The notes under the pieces: generated by a model
The model's input: the letters and a program-made list of their open reading frames with translations, nothing else
What the model was told of the DNA's origin: nothing
The model's database searches: none
Position numbers and translations under genes: made by a program
Source: a virus
DNA: 52,761 nucleotides
Virus record (IMG/VR): IMGVR_UViG_3300044707_000873
Coordinates: 1-52,761 of that record
Direction: 5' to 3' (one strand)
Shown: positions 1-52,761 of the stretch, piece by piece
Layout: every line of letters starts with the position of its first letter
Position numbering within the stretch: the first letter of the stretch is position 1

Positions 1-128
1 AGGCTGGCTAACCGCGGACCCTGGCCCCTGTACAGCGCATCGTACACGCCCAGAGACTCCATTTGCTCTGGCGTGTAGTCTGGCTGAAACCTCGTAGAGA
101 TGTCAGGTTGTTGGGGCGCATCACTCAT
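1..128 (-). CDS. Unknown phage protein, N-terminal part only
   Basis: The ATG at 128-126 opens a frame that runs off the window edge, giving 42 readable codons (N-terminus MSDAPQQPDIS). It overlaps the stop of the upstream methyltransferase gene in an ATGA arrangement, so the two are probably translationally coupled. The visible part is hydrophilic and includes the segment QMESLGVYDALYRG. I do not recognise a family. Co-orientation and overlap place it in the same transcription unit as the methyltransferase and protease genes. Confidence 0.7.
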   Translation of the reverse strand, partial: MSDAPQQPDISTRFQPDYTPEQMESLGVYDALYRGQGPRLAS

Positions 129-739
129 GTTTTTACCACCAGGCATTGGTTCTGGTGAATGTCTAATATTTGCGTCGCCGGAAAGAACTCTGTAATCGCC
201 CTACGGATTCCGGGGCAGCAGGCGTCGTCCCAGTCGTCAAACAGCATCGCGCCGCCGGGCACAATCTTTGGCCAAAACAGCGAAAGCGTTTGAATTGTTG
301 AGTCGTAATGGTCCATGTCCATGTGAACGAAACAAAACTCGTCGTGCACGTCTTTTGCAGACGCCGGCAGCCATCCGGGATAAAACCGACAATTCGGCTT
401 GTCGTCGAGATATGCCTGCACGGTTTCCAACGACGTGTCCCCAAAGCTGCCCGTATGAAATTGATTGGGCATCGAATCGTCGCAGATAAATCCCTGAAAC
501 GAGTCAAATAATAGCACGTCTTTTGTTTCAAATGCCGTGGCTAGAATTCGTGCAGCGCCGCCTTTGTACACGCCGCACTCAGCTACGTGCCCGGGCAAAT
601 TCTTGGCCGCGATATCGCAACAGACCTTGGCCAACAGCCTACGCTTTCCGCCCAATACAGAGCGGTCGGATTTCGCCTCAAACGCCCGGGCGAGCAGCGC
701 ATCAGCATCGGCGTAAGGGCACAACGAGCGCACAGTCAT
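125..739 (-). CDS. TylF/MycF-type SAM-dependent O-methyltransferase
   Basis: A 204-residue class I methyltransferase. The SAM-binding loop is AECGVYKGGAA (about residues 53-63), followed by an acidic strand end FDSFQGF and the metal/acid region HMDMDHYDST (about 139-148), then GGAMLFDDW. These match the TylF/MycF family, whose characterised members O-methylate sugars of macrolide antibiotics with a divalent metal. That the substrate here is a sugar is inferred from the family. It lies downstream of another methyltransferase and a secreted protease. Together with a GalE-like epimerase and three glycosyltransferases elsewhere in the window, it could methylate a phage-made or host glycan. The length is somewhat shorter than TylF itself. 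Confidence 0.85.
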   Translation of the reverse strand: MTVRSLCPYADADALLARAFEAKSDRSVLGGKRRLLAKVCCDIAAKNLPGHVAECGVYKGGAARILATAFETKDVLLFDSFQGFICDDSMPNQFHTGSFGDTSLETVQAYLDDKPNCRFYPGWLPASAKDVHDEFCFVHMDMDHYDSTIQTLSLFWPKIVPGGAMLFDDWDDACCPGIRRAITEFFPATQILDIHQNQCLVVKT

Positions 740-841
740 TTTTCTACTCTCAGGCGGCGACGTGCGCTTTGATTTGCGCGCTAGAAATATACTGCGGGTA
801 TACCTGGCAACTCCAAAATAAAGTCACGGAGCCGGTGGGTA

Positions 842-1645
842 TTATTTCGGTTCTTGGGCGGTTTCAGCTTTATTAATCTCTGATTCTACCCAATCCGCGT
901 ATAAACTCACACGCGTAAATGCCGCCTCATCTGTGTATGTGCCGTCAGGTTTTTTATCCAGCGCCATTAAAAACGAGTTAATTCCGGCCAGCCTGTTACC
1001 AATAAACAACCCGCCGCCAGAATCGCCGGGGCAGATAAGAAACTCTAAGCCCGTGCGTTCAGCGCCTCTGCTTGCGTTGCACACCATAATATTGCGTTCC
1101 AGCGCCGAGATTTTATTGCTGCCGGCGCGTTTATGACTGTCGTATTGCTTGCCGCCTGTGTGAAACGTACCATGCCAGCCAAATCCGGCAATCGTGGCGT
1201 CTTTTCCCAGCTCGTCAGAGTCAGTGAATAACGGCGTGTAAAACTCGAGCTCGAAGTCCTTGGGCGAATAGCACAGCGCCAAGTCGTGATAGCCGTAGAG
1301 CTCGTCTTTGTATTCCGGATGCTGAAGGACTTTCGTCAACGCATGATTGCCGGACTCGCGCAGAATCGACTGGTTCTCCGTGTGCGCAACAACATGCGCC
1401 GCGGTGAGCACCCAATGCGGCCGAATCACGACAGCACTGGCGTAATGCACGATCTCTGTGTTTGGATCGTCAACGGGCCTGTGCGCTTTCTGCACAACAG
1501 CCCGGATCTTCATCACCCACGGAAACTTCTTGCCGAACTCGACGTATTGGCTATCCGGCGTATCGGGATCCCGCGTGCCGGAACTCGCGCGCCCAGTGCA
1601 GAGGAAAAAAATGATGATCGCTAGCAAAATTGTGTACGGGCGCAT
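842..1645 (-). CDS. Trypsin-like (S1 family) serine protease with signal peptide
   Basis: The 267-residue protein starts at the ATG at 1645, preceded by a strong AGGAGG ribosome site; a longer upstream frame lacks such a site. Residues 1-22 form a Sec-type signal peptide (charged start, hydrophobic stretch TILLAIIIFFLC, small residues ASS). The chymotrypsin-fold triad is visible as H84 in LTAAH, D121 in YHDLAL and S209 in CPGDSGGG. The predicted site of action is the periplasm or outside of the cell. Exported S1 proteases are unusual in phages. Possible roles, all inferred, are cutting an envelope protein, superinfection exclusion or maturation of a surface protein. It sits 22 bases after a methyltransferase gene. 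Confidence 0.9.
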   Translation of the reverse strand: MRPYTILLAIIIFFLCTGRASSGTRDPDTPDSQYVEFGKKFPWVMKIRAVVQKAHRPVDDPNTEIVHYASAVVIRPHWVLTAAHVVAHTENQSILRESGNHALTKVLQHPEYKDELYGYHDLALCYSPKDFELEFYTPLFTDSDELGKDATIAGFGWHGTFHTGGKQYDSHKRAGSNKISALERNIMVCNASRGAERTGLEFLICPGDSGGGLFIGNRLAGINSFLMALDKKPDGTYTDEAAFTRVSLYADWVESEINKAETAQEPK

Positions 1646-1667
1646 ATTCGCCTCCTGCGGCTGTGCG

Positions 1668-2273
1668 CTATTTATTCGTATTGAGCAACTCCCAGTGATA
1701 CGTCCGTAAGGCGTTTTTCCTTTTCTCCACAAACACCTGATACTGCTTGTGCAGAATACTCAGCTCTAACGCATACGTGTTCAGAAACGCATCAATACCA
1801 ATTCCGGGAGGAGTAATCCCCGTAAACCGATCCTCGGGTTTCCAGAGGTAATCATCAAAAATCATGATGCCGCCGGGGTTAAGCATCTCCCAGCACAACA
1901 CGCCTGCATACAGCGTGTCTCGGGCGTCGTGATCGGCGTCTATGTAGATAATGTCAAATCGTTGTTTTTGCTGCGCAAGTACGGGCAGACACGCTTTGAT
2001 GTCTTGTTTAATTTTTGTGGCGCGCCCGGCAGTGTTCTTATCAAACAGCACCTCGTTTACGACCATTGTCCCGGGCCAGTGATCGACGCATACCAGTTCG
2101 TCTGTTGTGCCCGCCCTAATCACGTTGTCTAAAAACCAACACGCCGAGCGCCCTTCGTATGAACCGAGCTCGAGCACTCGCCGTTGGGTATTAGGCAGAT
2201 TCGGTAATACGAGATCCTGCCACGTGATAAGCCGATTTGTAAACCAATCAGAAGTGAACTCATACGCTGTCAT
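1668..2273 (-). CDS. Class I SAM-dependent methyltransferase (Methyltransf_24-like)
   Basis: A 201-residue Rossmann methyltransferase. VLELGSYEGRSA (about 33-44) is the SAM glycine loop, LVCVDHW follows as the acidic strand, FDIIYIDADHD (about 105-115) is the catalytic or metal region, and MLNPGGIMIFDDY closes the core. This order fits the family that includes CmcI-like and sugar O-methyltransferases. It differs clearly from the TylF-type enzyme encoded two genes downstream, so it is not a recent duplicate. Only 9 bases separate it from the upstream gene, implying one operon. The substrate is unknown; a glycan or capsular sugar is plausible from the family and from the glycosyltransferases elsewhere in the window. 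Confidence 0.8.
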   Translation of the reverse strand: MTAYEFTSDWFTNRLITWQDLVLPNLPNTQRRVLELGSYEGRSACWFLDNVIRAGTTDELVCVDHWPGTMVVNEVLFDKNTAGRATKIKQDIKACLPVLAQQKQRFDIIYIDADHDARDTLYAGVLCWEMLNPGGIMIFDDYLWKPEDRFTGITPPGIGIDAFLNTYALELSILHKQYQVFVEKRKNALRTYHWELLNTNK

Positions 2274-2282
2274 GTTTAAATC

Positions 2283-3554
2283 TCACGGGGTGCCGTCTTC
2301 TCGAAGTAGCTGGAATTCGCCGGGCGTACGCGTCAAACCGGGAATCCATCCGTTGCCTGCCGGCGTAACCGAGAATTGCTGGCTTATCCACGGATGTTTC
2401 TCGGTCAGGATTTTGTCCCACACTAAACGCGACAATAAACCGCCCATGAATTGTTTGTTGGTCTGTACCGCGCCTTGAGAATACGCGTCAAGGCCGTCTG
2501 TTGATTTCTGCGCCGACCACCATGACGGGCGCAGTACTTTTAACTTCTTTGCGGCATCGGTAGCATACAAGATATCCGCATTCGACGGCGTGACGTCATA
2601 CCGGTCGAGCACGCGGCCTAATTGCGGATTGGTACCTGATGGCGGCAGGATCACTTGCTGCCCGCCCAGAAGCGTATCGGCGCCAAACAAACCACGCGTA
2701 ATCCAGCCCAGGTTGTCAGGTTTGGTGTTTTCGCGGTGAATAATCTTGGCCGGATTTGTCAGCAGCTTTTTCAGATTTGCCTTTGCTTCGTCCGTGCGAG
2801 CGCCGAATAAAACGTCACGAAGCTGCTTATAGCGCGGATTCTGCTCATTGACCGAATAGTAAGACGGTCCGCCCACTGTTTTGTTCTGCTGCCAGTAATC
2901 CGTGTCTGGACTCGCGCGATGGACGCCGAATGCAATGCGGTTCAGTTCACGCCTGGCCATGCCGACATCCCCAACGTTCGCATTAAAGCCGGGCTTGTCG
3001 TAAATAGCGGCGTCGATAAATCGCTGCAGTGACCCGGGTAACAGCTGCTCGAGTTTGCTGCTGGTGTCGTAATTCACCGGAAGAACCGTGTTCGAGATAT
3101 ACCTGCGCGCGCGGTCGCCTACGAGATTCGCCCCGAGCCCGCCAATAGCCGCTCCGCCAAGAATACGTTTGAGCGCTTTGGGCAGTCTTTTCTCGCCGGG
3201 CCTTTGCTCGGCTGCAAGATCGTAGAGTAAACCAGCGCCACCGCCCAACGCACTGCCCAGCAGAATATCCTTGGGATGCAGGCCGGGCAATTGGGATTGC
3301 AGATCAGCTTGTTTTTGTGGAAGCTGCTTTTGCGCTTCTTGCTCGTCCTGCAATTTGCGGCGGTACAGGAGATACAGACTCAGGGCGCCGATACCAGCTG
3401 CCGGAAGCGCTGCTGTTAATAACCCGCCCGCTGCATCAGATCCCGGCCCGTACGCATTGGCTGTTCCGGGATCTGCGCTCTCCATGAGGCCAGGAGTACG
3501 TTGTGCGTACTGGCTCGCCGTCGTCGGTAAAAGAATCGGGGCGTCCGCTGGCAT
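2283..3554 (-). CDS. Glycine-zipper membrane-active protein, probably virion or ejection related
   Basis: A 423-residue protein of unknown family. Residues about 40-65 form a hydrophobic, Ala/Gly-rich segment ending in YLLYRRK. A helix-rich Gln/Lys stretch follows, then two glycine-zipper segments (GSALGGGAGLLY and GGAAIGGLGANLVG, about 100-145). The remainder is soluble. It lies directly after two other glycine-zipper genes, and the three probably act together. Glycine zippers of this kind occur in pore-forming and DNA-ejection proteins of phages; assignment to the virion is inference. It starts with ATG 11 bases after the preceding stop, with a GAGCGGTG sequence as a possible ribosome site. 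Confidence 0.65.
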   Translation of the reverse strand: MPADAPILLPTTASQYAQRTPGLMESADPGTANAYGPGSDAAGGLLTAALPAAGIGALSLYLLYRRKLQDEQEAQKQLPQKQADLQSQLPGLHPKDILLGSALGGGAGLLYDLAAEQRPGEKRLPKALKRILGGAAIGGLGANLVGDRARRYISNTVLPVNYDTSSKLEQLLPGSLQRFIDAAIYDKPGFNANVGDVGMARRELNRIAFGVHRASPDTDYWQQNKTVGGPSYYSVNEQNPRYKQLRDVLFGARTDEAKANLKKLLTNPAKIIHRENTKPDNLGWITRGLFGADTLLGGQQVILPPSGTNPQLGRVLDRYDVTPSNADILYATDAAKKLKVLRPSWWSAQKSTDGLDAYSQGAVQTNKQFMGGLLSRLVWDKILTEKHPWISQQFSVTPAGNGWIPGLTRTPGEFQLLREDGTP

Positions 3555-3565
3555 TGGCGCACCGC

Positions 3566-4996
3566 TCAGCCTTGCGGGGCTTCTTCTTCTTTTTTCTTCT
3601 TGGGCTGGCTGTTGAGGTAGTTATACAGCGCGTATAACCCAGCACCACCCAGACCAACCGGAATGCCGTACATGAGCGCCGTCTGCAGATCCATTCCGCC
3701 GGGCGCACTACCGCCAGCAGGCGCCGGTGTTTCGGGAGACGGCATGGCAATTGGGCCCGGCTTGCCCACTGACTGTAACTTGCCCTGTGCCGAAGCTGAC
3801 GCCGGACCAGAGCCGTACGCATACGAAGACGACGGCGTGGGAAGAGCGCCCGGAAGCTCACTCGCGAGACCAGCCATTTCTTTCAAACTCTGCGGAGCTT
3901 GTTTTAGTCCTTTGAGCGCTACGCCGGGAGCGGCCATGACGCCCTCAATGGCAGAGTCAAACCAATTGCGCTGGCCGCCATACTGATCGGGCCGGTACCA
4001 AGGCGTCGTCTTTGGTTTAGGCGCCGGACCGCCTTGCAGATGCGGCGGCGGAAGATTCGCGGCTAGTCCGGAATTCGCACGCTCAAGCGCTTCTCTATCA
4101 ACAGCGTCGTGCCAGGCGGGCCGAGGAGCCGATGCGTAATCTCCGGCCGGCGCATTAAACGCAATCTCAGCCACCTTGCTGCCGAATACGTGCGCCGCTG
4201 ACTTACCGTTATTTCTTTGCATCTTCTCTCGGAGCGCTAACAGCCGCTCGAGCTTCTCTTCGTCTGTCTCGTCAGGGCCGATTGCGCTGCTTGCTACAGA
4301 GTGCCCAAGCAAACCGCCTGTGAGACCACCCGCAACGCCGCCCAACGGAACGCCAAGCGCTGCGCCACCAGGACCGCCAATCATAAGGCCGCCCAATCCG
4401 CCCAGAGCCATTCCAGGCGCCGCACCAACCGTAGCGCCAATGTCCCAACCAAGGCCTTTCGCAGCGCCCCGGCCGGCAGCACGAGCTCGCTGCCCGGAAC
4501 GACCAGTTGCTAAACCGCCCAACGCGCCGATCACTGTACCGGCGCCCATTACAGCTCGCTTTTCCTTACGCGCAGCAATCTTCCCAGACACGACGCTTTT
4601 ATCATGCTCGGTCTCAGTTGTCTCGGGCTGGCCGATTTCCTCAGAAGCCTCGTCAGCCTCAAGCACCGCCGGACTCGCACCCGTCATGTGCTTCTTGTTC
4701 GTCGGGCCATTGGGCATGTCGCAGGGAGAGCACGACGAGGCGGCGAGCTTAGCGCCGAATTGCTTTAAGTTCATAACTGTTTCCTTAACATACGCCTGCT
4801 TTAATTGCTCTTTTTCTTTGTTCTCCGGATCGATGTGCTCAAACAAATCGATACTGGGCTTCGCGTTCAAACTTTCAGCAATCGTCTTGGCGTTATTAAA
4901 CTGATCGCCGGAATTAGCGTGACCCTGCGCCGATGTCGGGTGCAGGTCGGTAATGTTGGCAATTTTCTGCCCAAATGCCTGAAACGCAGATGCCAT
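3566..4996 (-). CDS. Glycine-zipper protein with three FGxKhA motifs
   Basis: A 476-residue protein. Residues 150-240 are a long series of GxxxG/GGLGG repeats, able to form several packed membrane helices. A second hydrophobic segment lies near the C-terminus (MYGIPVGLGGAGLYALY) and is followed by a KKKKEEE tail. Three copies of a short motif stand out: FGQKIA (8-13), FGAKLA (80-85) and FGSKVA (271-276); the neighbouring zincin gene has a fourth near its own start. A CSPC pair follows the second copy. The ribosome site CGGAGGG precedes the ATG at 4996. A role in DNA ejection or in the virion interior is inferred from composition and neighbours; the family is unrecognised. Confidence 0.65.
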   Translation of the reverse strand: MASAFQAFGQKIANITDLHPTSAQGHANSGDQFNNAKTIAESLNAKPSIDLFEHIDPENKEKEQLKQAYVKETVMNLKQFGAKLAASSCSPCDMPNGPTNKKHMTGASPAVLEADEASEEIGQPETTETEHDKSVVSGKIAARKEKRAVMGAGTVIGALGGLATGRSGQRARAAGRGAAKGLGWDIGATVGAAPGMALGGLGGLMIGGPGGAALGVPLGGVAGGLTGGLLGHSVASSAIGPDETDEEKLERLLALREKMQRNNGKSAAHVFGSKVAEIAFNAPAGDYASAPRPAWHDAVDREALERANSGLAANLPPPHLQGGPAPKPKTTPWYRPDQYGGQRNWFDSAIEGVMAAPGVALKGLKQAPQSLKEMAGLASELPGALPTPSSSYAYGSGPASASAQGKLQSVGKPGPIAMPSPETPAPAGGSAPGGMDLQTALMYGIPVGLGGAGLYALYNYLNSQPKKKKEEEAPQG

Positions 4997-5034
4997 TTGG
5001 AACCCTCCGAAAATAACCGTAATTCGCTTAGCGC

Positions 5035-5062
5035 GTAAAAGCCTGGGGTTTATTGTACCCAG
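5035..5062 (-). terminator. Weak hairpin terminator after the 71-residue gene
   Basis: In the minus-strand RNA a CTGGG/CCCAG stem with a 10-base loop is followed by GCTTTTAC. The stem is only 5 bp and the T-run only 4, so it is probably leaky. It lies in the 93-base gap before the glycine-zipper gene. Confidence 0.35.
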
Positions 5063-5089
5063 AGATATGGCGCGAAGTCGACTACGCGC

Positions 5090-5305
5090 CTACCCGCAAT
5101 TTGTGCAGGTTGTCGTATCTAAATCTACAGCCACATCCGTTAAACGCACGACCTCGCGGATATTCGCGATATTCTGCACAACGGATTGCACGTCAGCGGC
5201 AATGTTCTCTGCCGTGGCGTCTGTTTGTTTAATAACAGCCAGGCCGGTAATTCGCGCTGCCCAATTGTTATTCAGGCCGCGGCTAATGATGATTTCTTGC
5301 GGCAT
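5090..5305 (-). CDS. Small protein of unknown function (71 aa)
   Basis: The frame starts at the ATG at 5305, two bases after the stop of the zincin gene, with a GAAGG ribosome site overlapping the end of that gene. The middle (VVQNIANIREVVRLTDVAV) looks like alternating strand or helix. The C-terminus TTTCTNCG contains a CxxC pair that could bind metal or form a disulfide. The family is not recognised. Tight linkage to the zincin and glycine-zipper genes suggests a role in the same process. Confidence 0.6.
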   Translation of the reverse strand: MPQEIIISRGLNNNWAARITGLAVIKQTDATAENIAADVQSVVQNIANIREVVRLTDVAVDLDTTTCTNCG

Positions 5306-5307
5306 GC

Positions 5308-6276
5308 CTAGACCTTCTTCTTTTTCTTCTGCTTCTTGGCGTATAGTTTTTCAGCCAGATTCTGAATAGCTTTACGCGACTCTTCGGGCGACATCTTGTG
5401 CTTCTTGCCGTAAGCCCCTGCGTATTCAGTTAAATACTTCTCTTGAGCCTCGGGCGAATCATGGTACTTGTCCTCGGCGTAGCTGCTGCCCAGAGCCGCG
5501 CCAGTCATCGCTCCGCCCGCTCCGCCAAGGCCCAAACCTAGCGCAAACGGTAGCCCCACACCACGCCCGGCATAGCCATTCCGAACCAGCGCATATGTGC
5601 CAAGCGCCCCTAAGCCACCGCCCAAGAGTGTGCCCAAACCGCCGCCCCAATAACTGCCCAAGCCAGTGTATTTTGCCCGCGTCGCATCCCGCAATGTTTT
5701 TACAACCAGCTCAGGCGGGAGTTTGGTATGCGCAGCACCCTCAAGAAAATACTGCTTGCCTTTGTCCCAGGCGGCGTGCTCTTTCCAAATCGTCGGAGCG
5801 AGATTGCGATATAACCCCGCGCCAACCATCCGCAATGTATCGTTCGGATATCCGTTGAAATCAATGCTGTGCCCAAGCTCGTGCATCATGATGCCGGGAT
5901 TGCCACTCGGCAGCCACACGGTATCGGCGTCTGGGTGATACGCGTCCGGAAGCATTTGCGTCTTGTCCGGCAATCCCTCAACTTTGTCGTACTTCGCCAT
6001 GAACCGCTGATGTGGCGCAGATCTGGGATTCTCCGTCATGCGCTGCTGGAGATCTTTTACCTGCGTGCCATAGAGATCCACGCGGGTATTATCCAGCGCC
6101 CCATGCGGAGCCACAGCCGCCATAGCATTCGCAATAGCCGCGGCTTCCTGCCGATTCACCGTGCTATCGTGCAGCACCTTCGCCATGGCCAATTCTGGCT
6201 TATGCGTGTCGTGCGTCTGCAACACCGAAATGGCAATCTTTTCGCCGAATGAATACGCGGGGGATTTGCGTGTCAT
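5308..6276 (-). CDS. HELGH zincin metalloprotease fused to glycine-zipper segment
   Basis: The 322-residue protein uses the ATG at 6276; a TTG five codons upstream is also in frame but neither has a strong ribosome site. Residues 130-140 read IMMHELGHSID, the HExxH zinc site of metallopeptidases (H132, E133, H136). Downstream residues 205-265 are a strong glycine zipper (GGGLGTLLGGGLGALG, LGLGLGGAGGAMTGAALG) followed by a Lys-rich C-terminus. Near the N-terminus, FGEKIA (10-15) repeats the motif seen three times in the adjacent gene. The third zinc ligand is not obvious. The combination suggests a protease carried into or across a membrane, perhaps during DNA injection; this is inference. The family is otherwise unrecognised. 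Confidence 0.75.
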   Translation of the reverse strand: MTRKSPAYSFGEKIAISVLQTHDTHKPELAMAKVLHDSTVNRQEAAAIANAMAAVAPHGALDNTRVDLYGTQVKDLQQRMTENPRSAPHQRFMAKYDKVEGLPDKTQMLPDAYHPDADTVWLPSGNPGIMMHELGHSIDFNGYPNDTLRMVGAGLYRNLAPTIWKEHAAWDKGKQYFLEGAAHTKLPPELVVKTLRDATRAKYTGLGSYWGGGLGTLLGGGLGALGTYALVRNGYAGRGVGLPFALGLGLGGAGGAMTGAALGSSYAEDKYHDSPEAQEKYLTEYAGAYGKKHKMSPEESRKAIQNLAEKLYAKKQKKKKKV

Positions 6277-6342
6277 GGGAAATACCAGCAAAAGCGAGCT
6301 GTTAATAACTCATTTGGATTATAGCCGAAAACCATTAAACCT

Positions 6343-6410
6343 CTGATAGCAAAAGAAAACCGGGAGGGCTGGGGCTTGTTAGGCCCCAGTGAATCTCCGG
6401 TGGTTTTCTT
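6343..6410 (-). terminator. Intrinsic terminator with nested stems, followed by GCTATCAG
   Basis: In the minus-strand RNA an outer GAAAACC/GGTTTTC pairing encloses a 7-bp stem CTGGGGC/GCCCCAG and ends in TTTTCTTTT. The octamer GCTATCAG (6343-6350) follows at once, as at five other terminators in this window. It ends the 98-residue gene cassette. Confidence 0.8.
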
Positions 6411-6417
6411 ATTTTTT

Positions 6418-6714
6418 TCAGCCGTACACGATACGACCCTTGGGCGTGATGATCACACCCGTGAGCCAGCCGAAGCTGTCGCGCTCGCCACACACGACCT
6501 TGAAGCCCGCAGCGGCCAGCTTCTCGTGCTGGGCGATGTTGGGGCGGCCGTTGGGGTGGATGAGCGCTTCGGGCGCCAGATAGTAGCAGACGTCGCGCAG
6601 GCTCTCGGGGAGTTCGTCCGAGGGCCCGTCCGTCAGATACTCACTCGGCGTGACCGCGGGATCCTCGAGAACTTTCTTAATTCCCTCGATGAGCGCCGCA
6701 AGCTTTTCGTCCAT
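6418..6714 (-). CDS. Small GC-rich cassette protein of unknown function (98 aa)
   Basis: The ATG at 6714 follows a GGAG ribosome site. The protein is soluble and acidic at the N-terminus, and its C-terminal half (AGFKVVCGERDSFGWLTGV) looks like a small alpha/beta fold. Third codon positions are strongly G/C, unlike the neighbouring structural and replication genes, which suggests separate acquisition or selection for high expression. The gene is a complete unit: phage-type promoter at 6784-6811, one ORF, terminator at 6343-6410. The family is not recognised. Confidence 0.7.
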   Translation of the reverse strand: MDEKLAALIEGIKKVLEDPAVTPSEYLTDGPSDELPESLRDVCYYLAPEALIHPNGRPNIAQHEKLAAAGFKVVCGERDSFGWLTGVIITPKGRIVYG

Positions 6715-6783
6715 GGTATTTGTCTCCTATGCCATGGGTGTTGAACTAGCGCTTTGATTGGGTGGCTAGATTACCCTCATTTA

Positions 6784-6811
6784 ATATGCCCGAATACGCG
6801 TATGTATTTAG
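6784..6811 (-). promoter_or_regulatory. Phage-type promoter CTAAAT-N15-GGCATAT
   Basis: One of seven copies with an identical 15-base spacer. It lies about 70 bases upstream of the 98-residue gene and about 25 bases after the preceding terminator and GCTATCAG box. The overall shape resembles a two-box sigma-factor promoter. Confidence 0.75.
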
Positions 6812-6834
6812 GCGTGCGCGTATACGTGTAATCC

Positions 6835-6878
6835 CTGATAGCAAAAGAAAAGCGCACAGGGTTTCCCCCGTGCGCTTC
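6835..6878 (-). terminator. Intrinsic terminator, followed by GCTATCAG
   Basis: The minus-strand RNA stem AAGCGCACGGG/CCCTGTGCGCTT with loop GGAAA is followed by TTTCTTTT and then GCTATCAG (6835-6842). It ends the cassette of the 115-residue membrane protein gene. Confidence 0.85.
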
Positions 6879-6899
6879 CCTTTGGCCGCGTGGGCCTGA

Positions 6900-7247
6900 T
6901 CACTCACCGAAGCCGAGGCGGCTGCGGACGGCGCCGTCGGCGTTCTCGAGACCGCGGGCCGAGCGGACCAGCATGCCGCCCTCGAGCCGGGTGACCTGCG
7001 AGGCCAGGGCGTCGACCGTCTGATCCGCGAGGACCATGACGGGCGCCATCGCCTTGCCCTTGGACTGGGCGCCGATCACGACGCCGAGGCCACCGATCAC
7101 CGCGATGAGGCAGGCGGCGCCGGTGAGGAACTTGCCGTTGTCGTAGAGGTACGACACGGCCTCCCAGCCCTTCGCCTTCGCCTTCGCCCACATCTCCGAG
7201 ATGCGGCTGGGCTTGGTGGCGGCGGGAGTGGTGTTGATGGTGGACAT
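6900..7247 (-). CDS. Small GC-rich single-span membrane protein (115 aa)
   Basis: The ATG at 7247 is preceded by AGGAGA. The order is a soluble N-terminus with KAKAKGWEAV, one transmembrane segment at about residues 42-60 (FLTGAACLIAVIGGLGVVIGA), then a soluble C-terminus of about 50 residues. G/C at third positions is extreme, so a long second frame also stays open; I prefer this frame because of its ribosome site and clear membrane segment. The gene stands alone between its own CTAAAT-type promoter (7339-7366) and a terminator. The family is unknown. A host-takeover or envelope-modifying role would fit such a cassette but is not shown. Confidence 0.75.
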   Translation of the reverse strand: MSTINTTPAATKPSRISEMWAKAKAKGWEAVSYLYDNGKFLTGAACLIAVIGGLGVVIGAQSKGKAMAPVMVLADQTVDALASQVTRLEGGMLVRSARGLENADGAVRSRLGFGE

Positions 7248-7338
7248 GGTTCAGTCTCCTATGGCTTAGGGCGCCATTAACCCGGGGGAGACATGGCCCA
7301 GCAGCCTTGCCGGGGAACACCATAATCTTCCTTATTTC

Positions 7339-7366
7339 ATATGCCGGGATATGGCCCGATATTTAG
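7339..7366 (-). promoter_or_regulatory. Phage-type promoter CTAAAT-N15-GGCATAT
   Basis: Copy in front of the 115-residue membrane protein gene. CTAAAT (7366-7361) directly abuts the GCTATCAG box that follows the upstream terminator. GGCATAT is at 7345-7339. Confidence 0.75.
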
Positions 7367-7434
7367 CTGATAGCAAAAGAAAACCCGCCACACTCCCCAC
7401 ACACGGGTGTTCGTCGTGTGTGAGGAGGGGCGGG
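7367..7434 (-). terminator. Strong intrinsic terminator, followed by GCTATCAG
   Basis: The minus-strand RNA forms a long stem starting CCCGCC and ending GGCGGG (7384-7434) with an inner CACACACG/CGTGTGTG pairing. It is followed by TTTTCTTTT and the octamer GCTATCAG (7367-7374). Confidence 0.85.
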
Positions 7435-7480
7435 TCCGGAGACGAGAGGCGCTAAAGCAAAGCTAAAGCAGCCACCTCTA
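7375..7480 (-). ncRNA. Candidate small RNA between a phage-type promoter and a terminator
   Basis: The promoter at 7485-7512 has no convincing ORF behind it. Only about 105 nt separate its second box from the end of the terminator T-tract. The predicted RNA begins near GACATAGAGG, contains two GCTTTAGC repeats and ends in the long terminator hairpin. A very short GTG frame of 7 codons exists but lacks a properly spaced ribosome site. Function unknown. Confidence 0.5.
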
Positions 7481-7484
7481 TGTC

Positions 7485-7512
7485 ATATGCCCTGATTTTA
7501 GCAGAAATTTAG
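7485..7512 (-). promoter_or_regulatory. Phage-type promoter CTAAAT-N15-GGCATAT
   Basis: It lies 5 bases beyond the stop of the 300-residue gene and drives transcription only into the candidate small RNA. The spacer is again exactly 15 bases. Confidence 0.7.
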
Positions 7513-7516
7513 CTGG

Positions 7517-8419
7517 CTACGCACTACCTTTTCCGAAGCTAGCATTTCCCGTGACATTCTGCGCAAACGTGGGGACGCCGTTTCGGGTATTCAGCGGGCC
7601 TTTCATACCCAGCGGATTCGACGCGGGGCTGGCCATGGAGGGTTTATTTGCGGCTACTTGCGGAGAAGTTCCAGCATATGTGGCAACGGGGCCGGAATTC
7701 TGCTGTTTTTTATCGGATCCGGCCGGGGGAAACATCATGGCCTGCTGCAAAGCATAGGCGCGTTGCATCTTCAGCTGTGAAATTCCGTCTTGTAAATTTT
7801 TTACGTCAAGACCGACGTTTTTCGGGGAATTGTCGCTATCGTGGGGCTGGCGGTGTTTTTTGCCCAACCGAACAATCGCTGCGTATTTGGAAAACAATCC
7901 ACCCAATTTCTGCAAAGTCGGCTGAATCTCCGGGTCCGCGATATTAAACGCTTTTTCCAAGCGATCCTTCACATTGCTGACATTCGTCGGGCATTTGTTT
8001 TCCGCAGAATTACTGTCTTTTTTATCGCTTTTGACCGTAACAGACTCCTCTCCCGCAGCTACTGGTTTATCGCTGTGGGGGACATTTAATTCCTGAAGAA
8101 TCGAGATGCTTTTTTTAGCTATTGCAGCGGATTTTTCGGGGGTGGCCGTTGGGGTATTTACCGACAAAGACCGCGCAAAGGCCTGAGAAATTCGCGGTTG
8201 AGATTGGCCGTAGTGCGTAAGAGCCTGAGTTAAAACAGCCAGGGTAGCCTCTTTTTTGTTCATTTTTCCGCTCTCATCCTCGTTATTATCTAAATTCTCA
8301 GTTTCGCGCGCATACGTCGGTAAATTCTTTTGATTCGGGTACTCGTGCGCCCAGCGTTTTGCGATATCTGGATGCTTGAGCCACAGGAATCTACGTTGTT
8401 TTTCGGATTTGAATGGCAT
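7517..8419 (-). CDS. Unknown phage protein with MPFKSEKQRRFLW N-terminus (300 aa)
   Basis: The ATG at 8419 follows GGTGAG. The N-terminus (MPFKSEKQRRFLWLKHPDIA, then RWAHEYPNQKNLP) resembles a short basic module found at the start of many phage head-region proteins. The rest is low-complexity and hydrophilic: a Lys/Ser-rich middle, a helix with QLKMQRAYALQQAMM at about 215-230, and a Pro/Gly/Asn-rich tail. It looks like a scaffold-like or disordered virion protein, but I cannot assign a function. It overlaps neither neighbour and is followed by a phage-type promoter. Confidence 0.65.
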   Translation of the reverse strand: MPFKSEKQRRFLWLKHPDIAKRWAHEYPNQKNLPTYARETENLDNNEDESGKMNKKEATLAVLTQALTHYGQSQPRISQAFARSLSVNTPTATPEKSAAIAKKSISILQELNVPHSDKPVAAGEESVTVKSDKKDSNSAENKCPTNVSNVKDRLEKAFNIADPEIQPTLQKLGGLFSKYAAIVRLGKKHRQPHDSDNSPKNVGLDVKNLQDGISQLKMQRAYALQQAMMFPPAGSDKKQQNSGPVATYAGTSPQVAANKPSMASPASNPLGMKGPLNTRNGVPTFAQNVTGNASFGKGSA

Positions 8420-8474
8420 AGCTCACCACTAGCTCCCAAGCTGAATAAGGCTATTTTCGCAGAATGAGGGGAGT

Positions 8475-8696
8475 TTAGTCCAGCGATAGATTTCGAGAAG
8501 CGGCGTCGTCCCAAATAGCCTGACGAATATCCTGGATTATTGCTTTCACTTCAGGCGGATGGTCTTCGTATTTAACTTTTCCGCGCATGTATTCCAACGC
8601 ATTTTGCAGCACGATTCTGTAATCCATCGCTGCAACAGCCGTATGAAACTCGTAATGCTCTTCCGGCAATTTAAACGACAAAGTAGCTCTAGGCAT
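8475..8696 (-). CDS. Small conserved phage protein (73 aa, LPEE family)
   Basis: The ATG at 8696 follows CGGAGGTG. The N-terminal pattern ATLSFKLPEEHYEFHTAV followed by a helix (VLQNALEYMRGKVKY) is a recurrent small-protein type in phages, function unknown. The 63-residue product of 16491-16682 has a similar layout (strand with polar EQ/EE, then a helix ending in GDKIDY) and may be a distant paralogue. A CTTTGTAG motif lies 35-54 bases upstream. Confidence 0.65.
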   Translation of the reverse strand: MPRATLSFKLPEEHYEFHTAVAAMDYRIVLQNALEYMRGKVKYEDHPPEVKAIIQDIRQAIWDDAASRNLSLD

Positions 8697-8730
8697 ATGA
8701 CACCTCCGTGGGATCTGCAGAATATACGCG

Positions 8731-8750
8731 TTTGATATCGACCTACAAAG
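8731..8750 (-). promoter_or_regulatory. CTTTGTAGSTCGATAYYAAA motif, copy 1
   Basis: Minus-strand 20-mer in the gap between the GalE-like gene and the 73-residue gene. It is nearly identical to the copies at 9792-9811 and 10734-10753. TTGTAG and the downstream TATATT (16-base spacing) could be -35 and -10 boxes; an operator is the alternative. Confidence 0.5.
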
Positions 8751-8756
8751 ACTGAT

Positions 8757-9722
8757 TTAAACGCCATTTGCAGATATAAACCAGCGTGCAGTTCGCTGTA
8801 GGCCGGTAGCCAATTTAACCGCAGGCCGCCAACCAAGCACCCGGCCGGCTTTTGCAGCGTCGACAAGATTGGATCTGAGATCGCCTGCGCGAGCCGGAGC
8901 ATAAATCGGCGCAGGTAGGTGATATTCAAACACAACCTGGCGCAACTCCTGCCGAATAACCGCCTCAATTTCGTTTACATCCGCGCCAATACCCGTACCA
9001 ATGTTCAAACTAGTGAGCGTGCCTGCCGGTGTTTCTACAGGAGCAGCCGTGAGCGCGAGAATATTGGCGCGAGCAACATCTGACACAAAAACGTAATCCC
9101 GGATGTATTTACCGTCGCCATTTATTGTGGCTGGTTCGCCGGCAATCAGCTTTTTGCAGAATATTGCCACAACGCCAGCTTCTCCATGCGGATTCTGGCG
9201 CGGACCGTAGACATTCGAATACCGCAGCGCAATGCCGATAAATCCATACTGTTCGGCGTAGAACTTCAAATAGCGCTCGCCAACCCATTTTGTAATGCCG
9301 TAAGGACTGATTGGATTTGCCGGCGTTGTTTCTGGCGCTGGCTTGGTGACGTCGCCGTAGAGCACACCACCGCTCGACGCAAACACAAAGCGACTGCATT
9401 TGTGCGCTACGGCAGCATTGAGCACGTTTATGAGGCCAATGCAATTTACCTGCGCGTCGAAAAGCGGATCGCGCACAGAAAGACTCACTGACATTTGCGC
9501 CGCCTGATGGCACACAACGTCAGGCTGTTCTTGATCAAACACGTCGCGCACGGCTCTTCCGGCAGTTATGTCGACAACGTGTAGCGGCACAGTTGGCGGC
9601 AGATTGTTTTTTGAGCCGCTATAGAGATTGTCGATAACCGAGACGCTATGGCCGGCTGCTAATAGCCCGTCGACGATGTGACTGCCGATAAAGCCTGCGC
9701 CGCCTGTGACTAACACTTTCAT
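8757..9722 (-). CDS. NAD-dependent sugar epimerase/dehydratase (GalE-like)
   Basis: A 321-residue short-chain dehydrogenase of the extended type. GGAGFIGSH (7-15) binds NAD, FASSGG (114-119) carries the catalytic Ser/Thr region, and Y141 with K145 in SPYGITK form the YxxxK pair. The later part (LRYSNVYGPRQNPHGEAGV, DYVFVSDVARA) matches UDP-sugar 4-epimerases. The start is the ATG at 9722, with GGAG six bases before it; a TTG four codons upstream is less likely. The predicted reaction is inversion of a nucleotide sugar in the cytoplasm. The exact sugar is unknown. It could supply the three glycosyltransferases encoded elsewhere in the window. Confidence 0.9.
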   Translation of the reverse strand: MKVLVTGGAGFIGSHIVDGLLAAGHSVSVIDNLYSGSKNNLPPTVPLHVVDITAGRAVRDVFDQEQPDVVCHQAAQMSVSLSVRDPLFDAQVNCIGLINVLNAAVAHKCSRFVFASSGGVLYGDVTKPAPETTPANPISPYGITKWVGERYLKFYAEQYGFIGIALRYSNVYGPRQNPHGEAGVVAIFCKKLIAGEPATINGDGKYIRDYVFVSDVARANILALTAAPVETPAGTLTSLNIGTGIGADVNEIEAVIRQELRQVVFEYHLPAPIYAPARAGDLRSNLVDAAKAGRVLGWRPAVKLATGLQRTARWFISANGV

Positions 9723-9791
9723 GTGTTTCTCCAATTGCTGCGAATAAGTAACGCAATATCCTGAAATACTAGTTGATCCGATAAAATAGAG

Positions 9792-9811
9792 TTTAATATC
9801 GACCTACAAAG
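9792..9811 (-). promoter_or_regulatory. CTTTGTAGSTCGATAYYAAA motif, copy 2
   Basis: Minus-strand copy in the divergent gap between the GalE-like gene (minus) and the acetyltransferase gene (plus). It could be a minus-strand promoter element, an operator for both genes, or both. Confidence 0.5.
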
Positions 9812-9823
9812 ATTGAAAAAACC

Positions 9824-10288
9824 ATGATGCTAATTCGCCCCATGCGCATGTTTGATATCGCTGCGGTTTGCAAGCTGGCCGCCGATAACTATCCAAAAAA
9901 CTATTTGGGTAGCGAAGAAGCGCTTGCGTCGAAAATAACCGGTTACATGCGCGGCTGTTTTGTGGCGGAAATCGCCGGCGAAATAGTCGGTTACATTATT
10001 TCGGGGCCTGGAATCATCGGGCAGTATAGCGAGCGCGACGAGTTTTACACACCGCCGAGTAATGCAGATTGTCTGTATATCCACGAATTATGTATCAAGC
10101 TTGGTTATCGCGACCGGAGAGTCGGGAGCAAGCTTTTTACACGTGTCTTGGATTTTGAATGGTGGCCCAAAATATGCCTCGTAGCGTTTATGAGCGCAGG
10201 CGGTTGGTGGCGGCAATTTGGATTTCGACACGTGTGCTCCGTTGAATATTGCGACACCGTGGCCGAATACATGCGCCTCGACCGCTGA
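9824..10288 (+). CDS. GNAT-family N-acetyltransferase
   Basis: The only plus-strand gene of the window, 154 residues. The N-terminus LIRPMRMFDIAAVCKLAADN is typical of GNAT proteins. The acetyl-CoA region is CLYIHELCIKLGYRDRRVGS (about 84-103), with RRVGS replacing the usual RGxGxG loop, and GGWWRQFGFRHV closes the fold. The acceptor is unknown. No clear ribosome site precedes the ATG (sequence GAAAAAACC), so a short leader or weak translation is likely. The stop codon lies inside the octamer that follows the opposing terminator. Being alone on this strand it is likely a moron-type accessory gene. Confidence 0.8.
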   Translation: MMLIRPMRMFDIAAVCKLAADNYPKNYLGSEEALASKITGYMRGCFVAEIAGEIVGYIISGPGIIGQYSERDEFYTPPSNADCLYIHELCIKLGYRDRRVGSKLFTRVLDFEWWPKICLVAFMSAGGWWRQFGFRHVCSVEYCDTVAEYMRLDR

Positions 10289-10329
10289 TAGCAAAGAAAA
10301 AGCGCCGGCTTGAGCGGCGTAACGCTTTT
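10285..10329 (-). terminator. Intrinsic terminator, followed by GCTATCAG
   Basis: The minus-strand RNA pairs AAAAGCG with CGCTTTT and CGCCG with CGGCG inside, followed by TTTTTCTTT and GCTATCAG (10285-10292). It ends the 102-residue gene and overlaps the stop codon of the plus-strand acetyltransferase gene. Confidence 0.8.
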
Positions 10330-10357
10330 GCGGTGCCCGGATTCCGCTACCACAGTT

Positions 10358-10666
10358 TTAGAACTCGCCGTGTAGGGCGGTGAGATACACGTTCAACCGC
10401 ATGTATCCGTGCGCCTCTGGATGCAGGAACTGGTAGTCCTGGCCGTCCAGAATACGACGGCCAAGACGCGATCTCACCGTGAGGCAGATCCCATCCCATT
10501 CTCGCCGGGGCCGAATCGAGGCGCGCACCTCGACTTTGTAGCTGGCGCAGAAAGCAACCAGCTCGGCCTCTTTCCATTCGATCGCCATGCTGTGTTCTTC
10601 GCACAGCTTGGCAATCGACTTGAGCGCCGCGACTTCCGTGTCGAGATATTGCTCGGTGGAAAGCAT
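10358..10666 (-). CDS. Small GC-rich cassette protein of unknown function (102 aa)
   Basis: The ATG at 10666 follows AAAGGAG. The protein is soluble, with an N-terminal helix (VAALKSIAKLCEEH) and a mixed C-terminal half (RREWDGICLTVRSRLGRRILDG). Codon usage is G/C-rich at third positions, like the other cassette genes. Promoter at 10705-10732, one ORF and terminator at 10285-10329 make a self-contained unit. The family is not recognised. Confidence 0.7.
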   Translation of the reverse strand: MLSTEQYLDTEVAALKSIAKLCEEHSMAIEWKEAELVAFCASYKVEVRASIRPRREWDGICLTVRSRLGRRILDGQDYQFLHPEAHGYMRLNVYLTALHGEF

Positions 10667-10704
10667 ATTCGTCTCCTTTCGAAAAAAGCTGGACCACCCA
10701 GTTT

Positions 10705-10732
10705 ATATGCCCGAATATCCTGGAATATTTAG
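10705..10732 (-). promoter_or_regulatory. Phage-type promoter CTAAAT-N15-GGCATAT
   Basis: Copy in front of the 102-residue gene. CTAAAT starts one base after the CTTTGTAG motif copy 3, so the two elements are directly stacked here. Confidence 0.75.
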
Positions 10733-10733
10733 T

Positions 10734-10753
10734 TTTGGTATCGAGCTACAAAG
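10734..10753 (-). promoter_or_regulatory. CTTTGTAGSTCGATAYYAAA motif, copy 3
   Basis: Minus-strand copy lying between the GCTATCAG box of the upstream terminator and the CTAAAT promoter. In this position it looks like an upstream activator or operator site rather than a complete promoter. Confidence 0.5.
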
Positions 10754-10758
10754 ATTCG

Positions 10759-10805
10759 CTGATAGCAAAAAAAAAGCGCGTTAGGAGGGCCGAGCACGCG
10801 CTTTT
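10759..10805 (-). terminator. Intrinsic terminator, followed by GCTATCAG
   Basis: The minus-strand RNA stem AAAAGCGCGTG/CGCGCTTTT is followed by nine T and then GCTATCAG (10759-10766). It ends the 74-residue gene. Confidence 0.85.
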
Positions 10806-10835
10806 GCGGTGCCATGGGTTTCCGCTACCCATTAT

Positions 10836-11060
10836 TTAACTCTGCAACCAAGCGAGATCTTTTTGACGGTGCAGCTCTTGGGCTTGCTCCACCGTCAGGC
10901 CAATCAGCTCCTCGGGCTTGAACTGGATCTCGTCGACGTAATAAGCCAACAGCTGGACGAAATCCTCCGCGCCCGACAGCCTAACGCGCACCTTCGCTGT
11001 GTCGCCAAACTCTGCCGGCGGATCAATCAACGCCTGCACGATCACACTGGGCTCGATCAT
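10836..11060 (-). CDS. Small protein of unknown function (74 aa)
   Basis: The start is the ATG at 11060, preceded by CAGGAGTG; a longer frame upstream runs through a hairpin and is unlikely. The protein is acidic (EFGDTAKVRVRLSGAEDF, then a helical C-terminus LTVEQAQELHRQKDLAW). G/C-rich codons. It begins directly after a hairpin with a T-tract and ends at its own terminator. The family is not recognised. Confidence 0.65.
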   Translation of the reverse strand: MIEPSVIVQALIDPPAEFGDTAKVRVRLSGAEDFVQLLAYYVDEIQFKPEELIGLTVEQAQELHRQKDLAWLQS

Positions 11061-11080
11061 GAAACACTCCTGTTGGGAAA

Positions 11081-11111
11081 GAAAAAACGCGAGGCTGTTA
11101 ACCTCGCGTTT
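11081..11111 (-). terminator. Hairpin with T-tract just upstream of a ribosome site
   Basis: Minus-strand RNA stem AAACGCGAGG/CCTCGCGTTT with loop TTAACAG, followed by TTTCTTTC. Only about 12 bases separate the T-tract from the AGGAG of the 74-residue gene and there is no promoter between. It is therefore either a leaky terminator or an mRNA processing/stabilising hairpin. Confidence 0.7.
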
Positions 11112-11140
11112 GCGAAACGATAACGCGCTAGCGTCATCTA

Positions 11141-11512
11141 TTATTTGTCGGTCGTGAACGCCGCCGACTTTTTCTCGAGTTCGTTTGCAGCAGCTTGCAC
11201 CGCGGAGCCCCTGTCGTAGCCGGCGTGCCAGATCTCGTTGTAATACTCCGGCCGTTCGGCCGCAGACACAACGCCGGCTACGAACCAACGCGTGTGGTCC
11301 GCTTCATCTGCTACGCGCGCCTGCTGCAGTTCGTACGTGATGTCTCGAATCTGATCGTCGGCGATCTTCATCGCTTCCTTCGTGATTCTGAGCTCATCTC
11401 GCAGTCGGTTGGCGTCAAACCAACTGTTGATTGTGATCTGCAGTAGCACAAGCGATAGGCAGCACGTGATCACCGCCAGGAACTCAGAAAACGTCATTTT
11501 TCTATCCGTCAT
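11141..11512 (-). CDS. Membrane-anchored coiled-coil protein (123 aa), possible spanin-like
   Basis: The ATG at 11512 follows AAGGA. Residues 9-30 (FLAVITCCLSLVLLQITI) form one N-terminal transmembrane segment. A charged heptad-like helix follows (RLRDELRITKEAMKIADD, about 36-53, continuing to about 70), then a soluble tail. This layout, an inner-membrane anchor with a periplasmic coiled coil, is that of inner-membrane spanins, but no outer-membrane lipoprotein partner or endolysin is seen nearby, so the assignment is weak. It is followed by a hairpin and then the 74-residue gene. Confidence 0.7.
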   Translation of the reverse strand: MTDRKMTFSEFLAVITCCLSLVLLQITINSWFDANRLRDELRITKEAMKIADDQIRDITYELQQARVADEADHTRWFVAGVVSAAERPEYYNEIWHAGYDRGSAVQAAANELEKKSAAFTTDK

Positions 11513-11540
11513 TTGAAGAGTCCTTTCTTGTTAAACACCA

Positions 11541-11735
11541 TCACTCAACGTGCGACGATACACGTTGATACGATTCAATGCAGGATACGAGTCTTTTCCA
11601 CAGGTTTTCCTCCCGCGGCGTCAACTCATACCCCGCCTCCTCAGCCTCTCGAACGCGGTCCACCAACCCTAACGCGCTATGATAGTCGAACTTATCAAGC
11701 GCGTTTCGCAGTTCCGTTGCGAATTTTGCCGGCAT
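11541..11735 (-). CDS. Small helical protein of unknown function (64 aa)
   Basis: The ATG at 11735 has a strong AGGAGGTG ribosome site that lies in the stop region of the upstream 40-residue gene. The product is highly charged and probably all helical (FATELRNALDKFDYHSALGL, REAEEAGYELTPREENLWKR). The family is not recognised. Confidence 0.65.
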   Translation of the reverse strand: MPAKFATELRNALDKFDYHSALGLVDRVREAEEAGYELTPREENLWKRLVSCIESYQRVSSHVE

Positions 11736-11743
11736 GGCACCTC

Positions 11744-11866
11744 CTATGCCTTTTTCTTTTTCGGTTTCCTGGTTTCGTACTTAATGCTCGGCAGGGCTGT
11801 TGTTTTCTCTTTTTTACGGTCAGCCCACCAAGTATTGTTCCACTTTTTTGCGCCGTCAGATGCCAT
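11744..11866 (-). CDS. Very small Lys-rich protein (40 aa)
   Basis: The frame opens at the ATG at 11866 after GGAGTG, overlaps nothing and ends in TAG directly before the ribosome site of the next gene. The product has two Trp-rich turns (KKWNNTWWADRKKEK) and a basic tail KPKKKKA, suggesting nucleic-acid or membrane-surface binding. It was chosen over a 60-residue frame in the same place because of its ribosome site and its fit between the neighbours. Confidence 0.55.
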   Translation of the reverse strand: MASDGAKKWNNTWWADRKKEKTTALPSIKYETRKPKKKKA

Positions 11867-11885
11867 ACACGCCGCACTCCAATTA

Positions 11886-12257
11886 CTACCCGATCTTCAA
11901 CGAGTCCGGCAGCATATCCTTCTTGGGATTGTACTGCAAGAGCTGTTGCAATTTGGGAAACCGCGCAATGACCCCGATAACGATACGCCGAGCATCGCCG
12001 GACTCAATCGTCGGTTTGGTGAAGTAGTTCGCTTCGAGCGTCGTGAGGCGAAACATTTCCACCAGCAAATCCCACCGCTGGTTTTCATTGAGCCGCTCGA
12101 TGGCTCGCCGAAAATACGTCTCGTCATCTTTGGCGTCCTGGTCCAGCAAAACCTCGCCGGCCTGCCAGAACTGGCAAAGACCGAACGCGAAATCCGCAAT
12201 CCTGAGCGCCATGTAATCCTTGTAGGCCTTATCGGTCATGCGCTTTTTACGCGTCAT
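11886..12257 (-). CDS. Conserved-looking phage protein of unknown function (123 aa)
   Basis: The start chosen is the ATG at 12257, just beyond the stop of the upstream gene (TAAGCATG). The product is helical, with motifs DKAYKDYMALRIADFAFGL and FRLTTLEANYFTKP, and no membrane segment. It pairs tightly with the 210-residue gene upstream and probably shares its mRNA. I do not recognise a characterised family. Confidence 0.65.
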   Translation of the reverse strand: MTRKKRMTDKAYKDYMALRIADFAFGLCQFWQAGEVLLDQDAKDDETYFRRAIERLNENQRWDLLVEMFRLTTLEANYFTKPTIESGDARRIVIGVIARFPKLQQLLQYNPKKDMLPDSLKIG

Positions 12258-12259
12258 GC

Positions 12260-12892
12260 TTAATCCCATAGGGCTTCGTAATATTTGCCAAAAAGCGTAA
12301 GCCCGTGCCGCTTTCTGGCTTCCCATTTCTGATAGCCTTCTTTGTCGAAGTCTATCTTGCCGCCGAACACATCGTTCGAATCCGTCGGATGATGTTTGAA
12401 AAACTGGGAATCTGAATCCTCGTCCACAACCTGATGAAACGCCCAGATCATTTCATCAAGCACCCAGTCCCACCGCTTGAAATGATTCTCGTCGATATGC
12501 CCTATGGCCGCTTTTTCAGGTGGCAAGGGCGGCGTGGCAGTAGACCGCAACTCCTCCGGGACGTCGCTATCGTCCACGTATGGGCTGCCGATCTTATTCT
12601 TTTTCAGCAGTTCGAGCGTGGGAAGAATAATAAGACCAAGCGAGTGATCTGCGCTCCACACATCGTAGTCATGAATGCGCACGCGGATTTTACGCTTAGT
12701 CCGCGCGTCTACCCAATCATCGATCGGCCGAAGCCACCCAAACCATTTGCGCACAAATGCTACGCGCTGCTCGTATCGGTCGAGCGCCTTGGCTTCGTTG
12801 TCTTGTTTTCGATCAGTCGCCCAAAAAACCAACCGCTTTGCCCACGCGTATGGGTTAAACCAGTTGTTATACGGTCCGATGTAAACCCGCAT
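12260..12892 (-). CDS. Widespread phage protein of unknown function (210 aa)
   Basis: The ATG at 12892 follows CGGAGG. N-terminus MRVYIGPYNNWFNPYAWAKR, then VRIHDYDVWSADHSLGLIIL (about 71-90), VDDSDVPEELRS and FKRWDWVLDEMIWAFHQV (about 138-155). From general knowledge this set of motifs is shared by uncharacterised proteins in many large phages of Proteobacteria and Cyanobacteria. The conserved His, Asp and Trp residues hint at an enzyme or RNA-binding protein, but function is unknown. It is the first protein gene after the tmRNA on the same strand, so both may lie on one primary transcript. Confidence 0.75.
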   Translation of the reverse strand: MRVYIGPYNNWFNPYAWAKRLVFWATDRKQDNEAKALDRYEQRVAFVRKWFGWLRPIDDWVDARTKRKIRVRIHDYDVWSADHSLGLIILPTLELLKKNKIGSPYVDDSDVPEELRSTATPPLPPEKAAIGHIDENHFKRWDWVLDEMIWAFHQVVDEDSDSQFFKHHPTDSNDVFGGKIDFDKEGYQKWEARKRHGLTLFGKYYEALWD

Positions 12893-12923
12893 TCAGCCTC
12901 CGTTGTTGATGCCGTCAATCCAG

Positions 12924-13281
12924 TGGACCCGGCGGGAGTCGAACCCGCGTCCAGAGACAGATTGATAACAGACGTCTACGTGCGTATCTAGGTATTTAAT
13001 CTCGTTTGCGCAGCTCCACCCAGCGGGATATGCAGCAAACCAGCCCAGAACGTATTTAGGCGCAGCAGTACCAGGCAGTGTGCTGCGCCGAGTCGGATTT
13101 GGCGACCGCTTAGAAAACCCTTCCGACTGGGGCTAACTTCGCGGGCTACCGACCTTTTGGGTCAGGCAGCGAGAGCAAGAGGAGCGCCTCTTAGCGTTTG
13201 GTCTGCTTTTAACGTGGCCAACAGACCAACCACGGCACGCGATCTGAAATCTCACCATCCTGTCGATACCAGTACGGGCCC
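12924..13281 (-). ncRNA. ssrA: Transfer-messenger RNA (tmRNA)
   Basis: The 5' end GGGCCCG pairs with the 3' end CGGGTCC, giving a 7-bp acceptor stem with a G3-U70 wobble, the alanyl-tRNA synthetase identity element. GGTATCGACAGG follows the acceptor as in other tmRNAs, and the T-arm reads GCGGG TTCGACT CCCGC. The tag frame (13206-13162) encodes ADQTLRGAPLALAA and ends in TGA; the first codon is GCA and the ALAA end is the usual degradation signal. No CCA is encoded. Role: releasing stalled ribosomes and tagging nascent peptides. Only two bases separate its 5' end from a tRNA, so both must be cut from one precursor. Confidence 0.95.
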
Positions 13282-13283
13282 AG

Positions 13284-13357
13284 TGCTCAAGGTGGGAGTC
13301 GAACCCACAACAAATAGATCCTAAGTCTATCGCCTCTGCCAGTTGGGCTACCTGAGC
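13284..13357 (-). tRNA. tRNA with anticodon UAG (Leu, CUA codon), short variable loop
   Basis: Acceptor GCTCAGG/CTTGAGC with discriminator A, anticodon stem ATAGA/TCTAT with loop CTTAGGA (anticodon TAG), T-arm GTGGG/CCCAC. The variable loop is only 5 bases (TTGTT), whereas bacterial leucine tRNAs normally carry a long variable arm, so charging with leucine is not certain. The CCA end is not encoded. It lies two bases upstream of the tmRNA. Confidence 0.85.
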
Positions 13358-13365
13358 AAACCAAA

Positions 13366-13584
13366 CTAACGCGTAACTTTTGGTTTATATTCGTTTGAAG
13401 ACACGCGGTAATTACCGTCTTTGTCTCTGGTGATTAGCAACACTAATGGAAACTGCCGGTAGTGCGCGCGCAGTAAATCGTCATTTGCGGAGTCAGTGTC
13501 GTTAGCATCTGTATCAACGACGCCAAACGCAAGCCCGTCTTCAGCTGTGAATCCAACGACTAGATTCTTAGCGCAGTATTCCAA
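13366..13584 (-). CDS. Small protein of unknown function (72 aa), TTG start
   Basis: A TTG at 13584 lies nine bases after GGGAGG, which itself is inside the end of the small membrane protein gene upstream; the two frames overlap by 17 bases. The product is acidic and probably mixed alpha/beta (AKNLVVGFTAEDGLAFGVVD, FPLVLLITRDKDGNYRV). The gene lies between tRNA genes. No family recognised. Confidence 0.6.
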   Translation of the reverse strand: MEYCAKNLVVGFTAEDGLAFGVVDTDANDTDSANDDLLRAHYRQFPLVLLITRDKDGNYRVSSNEYKPKVTR

Positions 13585-13690
13585 TGAGATATCCTCCCAT
13601 GAAGGCTAAAACAAGAAGCAATATAACGCCTATAACCATCGCCTGCGCGAACTCGGCGTCTGGCGGTTTTTGTGGCGGCCTGTATGTCAC
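13568..13690 (-). CDS. Small single-span membrane protein (40 aa), GTG start
   Basis: The GTG at 13690 follows AGGGAG at good spacing. After a Pro-rich start (TYRPPQKPPDAEF) residues 17-38 form one transmembrane helix (AMVIGVILLLVLAFMGGYLI). The frame fills the gap between tRNA-Glu and the 72-residue gene, and supplies the ribosome site of the latter. The size would allow a holin-like or regulatory membrane peptide; function is unknown. Confidence 0.6.
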   Translation of the reverse strand: MTYRPPQKPPDAEFAQAMVIGVILLLVLAFMGGYLIGILR

Positions 13691-13711
13691 GTGCTTTCTC
13701 CCTAAAGAACA

Positions 13712-13784
13712 TGACCCCATGGGGATTCGAACCCCAGTATCCACCGTGAAAGGGTGGTGTCCTAGGCCTCTAGACGATGGGGCC
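13712..13784 (-). tRNA. tRNA-Glu (anticodon UUC)
   Basis: Acceptor GGCCCCA/TGGGGTC with discriminator A, anticodon stem CCACC/GGTGG with loop CTTTCAC, T-arm CTGGGG TTCGAAT CCCC. It reads GAA/GAG. CCA is not encoded. Confidence 0.95.
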
Positions 13785-13791
13785 GCCTTTC

Positions 13792-13998
13792 TCAGGCGAT
13801 TGTCGTCTTTCTATCGTACTTTGTGAAGATCGCTCCGGCAGTTAGGGCGTCCGCCTCTTCCGGGTCGCTAAGGCGGACATATTCGGCAAAGGCGGCGCGG
13901 TAGTCTTCGAACGACTCGTCTTTCTTGGGATGCCGCCAACTCCAAATCTTTGTTGCGCGATTAAACACAACTTCCGGATCAGCAAAATCCATGGGCAT
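13792..13998 (-). CDS. Small protein of unknown function (68 aa)
   Basis: The start is the ATG at 13998, seven bases after GGAG; a longer frame upstream only shadows the preceding gene. The product is rich in charged and aromatic residues (FNRATKIWSWRHPKKDESFE, EYVRLSDPEEADAL). It overlaps the end of the 93-residue gene by 20 bases, suggesting coupled translation. No family recognised. Confidence 0.6.
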   Translation of the reverse strand: MPMDFADPEVVFNRATKIWSWRHPKKDESFEDYRAAFAEYVRLSDPEEADALTAGAIFTKYDRKTTIA

Positions 13999-14260
13999 GT
14001 GTCGTCTCCAGGTACTCGATGTCGCAGTCAGGAACGTGCTCATTGTAGGGCGCAAATAGTACTTCGTTCTTTGCGTTGATCCGCATTTCTGTCCAACAGC
14101 CCGCACTGTCTCTGTATATCACGCGCCTATGCAAATATCTGGCCTGCAAGTCACGGGCTACGGCGGCGGCAGAATTTGTAATCGATATGCCGCGCATTTC
14201 AAGATCTACAATAAAAACGCGATCGCTTTCTACGTGAATCACAGCGTAATCCGCTTTCAT
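13979..14260 (-). CDS. Conserved-looking small phage protein (93 aa)
   Basis: The ATG at 14260 follows AAAGGA. The product starts MKADYAVIHVESDRVFIVDL, continues GISITNSAAAVARDLQARY and then RRVIYRDSAGCWTEM, reading as a small strand-helix-strand fold. Proteins with this layout occur in large phages without known function. The gene sits between tRNA-Ile and tRNA-Glu. Confidence 0.65.
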   Translation of the reverse strand: MKADYAVIHVESDRVFIVDLEMRGISITNSAAAVARDLQARYLHRRVIYRDSAGCWTEMRINAKNEVLFAPYNEHVPDCDIEYLETTHAHGFC

Positions 14261-14282
14261 TTAGCGTCCTTTCTACGAGAAA

Positions 14283-14355
14283 TAGGGCGGGGGAGAATCG
14301 AACTCCCGGCCACCAGCTTATAAGGTTGGTGCTCTAACCACTGAGCTACCGCCCC
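14283..14355 (-). tRNA. tRNA-Ile (anticodon UAU)
   Basis: Acceptor GGGGCGG/CCGCCCT, discriminator A, anticodon loop CTTATAA, T-arm GGGAG TTCGATT CTCCC. It reads AUA, a rare codon in many bacteria. The anticodon stem ACCAAC/GCTGGT contains one A-C mismatch on this strand. CCA is not encoded. Confidence 0.9.
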
Positions 14356-14359
14356 GCAT

Positions 14360-14433
14360 TAGGCGCAGAGGGACTCGAACCCCCAACATCCTGCGTGTAA
14401 AGCAGGTGCTCTAACCAATTGAGCTATGCGCCT
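14360..14433 (-). tRNA. tRNA-Val (anticodon UAC)
   Basis: Acceptor AGGCGCA/TGCGCCT, discriminator A, anticodon stem CCTGC/GCAGG with loop TTTACAC, T-arm GGGGG TTCGAGT CCCTC. Only 4 bases separate it from tRNA-Ile. Its 5' half is duplicated about 300 bases upstream. Confidence 0.95.
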
Positions 14434-14450
14434 CCAGAGATTACTCTGCC
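14388..14450. repeat. 63-bp direct repeat, copy 1 (5' half of tRNA-Val plus upstream flank)
   Basis: Identical to 14693-14755 except for one base (A/G next to the tRNA 5' end). It covers the tRNA-Val 5' half through the anticodon arm, and 17 bases of flank that contain a GAG-TAA stop region. Confidence 0.95.
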
Positions 14451-14482
14451 CGCTGGCCGATATCGGGATTGCCGGGTGTCAT
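14441..14482 (-). CDS. Possible 13-codon peptide
   Basis: ATG at 14482 with a well-placed GTGGAGG ribosome site; encodes MTPGNPDIGQRAE and ends in the TAA of the repeat flank. It lies in the same frame as the 40-residue gene upstream, beyond that gene's TGA stop, so a read-through product is also conceivable. It may be only the debris of the duplication. Confidence 0.25.
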   Translation of the reverse strand: MTPGNPDIGQRAE

Positions 14483-14542
14483 CTCCGGTGCCTCCACTCG
14501 CAGCAGCCGCGACAACGCCCCACTTTCGCTGAAGAGCGTAAT

Positions 14543-14665
14543 TCAGCGGCGGCGGCGATGCCATCGCGGCCGATGGCTGGGCTTATGCGGGAACCCGATA
14601 GACAATGCGAGCATCATCACGCCGAATACCGCCAACGCCAGGACGATAACCACTGTTTCGCTCAT
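14543..14665 (-). CDS. Small single-span membrane protein (40 aa) within the tRNA-Val duplication
   Basis: The ATG at 14665 follows GAGAGGGA. Residues 5-24 form one transmembrane helix (VVIVLALAVFGVMMLALSIG) and the C-terminus is strongly basic (HRPRWHRRRR), predicting an N-out, C-in orientation. It lies between the two copies of the 63-bp repeat, so it may have arrived with the duplication. Function unknown. Confidence 0.55.
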   Translation of the reverse strand: MSETVVIVLALAVFGVMMLALSIGFPHKPSHRPRWHRRRR

Positions 14666-14692
14666 TGTTCCCTCTCTGATTCCCCGAAAACT

Positions 14693-14738
14693 ATCCTGCG
14701 TGTAAAGCAGGTGCTCTAACCAATTGAGCTATGCGCCT
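14693..14738 (-). pseudogene. Truncated tRNA-Val (5' half only)
   Basis: Contains the acceptor 5' strand, D-arm and anticodon arm of tRNA-Val (UAC) but no T-arm or 3' acceptor strand, so it cannot fold as a tRNA. It is the tRNA part of repeat copy 2. Confidence 0.9.
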
Positions 14739-14755
14739 CCGGAGATTACTCTGCC
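14693..14755. repeat. 63-bp direct repeat, copy 2
   Basis: Copy of 14388-14450 at 305-base spacing. In this copy the flank supplies the last codons (GCA GAG TAA) of the zinc-ribbon gene, suggesting that this junction is the original arrangement next to tRNA-Val. Confidence 0.95.
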
Positions 14756-15090
14756 TGCAGTTTAGTGTTACGCCTCCAGTACGTCACACCATTGAGCCAC
14801 CGCCACTGCAGGCGACGAAAAAACCGCCTGATGACGCGCTTGATTTTGTGCCATCGCGTGTTTAGGCCGTGCGCGTTGATATAGGCCGTGTAACTGCGCA
14901 TTACCTCATCGTCGGACAGGCCTGATAGCAAATAAATATCGCACGCTGTGCAATAATCGCACGGGATGTTGCTTACCGGCACTTGGTGAAGTTTGCCGTC
15001 TACACGCATACCCCATACGTCATTCAGCACAGCCGACAGCATCCCGGCGCCGCACATGGGGCAGCTTACTGTTTTGATTTTTCGCGTCAA
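14746..15090 (-). CDS. MqsA/YgiT-like zinc-ribbon protein (114 aa)
   Basis: The probable start is the TTG at 15090, which overlaps the TGA of the upstream gene (TTGA) and follows GGAG by seven bases. CPMCGAGM and CDYCTACDIYLLSG supply two CxxC pairs around a strand pair, the layout of the MqsA/YgiT-type zinc domain. The helix that follows (DDEVMRSYTAYINA) is also as in that family. The C-terminus is very basic (KRVIRRFFRRLQWRW), replacing the usual HTH domain. No toxin gene is adjacent, so an antitoxin role is unsupported; nucleic-acid binding is plausible. Confidence 0.7.
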   Translation of the reverse strand: MTRKIKTVSCPMCGAGMLSAVLNDVWGMRVDGKLHQVPVSNIPCDYCTACDIYLLSGLSDDEVMRSYTAYINAHGLNTRWHKIKRVIRRFFRRLQWRWLNGVTYWRRNTKLQAE

Positions 15091-15341
15091 TTTGTTTCTC
15101 CAATCGCTCGTTGAATTTCGCGCACAATGCGATTGCTGATCGCATCCATATCCGGGCACTGCGCGTCACAATCGTCGCAGATCCACATATCGACGTCGAA
15201 GCTGATCGGCATTGGCTGCAGAAACTCGGGCTGCGTCATCTCGCCGTTCTCGAGATGTCCGCCGTATTCTGCGCGTACTTCAACCTTATCCAGGCGAAGA
15301 TTTGCGCTGTCGCAGTTACCGCACTTGTCCGGCTTTTCCAT
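15087..15341 (-). CDS. Small zinc-ribbon protein (84 aa)
   Basis: The ATG at 15341 follows AAGGGAAG. Two CxxC pairs, CGNC near the start (about residues 7-10) and CDDC (about 55-58) followed by a further Cys, predict one zinc ribbon with a beta-hairpin between (VEVRAEYGG, MPISFDVDMWI). It overlaps both neighbours, which are also zinc-ribbon genes. Function unknown. Confidence 0.7.
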   Translation of the reverse strand: MEKPDKCGNCDSANLRLDKVEVRAEYGGHLENGEMTQPEFLQPMPISFDVDMWICDDCDAQCPDMDAISNRIVREIQRAIGETN

Positions 15342-15618
15342 GCGTGACTTCCCTTTCAAACCGTGGAAACGTCGCTTTGCAATCAGGGCATTGCCACTCC
15401 CATACGCCGTCGTAACGGCCGGGATGCTCAACGCCGACCAGTCGACTGAATTTGTACGGCAAGCTGTAGCTCTCTTGAATCAAATACCACAGCTCATAGT
15501 CAGCTTTGTCTGCATAATGCGGCATTGCCCGGAAACACTCGAATATGCCGCCAGCGTCCCAACTGCTTCCGCATTTGGGGCAATTTCCATAATGATCTAT
15601 TGCGCGTTCTGTCAGCAT
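15316..15618 (-). CDS. Small zinc-ribbon protein (100 aa)
   Basis: The ATG at 15618 follows GAGGAG. CPKCG at residues 13-17 and CPDC at about 77-80 form the two halves of a zinc ribbon; between them lies an aromatic-rich helical insert (YADKADYELWYLIQESYSL). It is the first of three overlapping zinc-ribbon genes and overlaps the next by 26 bases. Function unknown; transcription or RNA-related roles would fit. Confidence 0.7.
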   Translation of the reverse strand: MLTERAIDHYGNCPKCGSSWDAGGIFECFRAMPHYADKADYELWYLIQESYSLPYKFSRLVGVEHPGRYDGVWEWQCPDCKATFPRFEREVTHGKAGQVR

Positions 15619-15634
15619 TAGCTCCTCGCATAGC

Positions 15635-15747
15635 TAAAGAAAACGCGCGCATGGGGTGGGGCTGGTGGGAATCGAACCCACACGGGATTACTCCCAGCGG
15701 ATTTTAAGTCCGCTGCGGCTGCCGTTACGCCACAACCCCATGCGCGC
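15635..15747 (-). terminator. Terminator-like stem enclosing tRNA-Leu
   Basis: GCGCGCATGGGG (15747-15736 in the RNA) is perfectly complementary to CCCCATGCGCGC (15656-15645), which is followed by GTTTTCTTTAGC. The 12-bp stem therefore encloses the whole tRNA-Leu and shares the four G of its acceptor end, so tRNA folding and terminator folding compete for those bases. Confidence 0.7.
15657..15739 (-). tRNA. tRNA-Leu (anticodon UAA)
   Basis: Acceptor GGGGTTG/CAGCCCC, discriminator A, anticodon stem GCGGA/TCCGC with loop CTTAAAA, and a long variable arm (TGGGAGTAATCCCGT) as expected for leucine; T-arm GTGGG TTCGATT CCCAC. It reads UUA. CCA is not encoded. Confidence 0.95.
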
Positions 15748-15752
15748 AAAAA

Positions 15753-15968
15753 TCAGTTGTTAGGCTTCCAGATCCACCACTGCCCGTTGTGGAAGCAGTA
15801 CCAGTCTTTGCCGTCGTAGTAATACTGAGGCTGACTGGTTTGAACCTGTGGCGCGGGCTGCTGCATCCTTTGCTGCACCCGAGCCTGAACATTACTGACG
15901 CCCTGTTGTACCATCGGTTGAACGATCGGGACAACAAACGACAAGATCAGCATGACGATCCAGTTCAT
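15753..15968 (-). CDS. Small N-terminally anchored membrane protein (71 aa)
   Basis: The ATG at 15968 follows AAGGAGGGG. Residues 3-20 (WIVMLILSFVVPIVQPMV) form a membrane anchor or uncleaved signal. A Gln/Val-rich linker follows, and the C-terminus is aromatic (YYYDGKDWYCFHNGQWWIW), resembling a small WW-like beta module. It lies between tRNA-Lys and tRNA-Leu, directly after the hairpin that encloses tRNA-Lys. Function unknown. Confidence 0.65.
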   Translation of the reverse strand: MNWIVMLILSFVVPIVQPMVQQGVSNVQARVQQRMQQPAPQVQTSQPQYYYDGKDWYCFHNGQWWIWKPNN

Positions 15969-15980
15969 TTTCCCCTCCTT

Positions 15981-16089
15981 GAGAAAAAGAAGCCACGGCG
16001 CTCGGTGGGGCCGCTGGGGCTCGAACCCAGGACCAACGGATTAAAAGTCCGATGCTCTACCGACTGAGCTACAGCCCCACCGAACGCCG
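15981..16089 (-). terminator. Terminator-like stem continuing the tRNA-Lys acceptor stem
   Basis: Upstream CGGCGTTCGGT and downstream ACCGAGCGCCG extend the 7-bp acceptor by 11 further pairs (one G-U). Downstream comes TGGCTTCTTTTTCTC. The next gene's ribosome site starts right after the T-tract, so the element is either leaky or a processing site. Confidence 0.7.
16006..16078 (-). tRNA. tRNA-Lys (anticodon UUU)
   Basis: Acceptor GGGGCTG/CGGCCCC, discriminator A, anticodon loop CTTTTAA, T-arm CTGGG TTCGAGC CCCAG. It reads AAA/AAG. CCA is not encoded. Confidence 0.95.
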
Positions 16090-16101
16090 GGGCTAAATCG
16101 A

Positions 16102-16284
16102 TCACTTCGAAACGCGCTCGCGCTTCGATTTGCGCAACAGCGCCGCGATGAGCCGCTGCTTATGCCGCCAATCAAGCGATTCGAACTCGGCATTCCTCGC
16201 CGAGTCGATATCTACATTGCTGGCGATTTCGCTGAACCGCCGCCTGTCGTGACCATCCAAATTGGCCAAGCGCATGACTCGCAT
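16102..16284 (-). CDS. Small basic protein of unknown function (60 aa)
   Basis: The start is the ATG at 16284 with AAGGAGGG before it; a longer upstream frame lacks a ribosome site. The product is highly charged and helical (RRRFSEIASNVDIDSARNAE, then RHKQRLIAALLRKSKRERVS), suggesting nucleic-acid binding. It is the first gene after the phage-type promoter at 16331-16358 and heads the tRNA/tmRNA transcript. Confidence 0.65.
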   Translation of the reverse strand: MRVMRLANLDGHDRRRFSEIASNVDIDSARNAEFESLDWRHKQRLIAALLRKSKRERVSK

Positions 16285-16330
16285 GCTCCCTCCTTGAGAA
16301 AAGAGACAATGAAAACACATACCGTATTAA

Positions 16331-16358
16331 ATATGCCGTGTTTTCTGTCGTTATTTAG
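16331..16358 (-). promoter_or_regulatory. Phage-type promoter CTAAAT-N15-GGCATAT
   Basis: It directly abuts the 16359-16421 inverted repeat and faces the 60-residue gene and, beyond it, tRNA-Lys through tmRNA. It is the only obvious promoter for that cluster. Confidence 0.75.
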
Positions 16359-16421
16359 CTACGCGCTGGTAGCTAAAAAAAAAAGGAGCAAGTTTGCCTT
16401 TTTTTAGCTACCAGCGCGTAG
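16359..16421. terminator. Perfect 23-bp inverted repeat, bidirectional terminator shape
   Basis: Arms 16359-16381 and 16399-16421 are perfectly complementary (CTACGCGCTGGTAGCTAAAAAAA and its reverse complement) around a 17-base centre. Each strand carries a long T-run on the 3' side, so it could end transcripts from both directions. Confidence 0.8.
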
Positions 16422-16458
16422 TTGATAAATGTATTTGTATGTATTGCGTTTTTTACGC
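16382..16458 (-). ncRNA. Candidate small RNA behind promoter 16467-16494
   Basis: The promoter at 16467-16494 is followed by only about 75 nt before the T-run of the perfect inverted repeat. There is no ORF with a ribosome site. The predicted RNA starts near GATGGCGCG, has an A-rich middle and ends in the hairpin. Function unknown. Confidence 0.45.
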
Positions 16459-16466
16459 GCCATCTA

Positions 16467-16494
16467 ATATGCCAGCTTAATTCGTCGTATTTAG
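16467..16494 (-). promoter_or_regulatory. Phage-type promoter CTAAAT-N15-GGCATAT
   Basis: CTAAAT contains the TAA stop of the 63-residue gene. The spacer is 15 bases. It faces the candidate small RNA and the inverted repeat. Confidence 0.75.
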
Positions 16495-16682
16495 GCGGCG
16501 TCATGCCAGCTAAATGTCATCTGTTTTGGATCGCTGTAATCAATTTTGTCGCCGAGTTCGAAGAAACAATCCAACAGAGCTTGACGTAAGACAGAAATCT
16601 CTTGTCGCGCAGGTACCGGAATGTGTAGTTCATACCGCTGCTCCGGCCCAAATTTAAGCGTTACGTACTCAGGCGAAGTCAT
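16491..16682 (-). CDS. Small conserved-looking phage protein (63 aa)
   Basis: The ATG at 16682 follows AAAGGAG and overlaps the end of the thymidine kinase gene by 14 bases. The strand pattern YVTLKFGPEQRYELHIPV followed by a helix (SVLRQALLDCFFELGDKIDY) resembles the 73-residue protein at 8475-8696, which may be a paralogue. Its stop codon is part of a phage-type promoter. Function unknown. Confidence 0.65.
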   Translation of the reverse strand: MTSPEYVTLKFGPEQRYELHIPVPARQEISVLRQALLDCFFELGDKIDYSDPKQMTFSWHDAA

Positions 16683-17304
16683 GCGGAACTCCTTTTGCCC
16701 AAAGTTTGCGTTGATTGTCCTTCCACTCTAGATAACGCACATGCCGCAACTCGTAGCATGACGCGCACACAGGAATATACGTGTCTTCGAACCCGAGCTC
16801 TACGGTTGGCCCGTCTAATACTGGTTTGTTGTTTTTGATCTTCAGATTAAACACAGCCTTGCGATCGCAATCTGTGCATGTTGTTTTGATCTCTTCTATC
16901 GTATCGGCCAGCTCCATTAACCGTTTCGACGCGGGAAATAATTCAAGTCGGAAGTCTGTGCGCAGGCCATAACAAATAACGGGAATGCCGTTTTCGACAG
17001 CGTGCGCAATCTTGTGTAGCCGTTCTACCGTTGTAACCGGCAAGAACTGCGCTTCATCTACAAGAATGCACGAAACGTTTTTTGTTTCAGTCAGATCTAG
17101 TGCGCCGCTATCCGGCACAACAATATCAGCCGTGGCTGTTAAACCAGCTCGCGTGCCGATTGTTTTTGATCCGAATCTTGTGTCGACGGCCGGCTTGATG
17201 AGCAATACATTTTTGCGCTGCTGTCGATAATTGTGCGCAACGGCCAGAAGATTTAGAGTTTTTGCGCTACCAACAACACCGTACCGGAAGTACAGCTTAG
17301 CCAT
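16669..17304 (-). CDS. tdk: Thymidine kinase (TK1 type)
   Basis: A 211-residue type II thymidine kinase, which phosphorylates thymidine to dTMP with ATP. The P-loop GVVGSAKT (9-16), the Walker B/lasso region LVDEAQF (81-87), and two zinc pairs CTDC (about 143-146) and CASC (about 183-186) all match the family, and the length is normal. It follows the cytidine deaminase gene by two bases, and thymidylate kinase is encoded 7 kb upstream in the same direction. These three enzymes would raise the dTTP supply during phage replication. No strong ribosome site is seen (CTATAAGC), so translation may depend on the upstream gene. Confidence 0.95.
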   Translation of the reverse strand: MAKLYFRYGVVGSAKTLNLLAVAHNYRQQRKNVLLIKPAVDTRFGSKTIGTRAGLTATADIVVPDSGALDLTETKNVSCILVDEAQFLPVTTVERLHKIAHAVENGIPVICYGLRTDFRLELFPASKRLMELADTIEEIKTTCTDCDRKAVFNLKIKNNKPVLDGPTVELGFEDTYIPVCASCYELRHVRYLEWKDNQRKLWAKGVPHDFA

Positions 17305-17306
17305 GC

Positions 17307-17675
17307 TTATAGCTCAAACCTTTTTGGAAGAACATCGTTTAGTGTCATGACTTCGTGACCAACAAAGATTTTTGTGTCTGGCGTGCCGAATTCTGCGATT
17401 ACTTGCAGGCATGCGCCACACGGATAGCAGTTATCGTGCGCTAGGCTGCACACGGCTATGGCATCAAGTTTGCGGCTGCCGGCGGCAATACCCGCAAAAA
17501 TAGCCGAACGCTCCGCGCAAATTGTCAGCCCATACGACTTGTTTTCTACGTTTACGCCGCAGTAAATTTTTCCATCGCTGAATTGTGCCGCGGCGCCGAC
17601 GTAAAACCGAGAATAAGGCGCATGCGCTTTAACAGCAATTTTTTGCGCCATCTCTAAAAGCGGATTGTCGTGCAT
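17307..17675 (-). CDS. cdd: Cytidine deaminase
   Basis: The start is the ATG at 17675, giving 122 residues; longer frames upstream overlap a tail gene and have no family match. FYVGAAAQFSDG, VNVENKSYGLTICAERSA (C53, E55) and CYPCGACLQ (C86, C89) are the substrate, catalytic and zinc sites of the small tetrameric cytidine deaminases. The reaction is cytidine or deoxycytidine to uridine or deoxyuridine, feeding pyrimidine salvage together with the adjacent thymidine kinase. The length is close to the usual 130 residues. No strong ribosome site is visible. Confidence 0.95.
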   Translation of the reverse strand: MHDNPLLEMAQKIAVKAHAPYSRFYVGAAAQFSDGKIYCGVNVENKSYGLTICAERSAIFAGIAAGSRKLDAIAVCSLAHDNCYPCGACLQVIAEFGTPDTKIFVGHEVMTLNDVLPKRFEL

Positions 17676-17706
17676 GGTGCTGGTTATACCAAGTAGATTT
17701 TGCGGG

Positions 17707-18222
17707 TCAAGTCCACGTCGATAGCGCTGCGCGCATCCAGGTATTAGGCGCAACACACACATAAAAAAAATTTGTGTCGCGCGCAACCGCGCCAGTAACG
17801 CCAGAAGACGACGCGCTAGCCGGCGGGTCGACGAAGAACGCATAATCTCCGATTGGCTGTTTTTGGTCAAGCGCTTCGTCCAAGCCGGCGACGTCGGCGA
17901 TTGTGTGCGTATGCGCAACCGGCGTGCGGGCGTCAGTTAGCCGCGGATCGCTGTTTAACGCGTAATCCCCAGCTGGTTGTTTATTGTTCAGCGCAGTTTG
18001 CAGCCCAATCACATCCGACAAAGCAACAACAGAACTGTAGCCAGAAGAGCTATTCGCGTAAGGTAGCTGCAGCCAATAAAGCTCGCCGTTGCCGATTTTA
18101 AATCGCCCGGTGTCTAGTTCTATGATTATCTCGCCTGCTTCGAGAAGCGGATTCAGCTCGACCAAATCGGCAGCTGTTCCGCGTTTTAGTTGAATAAGCT
18201 GGAACGTTTGGTGCAATGCCAT
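17707..18222 (-). CDS. Tail-fibre-like protein (171 aa)
   Basis: The N-terminus (LKRGTAADLVELNPLLEAGE, then DTGRFKIGNG, about 12-46) is the short beta-module that begins many phage tail-fibre and receptor-binding proteins. The middle has two fibre-type repeats: ALSDVIGLQTALNNKQPAGDYA and the closely similar VAGLDEALDQKQPIGDYA, with HTHT between. A short C-terminal domain may carry specificity. The same N-terminal module begins the 409-residue protein at 21720-22949, so both may attach to the same base. It is the last gene of the tail block. ATG at 18222 follows GGGTGA. Confidence 0.8.
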   Translation of the reverse strand: MALHQTFQLIQLKRGTAADLVELNPLLEAGEIIIELDTGRFKIGNGELYWLQLPYANSSSGYSSVVALSDVIGLQTALNNKQPAGDYALNSDPRLTDARTPVAHTHTIADVAGLDEALDQKQPIGDYAFFVDPPASASSSGVTGAVARDTNFFYVCVAPNTWMRAALSTWT

Positions 18223-18225
18223 AAA

Positions 18226-19401
18226 TCACCCGTCTTCTTCTCTACTTTGAAAATACTGCAAGCATCTTACGCCGTTGTTTTCGTCTAACCATTCCATTAA
18301 ACCATTCGTGCCGCGTTTAACAGGATAGTCGTTGTCTACAAGCGGCGGCAAATAATCGATATTGCGCGAGACGTACTGCCGTTTTTCGCGTGTTCCGTGC
18401 CACAAGTGCAACGCTGCGTTGTTTTTGAGATATGTCAATTTTGGATTATACGCGAGAACCCGGGCGCGATAAGCAGAAAATGCTCTTGTTGTTGCAAACA
18501 GGTTGTTGCAGTTTAGCCAGTAGTTAATTGTTGATGTTTTTGGCATTCTATTATCGAGCGCGAACCAAAAGCCCGTATCGCCGCCGCCAACAGGATGATC
18601 TTCATACCAGCCGCCTATGGCTTCAAAAAACTCGCGTCTAAACGCCCAAGCGAAGCCTGGATGATACACGTCGCCGTTTGGCGCTTCGGCGTACATTAGA
18701 CAATGCGCGGCGCAGCGTCTGTCGATAAGCGTAGTTATGTTATCACGAGCACGCCAAACAGCATTTGAAAACGGCTGCATGACGTCGTATTCTTCGAGTA
18801 GCTCACTTGTCGCATTGAGCCAATCGCGTCGGCTGAACTCTAGATCTGCATCCATAAATACTAGTTTTGGATGCGGCAACAACGCAGCCCCGATGTTGTA
18901 CAGATTTTCCTTCAAAAACAATATGTTTTTAACTGTTGCCGGTATTTGTTTGTGTATACAGCATTCTGGAAGCTCTGTGAGCGGCACTGCGCCCGGCATA
19001 ACAGCTTCGACAACTGCTACTGGATAGCCGGCGTCAGCAAAGTGCTGCACTACACGCAGCAAATTAGCGCGCGGTAATTTGAAATTGCACGGCGAGTAGT
19101 ACGCCAAAACAATTCCAATATCTTGACGTATTAGCGGCGCGTACTGCGCTCGTATTTTTCCGCGAAAGGCTAACTGCATAAGCCGGTCGCGAACTGCCGC
19201 GCTAAGTATGACGCCGCGTTTATTCGCTTCGTCATCTAGCCATTGCGCGACACGGTCAGGGTGCTCGACTTTCGTGTCTAGCCACTGAACACGGTTTGAT
19301 AATGTTTTGCCGTCAAGTTGTGTCTTTAGCAAAAAATTTGCTGCGCGAAGTAACCGTGAGCCAATCAATACGGAGCTGCGCAACATGTCGTAACTCGCCA
19401 T
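18226..19401 (-). CDS. Glycosyltransferase, GT-A fold (GT2-like)
   Basis: A 391-residue protein. After about 95 residues of unknown helical sequence, DIGIVLAYYSPCNFKLP starts a GT-A nucleotide-sugar domain. LVFMDADLEF (about 190-199) carries the DxD metal site, and PGFAWAFRREFFEAIGGWY with VGGGDTGFWFAL (about 250-285) gives the acceptor-side motifs of family 2-like enzymes. It lies inside the tail-fibre block and overlaps the next fibre gene by 37 bases, so it could glycosylate a fibre or other virion protein; this is inference. Two more glycosyltransferases are encoded in the window. Confidence 0.8.
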   Translation of the reverse strand: MASYDMLRSSVLIGSRLLRAANFLLKTQLDGKTLSNRVQWLDTKVEHPDRVAQWLDDEANKRGVILSAAVRDRLMQLAFRGKIRAQYAPLIRQDIGIVLAYYSPCNFKLPRANLLRVVQHFADAGYPVAVVEAVMPGAVPLTELPECCIHKQIPATVKNILFLKENLYNIGAALLPHPKLVFMDADLEFSRRDWLNATSELLEEYDVMQPFSNAVWRARDNITTLIDRRCAAHCLMYAEAPNGDVYHPGFAWAFRREFFEAIGGWYEDHPVGGGDTGFWFALDNRMPKTSTINYWLNCNNLFATTRAFSAYRARVLAYNPKLTYLKNNAALHLWHGTREKRQYVSRNIDYLPPLVDNDYPVKRGTNGLMEWLDENNGVRCLQYFQSREEDG

Positions 19402-19934
19402 CGGCTAGACACCGGATCGTAGAATAGGCCGGCTTCTTCATTTTCGCCAAGCACGTAATCTACGCCTGATGCCATAATCATACGATTTGCCGGGAGGCTA
19501 TCCAAACTTTGATGCGCTAGCGTTAATGTATTAATCGTTGTGTTTATGAGGCGCACCCAACTCGCCGCGGTTCCGCCAGTCAAACCCGTAATTTTGGCTG
19601 AGTTAGTAGCTGAAATTACGAGCATATTGGCTGAGCCGACAGCGTAATTATTTACTGTGCCGCTGATTTCTCGAGCTTCCCAAACGAGTTTGACGTAATT
19701 TCCCGCAACTTGTTTTTGATTAAGGGCCGACTGCAGATCTGTAACGTCTGTAATTTCAAGAGTAACGGCGCCGGTTTTTGCCGCGACAGACTGCACTGGC
19801 GCGAGTGTGCCCAAATAAGACGCAGGTATTTTTTTAGTTGTAGGTGCGCCGCTCAGATCTACAACAATAAATAGGTCGGCCGGATTGACGGCAAATGTCG
19901 GGGGAAGCTCTGAGATTTTTACGTCTAAAGGCAT
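19365..19934 (-). CDS. Tail-fibre-like protein (189 aa)
   Basis: The ATG at 19934 follows GGTGCTGAA. The N-terminus VKISELPPTFAVNPADLFIV is a common adaptor module of phage fibre proteins. It is followed by a fibre repeat, SVAAKTGAVTLEITDVTDLQ with SALNQKQVAGNYV, and then a C-terminal beta-rich domain (about 100-189). The product probably belongs to the same assembly as the other fibre-like proteins around it. The gene overlaps the downstream glycosyltransferase gene by 37 bases, suggesting coupled translation. Confidence 0.75.
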   Translation of the reverse strand: MPLDVKISELPPTFAVNPADLFIVVDLSGAPTTKKIPASYLGTLAPVQSVAAKTGAVTLEITDVTDLQSALNQKQVAGNYVKLVWEAREISGTVNNYAVGSANMLVISATNSAKITGLTGGTAASWVRLINTTINTLTLAHQSLDSLPANRMIMASGVDYVLGENEEAGLFYDPVSSRWRVTTCCAAPY

Positions 19935-19946
19935 TTCAGCACCGCG

Positions 19947-20225
19947 TTATCCGATGATAATTCGTTTGAAATCTTCCGTGTAAAACACAGCACCGGCTTC
20001 TGTAAGCAGCGCCGGCAAACCGGACGTTGTGCCGACGAGTAAACCGCCATCAATACTGTACAGCGGCTCCGTGATATCCAGTACCGTGCTGTCTGCTTTT
20101 TTGAGAAATACACGCCCGTCAACGTAATTTATGCCAAACTCGCCAAACATTAGTTGCGCAGCAGTTGGCGTACGCCCGGGTACGGCAGTACGCCTGTGGA
20201 CAATAATATTTTGCGTTGTTGCCAT
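19947..20225 (-). CDS. Short tail-fibre-like protein (92 aa)
   Basis: The start is the ATG at 20225, one base after the stop of the preceding gene. The N-terminus has the fibre module in the form IIVHRRTAVPGRTPTAAQ followed by FGEFGINYVDGRVFLKKADS, which in fibre proteins precedes the shaft. The product is short, so it is either a small adaptor or a fibre remnant. The remaining residues (SIDGGLLVGTTSGLPALLTE) look beta-rich. Confidence 0.65.
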   Translation of the reverse strand: MATTQNIIVHRRTAVPGRTPTAAQLMFGEFGINYVDGRVFLKKADSTVLDITEPLYSIDGGLLVGTTSGLPALLTEAGAVFYTEDFKRIIIG

Positions 20226-20226
20226 G

Positions 20227-21072
20227 TCAGAAGCCACCGCCGTCAATAATATCTGTTACATTGACCTTTTGACTCAGCGATTGCGTTATAGTCGTTAACG
20301 TGCTCGACAGGTCTACAACGTCTGTTATAACGTGCGTGTGTACCAATTCAGCTTTGGCATCTAAAGCAAATTGCATCGCTATAGAAATCGGCTTGTCGAT
20401 ATCCGCGGTGTTGTTTACGTTCGCTAGGCCGATGTCGTCTTGCGTTACAAATACGTCTCCAGTCCGGCCAACGACGCTTTTGACGGGCGAGTATGTGAAA
20501 ACACGATCCGGCGTTAAAAATAAGTTTATGGAGCCTTCTGCAATGGCGTCGGTGGTGCCGGGCGACGCCACAATCTCTACAAACATACTCCCCGACCACC
20601 GATACACACGGCCAGTATTGTTGATCACATACAACTTGCCTGCTTCGCCCTCTTCCGGCAGGTAACTCTCGTCGCCGTATTCGACAATATCGTCGATGAA
20701 CCCGGGCAACTGCTCTGCCGGAATAAGCCCGTTTATAAGCGTCGCGTAATTTTGCGATTTAACGAAGGCTGTTGTAGCCAATCTGTTTGACGAATCGTTT
20801 GTCGGCGGTGTTGGGGCGAGGACGTTTGCCGCGAAAAACGTGTCGTCAAGAAACGTTTTTTCGCCGGAAATTTGTTGGGAACCAGCGAGGCCGACAAACG
20901 CGCCAAAACCGCCGATTTCAATAATCTCAGATGCTGTTGTATCTGGCTCTAAGCCGCGGCCATAGTACAATACGCCGCTTATTTCGTTAAACGCAAGTTC
21001 GGCGTTTAACAATTGCGAAGGCGCGCCCGGCTCCCCCGATAAGCGGCGTTTAATTCTAACAGCTTTAGTCAT
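20227..21072 (-). CDS. Tail-fibre-like protein (281 aa)
   Basis: The ATG at 21072 follows AGGACTCAGCG. Order: N-terminal module RIKRRLSGEPGAPSQLLNAE with ELAFNEISGVLYYGRG, a segment NRLATTAFVKSQ common in fibre shafts, a domain DDIVEYGDESYLPEEGEAGK with LYVINNTGRVYRWSGSMFVE (about 130-170) typical of phage fibre proteins, then fibre repeats SVVGRTGDVFVTQDDIGLAN with VNNTADIDKPIS. The set strongly supports a fibre role. No membrane or enzymatic motif is seen. Confidence 0.85.
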   Translation of the reverse strand: MTKAVRIKRRLSGEPGAPSQLLNAELAFNEISGVLYYGRGLEPDTTASEIIEIGGFGAFVGLAGSQQISGEKTFLDDTFFAANVLAPTPPTNDSSNRLATTAFVKSQNYATLINGLIPAEQLPGFIDDIVEYGDESYLPEEGEAGKLYVINNTGRVYRWSGSMFVEIVASPGTTDAIAEGSINLFLTPDRVFTYSPVKSVVGRTGDVFVTQDDIGLANVNNTADIDKPISIAMQFALDAKAELVHTHVITDVVDLSSTLTTITQSLSQKVNVTDIIDGGGF

Positions 21073-21081
21073 CGCTGAGTC

Positions 21082-21714
21082 CTACTGAGCTGAAGCAGCA
21101 AATTCGTCAATAACTGCTTTGTTTTGAGCATACTCTTGCGCAAGTGCCGCCCTTCGATTTCCGTATTCTAGCATTATTGCCGTGAAATTTTCGATCGTAT
21201 CGACAGCGTGTACTGCCTGGTTTTTATCGATAATCGGCGGCAAAGGCATACCTGCAGCAACGGCGGCTTGGGCTAGCACATAATTTCCAGTTAACAAAGT
21301 CACGTCGCTATCTGTCAAACCAAGAGTAAACCCGGCGCTCACCAGGCAACCCGCGGCAATTTGCTCGTTAAACCAGCTCTCGAGCAGTGTGTAGTTGTGG
21401 GCAATTGTGCGCTGCCGCTCTTTGTATTCCGGCCAATTTTGTAAAAACGCAAGAGCTTCGCTTACCTGGGCTTCTGTTGCATGCTCTTCAAAATCGACGC
21501 GGTAGTGTGACATGTCTGGCCCAGCGCCAGAAACACCGCAAACGGGCGCAATAGCCGAAATAGCTTTATGCAGTTGCGCTAGTTCGTCACCAGTTACAGC
21601 GAAAAAAGTGTGTGCAGAATTTACTTCAACTGTCGGAGGCGCGGCTAGTTGAGGCGGGTTTGCCGTAACAGGCGCGGTATTTTCCGCCGGCATATTGTCT
21701 TGGTTTTCAGTCAT
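21082..21714 (-). CDS. Possible tail-fibre-associated or assembly protein (210 aa)
   Basis: The start chosen is the ATG at 21714; a GTG three codons upstream overlaps the previous stop. After a Pro/Ala-rich start (about 35 residues) comes a helical protein. The C-terminal half (GFTLGLTDSDVTLLTGNYVL, then FTAIMLEYGNRRAALAQEY) resembles domains found next to fibre genes in phages (DUF4376-like, my impression only). Context between fibre genes suggests an assembly or fibre-tip role, unproven. Confidence 0.6.
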   Translation of the reverse strand: MTENQDNMPAENTAPVTANPPQLAAPPTVEVNSAHTFFAVTGDELAQLHKAISAIAPVCGVSGAGPDMSHYRVDFEEHATEAQVSEALAFLQNWPEYKERQRTIAHNYTLLESWFNEQIAAGCLVSAGFTLGLTDSDVTLLTGNYVLAQAAVAAGMPLPPIIDKNQAVHAVDTIENFTAIMLEYGNRRAALAQEYAQNKAVIDEFAASAQ

Positions 21715-21719
21715 ATAGC

Positions 21720-22949
21720 TCACATCATTGGTAGGGCAGTTAATCGCCCGCTAGTAAAGTATGAATCCGCGGATATACCGTATTCACACGGGACAAGCGA
21801 ACAAAAGCCACCTAATGTCAAACCAGCGGCTATGCCAGACGACACAACCGTAGCGGACGCCTGCCCGCTTAAAGCTGTCGGGGCAATTGCGTTACCGCCG
21901 GGCTCAATCGTGTGGGCTGCGGGACCAAGAATTACGGAGTCAAGCGTATTTACGTTTGCTGTAAGCGGCGCGCTTAACGTAACAACATTGCCAGATACCG
22001 CGGTAATAACCGGTCGCGGCTCCGACGGCATATTGGCGCCGGACACTGTTGTAAAATTTGGCACTACGTTGTCATCTACAACAGATAACGCAAGCTGATT
22101 ACCGCCCGCGACATTAACGTTTGTAGAGCCAGTTGGAGGCGCAGAAATTGTGGTGGTGTACGGCGTGCCTGCCATAATTCGCGTATGAAAATAGCCGTAC
22201 CGTACAAAACTTTGCGCAAAAACAGGTATAGGCTGCCGGACGCCAAGCACAAGTTGCAAACAGTTGCCGCTACCGACGGAGTTATTCCAAATACGCCACG
22301 CTGACGTGGAATAAGTATGCGGCGACGGCAGTCCGACAGCTAGCGGCCGCTCAAGCTGATTGTAGTAGTTGTAAACGAGTCGGCGGCCGAGCAAATCCGA
22401 TGTAGTGCCGGCTGTAGTGTTCGTTCTAATGGTGCCGATATAGCGCATTGTTGCCATACCGCTGCGCACTAAAACGCCGTTTAGCGATACAAGCGAAACA
22501 GCGCGCGTAGTGTTGTTTGTCCACTGCACCGCGCTTAACGTTACAACACCGTTTACTTGATACGCAAAAATATCGAAGTTCTTGGACGCCGGTAAACCGC
22601 CAATTCCAATCATAGTCGTATTGTTAAACGTATACTGCTGCCAGTTTGTGCCTGACCATAACGTGATTTTGTCAGACGAATGCGGCACGTACCATACGAC
22701 TGCCGCTGACGTATTCCAAGTCAACGTGGCCCAAGGATCTGGCGCAGAAACATTTTGTATTACGGACAACCGGCCGCCCGCTGTTGCATTGTCGCCGGAG
22801 CTGTACGGCGCCAATCTGTTATACGTTTCTAACCCGTCGCCAATTTTTAAGACACGCGTGTCGAGCTCGTACGCGGGCTCGCCTGGGGCAAGCACAGGAT
22901 TAGCTGTAGCCCAGTTGGCGGCGGTGTCTCTACGAAATTGAAAAGCCAT
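21720..22949 (-). CDS. Receptor-binding or tail-fibre-like protein (409 aa)
   Basis: The N-terminus FQFRRDTAANWATANPVLAP, then GEPAYELDTRVLKIGDG, is the beta-module of fibre and major-tropism-type proteins and is shared with the 171-residue protein at 17707. The remaining 350 residues are rich in Thr, Asn, Ser and Gly with alternating strands, as in trimeric beta-structured receptor binders; there are no repeats or catalytic motifs. The C-terminal part (LSGQASATVVSSGIAAGLTL) is hydrophobic beta. It is the largest of the fibre-like products, so it is the best candidate for host recognition. Confidence 0.75.
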   Translation of the reverse strand: MAFQFRRDTAANWATANPVLAPGEPAYELDTRVLKIGDGLETYNRLAPYSSGDNATAGGRLSVIQNVSAPDPWATLTWNTSAAVVWYVPHSSDKITLWSGTNWQQYTFNNTTMIGIGGLPASKNFDIFAYQVNGVVTLSAVQWTNNTTRAVSLVSLNGVLVRSGMATMRYIGTIRTNTTAGTTSDLLGRRLVYNYYNQLERPLAVGLPSPHTYSTSAWRIWNNSVGSGNCLQLVLGVRQPIPVFAQSFVRYGYFHTRIMAGTPYTTTISAPPTGSTNVNVAGGNQLALSVVDDNVVPNFTTVSGANMPSEPRPVITAVSGNVVTLSAPLTANVNTLDSVILGPAAHTIEPGGNAIAPTALSGQASATVVSSGIAAGLTLGGFCSLVPCEYGISADSYFTSGRLTALPMM

Positions 22950-22951
22950 GG

Positions 22952-23308
22952 TTAAAAATTACCGCAGTCGAGGACTAGATCTAAATCGGTCAAGTTTTTG
23001 TTAACCCAGTCAGATTGCGCTGAGTCGTAGGCTAGCACTTGATTCTCTTGCGGAACAATTACGCGAACGTTATCTAGTTGGTCAATTGACAGCACAACTA
23101 TGCCGCCAAAACCGTTAACGCTAGCTACTGTGTTCAACGCGCTAACTTGATTGTTTACGATAATTTCAGCCAGCGCCATTAAGTCGCCGACGGTTGTCTT
23201 TTTGTTTACATAATTAGCCGGCCCAAATTGCGAGTCGACGAGCGGAAGCATATCCGACGTCGCGAGCGCGTATTTGCGCGGCAACGATGAAATTTTCTGG
23301 TCTATCAT
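22952..23308 (-). CDS. Small tail-fibre-like protein (118 aa)
   Basis: The ATG at 23308 overlaps the region of the preceding stop and follows AAGGG. KISSLPRKYALATSDMLPLV resembles the adaptor module of the 189-residue fibre-like protein (KISELP...). NGFGGIVVLSIDQLDNV and NQVLAYDSAQSDWVNKNL are short shaft-type motifs of phage fibres. The protein looks like a truncated fibre or adaptor. Confidence 0.65.
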   Translation of the reverse strand: MIDQKISSLPRKYALATSDMLPLVDSQFGPANYVNKKTTVGDLMALAEIIVNNQVSALNTVASVNGFGGIVVLSIDQLDNVRVIVPQENQVLAYDSAQSDWVNKNLTDLDLVLDCGNF

Positions 23309-23311
23309 TTA

Positions 23312-23629
23312 CTAGCCCTTGAAGTTGTATGTTTGCTCGTCGTCATCTTCTTCGTAGTGCTGCCGTTTTTTCTTCTTTGGCTGGTTTTGCGCTGTATCGA
23401 TGCTGTCGGCCGCCCTGACTAGCCATTTGGCTAATTTTCTTGCGTCGCTGGCGGTAAGCATTGGCGGGTATTCGCCGTAAGTGTCTATAACCACGCCGGC
23501 ATCAACGTGATTGCCAACTTCCCACTCGCCTACTTGCGCCAGAACTGTCGGCGCAGTTGTCGGCGCCGTATTGGCTGTCAAGTTTTTAAACTCAATCTCG
23601 TTAGCCGTATTTAAACTAAGCGTAGCCAC
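23312..23629 (-). CDS. Unknown small protein (105 aa), GTG start
   Basis: A GTG at 23629 with AGGAGATAA about 12 bases before it is the likely start. The N-terminus is beta-like; the middle has YGEYPPMLTASDARKLAKWL, a helix; the C-terminus is basic then acidic (KKKKRQHYEEDDDEQ), a disordered tail. The gene begins the fibre block. No family recognised. Confidence 0.55.
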   Translation of the reverse strand: MATLSLNTANEIEFKNLTANTAPTTAPTVLAQVGEWEVGNHVDAGVVIDTYGEYPPMLTASDARKLAKWLVRAADSIDTAQNQPKKKKRQHYEEDDDEQTYNFKG

Positions 23630-23644
23630 AAGCCGTATTATCTC

Positions 23645-24100
23645 CTAGCGCACAAAATCAGACTTTTTCATTTTTCCGCCCTTTGGCAGCAGCGGACGAT
23701 TCTCTACTATATCATCCAAGAACATTATCGCAATTTTAGCCGCGCGCCGTAAACCTTCGTGAATACCGGAGTGAAAGGCGCTTTTTGCTTTTACTGGTTG
23801 TTTTCCAGCTAAATCGGCTATTGTGCTCAGGCACGCGGCGTATCTAGCCTTTAAAAGCCGATATTCGTTTGACTGCTTTGTCACGCTAGACGAATGATCG
23901 CCGAGTGCCGCTTTGATTTTAGCCACAGGTTGCACAGGTATGCCGTTAGACTGCATTATCTGTGCCGCATTGAGCAACTCGTTAATATCCGCAAACGAGG
24001 TGCTCGGAGTGTGGCGCTGCGCTACATCAAATAGAACACCGCACAAATGCTGCAAATCTGCTTTAGTTAGTACGGGCGCCAGCAACTTTAATCCTTGCAT
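23645..24100 (-). CDS. Unknown helical protein (151 aa)
   Basis: The start is the ATG at 24100 after AAAGGAA, inside the end of the thymidylate kinase gene (38-base overlap). The product is mostly helical (LLAPVLTKADLQHLCGVLFD, DINELLNAAQIMQSNG, then EYRLLKARYAACLSTIADLA). The basic C-terminus ends KGGKMKKSDF. No motif of a known enzyme is seen. Coupling to the kinase may be only organisational. Confidence 0.6.
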   Translation of the reverse strand: MQGLKLLAPVLTKADLQHLCGVLFDVAQRHTPSTSFADINELLNAAQIMQSNGIPVQPVAKIKAALGDHSSSVTKQSNEYRLLKARYAACLSTIADLAGKQPVKAKSAFHSGIHEGLRRAAKIAIMFLDDIVENRPLLPKGGKMKKSDFVR

Positions 24101-24716
24101 TGGATTCCTTTCCGCGCAAAACGACATCTAAAACCCGTTGATTAACCTCGTCTACTGTGCCGTAAGCGGGCACAATAGCCACGATTGTTTTCGGCTCAGT
24201 TACCGCGAGCCTTCTGGCGTAATCTAAATAAGCCGCGCGCATCATTTTTTTCTCAGCTAACGTAACGCGCTCATACCTGTCTTTGCGTGTCTCGTGCTGT
24301 TTGCGCGAATCGGCGTCCTCCGGATCTATGTCTAGCAGAACGCAGATATCTGGACGAATAGCGGTGTGATCAAAAATGTCGTATACGAGCCGCTCGTCTG
24401 TATCGTTTAACGCAACCTGATAAACGAGCGTAGACAGCAGCCAACGATCGCAAACAATTGAATACGCGTCGCTTAGTTTCTTTTGAATGTAATGGCTTAA
24501 TTCCGCGCGGGCTGCAGAGAAAAGTAACATCTGCGCGCGCTCTGAAATCGGGTCGTCATTATCAAGCAGTATTTGTCGAATGGCCTTTCCGATTTTAGTT
24601 GTGCCCGGGTCGGCAACTAACTCTACTAGGCGTTTTTGACACGCAAAGTAATCAGAAAGCAACCGCGCTTGCGTACTTTTGCCAGCGCCGTCAATACCTT
24701 CCAGACAAATAAACAT
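24063..24716 (-). CDS. tmk: Thymidylate kinase (dTMP kinase)
   Basis: A 217-residue P-loop kinase that converts dTMP to dTDP. LEGIDGAGKSTQ (5-16) is the P-loop; the DRW at about 94-96 replaces the DRx motif; ADPGTTKIG at about 35-43 stands for the EPGGT segment; the lid region has Arg/Lys-rich residues (SRKQHETRKDRYER, about 138-151). The length is normal. With the thymidine kinase and cytidine deaminase genes downstream it forms a salvage route to dTTP. ATG at 24716 follows AAGGAACAAC. Confidence 0.92.
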   Translation of the reverse strand: MFICLEGIDGAGKSTQARLLSDYFACQKRLVELVADPGTTKIGKAIRQILLDNDDPISERAQMLLFSAARAELSHYIQKKLSDAYSIVCDRWLLSTLVYQVALNDTDERLVYDIFDHTAIRPDICVLLDIDPEDADSRKQHETRKDRYERVTLAEKKMMRAAYLDYARRLAVTEPKTIVAIVPAYGTVDEVNQRVLDVVLRGKESNARIKVAGARTN

Positions 24717-24724
24717 GTTGTTCC

Positions 24725-25042
24725 TTAACGGCCAGTGATGTTTACGCTGCGTGTCGTATCGGGCATGGTGCGTTGATTTCTAGACGCTTGCCCTGTTATC
24801 TGCACGGGCGCGCCTGGCGTTACATCGGTTGGCGTATTTGCCGCAAGAATGTATTCGCTGCCATCAGAAAATCTAATCGCAAAGCCGTCGACGGTCTGGC
24901 CAACGCCGACCACGCCCTTTGTTAATAGCCAATTGTTTGCAAACTCGCAAAAGTGGTTTATTACACCACCCTCGACTACAGCGCCGGGATTGGCTGTAGC
25001 ATACTCGTCACGAATTGCGTCTAGAAGCTTTTTTTCTTGCAT
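24725..25042 (-). CDS. Unknown small protein (105 aa)
   Basis: The ATG at 25042 follows GAGG and overlaps the preceding gene by 35 bases. A helical start (KKLLDAIRDEYATANPGAVV) is followed by a beta-rich middle (GVGQTVDGFAIRFSDGSEYI) and a Thr/Arg-rich end. It may be a small structural protein; no family recognised. Confidence 0.6.
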   Translation of the reverse strand: MQEKKLLDAIRDEYATANPGAVVEGGVINHFCEFANNWLLTKGVVGVGQTVDGFAIRFSDGSEYILAANTPTDVTPGAPVQITGQASRNQRTMPDTTRSVNITGR

Positions 25043-25754
25043 TTTTCTTTTCCTCGTTAGCCGCCGATGCTTGTTTCGCTGCGTGACGTGTCCTGATGCC
25101 TTCGGTGCTTTTTTCCACTAACCGCGCAAGCTTCGCGTCGGCCTTCAGCTTTTTGATTAACTGATTGGCGTCAGCGATTAAATTTCTGGCAGCGTGCGCG
25201 TACAACCTAAGTGTGTAATAGCGCGACACGGCATGAACGGCTAGTAGATCGCCATCTAGCTGCGCAAGGATTTTACGCGACTTAGGAACTGCTGCAAGCC
25301 CGTTTTTCTGCAAAAATTTGATGACACTTTTGCCGTTACAAATGATTCCCGCGACCGCAACAATTTGTGTGGCTAACGGGCTTACGCTTAACCGGCCGCG
25401 ATACTCTATATCGCGCTTAGTCTCGACCATGCGATAGTCGCGCGTAAGCGTAGATACCATGGACGCAATTTGTACGTTTGTTATCGCGGCAATATTTTCA
25501 AACGTTCGTCGGGCTACGCCAACGGCTTCGCTAAGAACCGCGGCATGCACAATACTTTCAATAATGTCGTGTTTATCTGGCGGAACAATGTCGCTGCGCA
25601 TGTCTTTAAAGAGCTGTTGCGCTATCTGCTCTGCCAGCTTTGCGACGGCAAGGCAATACGTTGTTATTTCGCAATCGGCGTTTGTTTTTTCATTGCCGTA
25701 AGCTTCGCGGGCAAAATTAACAGTTGTCGTAATTTGCAATACTTGCTTGGTCAT
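25008..25754 (-). CDS. Degenerate HD-domain (RelA/SpoT hydrolase-like) protein
   Basis: The start is taken as the ATG at 25754, after GGAGGTG; an ATG four codons upstream lacks a site. Residues about 55-150 resemble the helical HD domain of ppGpp hydrolases (KHDIIESIVHAAVLSEAVGV, then TNVQIASMVSTLTRDYRMVE). In those enzymes the second helix carries an HD pair (LLHD); here the position reads VLSE, so hydrolysis may be lost. The C-terminal 60 residues are a long Lys/Arg-rich helix. It could bind a nucleotide without cleaving it, or the resemblance may be only structural. The assignment is tentative. Confidence 0.5.
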   Translation of the reverse strand: MTKQVLQITTTVNFAREAYGNEKTNADCEITTYCLAVAKLAEQIAQQLFKDMRSDIVPPDKHDIIESIVHAAVLSEAVGVARRTFENIAAITNVQIASMVSTLTRDYRMVETKRDIEYRGRLSVSPLATQIVAVAGIICNGKSVIKFLQKNGLAAVPKSRKILAQLDGDLLAVHAVSRYYTLRLYAHAARNLIADANQLIKKLKADAKLARLVEKSTEGIRTRHAAKQASAANEEKKNARKKASRRNS

Positions 25755-25779
25755 CGGCACCTCCATGCGCCAACGCCCG

Positions 25780-26820
25780 TCATGCGTCGAATATGTTTGT
25801 CCAGCTCATTTCAAACGCATTCTTGCGGGCGTTTAAGTTGTAGTTTGTTTTGTGATTTAACCGCTGGATATGTCGCGGTTCAGCCACAAGCTCTTGTAGT
25901 ACGTACATGAATTTGTCGTAGTCTGGTAGTGCATGAGCTACGCCATTTTCGTCGTAGTCTATGTCAGTCTTTACCAGCACAGAATTGACGTCTGGGAACA
26001 AAAAATCTGTTTGCGGAGAAATAGCTGTAGCTAAAACCGGCGTACCCATCGTGATAGACGTTATAGCGCAGAGCCCGTAATTGTCGCACTCCGCCGGTAG
26101 TAGCGTAATGTCGTGCGCGGAATACAAATGCGCCCTAGAAACTACCGGTACGCCGCGCAAAATACTTACGCGATTTTTGCAACGCCGCTGAAGCGTCAAG
26201 AAAAACTTGACTATTGAGGGCGAGAATTGACTTGGCGTTATAGCTACTGTTAGATACGCCTCTTCCATATGTTCGATAAGAAACCGCAACGATGCGATAA
26301 ATGCCGCGGAAGTACATTTAGCGTTTCGATCAAACCACGGCAAAAAAATACGGACATTGCGCGCATTTACAGTTCCGGATTTTTTGAAAACAGGCAAACC
26401 CGGATCAAACGGAATTAACTCAGCAGAGCGCAATTTGAATATCTCAGAAAAGAGCATTTGGCATTCTGCGCTCATCGTAATTACGTGATCAGCGCGTTGG
26501 AGCGTTTTTTTGAACGGCCTAACTAGCTCCTGCCACATCGGTGCTACTACTGTTTTTATGTTTTTGCGCTTTGCGTAATTTATTTGCTCTATGGGCGGAA
26601 CGTGCGTCCAAATAATTACGCGCTGTTTTTTAGCCCACTCGGTGTATTTGATTATGTTGCGTGTCACTACGGCGCTGTCGCACGGTAGACCCAAAAAACC
26701 CGGCGTATTATCGGAGTAGATATCGAACTCTGCGCCAAGTTTCTGCAACAGCAGCGCCAGTCTTGCAGCTAAATAGGCCTGGTCACAGTGCGCGTAGTGT
26801 GTATAAATGCCGACACGCAT
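25780..26820 (-). CDS. Glycosyltransferase, GT-B fold (GT4-like)
   Basis: The start is the ATG at 26820 (MRVGIYTHYAHCDQAYLAA), giving 346 residues; longer frames overlap the portal gene. An N-terminal Rossmann half and a C-terminal half with LLPAECDNYGLCAITSITMG (about 238-257) fit the E-x7-E donor-binding region of family 4 glycosyltransferases. RVGIYTH with DQAY is the usual start. The sugar and acceptor are unknown. The gene follows the portal gene by 13 bases, so it is expressed with virion genes, and glycosylation of a virion protein is plausible. Confidence 0.8.
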   Translation of the reverse strand: MRVGIYTHYAHCDQAYLAARLALLLQKLGAEFDIYSDNTPGFLGLPCDSAVVTRNIIKYTEWAKKQRVIIWTHVPPIEQINYAKRKNIKTVVAPMWQELVRPFKKTLQRADHVITMSAECQMLFSEIFKLRSAELIPFDPGLPVFKKSGTVNARNVRIFLPWFDRNAKCTSAAFIASLRFLIEHMEEAYLTVAITPSQFSPSIVKFFLTLQRRCKNRVSILRGVPVVSRAHLYSAHDITLLPAECDNYGLCAITSITMGTPVLATAISPQTDFLFPDVNSVLVKTDIDYDENGVAHALPDYDKFMYVLQELVAEPRHIQRLNHKTNYNLNARKNAFEMSWTNIFDA

Positions 26821-26833
26821 TATTGGGCCTCTA

Positions 26834-28759
26834 CTACGGCCCAGGCGGTAGCGGGCCTTGTCCGCCGGCTGGCTGGCCATACTGCTGCGCCATAAGCTGC
26901 GCGCCGCCTTCAACCTGCGCTTGTTGTCGGATGTCTTCGATGATGCTGCGCACTAGTGCGTGCATTGTGGGATCTGTCTTCTTCAGTTTGATAAGCTGGC
27001 TGTCTTTTACAGACTCAGGCAGCGACAGTATCTGCTGCGCAAGCAACTGCGCTTGAGCTTGCAAATCCTCTGGTGTGCGCGGCACATTTGGCGTATTTTG
27101 TCGCTGCATGATGAACTGATCGACGGGATTCGCTGGCGGGCCGGGCGGGGCGGGCGTCATGCCCGGTTGTTGCGGCATCCCTGTCGCCCCCGCGCCCGGA
27201 GCGCCTACGCCGCCAACTGCTGGGCCGGCGGACTGTGAAAGCGCGTCCATCTGCTGCGCCTGTTCCATCTCGCGCTGCATTTTGGTTTGTTCTTCTGCGT
27301 AAATCTTTTCTTCTTCGAGAAGCTGCTTTGTCTCTTCGTCGTAGTCGAGTCCGATAGATTTGAGGCCCGTGGTCTTGCTGATTTGCTGACCCATCATCAG
27401 CTGCAGCTTTGCCATCTGCCGGTTTAGATCGTCTGCGTGCGTTACGCGCATTAGTCGCACAGCTGCCGGCTCCCAAGATTTAACTCTGGCAACAGCAGAC
27501 GCGACATTCGCCAGAAAACGGTTTAAATTGTGCGGTAAATGCGCCCAGTTTGCCTCGAACAATCTAAGCGCCGCAGGGGCAGCTTGCATCGTCAAGCTTC
27601 CGTTAAACAGCTCAACCGGCATACCGATACACTTCAACAATGTGTCAAAGCCCTGATCTAACAGGTCTTTCGGCGCAAGCTGTGATGCATCGCCGCCAAG
27701 TGCCTGATAATTGACAGGGAACGGTAACACGTTCCAGCGGGCCGGGTCAAGCCTTCGTGCGCGCAGCATTGCCTGTACGCGCCCGGTAAAATTGCTGAGA
27801 TTAATCGTATGTACGGGATCGCTTGAAGCTGCGTCGCCGCCGCGTGGCGCCGGCGTGATTACGCGAAACGGAATAACGTAATCCAAGGCAACAGCCTCGT
27901 TGTAGCGCATGAGAATCTGCACATACCAGGCTTGTCGAAAGTTAGCCAGAATACGAGATATGCCCCAGCCGCGATTACGTAAACCAGCGAGCGCGTCTTC
28001 TTTCAGATGAAAAATGACGTCCTTGTCGAACATCAAATTCTGGTTGTCTTTGACAGCTTGAATTACTTCCCAGCTGGCGCGCTCCAAGTGGTGCAAATGC
28101 CCCTGTCGAATTAAGGCGCGATACTCTTCAGAAATGCGCCACACATATCTGACTTCGTCGGTATACGGATCCCAAATCAGTTCCATCTCATGCGGATTCC
28201 ACCGCTTGATTTTGAGATCACCGGCGTCACCACTTCGCCGGTCGATATGCGTCCACGGGCCGGCATAATGACATTGCGGACAAGTGGCGTGAAACTCAAA
28301 TTCTTGCCATTTGAATTTACACGCGGGTTTGTTGAACACTTGCGCTAGCGGCATCTCTAAGCTGCACCGCTTACAAGACAAATAGCGTTTGAACGGCACC
28401 AAAACGCTGGTAAAACTATTGCCATAGGTTAGATAGTCCATGGCGACGGAGTGCAACGCGTTTTTAATGCCTAGCGTGTTCTCAAAAAATTCGACGTACT
28501 TGTCTTTTTCTTCCCGGCCGAGTTTGTTTTTGCCGTCTTCGCTTACGTGGATGTCTGTCAAAAAATACGACACAACACGGTCAACGGCCTGCCGGTACAA
28601 GCCGTTGCAGTTCATAATGAACTCGCACCAGCGCAGCGCAGCCTGAATCGATTCAGGCATAGAAAGCGACGCAATGTCGCAGAACGGGTCCGGAAACCGG
28701 TCGTCAGCGGATACGCCAGGGCCGGAAGTGGCAAAATTATTCGAGCTTAGATAAGCCAC
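26834..28759 (-). CDS. Portal protein
   Basis: A 641-residue protein, start GTG at 28759. Recognisable portal features: NCNGLYRQAVDRVVSYFLTD (about 50-69), a long stem/wing region, KDNQNLMFDKDVIFHLKEDA, and GMPVELFNGSLTMQAAPAAL (about 390-409), the last matching the 'P.ELF.G' region of portal families. Residues about 128-170 hold a zinc-binding insert with two CxxC pairs (CKRC, CPQC). The C-terminal 140 residues are Gln/Pro-rich and disordered. It forms the dodecameric DNA gate at one capsid vertex and docks the tail and packaging motor. No terminase gene is in the window. Confidence 0.85.
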   Translation of the reverse strand: MAYLSSNNFATSGPGVSADDRFPDPFCDIASLSMPESIQAALRWCEFIMNCNGLYRQAVDRVVSYFLTDIHVSEDGKNKLGREEKDKYVEFFENTLGIKNALHSVAMDYLTYGNSFTSVLVPFKRYLSCKRCSLEMPLAQVFNKPACKFKWQEFEFHATCPQCHYAGPWTHIDRRSGDAGDLKIKRWNPHEMELIWDPYTDEVRYVWRISEEYRALIRQGHLHHLERASWEVIQAVKDNQNLMFDKDVIFHLKEDALAGLRNRGWGISRILANFRQAWYVQILMRYNEAVALDYVIPFRVITPAPRGGDAASSDPVHTINLSNFTGRVQAMLRARRLDPARWNVLPFPVNYQALGGDASQLAPKDLLDQGFDTLLKCIGMPVELFNGSLTMQAAPAALRLFEANWAHLPHNLNRFLANVASAVARVKSWEPAAVRLMRVTHADDLNRQMAKLQLMMGQQISKTTGLKSIGLDYDEETKQLLEEEKIYAEEQTKMQREMEQAQQMDALSQSAGPAVGGVGAPGAGATGMPQQPGMTPAPPGPPANPVDQFIMQRQNTPNVPRTPEDLQAQAQLLAQQILSLPESVKDSQLIKLKKTDPTMHALVRSIIEDIRQQAQVEGGAQLMAQQYGQPAGGQGPLPPGP

Positions 28760-28774
28760 GATATAGATTCCGGT

Positions 28775-28948
28775 TTACTTGTTTAGAGAATCGGTCGCAC
28801 GGGTCGCAGCTTGTTTGCGAAAATCGGCGTCCAGCTCCTCGATTTTATGCCGTTTATTATCCACAATTTGCGGATCGGCGCAATTCGCGGATTTAGTCGG
28901 TTCAACCTGGGGTGTTATATCCGGGCGAACGACACCCATTTTTTCCAT
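28775..28948 (-). CDS. Small protein between structural genes (57 aa)
   Basis: The ATG at 28948 begins one base beyond the stop of the upstream gene, with CGGAG seven bases earlier. The product is polar, with a proline-rich start and a helical charged C-terminus (KRHKIEELDADFRKQAATRA). Location directly before the portal gene suggests a head-assembly part. No family recognised. Confidence 0.55.
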   Translation of the reverse strand: MEKMGVVRPDITPQVEPTKSANCADPQIVDNKRHKIEELDADFRKQAATRATDSLNK

Positions 28949-28949
28949 G

Positions 28950-29843
28950 TCACAGCTCCGATTCAACGGCTTTTTCAACAAGTAATACACAGAACTCGCG
29001 TTCATCATAAACATACTGAAATCCGGTTGTATGAACAAGATACAGCCGGCGATCATTATTAATCTGTACCGCCCACGGGCGCTTGTATGGATCATTAGAC
29101 GGGGGAAACCAGCGTGCGGCCGCTTGATCAAAGCGCAAGTCGTAAACGAGCACAATAAAGCCGCTTTCAGTCAAATTTTCGTCGTCAAAAGACACGTCCA
29201 CAACAATATCGTGAAAAAACGCGGGAACAGTGCCAATTCCCTCTTTTTCAAAATAAACGAGTTTGTTTGGCGGGCCGGCATTTGCTTTTTGCGAAATAAC
29301 AGGAACGCGCCCAGTAACTGTTTGCTGTTTTTTAAGTCCAAACGCCGCCATTGGACTATACGTACGATCGATTGTCTCAATCGGCGCGTAATCTGTTTCT
29401 GGTATATCCTGCGGATGTTCAAGCGCGACCGCAGCTTTTGGCTTGGCGGGCGGGACGGGAGGCGGCACAGCAGTTGTTTTTTGTACGCCAGAATTAGCAA
29501 TTTTTGCCAGCTCTTCAAATGCCATAGCGGTCCTTTCTCTGACAGATACGATGTCGCTGCCTTGTACTTTACTTGCTGCGGCGGCTAAAGCTTGCGCTAC
29601 TGAGCTCTTAGTAAACTGCGCCAACGTTAAGCATCGGCCGCCGGCGATATCGGGTTCTACGTTAATTACGATATGCTGCGTATCGTGCGGGTTAAAGTTT
29701 GACGGACGACCATCAACGCCGGCGGCGGACACTATTGCGCCTTTAAGTCCGCGCATACCGCGGACACCAACCGCGTCAGCCACCGATAACCCACTTAATA
29801 ACTTTTCTTGTGCTGGGTCTTTGTATCCTGTTGGCGTTGCCAT
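28950..29843 (-). CDS. Probable virion structural protein (297 aa)
   Basis: The ATG at 29843 follows CGGAG. The N-terminal 90 residues contain DAVGVRGMRGLKGAIVSAAG and a region FNPHDTQHIVINVEPDIAGG; the centre is a Pro/Ala-rich linker (VPPPVPPAKPKAAVALEH); the C-terminal domain (about 195-297) is beta-rich (VDVSFDDENLTESGFIVLVY). The layout is that of a modular virion protein but I cannot name a family. It starts directly after a hairpin with a T-tract, and leads into the portal gene. Confidence 0.6.
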   Translation of the reverse strand: MATPTGYKDPAQEKLLSGLSVADAVGVRGMRGLKGAIVSAAGVDGRPSNFNPHDTQHIVINVEPDIAGGRCLTLAQFTKSSVAQALAAAASKVQGSDIVSVRERTAMAFEELAKIANSGVQKTTAVPPPVPPAKPKAAVALEHPQDIPETDYAPIETIDRTYSPMAAFGLKKQQTVTGRVPVISQKANAGPPNKLVYFEKEGIGTVPAFFHDIVVDVSFDDENLTESGFIVLVYDLRFDQAAARWFPPSNDPYKRPWAVQINNDRRLYLVHTTGFQYVYDEREFCVLLVEKAVESEL

Positions 29844-29852
29844 AAAAGCTCC

Positions 29853-29892
29853 GATAGCTAAAAAAAGGGGGGCCGGCTTACGCCGGCTCCCC
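29853..29892 (-). terminator. Intrinsic terminator, followed by GCTATCGG
   Basis: Minus-strand RNA GGGGAGCCGGCGTAAGCCGG, then CCCCCC, folds into an 11-12 bp stem with a seven-T run. AGCTATCGGAG follows and already includes the ribosome site of the next gene, so it either leaks or acts as a processing element. It overlaps the end of the 95-residue gene. Confidence 0.85.
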
Positions 29893-30165
29893 AAAAGATT
29901 TCCTGGACAGCTGCGGGCAGACCAGGAAGAGACTATCCTTTTTTACGTGGAAGAACAACCTGCCGTATGGGAAGCCCTTGCCGCAAACTGCGAACAATTG
30001 TTCTTTACTTGTCAGCACTTCGGCATAACAAGTCCCATTCAGCAGATACGCCACAACCAACCCAATCTCGACGTCGTCGGGAAATACCGGGATAACGCTT
30101 GGCGCGGCATCCTGTTTAAGGAGCCATGCCAATAGTTTCCCAGCGGGTTGGAGAAAGTGTCTCAT
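29878..30165 (-). CDS. Small unknown protein (95 aa)
   Basis: The ATG at 30165 lies 4 bases after the stop of the 419-residue gene, with GCGAG as a weak ribosome site. The product has a hydrophobic centre (VEIGLVVAYLLNGTCYAEVL) and alternating polar segments; it is not clearly a membrane protein. Third positions are G/C-rich as in the rest of this operon. The strong terminator overlaps its last codons. Confidence 0.6.
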   Translation of the reverse strand: MRHFLQPAGKLLAWLLKQDAAPSVIPVFPDDVEIGLVVAYLLNGTCYAEVLTSKEQLFAVCGKGFPYGRLFFHVKKDSLFLVCPQLSRKSFGEPA

Positions 30166-30169
30166 ACAA

Positions 30170-31429
30170 CTACTCGCAGGCCAGCTCCACGGTCTGAGCG
30201 GGCGCTACCACATCGAACACCGCGGGAAAGAAACCGCCCGTCGCGTAGGACGGAAGCACTCGAAGGTCGTCTGCACGGACGATTTGGATCTTCGAATACG
30301 CATGAACCACGAGCGGTTCATACGGCTTCTTTGCCGCATCCACAAGCTCGTCGTCGGTGACGTGCTTGTGAACGGCCTTACCTGCCGGAATTGCCGCACG
30401 CATGGCGCGGATAATCACCGAGGTAGGCAGCCGATCAACCGGCACACCAAAACTCAGCGGCTTGGTCGGATCTGACAACCCGTCGATCAAGTCCGAGTCA
30501 GTGGCCATCTCTGGCAGCGGGAGCGACTCCCGCATTTTGGCGAGCAGCTGCTCGACAACAGCCTCGTCGGCAGTCATCGCCCAGTCGTCGGCCAGCCCCG
30601 CAGCCTTCAAGACATAACGCGCGGGATTCCTCGCGAGGAAGATTTTCCTCGCGGGGTTGATCTCGTGCGATCCGAGAAGGTTCTCGTAGTTCTCATAGGC
30701 CCGCTGCTGTCGGAACCCGGCAGCAATTTCGGCGTCCTTGAGAACCTCAGCGTCTCCGAAGAGTTCGCCGAGTGAAATTACTTCAGCCGCTTCGCGCTTC
30801 TTCTGCGCGTAAACCGGCCTGAGCTCCGGCGGATTAATCGACTCGACCAAGCCCGCAAGCTTGGCTTCGTCGATTCTCACGGCATCGAGCATAATCAACA
30901 GCTGCGGAAGCGCGGGCGTCTGCAGCGTGTCGGTCGACTGCTCGACCGTGTTGATGAGTTCCTGCAGAAGGTTGTTGCCCGCGGTGAGCAACACATGATT
31001 CTCAGGACCATCAAGCCTCGGGAACTCGGCGCCGCGAGTCGGGGGCAGACCGAAGTCATACCACCGCTTTACGGCGTAATTTAATTTACCATTCACCGGA
31101 TGGCTTTCCACCTCGGAAATGATCAAACGATCGTGCCGCACAACGTGCAACAGCACGAACGTAGGCCGGCCACGGAACTTTGGAAGTTCCTTGTGAACCG
31201 GCCGGAACATGAAGGGGTCATGAGCACTCCCTTGCCCCGGCAGGATTTCCATCGCAATACGACCAACTAGGCGATGCGCGATCTCGTCGTACTGGGCCAT
31301 GAGATCGCGGTGTCGCTTGAGCTGCCGCGCCGTCCGCTCGTCCATCGGCGGATGCGCAGAATTTTCCGGGTTATTTTTCTTGCCCGGCTTGCGATAAGAA
31401 CGAACCTGCTTTTGATTGACCTGGGTCAT
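30170..31429 (-). CDS. Large GC-rich protein of unknown function (419 aa)
   Basis: The ATG at 31429 follows TGGAGTAG. A basic N-terminus (KQVRSYRKPGKKNNPENSAH) is followed by a mixed alpha/beta body with a strand segment RGRPTFVLLHVVRHDRLIIS and a helical segment NHVLLTAGNNLLQELINTVE. No known motif, zinc site or P-loop is seen. Codon third positions are strongly G/C, matching the small cassette genes and unlike the genes on both sides. It is the main gene of a three-gene operon behind the phage-type promoter at 31751-31778. Confidence 0.65.
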   Translation of the reverse strand: MTQVNQKQVRSYRKPGKKNNPENSAHPPMDERTARQLKRHRDLMAQYDEIAHRLVGRIAMEILPGQGSAHDPFMFRPVHKELPKFRGRPTFVLLHVVRHDRLIISEVESHPVNGKLNYAVKRWYDFGLPPTRGAEFPRLDGPENHVLLTAGNNLLQELINTVEQSTDTLQTPALPQLLIMLDAVRIDEAKLAGLVESINPPELRPVYAQKKREAAEVISLGELFGDAEVLKDAEIAAGFRQQRAYENYENLLGSHEINPARKIFLARNPARYVLKAAGLADDWAMTADEAVVEQLLAKMRESLPLPEMATDSDLIDGLSDPTKPLSFGVPVDRLPTSVIIRAMRAAIPAGKAVHKHVTDDELVDAAKKPYEPLVVHAYSKIQIVRADDLRVLPSYATGGFFPAVFDVVAPAQTVELACE

Positions 31430-31448
31430 TCAGCTACTCCATTCTTTA

Positions 31449-31682
31449 CTAAGTATTACAGTACTTGCAATACTGCCCCCAATTCCGAAGCACGTGTTCC
31501 CGCGTGCCTAGTTTTTTGGGGACAAACACTTCACGCGTATTATCCAACCACGCGCGTTCCGATACAAACTCAACGTTTCCCTGATAGTCACGCCATCGAA
31601 TTTGGCTGCCTACCTTCCGTTGAGCTTTGACAGGGCGGCCGTTGTAAACAACCGCCCTGAACGTATCGTAAACTTGGTTCAA
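31449..31682 (-). CDS. Small protein of unknown function (77 aa), TTG start
   Basis: The probable start is the TTG at 31682, nine bases after GGAGG; another TTG three codons upstream has no spacing. The product is basic and strand-rich (FRAVVYNGRPVKAQRKVGSQ, REVFVPKKLGTREHVLRNWG) and ends with CKYC, a CxxC pair. Chromo- or SH3-like folds have this look but I cannot name one. It is the first gene behind the promoter at 31751-31778. Confidence 0.55.
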   Translation of the reverse strand: MNQVYDTFRAVVYNGRPVKAQRKVGSQIRWRDYQGNVEFVSERAWLDNTREVFVPKKLGTREHVLRNWGQYCKYCNT

Positions 31683-31750
31683 CTCATTCAACCTCCAGTG
31701 GAGAAACTCCTAATTATTTGTTGCTTGATCAGAAAGAGATACCACAACAA

Positions 31751-31778
31751 ATATGCCAGCATTTTGGCAAAAATTTAG
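31751..31778 (-). promoter_or_regulatory. Phage-type promoter CTAAAT-N15-GGCATAT
   Basis: CTAAAT contains the TAA stop of the 141-residue gene. The spacer is 15 bases. It drives the GC-rich three-gene operon 31682-29878, 20 kb away from most other copies. Confidence 0.75.
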
Positions 31779-32200
31779 CTGTCTGGATCTGGCAGAATAT
31801 CGTCGAACACACCCATCCCCGCGTCTTCTTTGTCGTCAAAAAACTCGTCATTGCCGCCGGCCTTGTTTTGTTTTGGAACAGACAGCGGTGGCGGATCAGA
31901 TAGATGAATGAAATCCGCGCCGAGGTATCCCGTATCGTCGGGCTCGAGCTCTGTGGTGTTTGAGTCAAATAGCGGTTTAGCGCCCCACGGCGTTAATAAA
32001 TGCCGGAATGGCGGCCGAGATACCTTGAGCTGCACGCCGGCAAAATTGAACACGCTGACGTCTTTATCCACCAACGACTTTAGCCGATTTGCCAGCGCAT
32101 CTGGCGTATCAAACTGCTCCACTTTGTATTCGCCATCTGGGTACAAAATGGCGGCGTAAAACTTAATTTCTTTCAGCTGTTTGTCTGGCTTGTCACTCAT
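31775..32200 (-). CDS. Unknown acidic protein (141 aa)
   Basis: The ATG at 32200 overlaps the preceding gene's stop and follows GGGGTGAC. An N-terminal strand-helix pattern (EIKFYAAILYPDGEYKVEQF, DALANRLKSLVDKDVSV) is followed by an acidic, Pro/Asp-rich C-terminus (about 100-141) likely to be disordered. Its stop codon forms part of a phage-type promoter. No family recognised. Confidence 0.6.
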   Translation of the reverse strand: MSDKPDKQLKEIKFYAAILYPDGEYKVEQFDTPDALANRLKSLVDKDVSVFNFAGVQLKVSRPPFRHLLTPWGAKPLFDSNTTELEPDDTGYLGADFIHLSDPPPLSVPKQNKAGGNDEFFDDKEDAGMGVFDDILPDPDS

Positions 32201-32820
32201 GTGTCACCCCTGAGTCGTTTTAAATCATGCTCAGTAACCGGACTTATTTTGAAACCTGGTATATGTTCAGCTGCAGGCACTGTTGTGACGTATGGTGGAT
32301 TATGTCCGGCCGGCGCTAGATACGTTATTCGTTCGCGTATGAGCACGCCAAATACGTGTAACGGAATTTGCGCGCCAGAACCAATCAGCGAAGCAGTAGG
32401 ATCAGGCATAGTTAGCTCATATGTTACAGCGCTGGCGTAGAAGTCGTCGCCGTGAATGCCTATGCCGCCTATAAAATTGAAGCAACTTTCTGCTATGGCG
32501 ATAGGCGCGGCGTACAACCGCCGATCCCAATCAATTTGTTTGCCGTCAAGTACAGAAACGCCAAGACCGGAAAAAAATGGATGGTGCGCCGGAGACAACT
32601 CTACGCAAAACGGCTGACTGTCTGCGCCGACATTAAATCGCGCGATAAACTCTTGAGCTGGATCAAACGGCATGCGGCCGGCAGTAACTAAAAGCGCCGG
32701 TGTAAAGCAAACAACTTCACCGCGGCGCTCGCGCATTGCTTCTAAACACGACAACCGCCTAACGGGCGCATGCTCAGTAACTGCGTCTGCCTGCGCTAAA
32801 AATTTCGCGTGCTCGGTCAT
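32197..32820 (-). CDS. Unknown protein (207 aa)
   Basis: The ATG at 32820 has no clear ribosome site and lies three bases after the resolvase stop, so translation is probably coupled. The product is mixed alpha/beta (VVCFTPALLVTAGRMPFDPA, PFCVELSPAHHPFFSGLGVS, DWDRRLYAAPIAIAESCFNF). The HHPFF and HGDDFY segments could be catalytic but no family is recognised. Confidence 0.6.
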   Translation of the reverse strand: MTEHAKFLAQADAVTEHAPVRRLSCLEAMRERRGEVVCFTPALLVTAGRMPFDPAQEFIARFNVGADSQPFCVELSPAHHPFFSGLGVSVLDGKQIDWDRRLYAAPIAIAESCFNFIGGIGIHGDDFYASAVTYELTMPDPTASLIGSGAQIPLHVFGVLIRERITYLAPAGHNPPYVTTVPAAEHIPGFKISPVTEHDLKRLRGDT

Positions 32821-32823
32821 CGG

Positions 32824-33462
32824 TTATTTTGGCGGCGTGCCGATGCCGACTTTAACCTGCTGCAAAAGCATCAACAGCACAAACGCCGCGTCGACAACGT
32901 TGTCGATTCCCTCGGCTTTGTATTTTGCCGGGTCAAATGCCGTGTTGAAATTCTTGTTGGCGGCAGCAATCATGTCTTCTTTGTTCGCGCGACCGTTGCC
33001 GGTAGCAAACTTTTTGATTGTCGTAACGCCAAATCCCATAGACGGCAAATTCCGCTCTTGCGCCCAAGTAGCGACAGTAACTTTCATACCGCCCAGCACT
33101 TCCGATGCTGTAGCAACTCGGGCAAGAATGGCAGGAATACCGAATTTCTTATTGACAAAGAACTCACGAGGCGGCGTGTATTTCACGTCTTCATAGGCTA
33201 TTGCGTCAGGGGCTACAACGTTTAAAAAGCCGCGCAAACGCACAAAGCGCGCGGCGCCTGAATCAAGCCCGGTGCAAGACAGATCCCATTGAAACAACTG
33301 CAGTTTTTCGCGAAGAAGTTTGCCGCCAGGCGTAAAGTCATAAATAGCTACGCCGCAATTGCTGCCAAGATCCAGGCCGAGGCAGCGCACACAATCGCTA
33401 TCGAGCTTCGGAAGTTTTGCCGCGAACACTTCCGGATCGCGGTACATTCTGTATTTTGGCAT
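32824..33462 (-). CDS. RuvC-like Holliday-junction resolvase
   Basis: A 212-residue RNase H-fold nuclease. CLGLDLGSNCGVAIYDF (about 27-43) supplies the first catalytic Asp, AIAYEDVKY (about 88-96) the second acid, and GRANKEDMIAAANK with GIDNVVDAAFVLLMLL (about 155-200) the C-terminal acids of the family. It would cut branched DNA during recombination, replication or packaging. It is encoded near RecA-like recombinase and the replication genes in the same direction. ATG at 33462 follows GGAAG. Confidence 0.85.
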   Translation of the reverse strand: MPKYRMYRDPEVFAAKLPKLDSDCVRCLGLDLGSNCGVAIYDFTPGGKLLREKLQLFQWDLSCTGLDSGAARFVRLRGFLNVVAPDAIAYEDVKYTPPREFFVNKKFGIPAILARVATASEVLGGMKVTVATWAQERNLPSMGFGVTTIKKFATGNGRANKEDMIAAANKNFNTAFDPAKYKAEGIDNVVDAAFVLLMLLQQVKVGIGTPPK

Positions 33463-33463
33463 G

Positions 33464-34129
33464 CTACTTCCGCGTTAGTGACAATACACTGAGTACGATA
33501 TCGAGAATGCTCTTCGTGTTTTTTGCCAGCTCAGGGACGGTTGGCTGCATTTTTTTCTGCGCCTCTGCAAGTTTTTCCTGCAAAACCTGATACTCAGCAT
33601 ACAGCGTGCGCATGCGCGACTGCAGCACGTCGTTTTTGAGTTGCAAATTAGCAATCGTCAGCTGTTTGGCTTCCGGCGTCGATTTGTAGCCGAAAAAACC
33701 CTGTACAGTTGCTGTAAAGTCTGCCATGCCAGGAGCTGCGGGAGATTCCTCGTTTACACGCGATACTTCGCGTACGGCTGTAAACCAAGCCGCGCAGAAC
33801 GCTTGCCCGATAGCGGCAAAAAGAAACTGCCGGACCGGATAGCGTATATCCGTAAAGTCGCGGCGATTTAATGCCTGCTCAAAAGACGTTACAGGGTCAG
33901 AGGCGTTTACAAAATCGCGTTGCGCGCGGGCCAAGGCTTCAGCAGCTAGGCCTATCTCATCGTCTGTTATACCGGCTTCAAGTTTCCACGCCTGTACTTC
34001 TTCCGGCGTGTTTTTTGATTCCATGCTCGCAATGGCCGCAGCCATAAGCGTGGGCGTAACATAAGCGTAGTCTCTGGCCGGATGATAAACCGGGCCCGAT
34101 TCGCCTTTTGGTCGGTAACCAATAGACAT
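33464..34129 (-). CDS. Unknown protein with C-terminal coiled coil (221 aa)
   Basis: The start is the ATG at 34129, with a strong AAGGAGTG; a longer upstream frame lacks this. The middle has a hydrophobic stretch (YPVRQFLFAAIGQAFCAAWF, about 96-115) that may touch a membrane. Residues about 165-195 form a coiled coil (LKNDVLQSRMRTLYAEYQVL, then QEKLAEAQKKM). A sigma70-like promoter and a terminator lie just upstream, so it begins a new transcription unit with the resolvase gene. Confidence 0.65.
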   Translation of the reverse strand: MSIGYRPKGESGPVYHPARDYAYVTPTLMAAAIASMESKNTPEEVQAWKLEAGITDDEIGLAAEALARAQRDFVNASDPVTSFEQALNRRDFTDIRYPVRQFLFAAIGQAFCAAWFTAVREVSRVNEESPAAPGMADFTATVQGFFGYKSTPEAKQLTIANLQLKNDVLQSRMRTLYAEYQVLQEKLAEAQKKMQPTVPELAKNTKSILDIVLSVLSLTRK

Positions 34130-34151
34130 AACACACTCCTTGCGTCGAGAA

Positions 34152-34179
34152 AACATACCAGATCAATACGGCGTGTCAA
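34152..34179 (-). promoter_or_regulatory. Sigma70-type promoter
   Basis: Minus-strand TTGACA (34179-34174), 16-base spacer, TATGTT (34157-34152). The -35 box is perfect and the -10 matches 4 of 6. It lies between the terminator at 34190-34226 and the 221-residue gene, so it is well placed to read that gene and the resolvase gene. Confidence 0.65.
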
Positions 34180-34189
34180 CCGAATATCG

Positions 34190-34226
34190 CTGATAGCTAA
34201 AAAAAAGCCGGGATTAAATTCCGGCT
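34190..34226 (-). terminator. Intrinsic terminator, followed by GCTATCAG
   Basis: Minus-strand stem AGCCGGAATTTAATCCCGGCT, with T8, then AGCTATCAG (34190-34198). It overlaps the last codons of the 278-residue zinc-finger gene. Confidence 0.85.
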
Positions 34227-35050
34227 GTATTGCGCTGTAATTTACGCTGCCAACACGTAAGACACAACTCATCAGATCTCGTTAGATCAAAATGAGAATT
34301 GAGATTACAGCCTGGACACAGCCGCAGCTCGAGCTCTTTTGCGTGAATAGCCGCGGCGCAAGTATCGTAGCCGACAACGCAATTTAGACACTCATGCTGA
34401 AAACCGCGCGGGCAGGGCGAAATACGTGTTCTGATCTCTAGTATTTTGCGATTGCTTGTCTGCATAGATGGCGGGCAAGCTACTTCTTGAAAAAATAACC
34501 CAGCACCACTTCTAGCCGCGTTCAGATGCGCCCAAAACTTTAAGCCAGTGAAATATGCGCTACTGGTATACGGCATATTGCGCGAAAACCCGACAATGTG
34601 CGAGATACCCGCACAACTCGCCTTAGACATAAAATGCGAAAACAAAGTTGGGCACGGCGAGCCCGCAAGCACGCGCAACTGAAATAAAAACCCCGGCTTA
34701 CCGCGCCGAAACGCCGGATCAACGCGCGTAACAAGCACGGGAACCCACTCGTCCTCCGACTGCCGAGTCCAGGGCAGCACAGGCCTGCCTGTAATTAGCG
34801 TGTCGATATTGCCGGCCAAACGCCACGCAAACTCTGCCGCAATTTTTCGAGTTAGTTCGTCGCCGACTATTGCGCGACTAGACTCGAATACGGCGTCGTG
34901 CGATACGTAATTAGGCAGAACGCGATACACGTCTGCTACAAGGTCGTGCAGCGTGTTTCCTGATATCGTCAAGCCCACGTATGGGCGTATTGCTTGAAAT
35001 AGTTTATCGCGCTGCTTGAATACCCGAGAAAGACTAAACCGTTTTTTCAT
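34214..35050 (-). CDS. Unknown protein with C-terminal zinc fingers (278 aa)
   Basis: The N-terminal 130 residues are helical and basic. The centre (WVPVLVTRVDPAFRRGKPGF, LFSHFMSKASCAGISHIVGF) is unrecognised. The last 70 residues carry CPRGFQHECLNC, a further CAA, LCPGCN and LCLTCW, enough cysteines for two zinc sites. It may bind nucleic acid or be a structural protein. The ATG at 35050 overlaps the upstream gene by 17 bases. A strong terminator begins inside its last codons. Confidence 0.65.
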   Translation of the reverse strand: MKKRFSLSRVFKQRDKLFQAIRPYVGLTISGNTLHDLVADVYRVLPNYVSHDAVFESSRAIVGDELTRKIAAEFAWRLAGNIDTLITGRPVLPWTRQSEDEWVPVLVTRVDPAFRRGKPGFLFQLRVLAGSPCPTLFSHFMSKASCAGISHIVGFSRNMPYTSSAYFTGLKFWAHLNAARSGAGLFFQEVACPPSMQTSNRKILEIRTRISPCPRGFQHECLNCVVGYDTCAAAIHAKELELRLCPGCNLNSHFDLTRSDELCLTCWQRKLQRNTAGI

Positions 35051-35618
35051 CAGTCTTGTTAGTCAGTGAAATGCTCGACGCAGTTCTCGCGGTAACGGCT
35101 TGCTTAACCGCAACCTGCATATTTGATGTAACATGCCCCAGCACAAACAACGTTTGATGCATTTTGTCGATGATGGCGCGTAAACCGGTACCAATTGCCA
35201 CAGAAACTTCGGCGATTGACGTTGCGCCGGGAATTTCTGCCGTATTTGATTTGCCGTCCACGCTAAAGTCAATCGTGATTTTTGAAATCTTGACAGATTC
35301 AGGCAGAGGTGCTGTTTGCGGAAGCCCGTTGAGCGGCATTGCCAGTTCTCGCAGGGCTAAATACTGCGCGTACAACTTGTAGAAGTCAGCGCTATTATCC
35401 CTAATCGCGGTGGCTGGGTCTTCGATTGAGATCTGCGTCTGACCTGGATCATTTGCTGCAGATTTTACGCCGATACCAACACCAGCAGCCGCAGCAGTCA
35501 ATGCCGGCATAGACAACTTGGCGGTCGTCGTTACCGTTGTAGTGTTGCTACTGGTTTTGCACGACTCATTGTCGCACGATTCAGGATTGCACTTTCCTTT
35601 TTTGCATTTTTTTGCCAT
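35034..35618 (-). CDS. Unknown protein with basic Cys-rich N-terminus (194 aa)
   Basis: The start chosen is the ATG at 35618 (MAKKCKKGKCNPESCDNESC). This four-cysteine head is followed by a Thr/Ala-rich stretch (TTTVTTTAKLSMPALTAAAA). The C-terminal half (VSVAIGTGLRAIIDKMHQTL, with repeated Ala/Val) is helical. A membrane-interacting or virion role is possible but unproven. Confidence 0.55.
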   Translation of the reverse strand: MAKKCKKGKCNPESCDNESCKTSSNTTTVTTTAKLSMPALTAAAAGVGIGVKSAANDPGQTQISIEDPATAIRDNSADFYKLYAQYLALRELAMPLNGLPQTAPLPESVKISKITIDFSVDGKSNTAEIPGATSIAEVSVAIGTGLRAIIDKMHQTLFVLGHVTSNMQVAVKQAVTARTASSISLTNKTDEKTV

Positions 35619-35631
35619 GTGGCTACCTACT

Positions 35632-36027
35632 TTAATCAAAAGCTATTGCGAACCCGAACCAGTACCGCATAACTGTTACGGCACCGGCAGAATTACTTAC
35701 GAGCTCAACAGGGTTACCTGTCACAATATGCAAACATTCTGGCGCAGACGCAAGTTGCGCGGCACAGGATAACCCCAGTCTAAACGCTATTGCTAATGCG
35801 GTGTCGCCTTGTGCCGGCAAGTCATACTTAAAAAGCGGAATACGCACATACTCGTCCGACGCAGCAGACGCCCACGTTAATGCCGCGTTTTCCGAAATTG
35901 GCGCGTCCAAAACTAACCATTTGCGCGTATCGTCTTTTCTTGGAAAAACGAAAGCCGGTTGAAACGCTTCTTCAGGCCAAGCTGCGCGCGTTTTAATTAG
36001 GTCAACACGGGTAGTTTTTACGACCAT
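35632..36027 (-). CDS. Unknown protein (131 aa)
   Basis: The ATG at 36027 follows CGAGGTTAAT and sits one base beyond the glycosyltransferase stop. The product is a strand-rich soluble protein (RKWLVLDAPISENAALTWAS, then DEYVRIPLFKYDLPAQGDTA) with no catalytic motif that I recognise. Its small size and Trp/Tyr content could suit a virion component. Confidence 0.6.
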   Translation of the reverse strand: MVVKTTRVDLIKTRAAWPEEAFQPAFVFPRKDDTRKWLVLDAPISENAALTWASAASDEYVRIPLFKYDLPAQGDTALAIAFRLGLSCAAQLASAPECLHIVTGNPVELVSNSAGAVTVMRYWFGFAIAFD

Positions 36028-36028
36028 A

Positions 36029-36760
36029 TTAACCTCGCGCTACATAGTCGTAACCGATTGGCGATTCCGCTCGACCGCGGCGTGTGGACTGAGATTCAAC
36101 ACCAAATTCATTCGCGTTGATCCAAAGGTTATCTCGAAAATGCCCAAGCGGTAAATCATGTTGCCGCAGCAGCTCTCCTAGCATAACGTCGCCGCCTCTG
36201 TGTTTAAACTGGGGCGGCGGCCAGTCAAACCGCGTCAACACATCAGCGCGAATCGTCCACCAACCGCCGGCGGCAAACTGTACGTATTGCTGCGGCTCTT
36301 TGCTGTTATACCACGCTTGCGCTTTTATCCAGTCGGGCTGATTGCCTATGTACCTAGTTTTATGCACAGACCCCAACATGGCGTACGCATGCATTTGCCG
36401 CTGAATGCGCGAAAGCCACGCGTTTAAATCAGTAGAGGGGATTATGCAAGAATCATCGTCAAACCACATAAGATAAGACGATGTTAGAGTGCGGTCATAC
36501 AATAACCGCCGCATCATCGGGTACTTGTGTATGTTTTCGGGGCAGTCGACGACTAGCGCACCAGGAAAGCTATCGTGCACGGCTTGATGCACGAACGTTC
36601 TCGTCTGCTCGCTAACTGCGTTTAATCCAAACCGAAAATCTATACCCGCGGCCCCCAAACCACGCAGCGGTGTATTTATCACGCGCTGCGCCATACGGAA
36701 ACAATAGTCGTCTGTTCCGTACAGTAAAACACAAACACAAAACTGCGAATTTGACAACAT
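36029..36760 (-). CDS. Glycosyltransferase, GT-A fold (GT2-like), third of the window
   Basis: The ATG at 36760 begins a 243-residue enzyme. An opening strand CVCVLLYG, a DxD site in LMWFDDDSCI (about 96-105), the acceptor region FAAGGWWTIRADVLTRFDWP with QFKHRGGDVMLGELLRQH (about 168-210) match GT2-type transferases. It differs in length and sequence from the enzyme at 18226, so it is not a recent copy. The substrate is unknown. It sits among unknown, possibly structural genes. Confidence 0.8.
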   Translation of the reverse strand: MLSNSQFCVCVLLYGTDDYCFRMAQRVINTPLRGLGAAGIDFRFGLNAVSEQTRTFVHQAVHDSFPGALVVDCPENIHKYPMMRRLLYDRTLTSSYLMWFDDDSCIIPSTDLNAWLSRIQRQMHAYAMLGSVHKTRYIGNQPDWIKAQAWYNSKEPQQYVQFAAGGWWTIRADVLTRFDWPPPQFKHRGGDVMLGELLRQHDLPLGHFRDNLWINANEFGVESQSTRRGRAESPIGYDYVARG

Positions 36761-36787
36761 TTAACGCATCCGTGCATTAAACGCAGC

Positions 36788-37339
36788 TTACACGCCAAGA
36801 GACTTTTTTGGCTTTGCTACTGCTATTGGTAGAACAACCGGACCGACGTTAGACGCTAAAAGCAATTGTACAACCGTCTCGACGTCTTTGCGTATGGCAT
36901 TCGCGTTTTTGTTGTTTTCCTGGTAATGATTTACCAGGCTGTTAAACGCGCCAAGAAATTTATCGCGCGACTTTATTGAGTTAAACGAAAACCGCACCGA
37001 AAACTGCGTAACTGTTTCGCCAATCTGCTCTGGTACGGTTTTGTTCTCTGTCCAGGCGCCATTTTTCGATTCGCGCGTATAGACGTTGTACAACTTGCCC
37101 AGGTAATCGTAAATCAGTAAGAACGGACTTGCGTCAATGTCTTCAGCCATTGAGAAAATGTGAGGGTGGCTCGACGACACAATAAACGGCAGCTTTTCGG
37201 CTATTGTTGCGTCCGTGTTTACGCGGCTAAACGGCACGTAAAACAAACGCTCGCCATCTTTTGTTTTTCGGCAGACGGCCACTTCAAGGGCAGCGACGCC
37301 GGGCTCTATGACGACTGGGACGTTTTTGAAAAACAACAT
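36788..37339 (-). CDS. Unknown protein (183 aa)
   Basis: The start chosen is the ATG at 37339, a few bases after the previous stop; longer frames lie inside the upstream gene. The product is beta-rich in its first half (VPVVIEPGVAALEVAVCRKT, RLFYVPFSRVNTDATIAEKL) with a helical C-terminus (DKFLGAFNSLVNHYQENN). It is polar with no membrane segment. No family recognised. Confidence 0.55.
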   Translation of the reverse strand: MLFFKNVPVVIEPGVAALEVAVCRKTKDGERLFYVPFSRVNTDATIAEKLPFIVSSSHPHIFSMAEDIDASPFLLIYDYLGKLYNVYTRESKNGAWTENKTVPEQIGETVTQFSVRFSFNSIKSRDKFLGAFNSLVNHYQENNKNANAIRKDVETVVQLLLASNVGPVVLPIAVAKPKKSLGV

Positions 37340-37343
37340 ACTG

Positions 37344-38195
37344 CTACCGTGTAATACCTTTCTTTTTCTCGTGCTGCGCAGGCGGTTCGGCTTCGTCGCC
37401 GTCCGCCGACTCAGCATCGATATGCTCCGCAAATTTTCGACAAAGCGCTTGGTGTGTGTCGATTACTTCTTGCATCTTGTGGAAATTTTCTGTGATTTCC
37501 GCCATGTAGCCGCGTACGGTTTCCGTAATGTCTGATGACGCCATATTCATAAGCGCGTCGTACAGCCCGTCGTCCTCTACCCACAGCTTTTCCGACCGCG
37601 AAATAAATTTTCGCTGATGTTCAAGTAGATCGTACACGCGCTGTTTTAAACCCTTTGGCGCTGCCGGGCCGCGACCAGCTCTTTTTTCTTCGCCGCGAAT
37701 TTCGTTTAGCTCAACGGCCAGCGCTTTTGTAGTGTATGCTTCGTTTACACAGCGATCTTCTATGACTTTGCGCTGGTCAGGATCCTGCACGGTCAGCAAA
37801 AGCTGCACGTGAGATGCTGTAACGCGCCACGTCGGTCGGGCCGGGCAGCGGCGATTAATGAGCGCGTCTATGCGCTCCTGAGAAGGATAGTTTTCAAACA
37901 ACTGCCGCGACGTATTGAAAGAGTCGGCCGTGTAGATTTTATTGAAAGCATTGAGCAGCAGCGCAGACGGACTTACATGATTTGCCAGTTGCTCTTCTGT
38001 CAGATATTGCTCAGGATCGTTGTCAATTTCAAACAGCATCTGGCCAACACGCCACATAGCCATAATGTTAGCTGCGTGTTGCTCTGTCACGAGTTCTGTG
38101 ACGCGCATAATAACCTGTTGCAAATTTGTGTGCAAATCAGCAACGTTGATCAGGTCATTGCGCTGTGCGTTAACAGTATTTAGTTGCATTGTCAC
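37344..38195 (-). CDS. Possible DUF1016-like regulatory protein (283 aa)
   Basis: The GTG at 38195 follows AGGAGGTGAG. The first 150 residues are helical, with a segment MWRVGQMLFEIDNDPEQYLT and THVQ-type text: SHVQLLLTVQDPDQRKVIED followed by RCVNEAYTTKALAVELNEI. In DUF1016/YhcG N-terminal domains a similar 'SWSHY..LL...D...R..Y...A...GWS...L...I' pattern occurs, so a DNA- or RNA-binding role is possible. The C-terminus is acidic then basic. The resemblance is from memory and weak. Confidence 0.5.
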   Translation of the reverse strand: MTMQLNTVNAQRNDLINVADLHTNLQQVIMRVTELVTEQHAANIMAMWRVGQMLFEIDNDPEQYLTEEQLANHVSPSALLLNAFNKIYTADSFNTSRQLFENYPSQERIDALINRRCPARPTWRVTASHVQLLLTVQDPDQRKVIEDRCVNEAYTTKALAVELNEIRGEEKRAGRGPAAPKGLKQRVYDLLEHQRKFISRSEKLWVEDDGLYDALMNMASSDITETVRGYMAEITENFHKMQEVIDTHQALCRKFAEHIDAESADGDEAEPPAQHEKKKGITR

Positions 38196-38211
38196 ACCTC
38201 ACCTCCTTGAG

Positions 38212-39363
38212 TTAAACCTTACCAAACGCCTTTTTTGTCGCGGGCAAAAGAAGCGATAACCCCACAGACTGAATTTTTTCGCGTACGTGCGTCGGCTGAT
38301 TTCTCGCGTGTTTTAAAGTTGCGCACACAAGATCGTAGCCGTTCCGCGTTTCTAGTACTTTTCCTGTATACGCATCTAGCGGATTGCGCGGCTCAATGTC
38401 CGCTCCTGAAAAGGCTGCGTTTCTTACAATTGCGCGCGCCGTTTCTTTAGACAGTCCAAAGCTGACTAGGTAACCAATCCATTTTTTGACTACCGTTTCG
38501 AACTCGGTTTGGTTGTCTGTAAAACCTAATTTGAATTCGCGTAGCGTAGCTATACGCTGTTTTAGCTCTACCATATCGATTGATTTGGTAAATGTGCGCA
38601 CAACGAGTTGAGCTGTGCGACCAGATAAATCAGTGCCTACATGCGGCAATCTGTTTCTGTTTTTATCCGTCGCGAGAGCTACGCCAAACCGCGTATACAA
38701 ACAAGGTATGGCACGCACAGAATTGCCCGCGTCCTCTCGATTACAAAAATACCAGCCGGCCGCGAAAACGTGTCGGGAATCCGGATGCGCGTCAGTCGTC
38801 TTGGTGGCGGGATCAAGAATGTACACCCGCAACTCTCGGCCTACAAGTTCAGCTCTGTAAAAAATTGTGTCGTCTGATTTGTCTGTTCGGGCATTTTGAA
38901 TTGTCTCGAAAAACACAGAATTATCGAGCAGCTTGTGGTTGAGCCCGAGAAATCCGTCAACAACCCGATCGTGGTGGTCGATAAGAAGATTGCGCTCGCG
39001 TAATGTTTCGAACCTGACGCGCAATGCTTCGTTATAGATACTGACCGCAGACGGCAAACTATATGCGTCTGCGTCGATAAGTTTAGACGGCGACTCGCCA
39101 GATATTTCACCAAAAACGCGATGCAAGCCAATGGCTATCGCGTCGCACACAGCGATAAACCCGAGCACATTGAAGCGATAGCCCGTATCAGTAAACTTAC
39201 CGGCTGCAGTAAGCGTCAGTTGCTCTGCATCTGACAGAGGTACAAGCTCAGTGTGCGCGCTACGCTTGTCTATAAAAGCCGCGCAGTCAGCTTCTTGGTC
39301 TTGTGAAAAAGACAAAGCGGTAACCGGAACGAAAATGCTGCGGTATTTTCTGTTCGGGCCCAT
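38212..39363 (-). CDS. DUF932-like phage protein (383 aa)
   Basis: The middle of the protein (ELVGRELRVYILDPATKTTD, then FAAGWYFCNREDAGNSVRAI and CLYTRFGV, about 175-245) resembles the conserved centre of DUF932 proteins of phages and plasmids, where a 'G....NSE.G......P.LYR..C.NG' pattern is found. The role of the family is unclear. The C-terminal part has helices with Lys/Arg. The ATG at 39363 follows only a weak site (TTACGGT). It is co-transcribed with the recombinase genes upstream. Confidence 0.5.
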   Translation of the reverse strand: MGPNRKYRSIFVPVTALSFSQDQEADCAAFIDKRSAHTELVPLSDAEQLTLTAAGKFTDTGYRFNVLGFIAVCDAIAIGLHRVFGEISGESPSKLIDADAYSLPSAVSIYNEALRVRFETLRERNLLIDHHDRVVDGFLGLNHKLLDNSVFFETIQNARTDKSDDTIFYRAELVGRELRVYILDPATKTTDAHPDSRHVFAAGWYFCNREDAGNSVRAIPCLYTRFGVALATDKNRNRLPHVGTDLSGRTAQLVVRTFTKSIDMVELKQRIATLREFKLGFTDNQTEFETVVKKWIGYLVSFGLSKETARAIVRNAAFSGADIEPRNPLDAYTGKVLETRNGYDLVCATLKHARNQPTHVREKIQSVGLSLLLPATKKAFGKV

Positions 39364-39372
39364 ACCGTAAGC

Positions 39373-39936
39373 CTAATTTGAAAACCACGCCGGACCTATA
39401 GCAGTACAAAGATTTTTTAACGGCTCGACAATGAACGGTCGTTTATTTGCCGTCGGTAGCATCACGAACTGCTGTCGGGCGCCATCAGGCAACCGAGTGT
39501 CGGCAAGGCTGCTAAAACTATGCGCGCAGAACGCTGTCTTAATCACAGGAAAGACAAAAACGTAGCTGTCGCTCATCGGGTCAATCTCGTTGATAGCCAG
39601 TTCTTTAGCTATCGCCTTTACCAGCCTGTTTTTCGGGGCGGGTTTGAACAAATCAGGCAGCGTAGTTTTATGAAGAAACGGAACGCGCCGCCCAAGCAAT
39701 ACACCCGGAAAAGCAGTATACGTCGCGTTGAACCAGGCAAAATTAAGCTTAGTCTGCTGCGTCTTTGCACGACAGTCAGACGCAAGACGGCCCCAGCCGT
39801 TTGGTTTTAGTCCGCAATCCGTGAATATGCGCTTGATGACGCGCTCTTCGTACGCCAGCTGCCGGAGGATTTTTAAGTCCTCGGCAGCTGGCGTACTTTC
39901 ATTGAACAGGTTATCGAAAAATTCTTCGCGCGACAT
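39373..39936 (-). CDS. Unknown protein with strong hairpin in its 5' coding region (187 aa)
   Basis: The ATG at 39936 has no clear ribosome site. The protein has an acidic helical start (REEFFDNLFNESTPAAEDLK) and a mixed body (LNFAWFNATYTAFPGVLLGR, YVFVFPVIKTAFCAHSFSSL). Codons 14-30 form an almost perfect 19-bp hairpin in the mRNA (39850-39896). No family recognised. Confidence 0.6.
   Translation of the reverse strand: MSREEFFDNLFNESTPAAEDLKILRQLAYEERVIKRIFTDCGLKPNGWGRLASDCRAKTQQTKLNFAWFNATYTAFPGVLLGRRVPFLHKTTLPDLFKPAPKNRLVKAIAKELAINEIDPMSDSYVFVFPVIKTAFCAHSFSSLADTRLPDGARQQFVMLPTANKRPFIVEPLKNLCTAIGPAWFSN
39850..39896. repeat. 19-bp inverted repeat inside a coding region
   Basis: Arms begin GTACGCCAGCTGCC and end GGCAGCTGGCGTAC, with inner GAGGA/TCCTC and one bulged G; the loop is 8 bases. 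It lies 40-86 bases after the start codon of the 187-residue gene. Confidence 0.9.
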
Positions 39937-39941
39937 TGTCG

Positions 39942-40196
39942 TTAAACGTCGTCTTTTTCTGCCATAGCCGCCGTATGGTTCTCAATCGCATCGGCGATTC
40001 GGCATAGCCCGGCTGTTACGCCCATTACTGCTTCAGTAAGAGACGTAACGAAACCGCCAGAAGCATCGTGGCCGCCGGAAATAATAGTGTCGCCTCGGCC
40101 ACGTGGTGTAATAGCTGTATCAAGTTCACCGAGTGCGCGAACAATTGCATCAACAGCATCTTTCACATCGTTGCTACTTTTCGTCGTTTTACGCAC
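39942..40196 (-). CDS. Small unknown protein (84 aa), GTG start
   Basis: The GTG at 40196 follows TAGGAGGTGATTT, a near-ideal ribosome site. The product is polar and mostly helical (SNDVKDAVDAIVRALGELDT, TEAVMGVTAGLCRIADAIEN), with a Gly-rich centre. It lies directly after the recombinase gene. No family recognised. Confidence 0.6.
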   Translation of the reverse strand: MRKTTKSSNDVKDAVDAIVRALGELDTAITPRGRGDTIISGGHDASGGFVTSLTEAVMGVTAGLCRIADAIENHTAAMAEKDDV

Positions 40197-40206
40197 AAAT
40201 CACCTC

Positions 40207-41577
40207 CTATTCAGAAAACTGTCCAAGCGGATCAAGATCTGCAGGCACAAGATCTTCCAAAGCACCAGCTGCCGCCATGAGCTCTGGATTATCGGTCGTC
40301 TGCTTGTCTTTAAGCTGCGACATAACCTGCTCCCGGTATTTAACAGCCGGATCACAGATGGCGTAAGCATTGACGCCTAGCAAACCGTCAAGCAGGCTGC
40401 GCATCTTCTTGTTCTCCTCGATCATCATCGAAATCTCGACTTCAGGAACGGCTTCCTGCTTCGAGATTCCGAGGGCGCTGGAAAACACAAGCGGCGTGTC
40501 GGCGTTTTTAGTGCCGTGCTTGTACTCAAGATCGCACACCTGCCTAAGAATCTCACCCAGCTTGGGATCGTGGCCCGGCTGCGGTTTACGCTCTGGATCC
40601 TGCAGATCGAGTAGCAGTCTGGTAGAGGCGGTATGCCAATCCCAGTAATGGTGCTGCTGCTGCTTATACGCCTGATCGCCGTTTTCGTCGCGGTATGCAA
40701 TGGTTTTGGGATACCAAAGCAGGTTGACGACGATACGCCGGCCAGGAGCGCCAAGATTGTTCTTGGTCGCAATAATCCGCACCTGCTGCCCCTGAGCGCC
40801 ATTACGCTCAATCAGCTTGGCAGACACTCGATCCATATCAAGGATTAACGTGGGATAATAGTCAAGGCTTGCCCCACCCGGAGCGTACTTCTTTGGCGCG
40901 CCGAATCCCATCTGATTAATTTCTTCTTTCAGATGGTTCGTTGCAACAAACGCAATCGGATAATGCCGAAGCGTCGGTACAAGCGCTGTTCGCATAAAGT
41001 CAGACAAGTTACGCGCTAGGTATGGATGCCCAGCCGCAGCATGTCCTTCTTCAGCCACCTTTTCGACGCGACGCTCAACCTCGACAGCCGAGATAGAGTC
41101 TACGCCGATGCACATTGGATACACCTCGTTGCCGGCGTCAGCTTGCTTGTGAATAAGCTGACACAGACTAATGTACTTCTTCTGCCACTCTTCAACGCTG
41201 GCAGCTTCGACAACTACAGCCCGTTTCGTGTATTCCGGGTTGTGGCCGAACATGCCGTCAATCATGCTGCGGCTACTTTTGTGCTCGGTGTCGATCATGA
41301 CGCCACCGCCGCCATACATGGCAAACCAGCGCATGACCTCGATGAGCATAGCCGATTTACCGGCGCTAAATTGCCCACGCAGCTGAACAAACCGAGACAG
41401 CGGAAAGATATTGCTTTGAAGCAGGTACCTTGCCGCTAGTGACGGTAGTGGTAAGCCGATAAGCGGATCCTGCTCTTCGGCTGTTGCTTTGAGAATCTCT
41501 GTAATAACAGGATGCTCACCAAGTGGTGCGGTGACATCAATACCGGCAGTTACTTCACTTTTTTTACGTCGGCCCAT
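40207..41577 (-). CDS. RecA/UvsX-like recombinase
   Basis: A 456-residue strand-exchange ATPase. The Walker A is GQFSAGKSA (68-76), VMIDTEHKSS carries the catalytic Glu (E98), MCIGVDSISAVE is Walker B, and FVATNHLKEEIN stands where RecA has its ssDNA-sensing Gln/Asn loop. The length exceeds RecA (about 350) through a C-terminal extension (about 340-456) with a helical EISMMIEENKKMRSLLDGLL segment and acidic end. It would coat ssDNA and pair homologous strands in repair, recombination and recombination-dependent replication. ATG at 41577 follows GAGGATACT. A strong hairpin separates it from the abundant-looking protein gene upstream. Confidence 0.88.
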   Translation of the reverse strand: MGRRKKSEVTAGIDVTAPLGEHPVITEILKATAEEQDPLIGLPLPSLAARYLLQSNIFPLSRFVQLRGQFSAGKSAMLIEVMRWFAMYGGGGVMIDTEHKSSRSMIDGMFGHNPEYTKRAVVVEAASVEEWQKKYISLCQLIHKQADAGNEVYPMCIGVDSISAVEVERRVEKVAEEGHAAAGHPYLARNLSDFMRTALVPTLRHYPIAFVATNHLKEEINQMGFGAPKKYAPGGASLDYYPTLILDMDRVSAKLIERNGAQGQQVRIIATKNNLGAPGRRIVVNLLWYPKTIAYRDENGDQAYKQQQHHYWDWHTASTRLLLDLQDPERKPQPGHDPKLGEILRQVCDLEYKHGTKNADTPLVFSSALGISKQEAVPEVEISMMIEENKKMRSLLDGLLGVNAYAICDPAVKYREQVMSQLKDKQTTDNPELMAAAGALEDLVPADLDPLGQFSE

Positions 41578-41603
41578 AGTATCCTCGTGGTTTGTAAAAG
41601 ATT

Positions 41604-41639
41604 GGGATGGGGGCTTGATGTTTCACAAGCCCCCATCCC
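41604..41639 (-). terminator. Strong hairpin between the 471-residue gene and the recombinase gene
   Basis: A perfect 14-bp stem GGGATGGGGGCTTG/CAAGCCCCCATCCC with an 8-base loop, followed by AATCTTTTAC. The T-run is short, so partial termination or 3'-end protection of the upstream mRNA is likely. Confidence 0.75.
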
Positions 41640-41648
41640 GCAGATCTT

Positions 41649-41664
41649 GGCTAATTAATTAGCC
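41649..41664. repeat. 16-bp perfect palindrome at a stop codon
   Basis: GGCTAATTAATTAGCC overlaps the TAA stop of the 471-residue gene and lies 9 bases before the strong hairpin. It could be a protein-binding site or an extra stem. Confidence 0.8.
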
Positions 41665-43074
41665 GTTTCGCCGAGCCGCCTGAAGAGCAGCCTGCGCTTT
41701 TGCCCGAGCCTCAGCGACAATGTCTGCCGTCTGCGGCTTGTTGCCAAATGGCGCGGACGCTGCTGCTGCGGACTTCATGCCCATCTGCAGCTGCGCGAGC
41801 GCGGCTTCGGCATCCGGATCGATATCGTCTGCATCCGGAACAATAGAGCTAATAGCCGGCGCCGTCGTGGTTGTGGTCGCAGCGTTGATAGCATGCGCCG
41901 TCGCCACGGACGAGGCTACGCCAGTCGGCGGCTGAAAGCGCGCTTGCGGCGCCTCAACCGTCGTTGTCCCACGGCGTAGATACCGGATGTACTCCGGATG
42001 ATCACGCCACGCGAAATCAAGAGCTTCGCGCGGGAACGACTCAGCCATTAGCTCTGCCTGCTCTTCGAAACTCGGCACGTACATCAATTCGTCGAACGTG
42101 CTGTTGGCCGTAGCAATCTTATTTGCATAAGCGCCAAACGGAACAGCCTGTCCGTTGTACGTGTCATGAAGCACAACCCAGTGCTGTTCGCCGGACATCT
42201 TGCCGTCCGGCGATGGATTGGGTTTACCGACAACTACGGCTTCAGCCTGATTTGCAGCTGAAATCGCATATGGCGGCACATACAAATAGTCCGGACCCTC
42301 ATTCGAAATCGCAAGAGGACGCGGCGGCTTCGGATGTGCCGCTACGCCATACGACTTCGAGATGACGGTCACGAGCTTGGACGGCCCCGCCGACAGCATA
42401 TCGCCAGCGAGAAACTGCCCATCTGCGCCTTGAACCTGCAGAGCGTTCAGCAGGCTTTCGGCAGCGGTCTTCTTAAACCCGAAGATCCGCGCGTTATTTT
42501 CTTTCTGATCAGCCAGATCGAAGCAACCGAAACCGGGAGTACGATCCGGCTTGTTGTAAAGCTGCGTCGCGCTGACGAACAGAATCTGCTCCGGACGCTT
42601 CAGCGAGCCGACATGCGTCTGCTGCTGAAAACCAGCCGCCCTATTAAGCAAATCACAGAACAAAGCGCCGATGCCCGGCGTTTCCTTGTTCTTGTAAGCC
42701 GCTCGATAGAGCAACCACACCGGACTCTCGTACCTATTTACAGCCGGGTTGCCGTCCCACACGATGAAGTGCAGACCCGGCTGCCCGAACCACGACACGC
42801 ACTCATAGGTACGACACCAGTCGCCGAAGCCGGCATCTTCACGAAACTGCGTCAGCGCCGGTTTGCCGTCGGCGCCAACGATGCGCTGCCCAGACTGATC
42901 TGTGGCATACGTAGGAAGAAGCCGAAGGCAGAGCCCGTCGTCGAGCATCTTTTTGCCGCCGACGATAATTACATTGCGCTGCTTACCGTAACAAAAACGT
43001 CTCTTGCCATCTCCATTACCAGCCTGCTGCGGCGTACCAAAGGAAGCAAGATTCTGACTAGGGAAACGTGCCAT
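41659..43074 (-). CDS. Abundant-looking protein of unknown function (471 aa), possible ssDNA-binding protein
   Basis: The ATG at 43074 follows AAGGAGTG, and the gene has its own candidate promoter and a strong 3' hairpin, so high expression is likely. The basic N-terminus (about 1-35), a body with several aromatic residues (VSWFGQPGLHFIVWDGNP, TYNGQAVPFGAYANKI) and an Ala-rich, partly acidic C-terminus (VPDADDIDPDAEAALAQL) are seen. Position between the polymerase and recombinase genes, as with gp32-type proteins, suggests ssDNA binding; no OB-fold or zinc site is recognisable by eye. Confidence 0.6.
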   Translation of the reverse strand: MARFPSQNLASFGTPQQAGNGDGKRRFCYGKQRNVIIVGGKKMLDDGLCLRLLPTYATDQSGQRIVGADGKPALTQFREDAGFGDWCRTYECVSWFGQPGLHFIVWDGNPAVNRYESPVWLLYRAAYKNKETPGIGALFCDLLNRAAGFQQQTHVGSLKRPEQILFVSATQLYNKPDRTPGFGCFDLADQKENNARIFGFKKTAAESLLNALQVQGADGQFLAGDMLSAGPSKLVTVISKSYGVAAHPKPPRPLAISNEGPDYLYVPPYAISAANQAEAVVVGKPNPSPDGKMSGEQHWVVLHDTYNGQAVPFGAYANKIATANSTFDELMYVPSFEEQAELMAESFPREALDFAWRDHPEYIRYLRRGTTTVEAPQARFQPPTGVASSVATAHAINAATTTTTAPAISSIVPDADDIDPDAEAALAQLQMGMKSAAAASAPFGNKPQTADIVAEARAKAQAALQAARRNG

Positions 43075-43116
43075 GAAAGCACTCCTTGGGTTAAAGAAAA
43101 ACCAACCAGTGGCTGT

Positions 43117-43144
43117 ACTCTACCACATAGAACGGAGAAGTCCA
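43117..43144 (-). promoter_or_regulatory. Possible extended -10 promoter for the 471-residue gene
   Basis: Minus-strand TGGACT, 16-base spacer, then TAGAGT preceded by TGG (extended -10). Each box matches 4 of 6. It lies in the 95-base gap after the polymerase gene, and a downstream ribosome site is well placed. Confidence 0.4.
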
Positions 43145-43151
43145 GCCCTTG

Positions 43152-43175
43152 TTTTTGACCTATTTTGACCTATTT
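43152..43175. repeat. Tandem ATAGGTCAAA repeat at the polymerase stop
   Basis: Two copies of ATAGGTCAAAA at 10-base period on the minus strand, beginning at the TAG stop of the DNA polymerase gene and lying just upstream of the candidate promoter. One helical turn of spacing suits a protein-binding site. Confidence 0.6.
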
Positions 43176-46100
43176 TTCGAGCAACCAGTCGAGGCCTAAA
43201 CTCGAGGCCTCGGCAGGTTTAATCTTCTCGCCCCAGTGCACAAATACATCACGGTCCATGCCAAAGTGGTACGGCTCGTCTACGGGTATTGCTACTCCGT
43301 CTAAATACCGCGGCCAAAATGGCACGTCGTCAACCATGCATTTTGGTATGACATCTTTGTAAACGCGTTCGGCGTGCGCTACGGGAACAATAAGCACGAT
43401 AGCGTCATGAATTTGCAGCGCGATGTCATACTGCACATCCGGATGTTCTTTTCTGTACCGATAAAAATTGGCCAGCGCAATAGATACAGCGTCAGCAACT
43501 CCGCCCTGAATCGGGAAGTTTTGCGCCTGCCGTTGTTGGTCTGCAATGATAGCCTGCGCGCCGTCATCAGAAATCGGCGGCGAAAATCTACGCATACGGC
43601 CATACGGGCCTACGATCCAGCCTGGATCCTGCGACCGCTCTCGGCATTGCGCTAAAAAGGTCTGCGTACCTGGATACGAGTCAAAGTACGCATCGATCAT
43701 CGCTTGGCACTCAGCCGCCGTAACTTCGACGCCCTCTTCTTTACACTGCCGAGCGATGGCCTCTGAACCGCGGCCGTACGGAATACCGAAATTCACGTTT
43801 TTGGCCGCAACTCGTAAACCTTTTTTGCCGGCGTCTTTCATGCCGGTTTTTGTCGGTACAACGCCTTTAAGCGCGAAAGTTTTAACGGCTTGCTGCGAGT
43901 GAATGTCGTAATGATCTGGGTGCTCTTCCGGCAGTAAGTTGCGCCGGACGTGTTCAATCATGTTACGATCTTGCGACAACCAAGCTAAGACCGCCAACTC
44001 CGCACCAGTGAGATCGGTTTCGATCCCAACACACCCCTCCGGTACTTTGAGTACCGAGCGCACCGGATGCGTGTAGGCTGGGCCGAGAATGCGCCTGTAG
44101 TCGTCCTCTCGCCGTGAGCTGAGATTTTGCAGCGGCGGCCGAGAACTTGACGCACGCCCGGTTTCTTTTGTTTGAAATAAGTGAGTACGGACTTTACCGT
44201 CAGCATGCGCACTGCCGACAAGACCCTTCTCATAGACATAATTGCCGTTATCATCTGTGTCAAATTCTCCATCATCCTTGACATTAGGCACGCGCAGCAC
44301 AGATTGTAATACCTGCGCAATAAACTTGTAATCACGAATCTTAGCCGCCGTAGTATTGGCGTGGCCAAGAATACCCAGGCTTTCCTTATCCGTGCTCGGC
44401 GGCGATTTACTCTGTGTAGCCGCGTCGATCGTGTGCCACAGCTTCGGTCTCTTTCCCGTTGTCTTGATCGGGGTTAGATCGAGCAGGCGCGCGTCATCAG
44501 GAATAGTGATTTTATTGGTGAAATTCTTCGCGAATTTACGCCCAAACAGCGCCACAGCGAGCTGCGGATGCGATTTTGGGTTAAACGCCGGCCAGTTTAG
44601 TTCTTCACGAACTTCGGCTAAAAGCGTTTCCTGTTGTTCCATAAATATGTTAGCAAGCGCGTCAGTACGATCTCGGTCGATGACCATGCCTGTCATTTCC
44701 ATTTCAAGAAATGCCAGCGAGGCCATATGCGCTGTCCAGTACGGCACCCAGCAATCATTACCGTTTGCGTCACATGCTATTTTTCCGTCATAGCCGTTTG
44801 TGCCGTAGAAATACATCATGATCCGCCGCGTAACGTCTACGTCATAATTCGCGTATGGATGCAACACGTGGCTCGGACATGCACCGTATCCGCCTAACGC
44901 GTCTGGTTTAATTTTGTTCTGCGCGCAAAACGTCTTTTTCCAAACATACAGTTTTTCCCAATATGTCGGCGCGGAGGTAAACCGCATAACGCAGTCATCT
45001 AGCGCGTATTTTGCGGTCTCGTTGCAAGCGTGATAAAGCAGGCTCGTATCCCAGCCGCCCTGCGACCGATTATTTACATCAGGATCCGGCGCGTACTCGT
45101 CACGTACGTCGACACCAAAATCAATAAGCCACGGCAAGTCAGCGCGGAGAAAGTGCCCGCCCACCCGTACGCGTCGACTAGCGGTTGATTTAAGAAGACG
45201 TGTAAGTTGCGTTCTTGCGGCGTCGAGACTTGGGCGGAATGCCGTTGCGCCGCCCTCATACCGGAGAACAATTGTGCGAGCCCATTTATCTTTGTTGGAA
45301 ATTTGAATCGTGCGTAAATATGCACCGTGCTCAGTCGGGTATTCGCCGTGCCACTCGCAGTCAATAGCGATGATATTAGCGTTGGGGTCGGGATCCGCAA
45401 GCATAGCGTCAACCGTTTCTGCCAACGCCTCTTCTGTGTAAATTTCTGCATGATCCACAACCTCTTTCGTTATTAGGACATTGTTTGTCAGCGCAATAAA
45501 CCGCTGAATCTGTCCTTCAAATTCGGCGGTTATGGCCGCATCAGATTTACGCGCAACATATGCTGGATGCAACGACGACATGACTTTGATGTTGTGCGTT
45601 GACCCGTCTGGCATGGGTACATCAATTTCAGCGACACGGCCGTTAAGTTTTACCGGACTACCGAGAACCGCTTTTACGGCGTCTGCGCCAAGGCAAAGAA
45701 TGTAGTCTGGTTTGACAAGCCGAAACTCTTGCGCCATAAGCGGAGCGCAATCTTTAAACCACGCAGCCTCAATGTTTTCAACCTCGGCGTTCTCTGGCGC
45801 AAATTTACAAGCAAACGTAACAAACCACTTAGCGTATTCAGTGTGCGGTACGTTTGCTTTCTGAATCGCGGTCATAAGCGCGTCAATTCCTCTACCAGCC
45901 CAGGCGTCGCGTTTGTGTAGGTTATCGCGGCCGGGCATTTTCCCAACAACCATAACACGCGCCGGCTTTGGCCCGTAAATAATCGTCGGATCGTCACTCG
46001 TTAGATCGCCGACGAGGTGCCCCGGAACAAACAGCGCAGTAAACGTGCCGCGTTTGCTCAATACTGGAATAGAAAACGTATTATCGTACATTGCGCGACG

Positions 46101-46319
46101 ATACAGATAATCGAGATGTTTGCTAGCAGGTGCCTGCTTTTTCTTTTTAATATCGTCCAGATTGAGATCGTCGCCAAGATCTATTGCGTGCTTGACAAAA
46201 TTTGCTCCGGGCGGCGGCATGCCAGGCGCTGTCAGATCAATTGCCGGATACAAAGCTTCAAGCGCTTCTTGCTTTTCCGGAAAAACAAGCGCTTCTGAGA
46301 ACAGATGCAAAAGACTCAT
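43170..46319 (-). CDS. DNA polymerase family A with N-terminal UDG-like domain
   Basis: A 1049-residue fusion. Residues about 118-280 resemble family 4 uracil-DNA glycosylases (VVGKMPGRDN 124-133, CLGADAVKAVLG, SSLHPAYVAR 248-257). A 3'-5' exonuclease follows: D320/E322 in IAIDCEWHG, D394 in FLRADLPWL, Y489/D493 in YANYDVDVT. The polymerase has motif A ETDLTGAELAVLAWLS (D769), motif B LRVAAKNVNFGIPYG (R836, K840, Y848) and motif C LQIHDAIV (D972). Motif C has Ala973 where HDE is usual. A UDG-like domain next to a phage polymerase is known from SPO1-type phages. The ATG at 46319 follows GGAGAAG. It is the replicative polymerase, with proofreading. Confidence 0.93.
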   Translation of the reverse strand: MSLLHLFSEALVFPEKQEALEALYPAIDLTAPGMPPPGANFVKHAIDLGDDLNLDDIKKKKQAPASKHLDYLYRRAMYDNTFSIPVLSKRGTFTALFVPGHLVGDLTSDDPTIIYGPKPARVMVVGKMPGRDNLHKRDAWAGRGIDALMTAIQKANVPHTEYAKWFVTFACKFAPENAEVENIEAAWFKDCAPLMAQEFRLVKPDYILCLGADAVKAVLGSPVKLNGRVAEIDVPMPDGSTHNIKVMSSLHPAYVARKSDAAITAEFEGQIQRFIALTNNVLITKEVVDHAEIYTEEALAETVDAMLADPDPNANIIAIDCEWHGEYPTEHGAYLRTIQISNKDKWARTIVLRYEGGATAFRPSLDAARTQLTRLLKSTASRRVRVGGHFLRADLPWLIDFGVDVRDEYAPDPDVNNRSQGGWDTSLLYHACNETAKYALDDCVMRFTSAPTYWEKLYVWKKTFCAQNKIKPDALGGYGACPSHVLHPYANYDVDVTRRIMMYFYGTNGYDGKIACDANGNDCWVPYWTAHMASLAFLEMEMTGMVIDRDRTDALANIFMEQQETLLAEVREELNWPAFNPKSHPQLAVALFGRKFAKNFTNKITIPDDARLLDLTPIKTTGKRPKLWHTIDAATQSKSPPSTDKESLGILGHANTTAAKIRDYKFIAQVLQSVLRVPNVKDDGEFDTDDNGNYVYEKGLVGSAHADGKVRTHLFQTKETGRASSSRPPLQNLSSRREDDYRRILGPAYTHPVRSVLKVPEGCVGIETDLTGAELAVLAWLSQDRNMIEHVRRNLLPEEHPDHYDIHSQQAVKTFALKGVVPTKTGMKDAGKKGLRVAAKNVNFGIPYGRGSEAIARQCKEEGVEVTAAECQAMIDAYFDSYPGTQTFLAQCRERSQDPGWIVGPYGRMRRFSPPISDDGAQAIIADQQRQAQNFPIQGGVADAVSIALANFYRYRKEHPDVQYDIALQIHDAIVLIVPVAHAERVYKDVIPKCMVDDVPFWPRYLDGVAIPVDEPYHFGMDRDVFVHWGEKIKPAEASSLGLDWLLEK

Positions 46320-46332
46320 AGTCGCTTCTCCA

Positions 46333-47373
46333 TCAAATCATTGCGTTTAGTACACCTGCCGCAGCAGCACGTTCCATTAACAAATCCGTTATATCGCCAA
46401 GAGCGTAGTCGGCCGGATCACGCGCATCTGGCAAATCAACAGACACAACTGTCATACCGTGTTGTGTTAACACCGTCCGCGCTCGTTCCATTTCTGCTTT
46501 AGCATCATTGTCCAAAAGCAGGAATACCGGTTTATTTACCCAAGTACGCGCTATCAAATTTTGCTGGTGCATAGACATGCTTTTGCCGAACAAACAGACA
46601 GCCCCGCCGCCAAGACGCCAAACACTTGTCACACCTTCAACAATTACGGCAAACGGTTGCGATGCCGCGTTGTCAAAGTTGTACAGCAATTTAGACTTTT
46701 GCATATTTGGCGCGTTTAAATACTTTGGCGCTGTAGTCGGCCTAATAGCGCGGCACTGCCAACCAACAAGATCACCGCGAAACGTGACCGGTATGTATAA
46801 CCGCTCTCGCATAATTTCAAACCGCGGTTCTGCGGCAGTAGCGCAGATGCCAACTTGAAATTTTACGGCTAGCCAATCCGGGTCGAAACCGCGCGACTCT
46901 ATGTAACACCGCGCTGGATGTTTGGCAGGAAGATCGCTTAAAAGCACGATATCGCCCGGCGGAGTAACAGCAGTGTGCTCAAAGCTCGTTACCGCCGGCC
47001 GAATTGTTAGCGGCTTTGGCTTTAAATGCCGGCCGACTCCGAAGATCAACTGCTCTAATTGTTCCATCCGCCCCGGCTCGCGCAGGCATTGCTCGTTGTA
47101 GCAAACCGCTAAGTGCGTGAGTTGCCTTATACCACGGCTCACTTCAGATGCATAGCGGTGATTAATCCACAAACGAGGAGAATGGTCATTACAAAACGGA
47201 CAGCGCACGCAATAATACTCCCCCCAGGATGAAGCCTGTGTAACTGTTCGCCGAGGATTAAGAGGGTCAGGCAAGCGCTGATAATAAGCGTGACAACCTT
47301 CATTTGATATATGCACGTCTCCGAATTTTTGCTTTAGTAACCTGTAAAGAACCGGATTCAACGGATCAGCCAT
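46333..47373 (-). CDS. DnaG-like DNA primase
   Basis: A 346-residue primase that makes RNA primers for lagging-strand synthesis. Zinc-binding cysteines lie at 55, 58 and 61 (CVRCPFC) and 91 and 96 (CYNEQC). The toprim core has E246 in AVIVEGVTSVW and D288/D290 in FLLLDNDAKAE. The toprim sequence GEP-type region reads AKHPARCYIESRGFD before it. It is shorter than bacterial DnaG and has no helicase-binding domain visible. It lies between the helicase and polymerase genes, overlapping neither. ATG at 47373 follows GAGGACGG. Confidence 0.88.
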   Translation of the reverse strand: MADPLNPVLYRLLKQKFGDVHISNEGCHAYYQRLPDPLNPRRTVTQASSWGEYYCVRCPFCNDHSPRLWINHRYASEVSRGIRQLTHLAVCYNEQCLREPGRMEQLEQLIFGVGRHLKPKPLTIRPAVTSFEHTAVTPPGDIVLLSDLPAKHPARCYIESRGFDPDWLAVKFQVGICATAAEPRFEIMRERLYIPVTFRGDLVGWQCRAIRPTTAPKYLNAPNMQKSKLLYNFDNAASQPFAVIVEGVTSVWRLGGGAVCLFGKSMSMHQQNLIARTWVNKPVFLLLDNDAKAEMERARTVLTQHGMTVVSVDLPDARDPADYALGDITDLLMERAAAAGVLNAMI

Positions 47374-47387
47374 ACCGTCCTCAGATG

Positions 47388-49088
47388 TTACAGCAAGTTA
47401 TCGCTGAAGTTATCAATAACCGCAGAACCAGCTCGGCGTTCTCGCGTGTCCATAGCGCCGCCGCCGCTAAACGGGCGCACATCGCCTTTAGACAGAATCT
47501 TTTTAGACCCGCGACAAACTACATACTTGTCTGTCACAAGTCCGACGTCTACCCAGTTGTCATTGATTTTGACTAAACCCATGGCGGAAATCGGGCGGCT
47601 GGCGCGGATTTTTGAATAGTGAATAGTCGAAACCTGCGAGTCAGGATCGCGATTGCCGATGCAAAAACAAGCATGCAGATTTTCTGCAAAGCTTTTCCCC
47701 ATAGACGAGTCGTGGTGATGCACATACCGACTCGGCGGGTAGCCCTTGATCTCGCCCTGCGCCAGCTGATGCGCCAGCAACACAGTGGCGCCAAACGGAT
47801 CTGCAATGTGCCGCCGCAATTGATCCGGCAGTAACCGCAAGAACCGCCACATAGATTCCTGCAGTTTTGCGGCAGTAGCAAAACCTTCGCCCTCGAGCAT
47901 GCGGTCGATCATTTTTGCCGCGTAGTCAATTGCGACAAAACCAATTTCACACTTACGCTCTTCGCATAGTCTGTGCAGTGCTTCAGCTAACTCGGCGGGG
48001 CCGCTAAATTTGCGAGAACCCATCGCGCTGCCGGCGCCATAGTCTAGGTACATGAAATTTTTGTTGTACCACATTTTCGTGAGCTCCCAGCGCTCACGCT
48101 CGCCGAGCTTGACTGCTGGATTTTGATTTTCAGGCAGTTTGAGTTCGTAGTCTTTGAGATTAGTAGACGTCGAAAACAAATCCCAAAAGTTTGCCGTCTC
48201 GCGTTGGGAAAATAATTCGCGGTCAATGTGCGAAGCCGCAGACCAGCACAACGCCATTGTCTTGTCGGCCGCGTCTTCAAAGCCTATGTATACGGCAATT
48301 TTGTTCTGCTCTGTCAGGTGATAGTTTTCGGCTATGCGTACCGCCGCTGACACAAGCATTGTTGTCTTACCGCCGCCGAAAGGCGCTAGACAGCCAACCA
48401 AATCCCCCGGCCGGATCCCGCCAAGAAACGTATCAAGCCAAGGCACATTAGTTGGTTCTGGGGCCGGCGGTAATTTAATCGGCGCGCCAAAATCTGGCAT
48501 AACCGCGGCGTTCTCGATTATCGCGCCGACATGCTGCACCCGCTGCGATTTGCGGCAAAAATCTTCCAAAAGCGCGTCGATGTTGACCGGAGCGGCGTTC
48601 GCGCCAGTCTGATTTAGGACGCCCTGCAAAGATTCTTTAATCAGCCGGGAATTAAGGAACCGCCGTAAGATGCTCTCGCAGTATGCCCGCTCGGCACGCT
48701 GCTGCTCTTCAGATAGCGGCGGGCTGTCAAAAGCCTCTTCAATAAAGCCGGCGCGATTATCGTCGCCGAGCAGAAACAGAACGTCTTCGGCCGACAGTTG
48801 CGTAGTGCCGCCAATTGTCGCGCTAGTTACCGCAATACTGGCAATGTGATGAATTAACATCGCCTTCGTGAGCGCGCCGTACTTCTCTGTCAAGTCGCAC
48901 ATGGCGCCGAAAAGCGCGTAGTATTTCAACTCGTACTGCCGCTGCCCGAAATGTTCTTGTTGAAGCCCTGCACGCAGAGCTTCGCCCAAGAGCCGCTCGT
49001 GCCGCAAAAATCCTCGCAGAATGGCTTCAATTTCTGGAGGCGTAATCGGATTTTCAACTGTGACTGCGTTGTCGCTACTGTAAGTCAT
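47388..49088 (-). CDS. DnaB-like replicative DNA helicase
   Basis: The start is the ATG at 49088 after TTGGAGG, giving 566 residues. The N-terminal helical domain (about 10-150, PEIEAILRGFLRHERLLGEA) is followed by a linker and the RecA-like motor: Walker A APFGGGKTT (235-243), YIGFEDAADKTMA, VAIDYAAKM (Walker B) and ATVLLAHQLAQGEI (about 470-483) before the Arg-finger region. It unwinds the fork as a hexamer and should partner the primase encoded next. The start overlaps the preceding stop (ATGA). Confidence 0.88.
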   Translation of the reverse strand: MTYSSDNAVTVENPITPPEIEAILRGFLRHERLLGEALRAGLQQEHFGQRQYELKYYALFGAMCDLTEKYGALTKAMLIHHIASIAVTSATIGGTTQLSAEDVLFLLGDDNRAGFIEEAFDSPPLSEEQQRAERAYCESILRRFLNSRLIKESLQGVLNQTGANAAPVNIDALLEDFCRKSQRVQHVGAIIENAAVMPDFGAPIKLPPAPEPTNVPWLDTFLGGIRPGDLVGCLAPFGGGKTTMLVSAAVRIAENYHLTEQNKIAVYIGFEDAADKTMALCWSAASHIDRELFSQRETANFWDLFSTSTNLKDYELKLPENQNPAVKLGERERWELTKMWYNKNFMYLDYGAGSAMGSRKFSGPAELAEALHRLCEERKCEIGFVAIDYAAKMIDRMLEGEGFATAAKLQESMWRFLRLLPDQLRRHIADPFGATVLLAHQLAQGEIKGYPPSRYVHHHDSSMGKSFAENLHACFCIGNRDPDSQVSTIHYSKIRASRPISAMGLVKINDNWVDVGLVTDKYVVCRGSKKILSKGDVRPFSGGGAMDTRERRAGSAVIDNFSDNLL

Positions 49089-49801
49089 GAACGCCTCCAA
49101 TACGTTCGAATCATTTCTACTGCGTCTAATAGCTGATCTGTAATACACCAGGCCGGCACATTGCTGTACAACGACTGCTGCGATTCGTAGTCAAAAGCAG
49201 CCGGCCATAAATAACGCTCCGCCGCATCTGCAGCGCCGGCCTGAGTCGCAATGGCGTGGCGAAAAAAGGCCGGAGCGGTTACATAATTTTCGTCACATAG
49301 GGCGCAAGAGTATTGAGCTTCGCGCGACAACGGGAGCCGCGCTAAACTCTTCAAACGCAAGCCGACAGATCTACCTGCCGTCTCGTAGCTGTCGTTAAGG
49401 TACTTGGGGAAAAACGCACAATAATCGGTATAAAGCCGATCAGACGTTTTACTACAAAGACTCGTCGGCGAGATTTCTCGTATTTCAAACGAGCCGGTAT
49501 TGTCGCCGCGGATAACATTCGCAATCGGCGAGAAATGCGCAGCCACCCAAATACCCGGTTCCGCATCATATGAGTGCAGCATTTTGAGAATACGCGGCCA
49601 GACCGGCGTAAACTTGCACCCAAACGAATCTTCACCGCCGTCCCAGCGCACAGTCTTTTTACACTGCGCAGGACTGTTCAAACTTGTGTTGCCCGTACTG
49701 CGCCAGATATATGCGTGGCGAATGTAAGCCATCAATTGCGGCGGGCTTAAATACTTATGCCAGTCATACGCCAGGAGCGGCCTAGCGTCGTTATTTTTCA
49801 T
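49085..49801 (-). CDS. Unknown replication-region protein (238 aa)
   Basis: The start is probably the ATG at 49801; one at 49825 is also possible. YDWHKYLSPPQLMAYIRHAY opens the protein, and CALCDENYVTAPAFFRHAIA (about 185-204) includes a CxxC with a later His that could bind zinc. The gene overlaps both helicase genes, so it is translated with them. A loader or RNA-end role is possible; no family recognised. Confidence 0.6.
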   Translation of the reverse strand: MKNNDARPLLAYDWHKYLSPPQLMAYIRHAYIWRSTGNTSLNSPAQCKKTVRWDGGEDSFGCKFTPVWPRILKMLHSYDAEPGIWVAAHFSPIANVIRGDNTGSFEIREISPTSLCSKTSDRLYTDYCAFFPKYLNDSYETAGRSVGLRLKSLARLPLSREAQYSCALCDENYVTAPAFFRHAIATQAGAADAAERYLWPAAFDYESQQSLYSNVPAWCITDQLLDAVEMIRTYWRRS

Positions 49802-51326
49802 CTCTCCAGCTACGCTGAGCGTCATTCCAATTTTGCTCCCATCCTAAAAGTTTGTACGAGTTTCGCCTTCCCATACTTTTGCGATAAAACGTCGGATCGA
49901 ACGTATCCATGCAGTCAATAACTTCGCCAAACTCTTTTTTCACGCCGTCAGGAGATACATACACGCGGCTTACGCGGCCTGGCCCCTGCACGTCAACAAT
50001 ATCGCTATCGCGATCATCAGCGCGGACAAGCAAGTTTAACTGCTCAAAGTCAACGCCAGTAGACCACACATCCGTGGCGATCACGCGGCGCAACTTACCC
50101 GATTCGAACTGATCGCGCAACTGGTGTTTTTGGTAGTCATTTAGCGGCTTGTAGTCCGCTGGGAGCAACCCGCGTTTTTTGTACGCCGCGCAATCGCTCG
50201 GGAACATAGACGAATAGACCAACGTGTACTCGGGTAGAAGATGTCCAAGATGCACAGCATGCTCAATCGTCTCTACCAGAATCAAAATCTGATGCGTATC
50301 CGGATAGGACCGCACCGCATCCGCAATCATTTGATTACGCGCAGCATTTGTCCAGATCCCGTAACGTTTCTTAGCTACACGATTTGAGTAACGCTCTACG
50401 GGATTAAAGTGCATACGAATCGGAAGCCACGTTACTCTAATCGGCACAACTAGCCCGAGCTCGACCGCTTGTTGATATGTCAGCTCAAAAATCATTGGGC
50501 CAAAAATCGGCTCAAGAACTGCGTGCGCATTATCCATTCGCGAGTACGGCGTAGCGCTAAGCCCGAAGTTTCTGCTTTGCATGTACCGCCGAGCAATCTC
50601 TGTAGAAAAATTAATAGTGGCTAGCTGGTGTACCTCGTCGCAAAACAAAAAATCCGCGTCGCCATCTGAATGCGCAAGACTGCCCGCGGTAATAACCGTA
50701 ACGCGCTCCCAATATCGAGAACCGTCGCCGACAAAACCGACTTTGGGAATAAAACGCTTTAGCGCTTTGACGATACGCTCGGCTACGTCTACAGATTTGG
50801 TAACCACGTGAATTTTGGCCTGCGGAAACAGCAGAGCTAGCGCGCCAATGCTGGTAGTTTTACCGAAACCTGTTACGGCTTTGATAATTCCACAACGAGA
50901 TTTGGCAATCATCTTTAAGCATTCTTCCTGTCGCGGCCGAAACTCGATTCGACCGTCCAGGTTCTTCCAGTCAGGTGTATAGCAGTCAGGCCGCTTTCGC
51001 TTTGGCGACGTATCGGTAAATGTTGCGGAGCAGCCAAGTTTTTTCAGGCACGCCGCAAGTCTTGCAAGATAGCCGCTCGGCAGTATTAGTTTGCCGTGCT
51101 CATACCGAAATAGTTTGTACTCAGTTGTCTTAAAATACTGCCGCTGCCCCGTGATTGGATTTCGTTGCGCGGCGCCGTGTAATTGCTCTACATGCTGATA
51201 TCGCATGTCTTTGGTTATCACATTAACGAATTCCAGATCAAACGGCATGCCGTCGGCACGGGAGAGCGTAAGCGCGTTACCACAACGGTTTAACGCAACA
51301 GGAATCTGGCTCCAAGATTCAACCAT
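49791..51326 (-). CDS. SF2 DNA helicase, UvsW-like
   Basis: The start is the ATG at 51326 after AAGGACAC, overlapping the preceding gene; 511 residues. An N-terminal domain of about 125 residues is followed by a Q-like REEC region and motifs KAVTGFGKTT (I, 149-158), FCDEVHQ (II, 229-235), FGLSATP (III, 254-260), ILILVETIEHA (IV) and VIATDVWSTGVDFEQLN with DVQGPGRVSRVY (V-VI). UvsW in T4 remodels forks and R-loops during recombination and the late phase of replication. It sits at the start of the replication block. Confidence 0.85.
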   Translation of the reverse strand: MVESWSQIPVALNRCGNALTLSRADGMPFDLEFVNVITKDMRYQHVEQLHGAAQRNPITGQRQYFKTTEYKLFRYEHGKLILPSGYLARLAACLKKLGCSATFTDTSPKRKRPDCYTPDWKNLDGRIEFRPRQEECLKMIAKSRCGIIKAVTGFGKTTSIGALALLFPQAKIHVVTKSVDVAERIVKALKRFIPKVGFVGDGSRYWERVTVITAGSLAHSDGDADFLFCDEVHQLATINFSTEIARRYMQSRNFGLSATPYSRMDNAHAVLEPIFGPMIFELTYQQAVELGLVVPIRVTWLPIRMHFNPVERYSNRVAKKRYGIWTNAARNQMIADAVRSYPDTHQILILVETIEHAVHLGHLLPEYTLVYSSMFPSDCAAYKKRGLLPADYKPLNDYQKHQLRDQFESGKLRRVIATDVWSTGVDFEQLNLLVRADDRDSDIVDVQGPGRVSRVYVSPDGVKKEFGEVIDCMDTFDPTFYRKSMGRRNSYKLLGWEQNWNDAQRSWRDEK

Positions 51327-51813
51327 CGTTGAAGTGTCCTTGGATTGGTTTGATTGAAATGATTTCAAATGTCCCATAGTGCTCGGTGGGGTTGTTGAAC
51401 GGCGAAAAGCCTTTGTATTTACCGACTAGATCTAAAAGTCGAGAGAAGTCTTGAATTGGCAACTCGTCTGGAATAACTGCTGAAAGCACAACTGTGTCTC
51501 CAGGCTGAAACGCCTCATGCACAGCATAATGCGCACGCGTTTCGCCATCGTGCTGCGCAACAATGGTGCGCCGCCAATCGTTTCTGGTGCGCCCCTCGAC
51601 AATTGGGCACCAGTCAATTTTTTGCACTGCGCTGTGATGCTTGTTTGCTAGTTTTGCGGCATAACGCATCACGCTTAGCCACGCCGCGGGCATGAACATT
51701 ACCCTATTCGACGGGTCGCGGTCAAACCCAAAAACTACTTGCCCGTGCTTCTTGCGTTTTGCCGCGCCTAAGCACACGCGATTGAAGCGCAACGTGATAA
51801 TGACTTCCTGCAT
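51319..51813 (-). CDS. Unknown protein (164 aa)
   Basis: The ATG at 51813 begins a beta-rich, basic protein (QEVIITLRFNRVCLGAAKRK, QVVFGFDRDPSNRVMFMPAA, then DTVVLSAVIPDELPIQDFSR). The alternation suggests a small beta-barrel, with RNDWRR basic surface. The gene overlaps the helicase start by 8 bases. No family recognised; nucleic-acid binding is plausible from location. Confidence 0.55.
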   Translation of the reverse strand: MQEVIITLRFNRVCLGAAKRKKHGQVVFGFDRDPSNRVMFMPAAWLSVMRYAAKLANKHHSAVQKIDWCPIVEGRTRNDWRRTIVAQHDGETRAHYAVHEAFQPGDTVVLSAVIPDELPIQDFSRLLDLVGKYKGFSPFNNPTEHYGTFEIISIKPIQGHFNDG

Positions 51814-51822
51814 ATCCCAAAC

Positions 51823-52752
51823 TCAGGCAAGATGTGTTGCAAACGCTTGCTGCTCCGCCGGCGTCTTAAAGAACTGCTCCGGAAGAAAGAAGCCGTCGCG
51901 CGCGCCTTTGCGCGACGACGCGATGTCCAACCAATTCGCGTGCAGATACCGTATGAACGCCTGTGAGGCCCGTAAATCGCCTTTTGCGCCCTCACCGGCT
52001 GCGCGCCAAATACGCCACAGAAAGTTTTGCGGTGCTTGAAAATCTATTACACCGGGATCCTGCGTTTTCCAACAACGCAGGACCGTACTGCAGCGCAAGT
52101 CACGGCCGCGATGCAATAGTTTTGTAGTGTCAGACACTCTGTTCTGAATTTTTGGCGTCAGACCGAGAAACAAATTCAGTTTAATGGCGTTGTCAGCCCG
52201 ACGCCTGTCAACGTACCACCGCGGATCGACTATTGTGGTCAGTAGCATTGTCGCATCTTTGTGCGATATGCCGCCGATAAAATTTAACCGCTTGTATAGC
52301 GGATGCGTCTCGTAAAATATGCGCGACGTGTTGTCAGCTAAATCCCGGCCGCGGCGGTGAAGTGAAAGAAGTGCGTAAATTGAATATTCTACGCTAGTCA
52401 TCTCGTGCCAGCCGCCGCAGGCCAGCGGAAACCAAGATTCGCGCATCCGGAAAAGCGTCATTACCGGATCATTCAATTCTGACATAGCTGCGCAAACGTT
52501 TGGCCCAGCTAGGCATATAGTTGCCAGCTCTTTTCCGCGTTTTCGTAAATAAAGGTTGGCGATTAACTCAGCGTTTTGCGCTACGCCAAGAATACGTATG
52601 TTTGTGTTTAGCCGGCTTATCAAATTAGATAGCAGAAACGTGTCTAACGTCTGCTGAGAGTTTTCTGGCGGATTTATACCCGCGGCGTACCAGATATTCC
52701 CGTCGGGCGCTGTGTGTAATTTAATAGCAGTTTCATCGGCAAGGTGAAACAT
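51823..52752 (-). CDS. Unknown protein at the start of the replication block (309 aa)
   Basis: The ATG at 52752 is only 9 bases from the window end, where a TGA on the minus strand may be the stop of another gene. The product is mixed (LDTFLLSNLISRLNTNIRIL, ATICLAGPNVCAAMSELNDP, DATMLLTTIVDPRWYVDRRR, GDLRASQAFIRYLHANWLDI). Strongly charged helices dominate. No motif recognised. Confidence 0.6.
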   Translation of the reverse strand: MFHLADETAIKLHTAPDGNIWYAAGINPPENSQQTLDTFLLSNLISRLNTNIRILGVAQNAELIANLYLRKRGKELATICLAGPNVCAAMSELNDPVMTLFRMRESWFPLACGGWHEMTSVEYSIYALLSLHRRGRDLADNTSRIFYETHPLYKRLNFIGGISHKDATMLLTTIVDPRWYVDRRRADNAIKLNLFLGLTPKIQNRVSDTTKLLHRGRDLRCSTVLRCWKTQDPGVIDFQAPQNFLWRIWRAAGEGAKGDLRASQAFIRYLHANWLDIASSRKGARDGFFLPEQFFKTPAEQQAFATHLA

Positions 52753-52761
52753 GGGCGCTCA

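Follow-up and report, generated by a model that had tools for sequence, protein, structure and literature searches.

A predicted zincin metallopeptidase with a glycine-zipper hairpin, a candidate virion protein of large phages with a cellular-type RNA polymerase

Besides a portal-like protein and a PolA-type DNA polymerase, the 52.8 kb virus record analyzed here in full, which we call the window, encodes tRNAs and a tmRNA. The tmRNA gene (12923-13281, minus strand) specifies the tag ADQTLRGAPLALAA and is followed by six tRNA genes. At 5308-6276 on the minus strand lies a gene for a 322 aa protein with a predicted zincin core (residues 28-190, 5707-6195) that includes the motif HELGH (residues 132-136, 5869-5883) and E166 (5779-5781). 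Next comes a glycine-zipper helix pair that starts with GSY (residues ~206-267, 5476-5661), and the chain ends in a Lys-rich tail (residues 313-322, 5311-5340) with the C-terminus KKQKKKKKV. All of these features are on the minus strand. A sequence-only reading of this DNA had placed HELGH at residues 132-136 and, after it, a glycine-zipper segment and a Lys-rich tail, all of which the translation contains. No obvious Shine-Dalgarno sequence precedes the ATG start. Just upstream (6310-6390, minus strand) are a G+C-rich hairpin (CTGGGGC...GCCCCAG) and a TATAAT, neither of which was listed by a consensus scan; given this pair, the zincin gene may open a transcription unit.

AlphaFold2 gave a confident model of the domain (18 sequences, pLDDT 85, pTM 0.82) and, from 12 full sequences, a model of the whole protein with pLDDT 78 and pTM 0.77. 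In the model, three strands lead to the HELGH helix and the next helix (residues 163-184) carries E166, which is a zincin-like order of elements; helices 188-232 and 242-267 hold the glycine zipper. H132 and H136 are predicted zinc ligands and E133 a predicted general base. The sequence-only reading had called for a structure prediction to find the third zinc ligand; E166, on the helix after the HELGH helix, is predicted to take this role because it is invariant in all 18 sequences of the domain alignment. When a longer alignment is used, E166 aligns in 16/18, with insertions at this place in L108 and L165. Two features of gluzincins are thus present, the HExxH motif (18/18) and a conserved Glu on the following helix. 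Among solved structures, a Foldseek search of the PDB with the domain alone returned nothing significant (best zincin E 3.6), so the zincin fold is inferred. The weak domain-only matches include M13, ArdC and Wss1 zincins (E 3.6-8.3). Whole-chain matches to flagellar stators and alpha pore-forming toxins were dismissed as helix noise among long helical proteins (E >0.1) and were not counted as evidence for a pore.

Searches of Pfam, PHROGs and PDB sequences with the window zincin alone gave no significant match. A profile built from nine zincin domains of N4-type virion RNA polymerases (vRNAPs) aligned in hhalign with the family domain profile at 82% probability over 36 columns, covering the strand and the HExxH helix, and with the full-length family profile at 25% probability. 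With N4-type zincins the sole zincin profile compared, this match appears to back "zincin" more than "N4-type zincin". The invariant HELGHxxD...E in 18 sequences, the confident domain model and the N4 vRNAP profile match together support the earlier proposal of a zincin fused to a glycine zipper. That the protein works like a zincin is proposed from sequence and model, and we consider it very probable that the gene encodes a zincin domain, which would bind zinc and be active.

The family was assembled by way of the portal, which led to many related contigs, two of which held distant zincin copies. The resulting 3-sequence alignment retrieved further IMG/VR loci and two subfamily alignments retrieved more, giving 18 members after duplicate removal: the window protein and 17 phage homologues, with identities to the window zincin as low as 19%. 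Invariant in the domain alignment of all 18 (window numbering) are L61, H132, E133, L134, G135, H136, D139 and E166. Composition alone would yield an expected 0.02 HExxH motifs in a protein of this length. Six overlapping GxxxGxxxG words occur in the protein, a count reached in 0.015% of shuffles of the whole protein and in 2% of those of the segment. The conservation of sequence in the homologues is stronger evidence than such shuffles that the zincin and zipper are real; with the core shared by 17 further phage proteins, the arrangement is not a chance feature. Comparison of the window zincin with L098, the homologue closest to it, gives a dN/dS of ~0.12 at a dS that approaches saturation. 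One rival explanation is a zincin fold without protease activity that is retained as a structural or encapsidation module. The region of N4 vRNAP that holds the zincin domain is indeed required for encapsidation (PMC5512222), but none of the predicted catalytic positions varies among the 18 divergent members, which is unusual for a dead enzyme, and we regard this explanation as highly improbable.

The zincins fall into two types. The window, L098-L101, L103, L169 and L174 have E-x-x-A-W, with L102 similar, and L104, L105, L107, L109, L154, L155 and L160 have E-x-x-A-N. The window and its relative G021 carry different types at corresponding positions, where an RFLWA-type protein precedes the zincin and a shared hydrophobic protein follows it, which suggests that both types do the same job. 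No zincin relative was found in named phages (tblastn among the searches) or in GTDB bacterial genomes, the latter scanned with the single pattern HELGH[AS]ID. The zincin is also absent from the closest portal relatives, which is uninformative because the majority of these contigs stop short of the corresponding position. Further HExxH motifs were seen in two relatives. The 760 aa zincin protein of L099 (7977-10259, plus strand) has a second one (HELSH) near its C-terminus, and the gene that follows (10259-11680, plus strand, 473 aa) contains HELGH too. The 205 kb portal relative L146 (10034-19950, minus strand) encodes a trypsin, a helicase and a glycine-zipper protein near a 782 aa protein with HELGHH and hydrophobic stretches that is perhaps the counterpart of the zincin.

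Residues ~201-270 of the window protein are 33% Gly. Across the family, a glycine-zipper segment stands behind a G(S/T)Y motif in 16/18 members, with the Tyr (Y209) invariant in all 18; L165 keeps the Tyr and is missing the zipper, and the zipper of L160 is short. So Lys-rich a tail is not general among the relatives. The hairpin is moderately hydrophobic, with a 19-residue Kyte-Doolittle maximum of 1.34, under the usual transmembrane value. We think it probable that the hairpin contacts a membrane, into which it may insert. The sequence-only reading went further and suggested a pore that opens the cell envelope, a claim that, unlike "zincin", is not well supported. Here oligomers of the hairpin would form a DNA channel and the zincin would be secondary. 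Glycine zippers do pack helices, T7 and N4 build channels in the envelope from their ejection proteins (PMC12633501) and further glycine-zipper proteins are encoded nearby, yet the zincin core is never lost even where the zipper is missing (L165) or short (L160), and we find a pore-former very unlikely.

The genes around the zincin include the 476 aa product of 3566-4996 (minus strand), which has 14 GxxxGxxxG words, and the 423 aa product of 2283-3554 (minus strand), a homologue of which adjoins the zincin at the matching place in G021 (36% identity). Of the two glycine-zipper neighbors reported earlier, the first therefore stands; the second is hydrophobic and glycine-rich and has one such word only. 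Glycine-zipper genes lie within two genes of the zincin at 10/17 loci, against a background of 25/282 same-strand ORFs, a weak enrichment. The window also encodes a trypsin-like serine protease (842-1645, minus strand; Pfam Trypsin E 2e-16) with the N-terminal signal-like segment MRPYTILLAIIIFFLCTG, and homologues occur in the related loci L095, L098, L145 and L146. It is possibly an exported phage trypsin near the zincin cluster. A small protein encoded at L095 5376-5693 (minus strand) adjoins the trypsin gene in G021; its N-terminus is signal-like, and it contains a CRPC motif that looks thioredoxin-like by eye. Two methyltransferase-like ORFs and one nucleotide-sugar-epimerase-like ORF, so classified by eye, surround the cluster (125-739, 1668-2273 and 8757-9734, minus strand), and homologues of each are found near the zincin in L096.

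Several modules are joined to the zincin in relatives. The window protein at 7517-8419 (minus strand) begins with a MPFKSEKQRRFLWLKHPDIAKRW module. In L096/L105 and L101 the zincin carries this module as a fusion, and in L107 it carries a diverged form. This N-terminal module (7517-7590, minus strand, in the window) is seen on several phage proteins of the window and its relatives, matches short stretches in unrelated named phages, Streptomyces phages among them, and is possibly a targeting or encapsidation tag. DUF6321 is fused to the zincin in L096, L155 and L160 and occurs within the RFLWA protein of L098. The repeated joining of modules suggests shared targeting, perhaps to encapsidation. 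It also bears on a second rival explanation, that of a protease delivered or made early to cut a host protein involved in defence, transcription or the envelope, with the hairpin as its membrane anchor. Where polyvalent proteins are injected, their zincins are considered capable of acting on host proteins (PMC5512222), and the swapping of two zincin subfamilies at one locus could fit different targets. Repeated fusion to RFLWA and DUF6321 modules fits a phage-internal role better, and a host-directed effector seems to us rather unlikely.

Evidence on where the protein acts comes from a multi-subunit RNA polymerase. Its gene was present in 12/17 zincin records, always on the same strand as the zincin (12/12). 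The beta-beta' polymerase gene directly adjoins the zincin in L107 and L109, and the gene preceding the zincin in L155 codes the C-part of beta'; these three zincins belong to the subfamily other than that of the window. Constant adjacency was ruled out, as the two are direct neighbors in three records and otherwise mostly at least 10 kb apart. The nearest cultured phage is the myovirus Salmonella phage Arash, with whose portal the window portal-like protein shares 25% identity. The polymerase homologue in Arash is Gp206 (28-31% identity), which gave the most spectra of all proteins in purified virions (PMC10585845), and the helicase of the zincin gene blocks matches Gp217, which is abundant in the virions (PMC10585845). 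This proteome comprises 116 proteins, and its authors allow that some detected enzymes are carry-over (PMC10585845). Five Arash proteins have at least three glycine-zipper words: Gp4, Gp97, Gp213 and Gp224 are listed in the virion table, and gp241 is annotated 'structural protein' in the Arash record. The chance of five out of five in the virion is ~0.02, taking 116/252 Arash proteins as detected. Arash has no zincin, so its virion data do not concern the zincin protein itself. By analogy with these relatives of other proteins, the zincin is a reasonably likely virion cargo, and they lend indirect support to the injection suggested by the sequence-only reading.

Our favored reading, to which we give about even credence, is a virion-packaged, ejected and membrane-held gluzincin that would cut phage cargo or a host protein. 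The protein would be a gluzincin-type metallopeptidase with zinc held by H132, H136 and E166 and with E133 as the general base. Along with other glycine-zipper proteins, it would be packaged in the virion beside the multi-subunit RNA polymerase of this phage group, and early in infection it would be ejected and enter the host with the DNA. The hairpin would lie in or against the cell membrane and tether the protease to the site of entry; there the protease would trim phage cargo or cut a host protein. Action during genome entry rather than assembly is a possibility that we rate slightly below even. A more specific version, in which a membrane-anchored metalloprotease delivered with the genome and RNA polymerase acts on the phage entry complex or a host envelope protein and represents a separate ejection-protein family, is put forward tentatively.

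The main rival explanation is a late-made protease for virion maturation, which would enter the procapsid and cleave itself or other cargo within the particle; the hairpin would then be a packing or docking element instead of a membrane element. The hydropathy of the hairpin would suit this role, DdrB of phage P1, a protein with a zincin domain, undergoes processing ahead of packaging (PMC5512222) and a conserved zincin of jumbo phages has been proposed to act in maturation (PMC7824862). On the other hand, no head-assembly gene was identified adjoining the zincin, the hairpin is retained in 16/18 members and N4 vRNAP is packaged unprocessed despite its own zincin (PMC5512222). We consider maturation possible, if doubtful.

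Protease domains attached to N4-type polymerases have led to the prediction that virions contain proteases. The zincin described here is often encoded by a gene of moderate size; its catalytic signature is clear, the hairpin is built into the chain and the gene context recurs, so expression, mutagenesis and assays are simpler than for a single domain within a 3500-residue polymerase. It would also be a marker for the entry apparatus in a group of large phages that are frequent in metagenomes but almost uncultured. We did not find a separate zincin, usually with a glycine-zipper hairpin, described for large phages with a cellular-type polymerase in the part of the literature that was covered.

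Among cellular zincins, some family members gave sub-threshold matches in the HExxH region to the Pfam families M13, M43, M15_4, Zn_peptidase_2 and M91. No match reaches the curated cut-off where this is shown, and the window domain matches none of these families. The tape measure protein gp96 of phage P23-45 contains a virion RNA polymerase as well as a metallopeptidase and membrane segments (PMC10770324). It resembles the system proposed here in combining a cellular-type polymerase, a metallopeptidase and membrane segments for entry, but does so in one 5002-residue chain. That chain has no HExxH, so its peptidase is of another type, which is ruled out for the window zincin.

Zincin-like MPTase domains are known from N4-type virion RNA polymerases (N4 gp50, domain C1) and from phage polyvalent proteins (PMC5512222, PMC12633501). 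The N4 vRNAP domain shares with the window zincin the succession of a strand, an HExxH helix and a Glu helix as well as the link to a virion RNA polymerase. An Asp three residues after HEXXH, D139 here, is also found in a widespread phage-type zincin (PMC5512222). The third-ligand motif is NEFMAW in N4-type vRNAP zincins and KEHAAW in the window, and the polymerase is T7-like in N4 and of the cellular beta-beta' type in the zincin phages. Whereas the N4 domain is part of the polymerase, the window zincin is a separate 322 aa ORF with a glycine-zipper hairpin; no fusion of zincin and polymerase in one chain was found in the family, in which the modules joined to the zincin of relatives are RFLWA or DUF6321. 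A functional parallel would be the ejection (cargo) proteins of crAss001, T7, P22 and N4, which like the proposed zincin cargo are delivered with an RNA polymerase (PMC10172136, PMC12633501). No sequence homology was found between them and the zincin, for which a place in the virion is proposed. Unlike crAss001, T7, P22 and N4, the zincin phages relate to the myovirus Arash, by both portal and polymerase.
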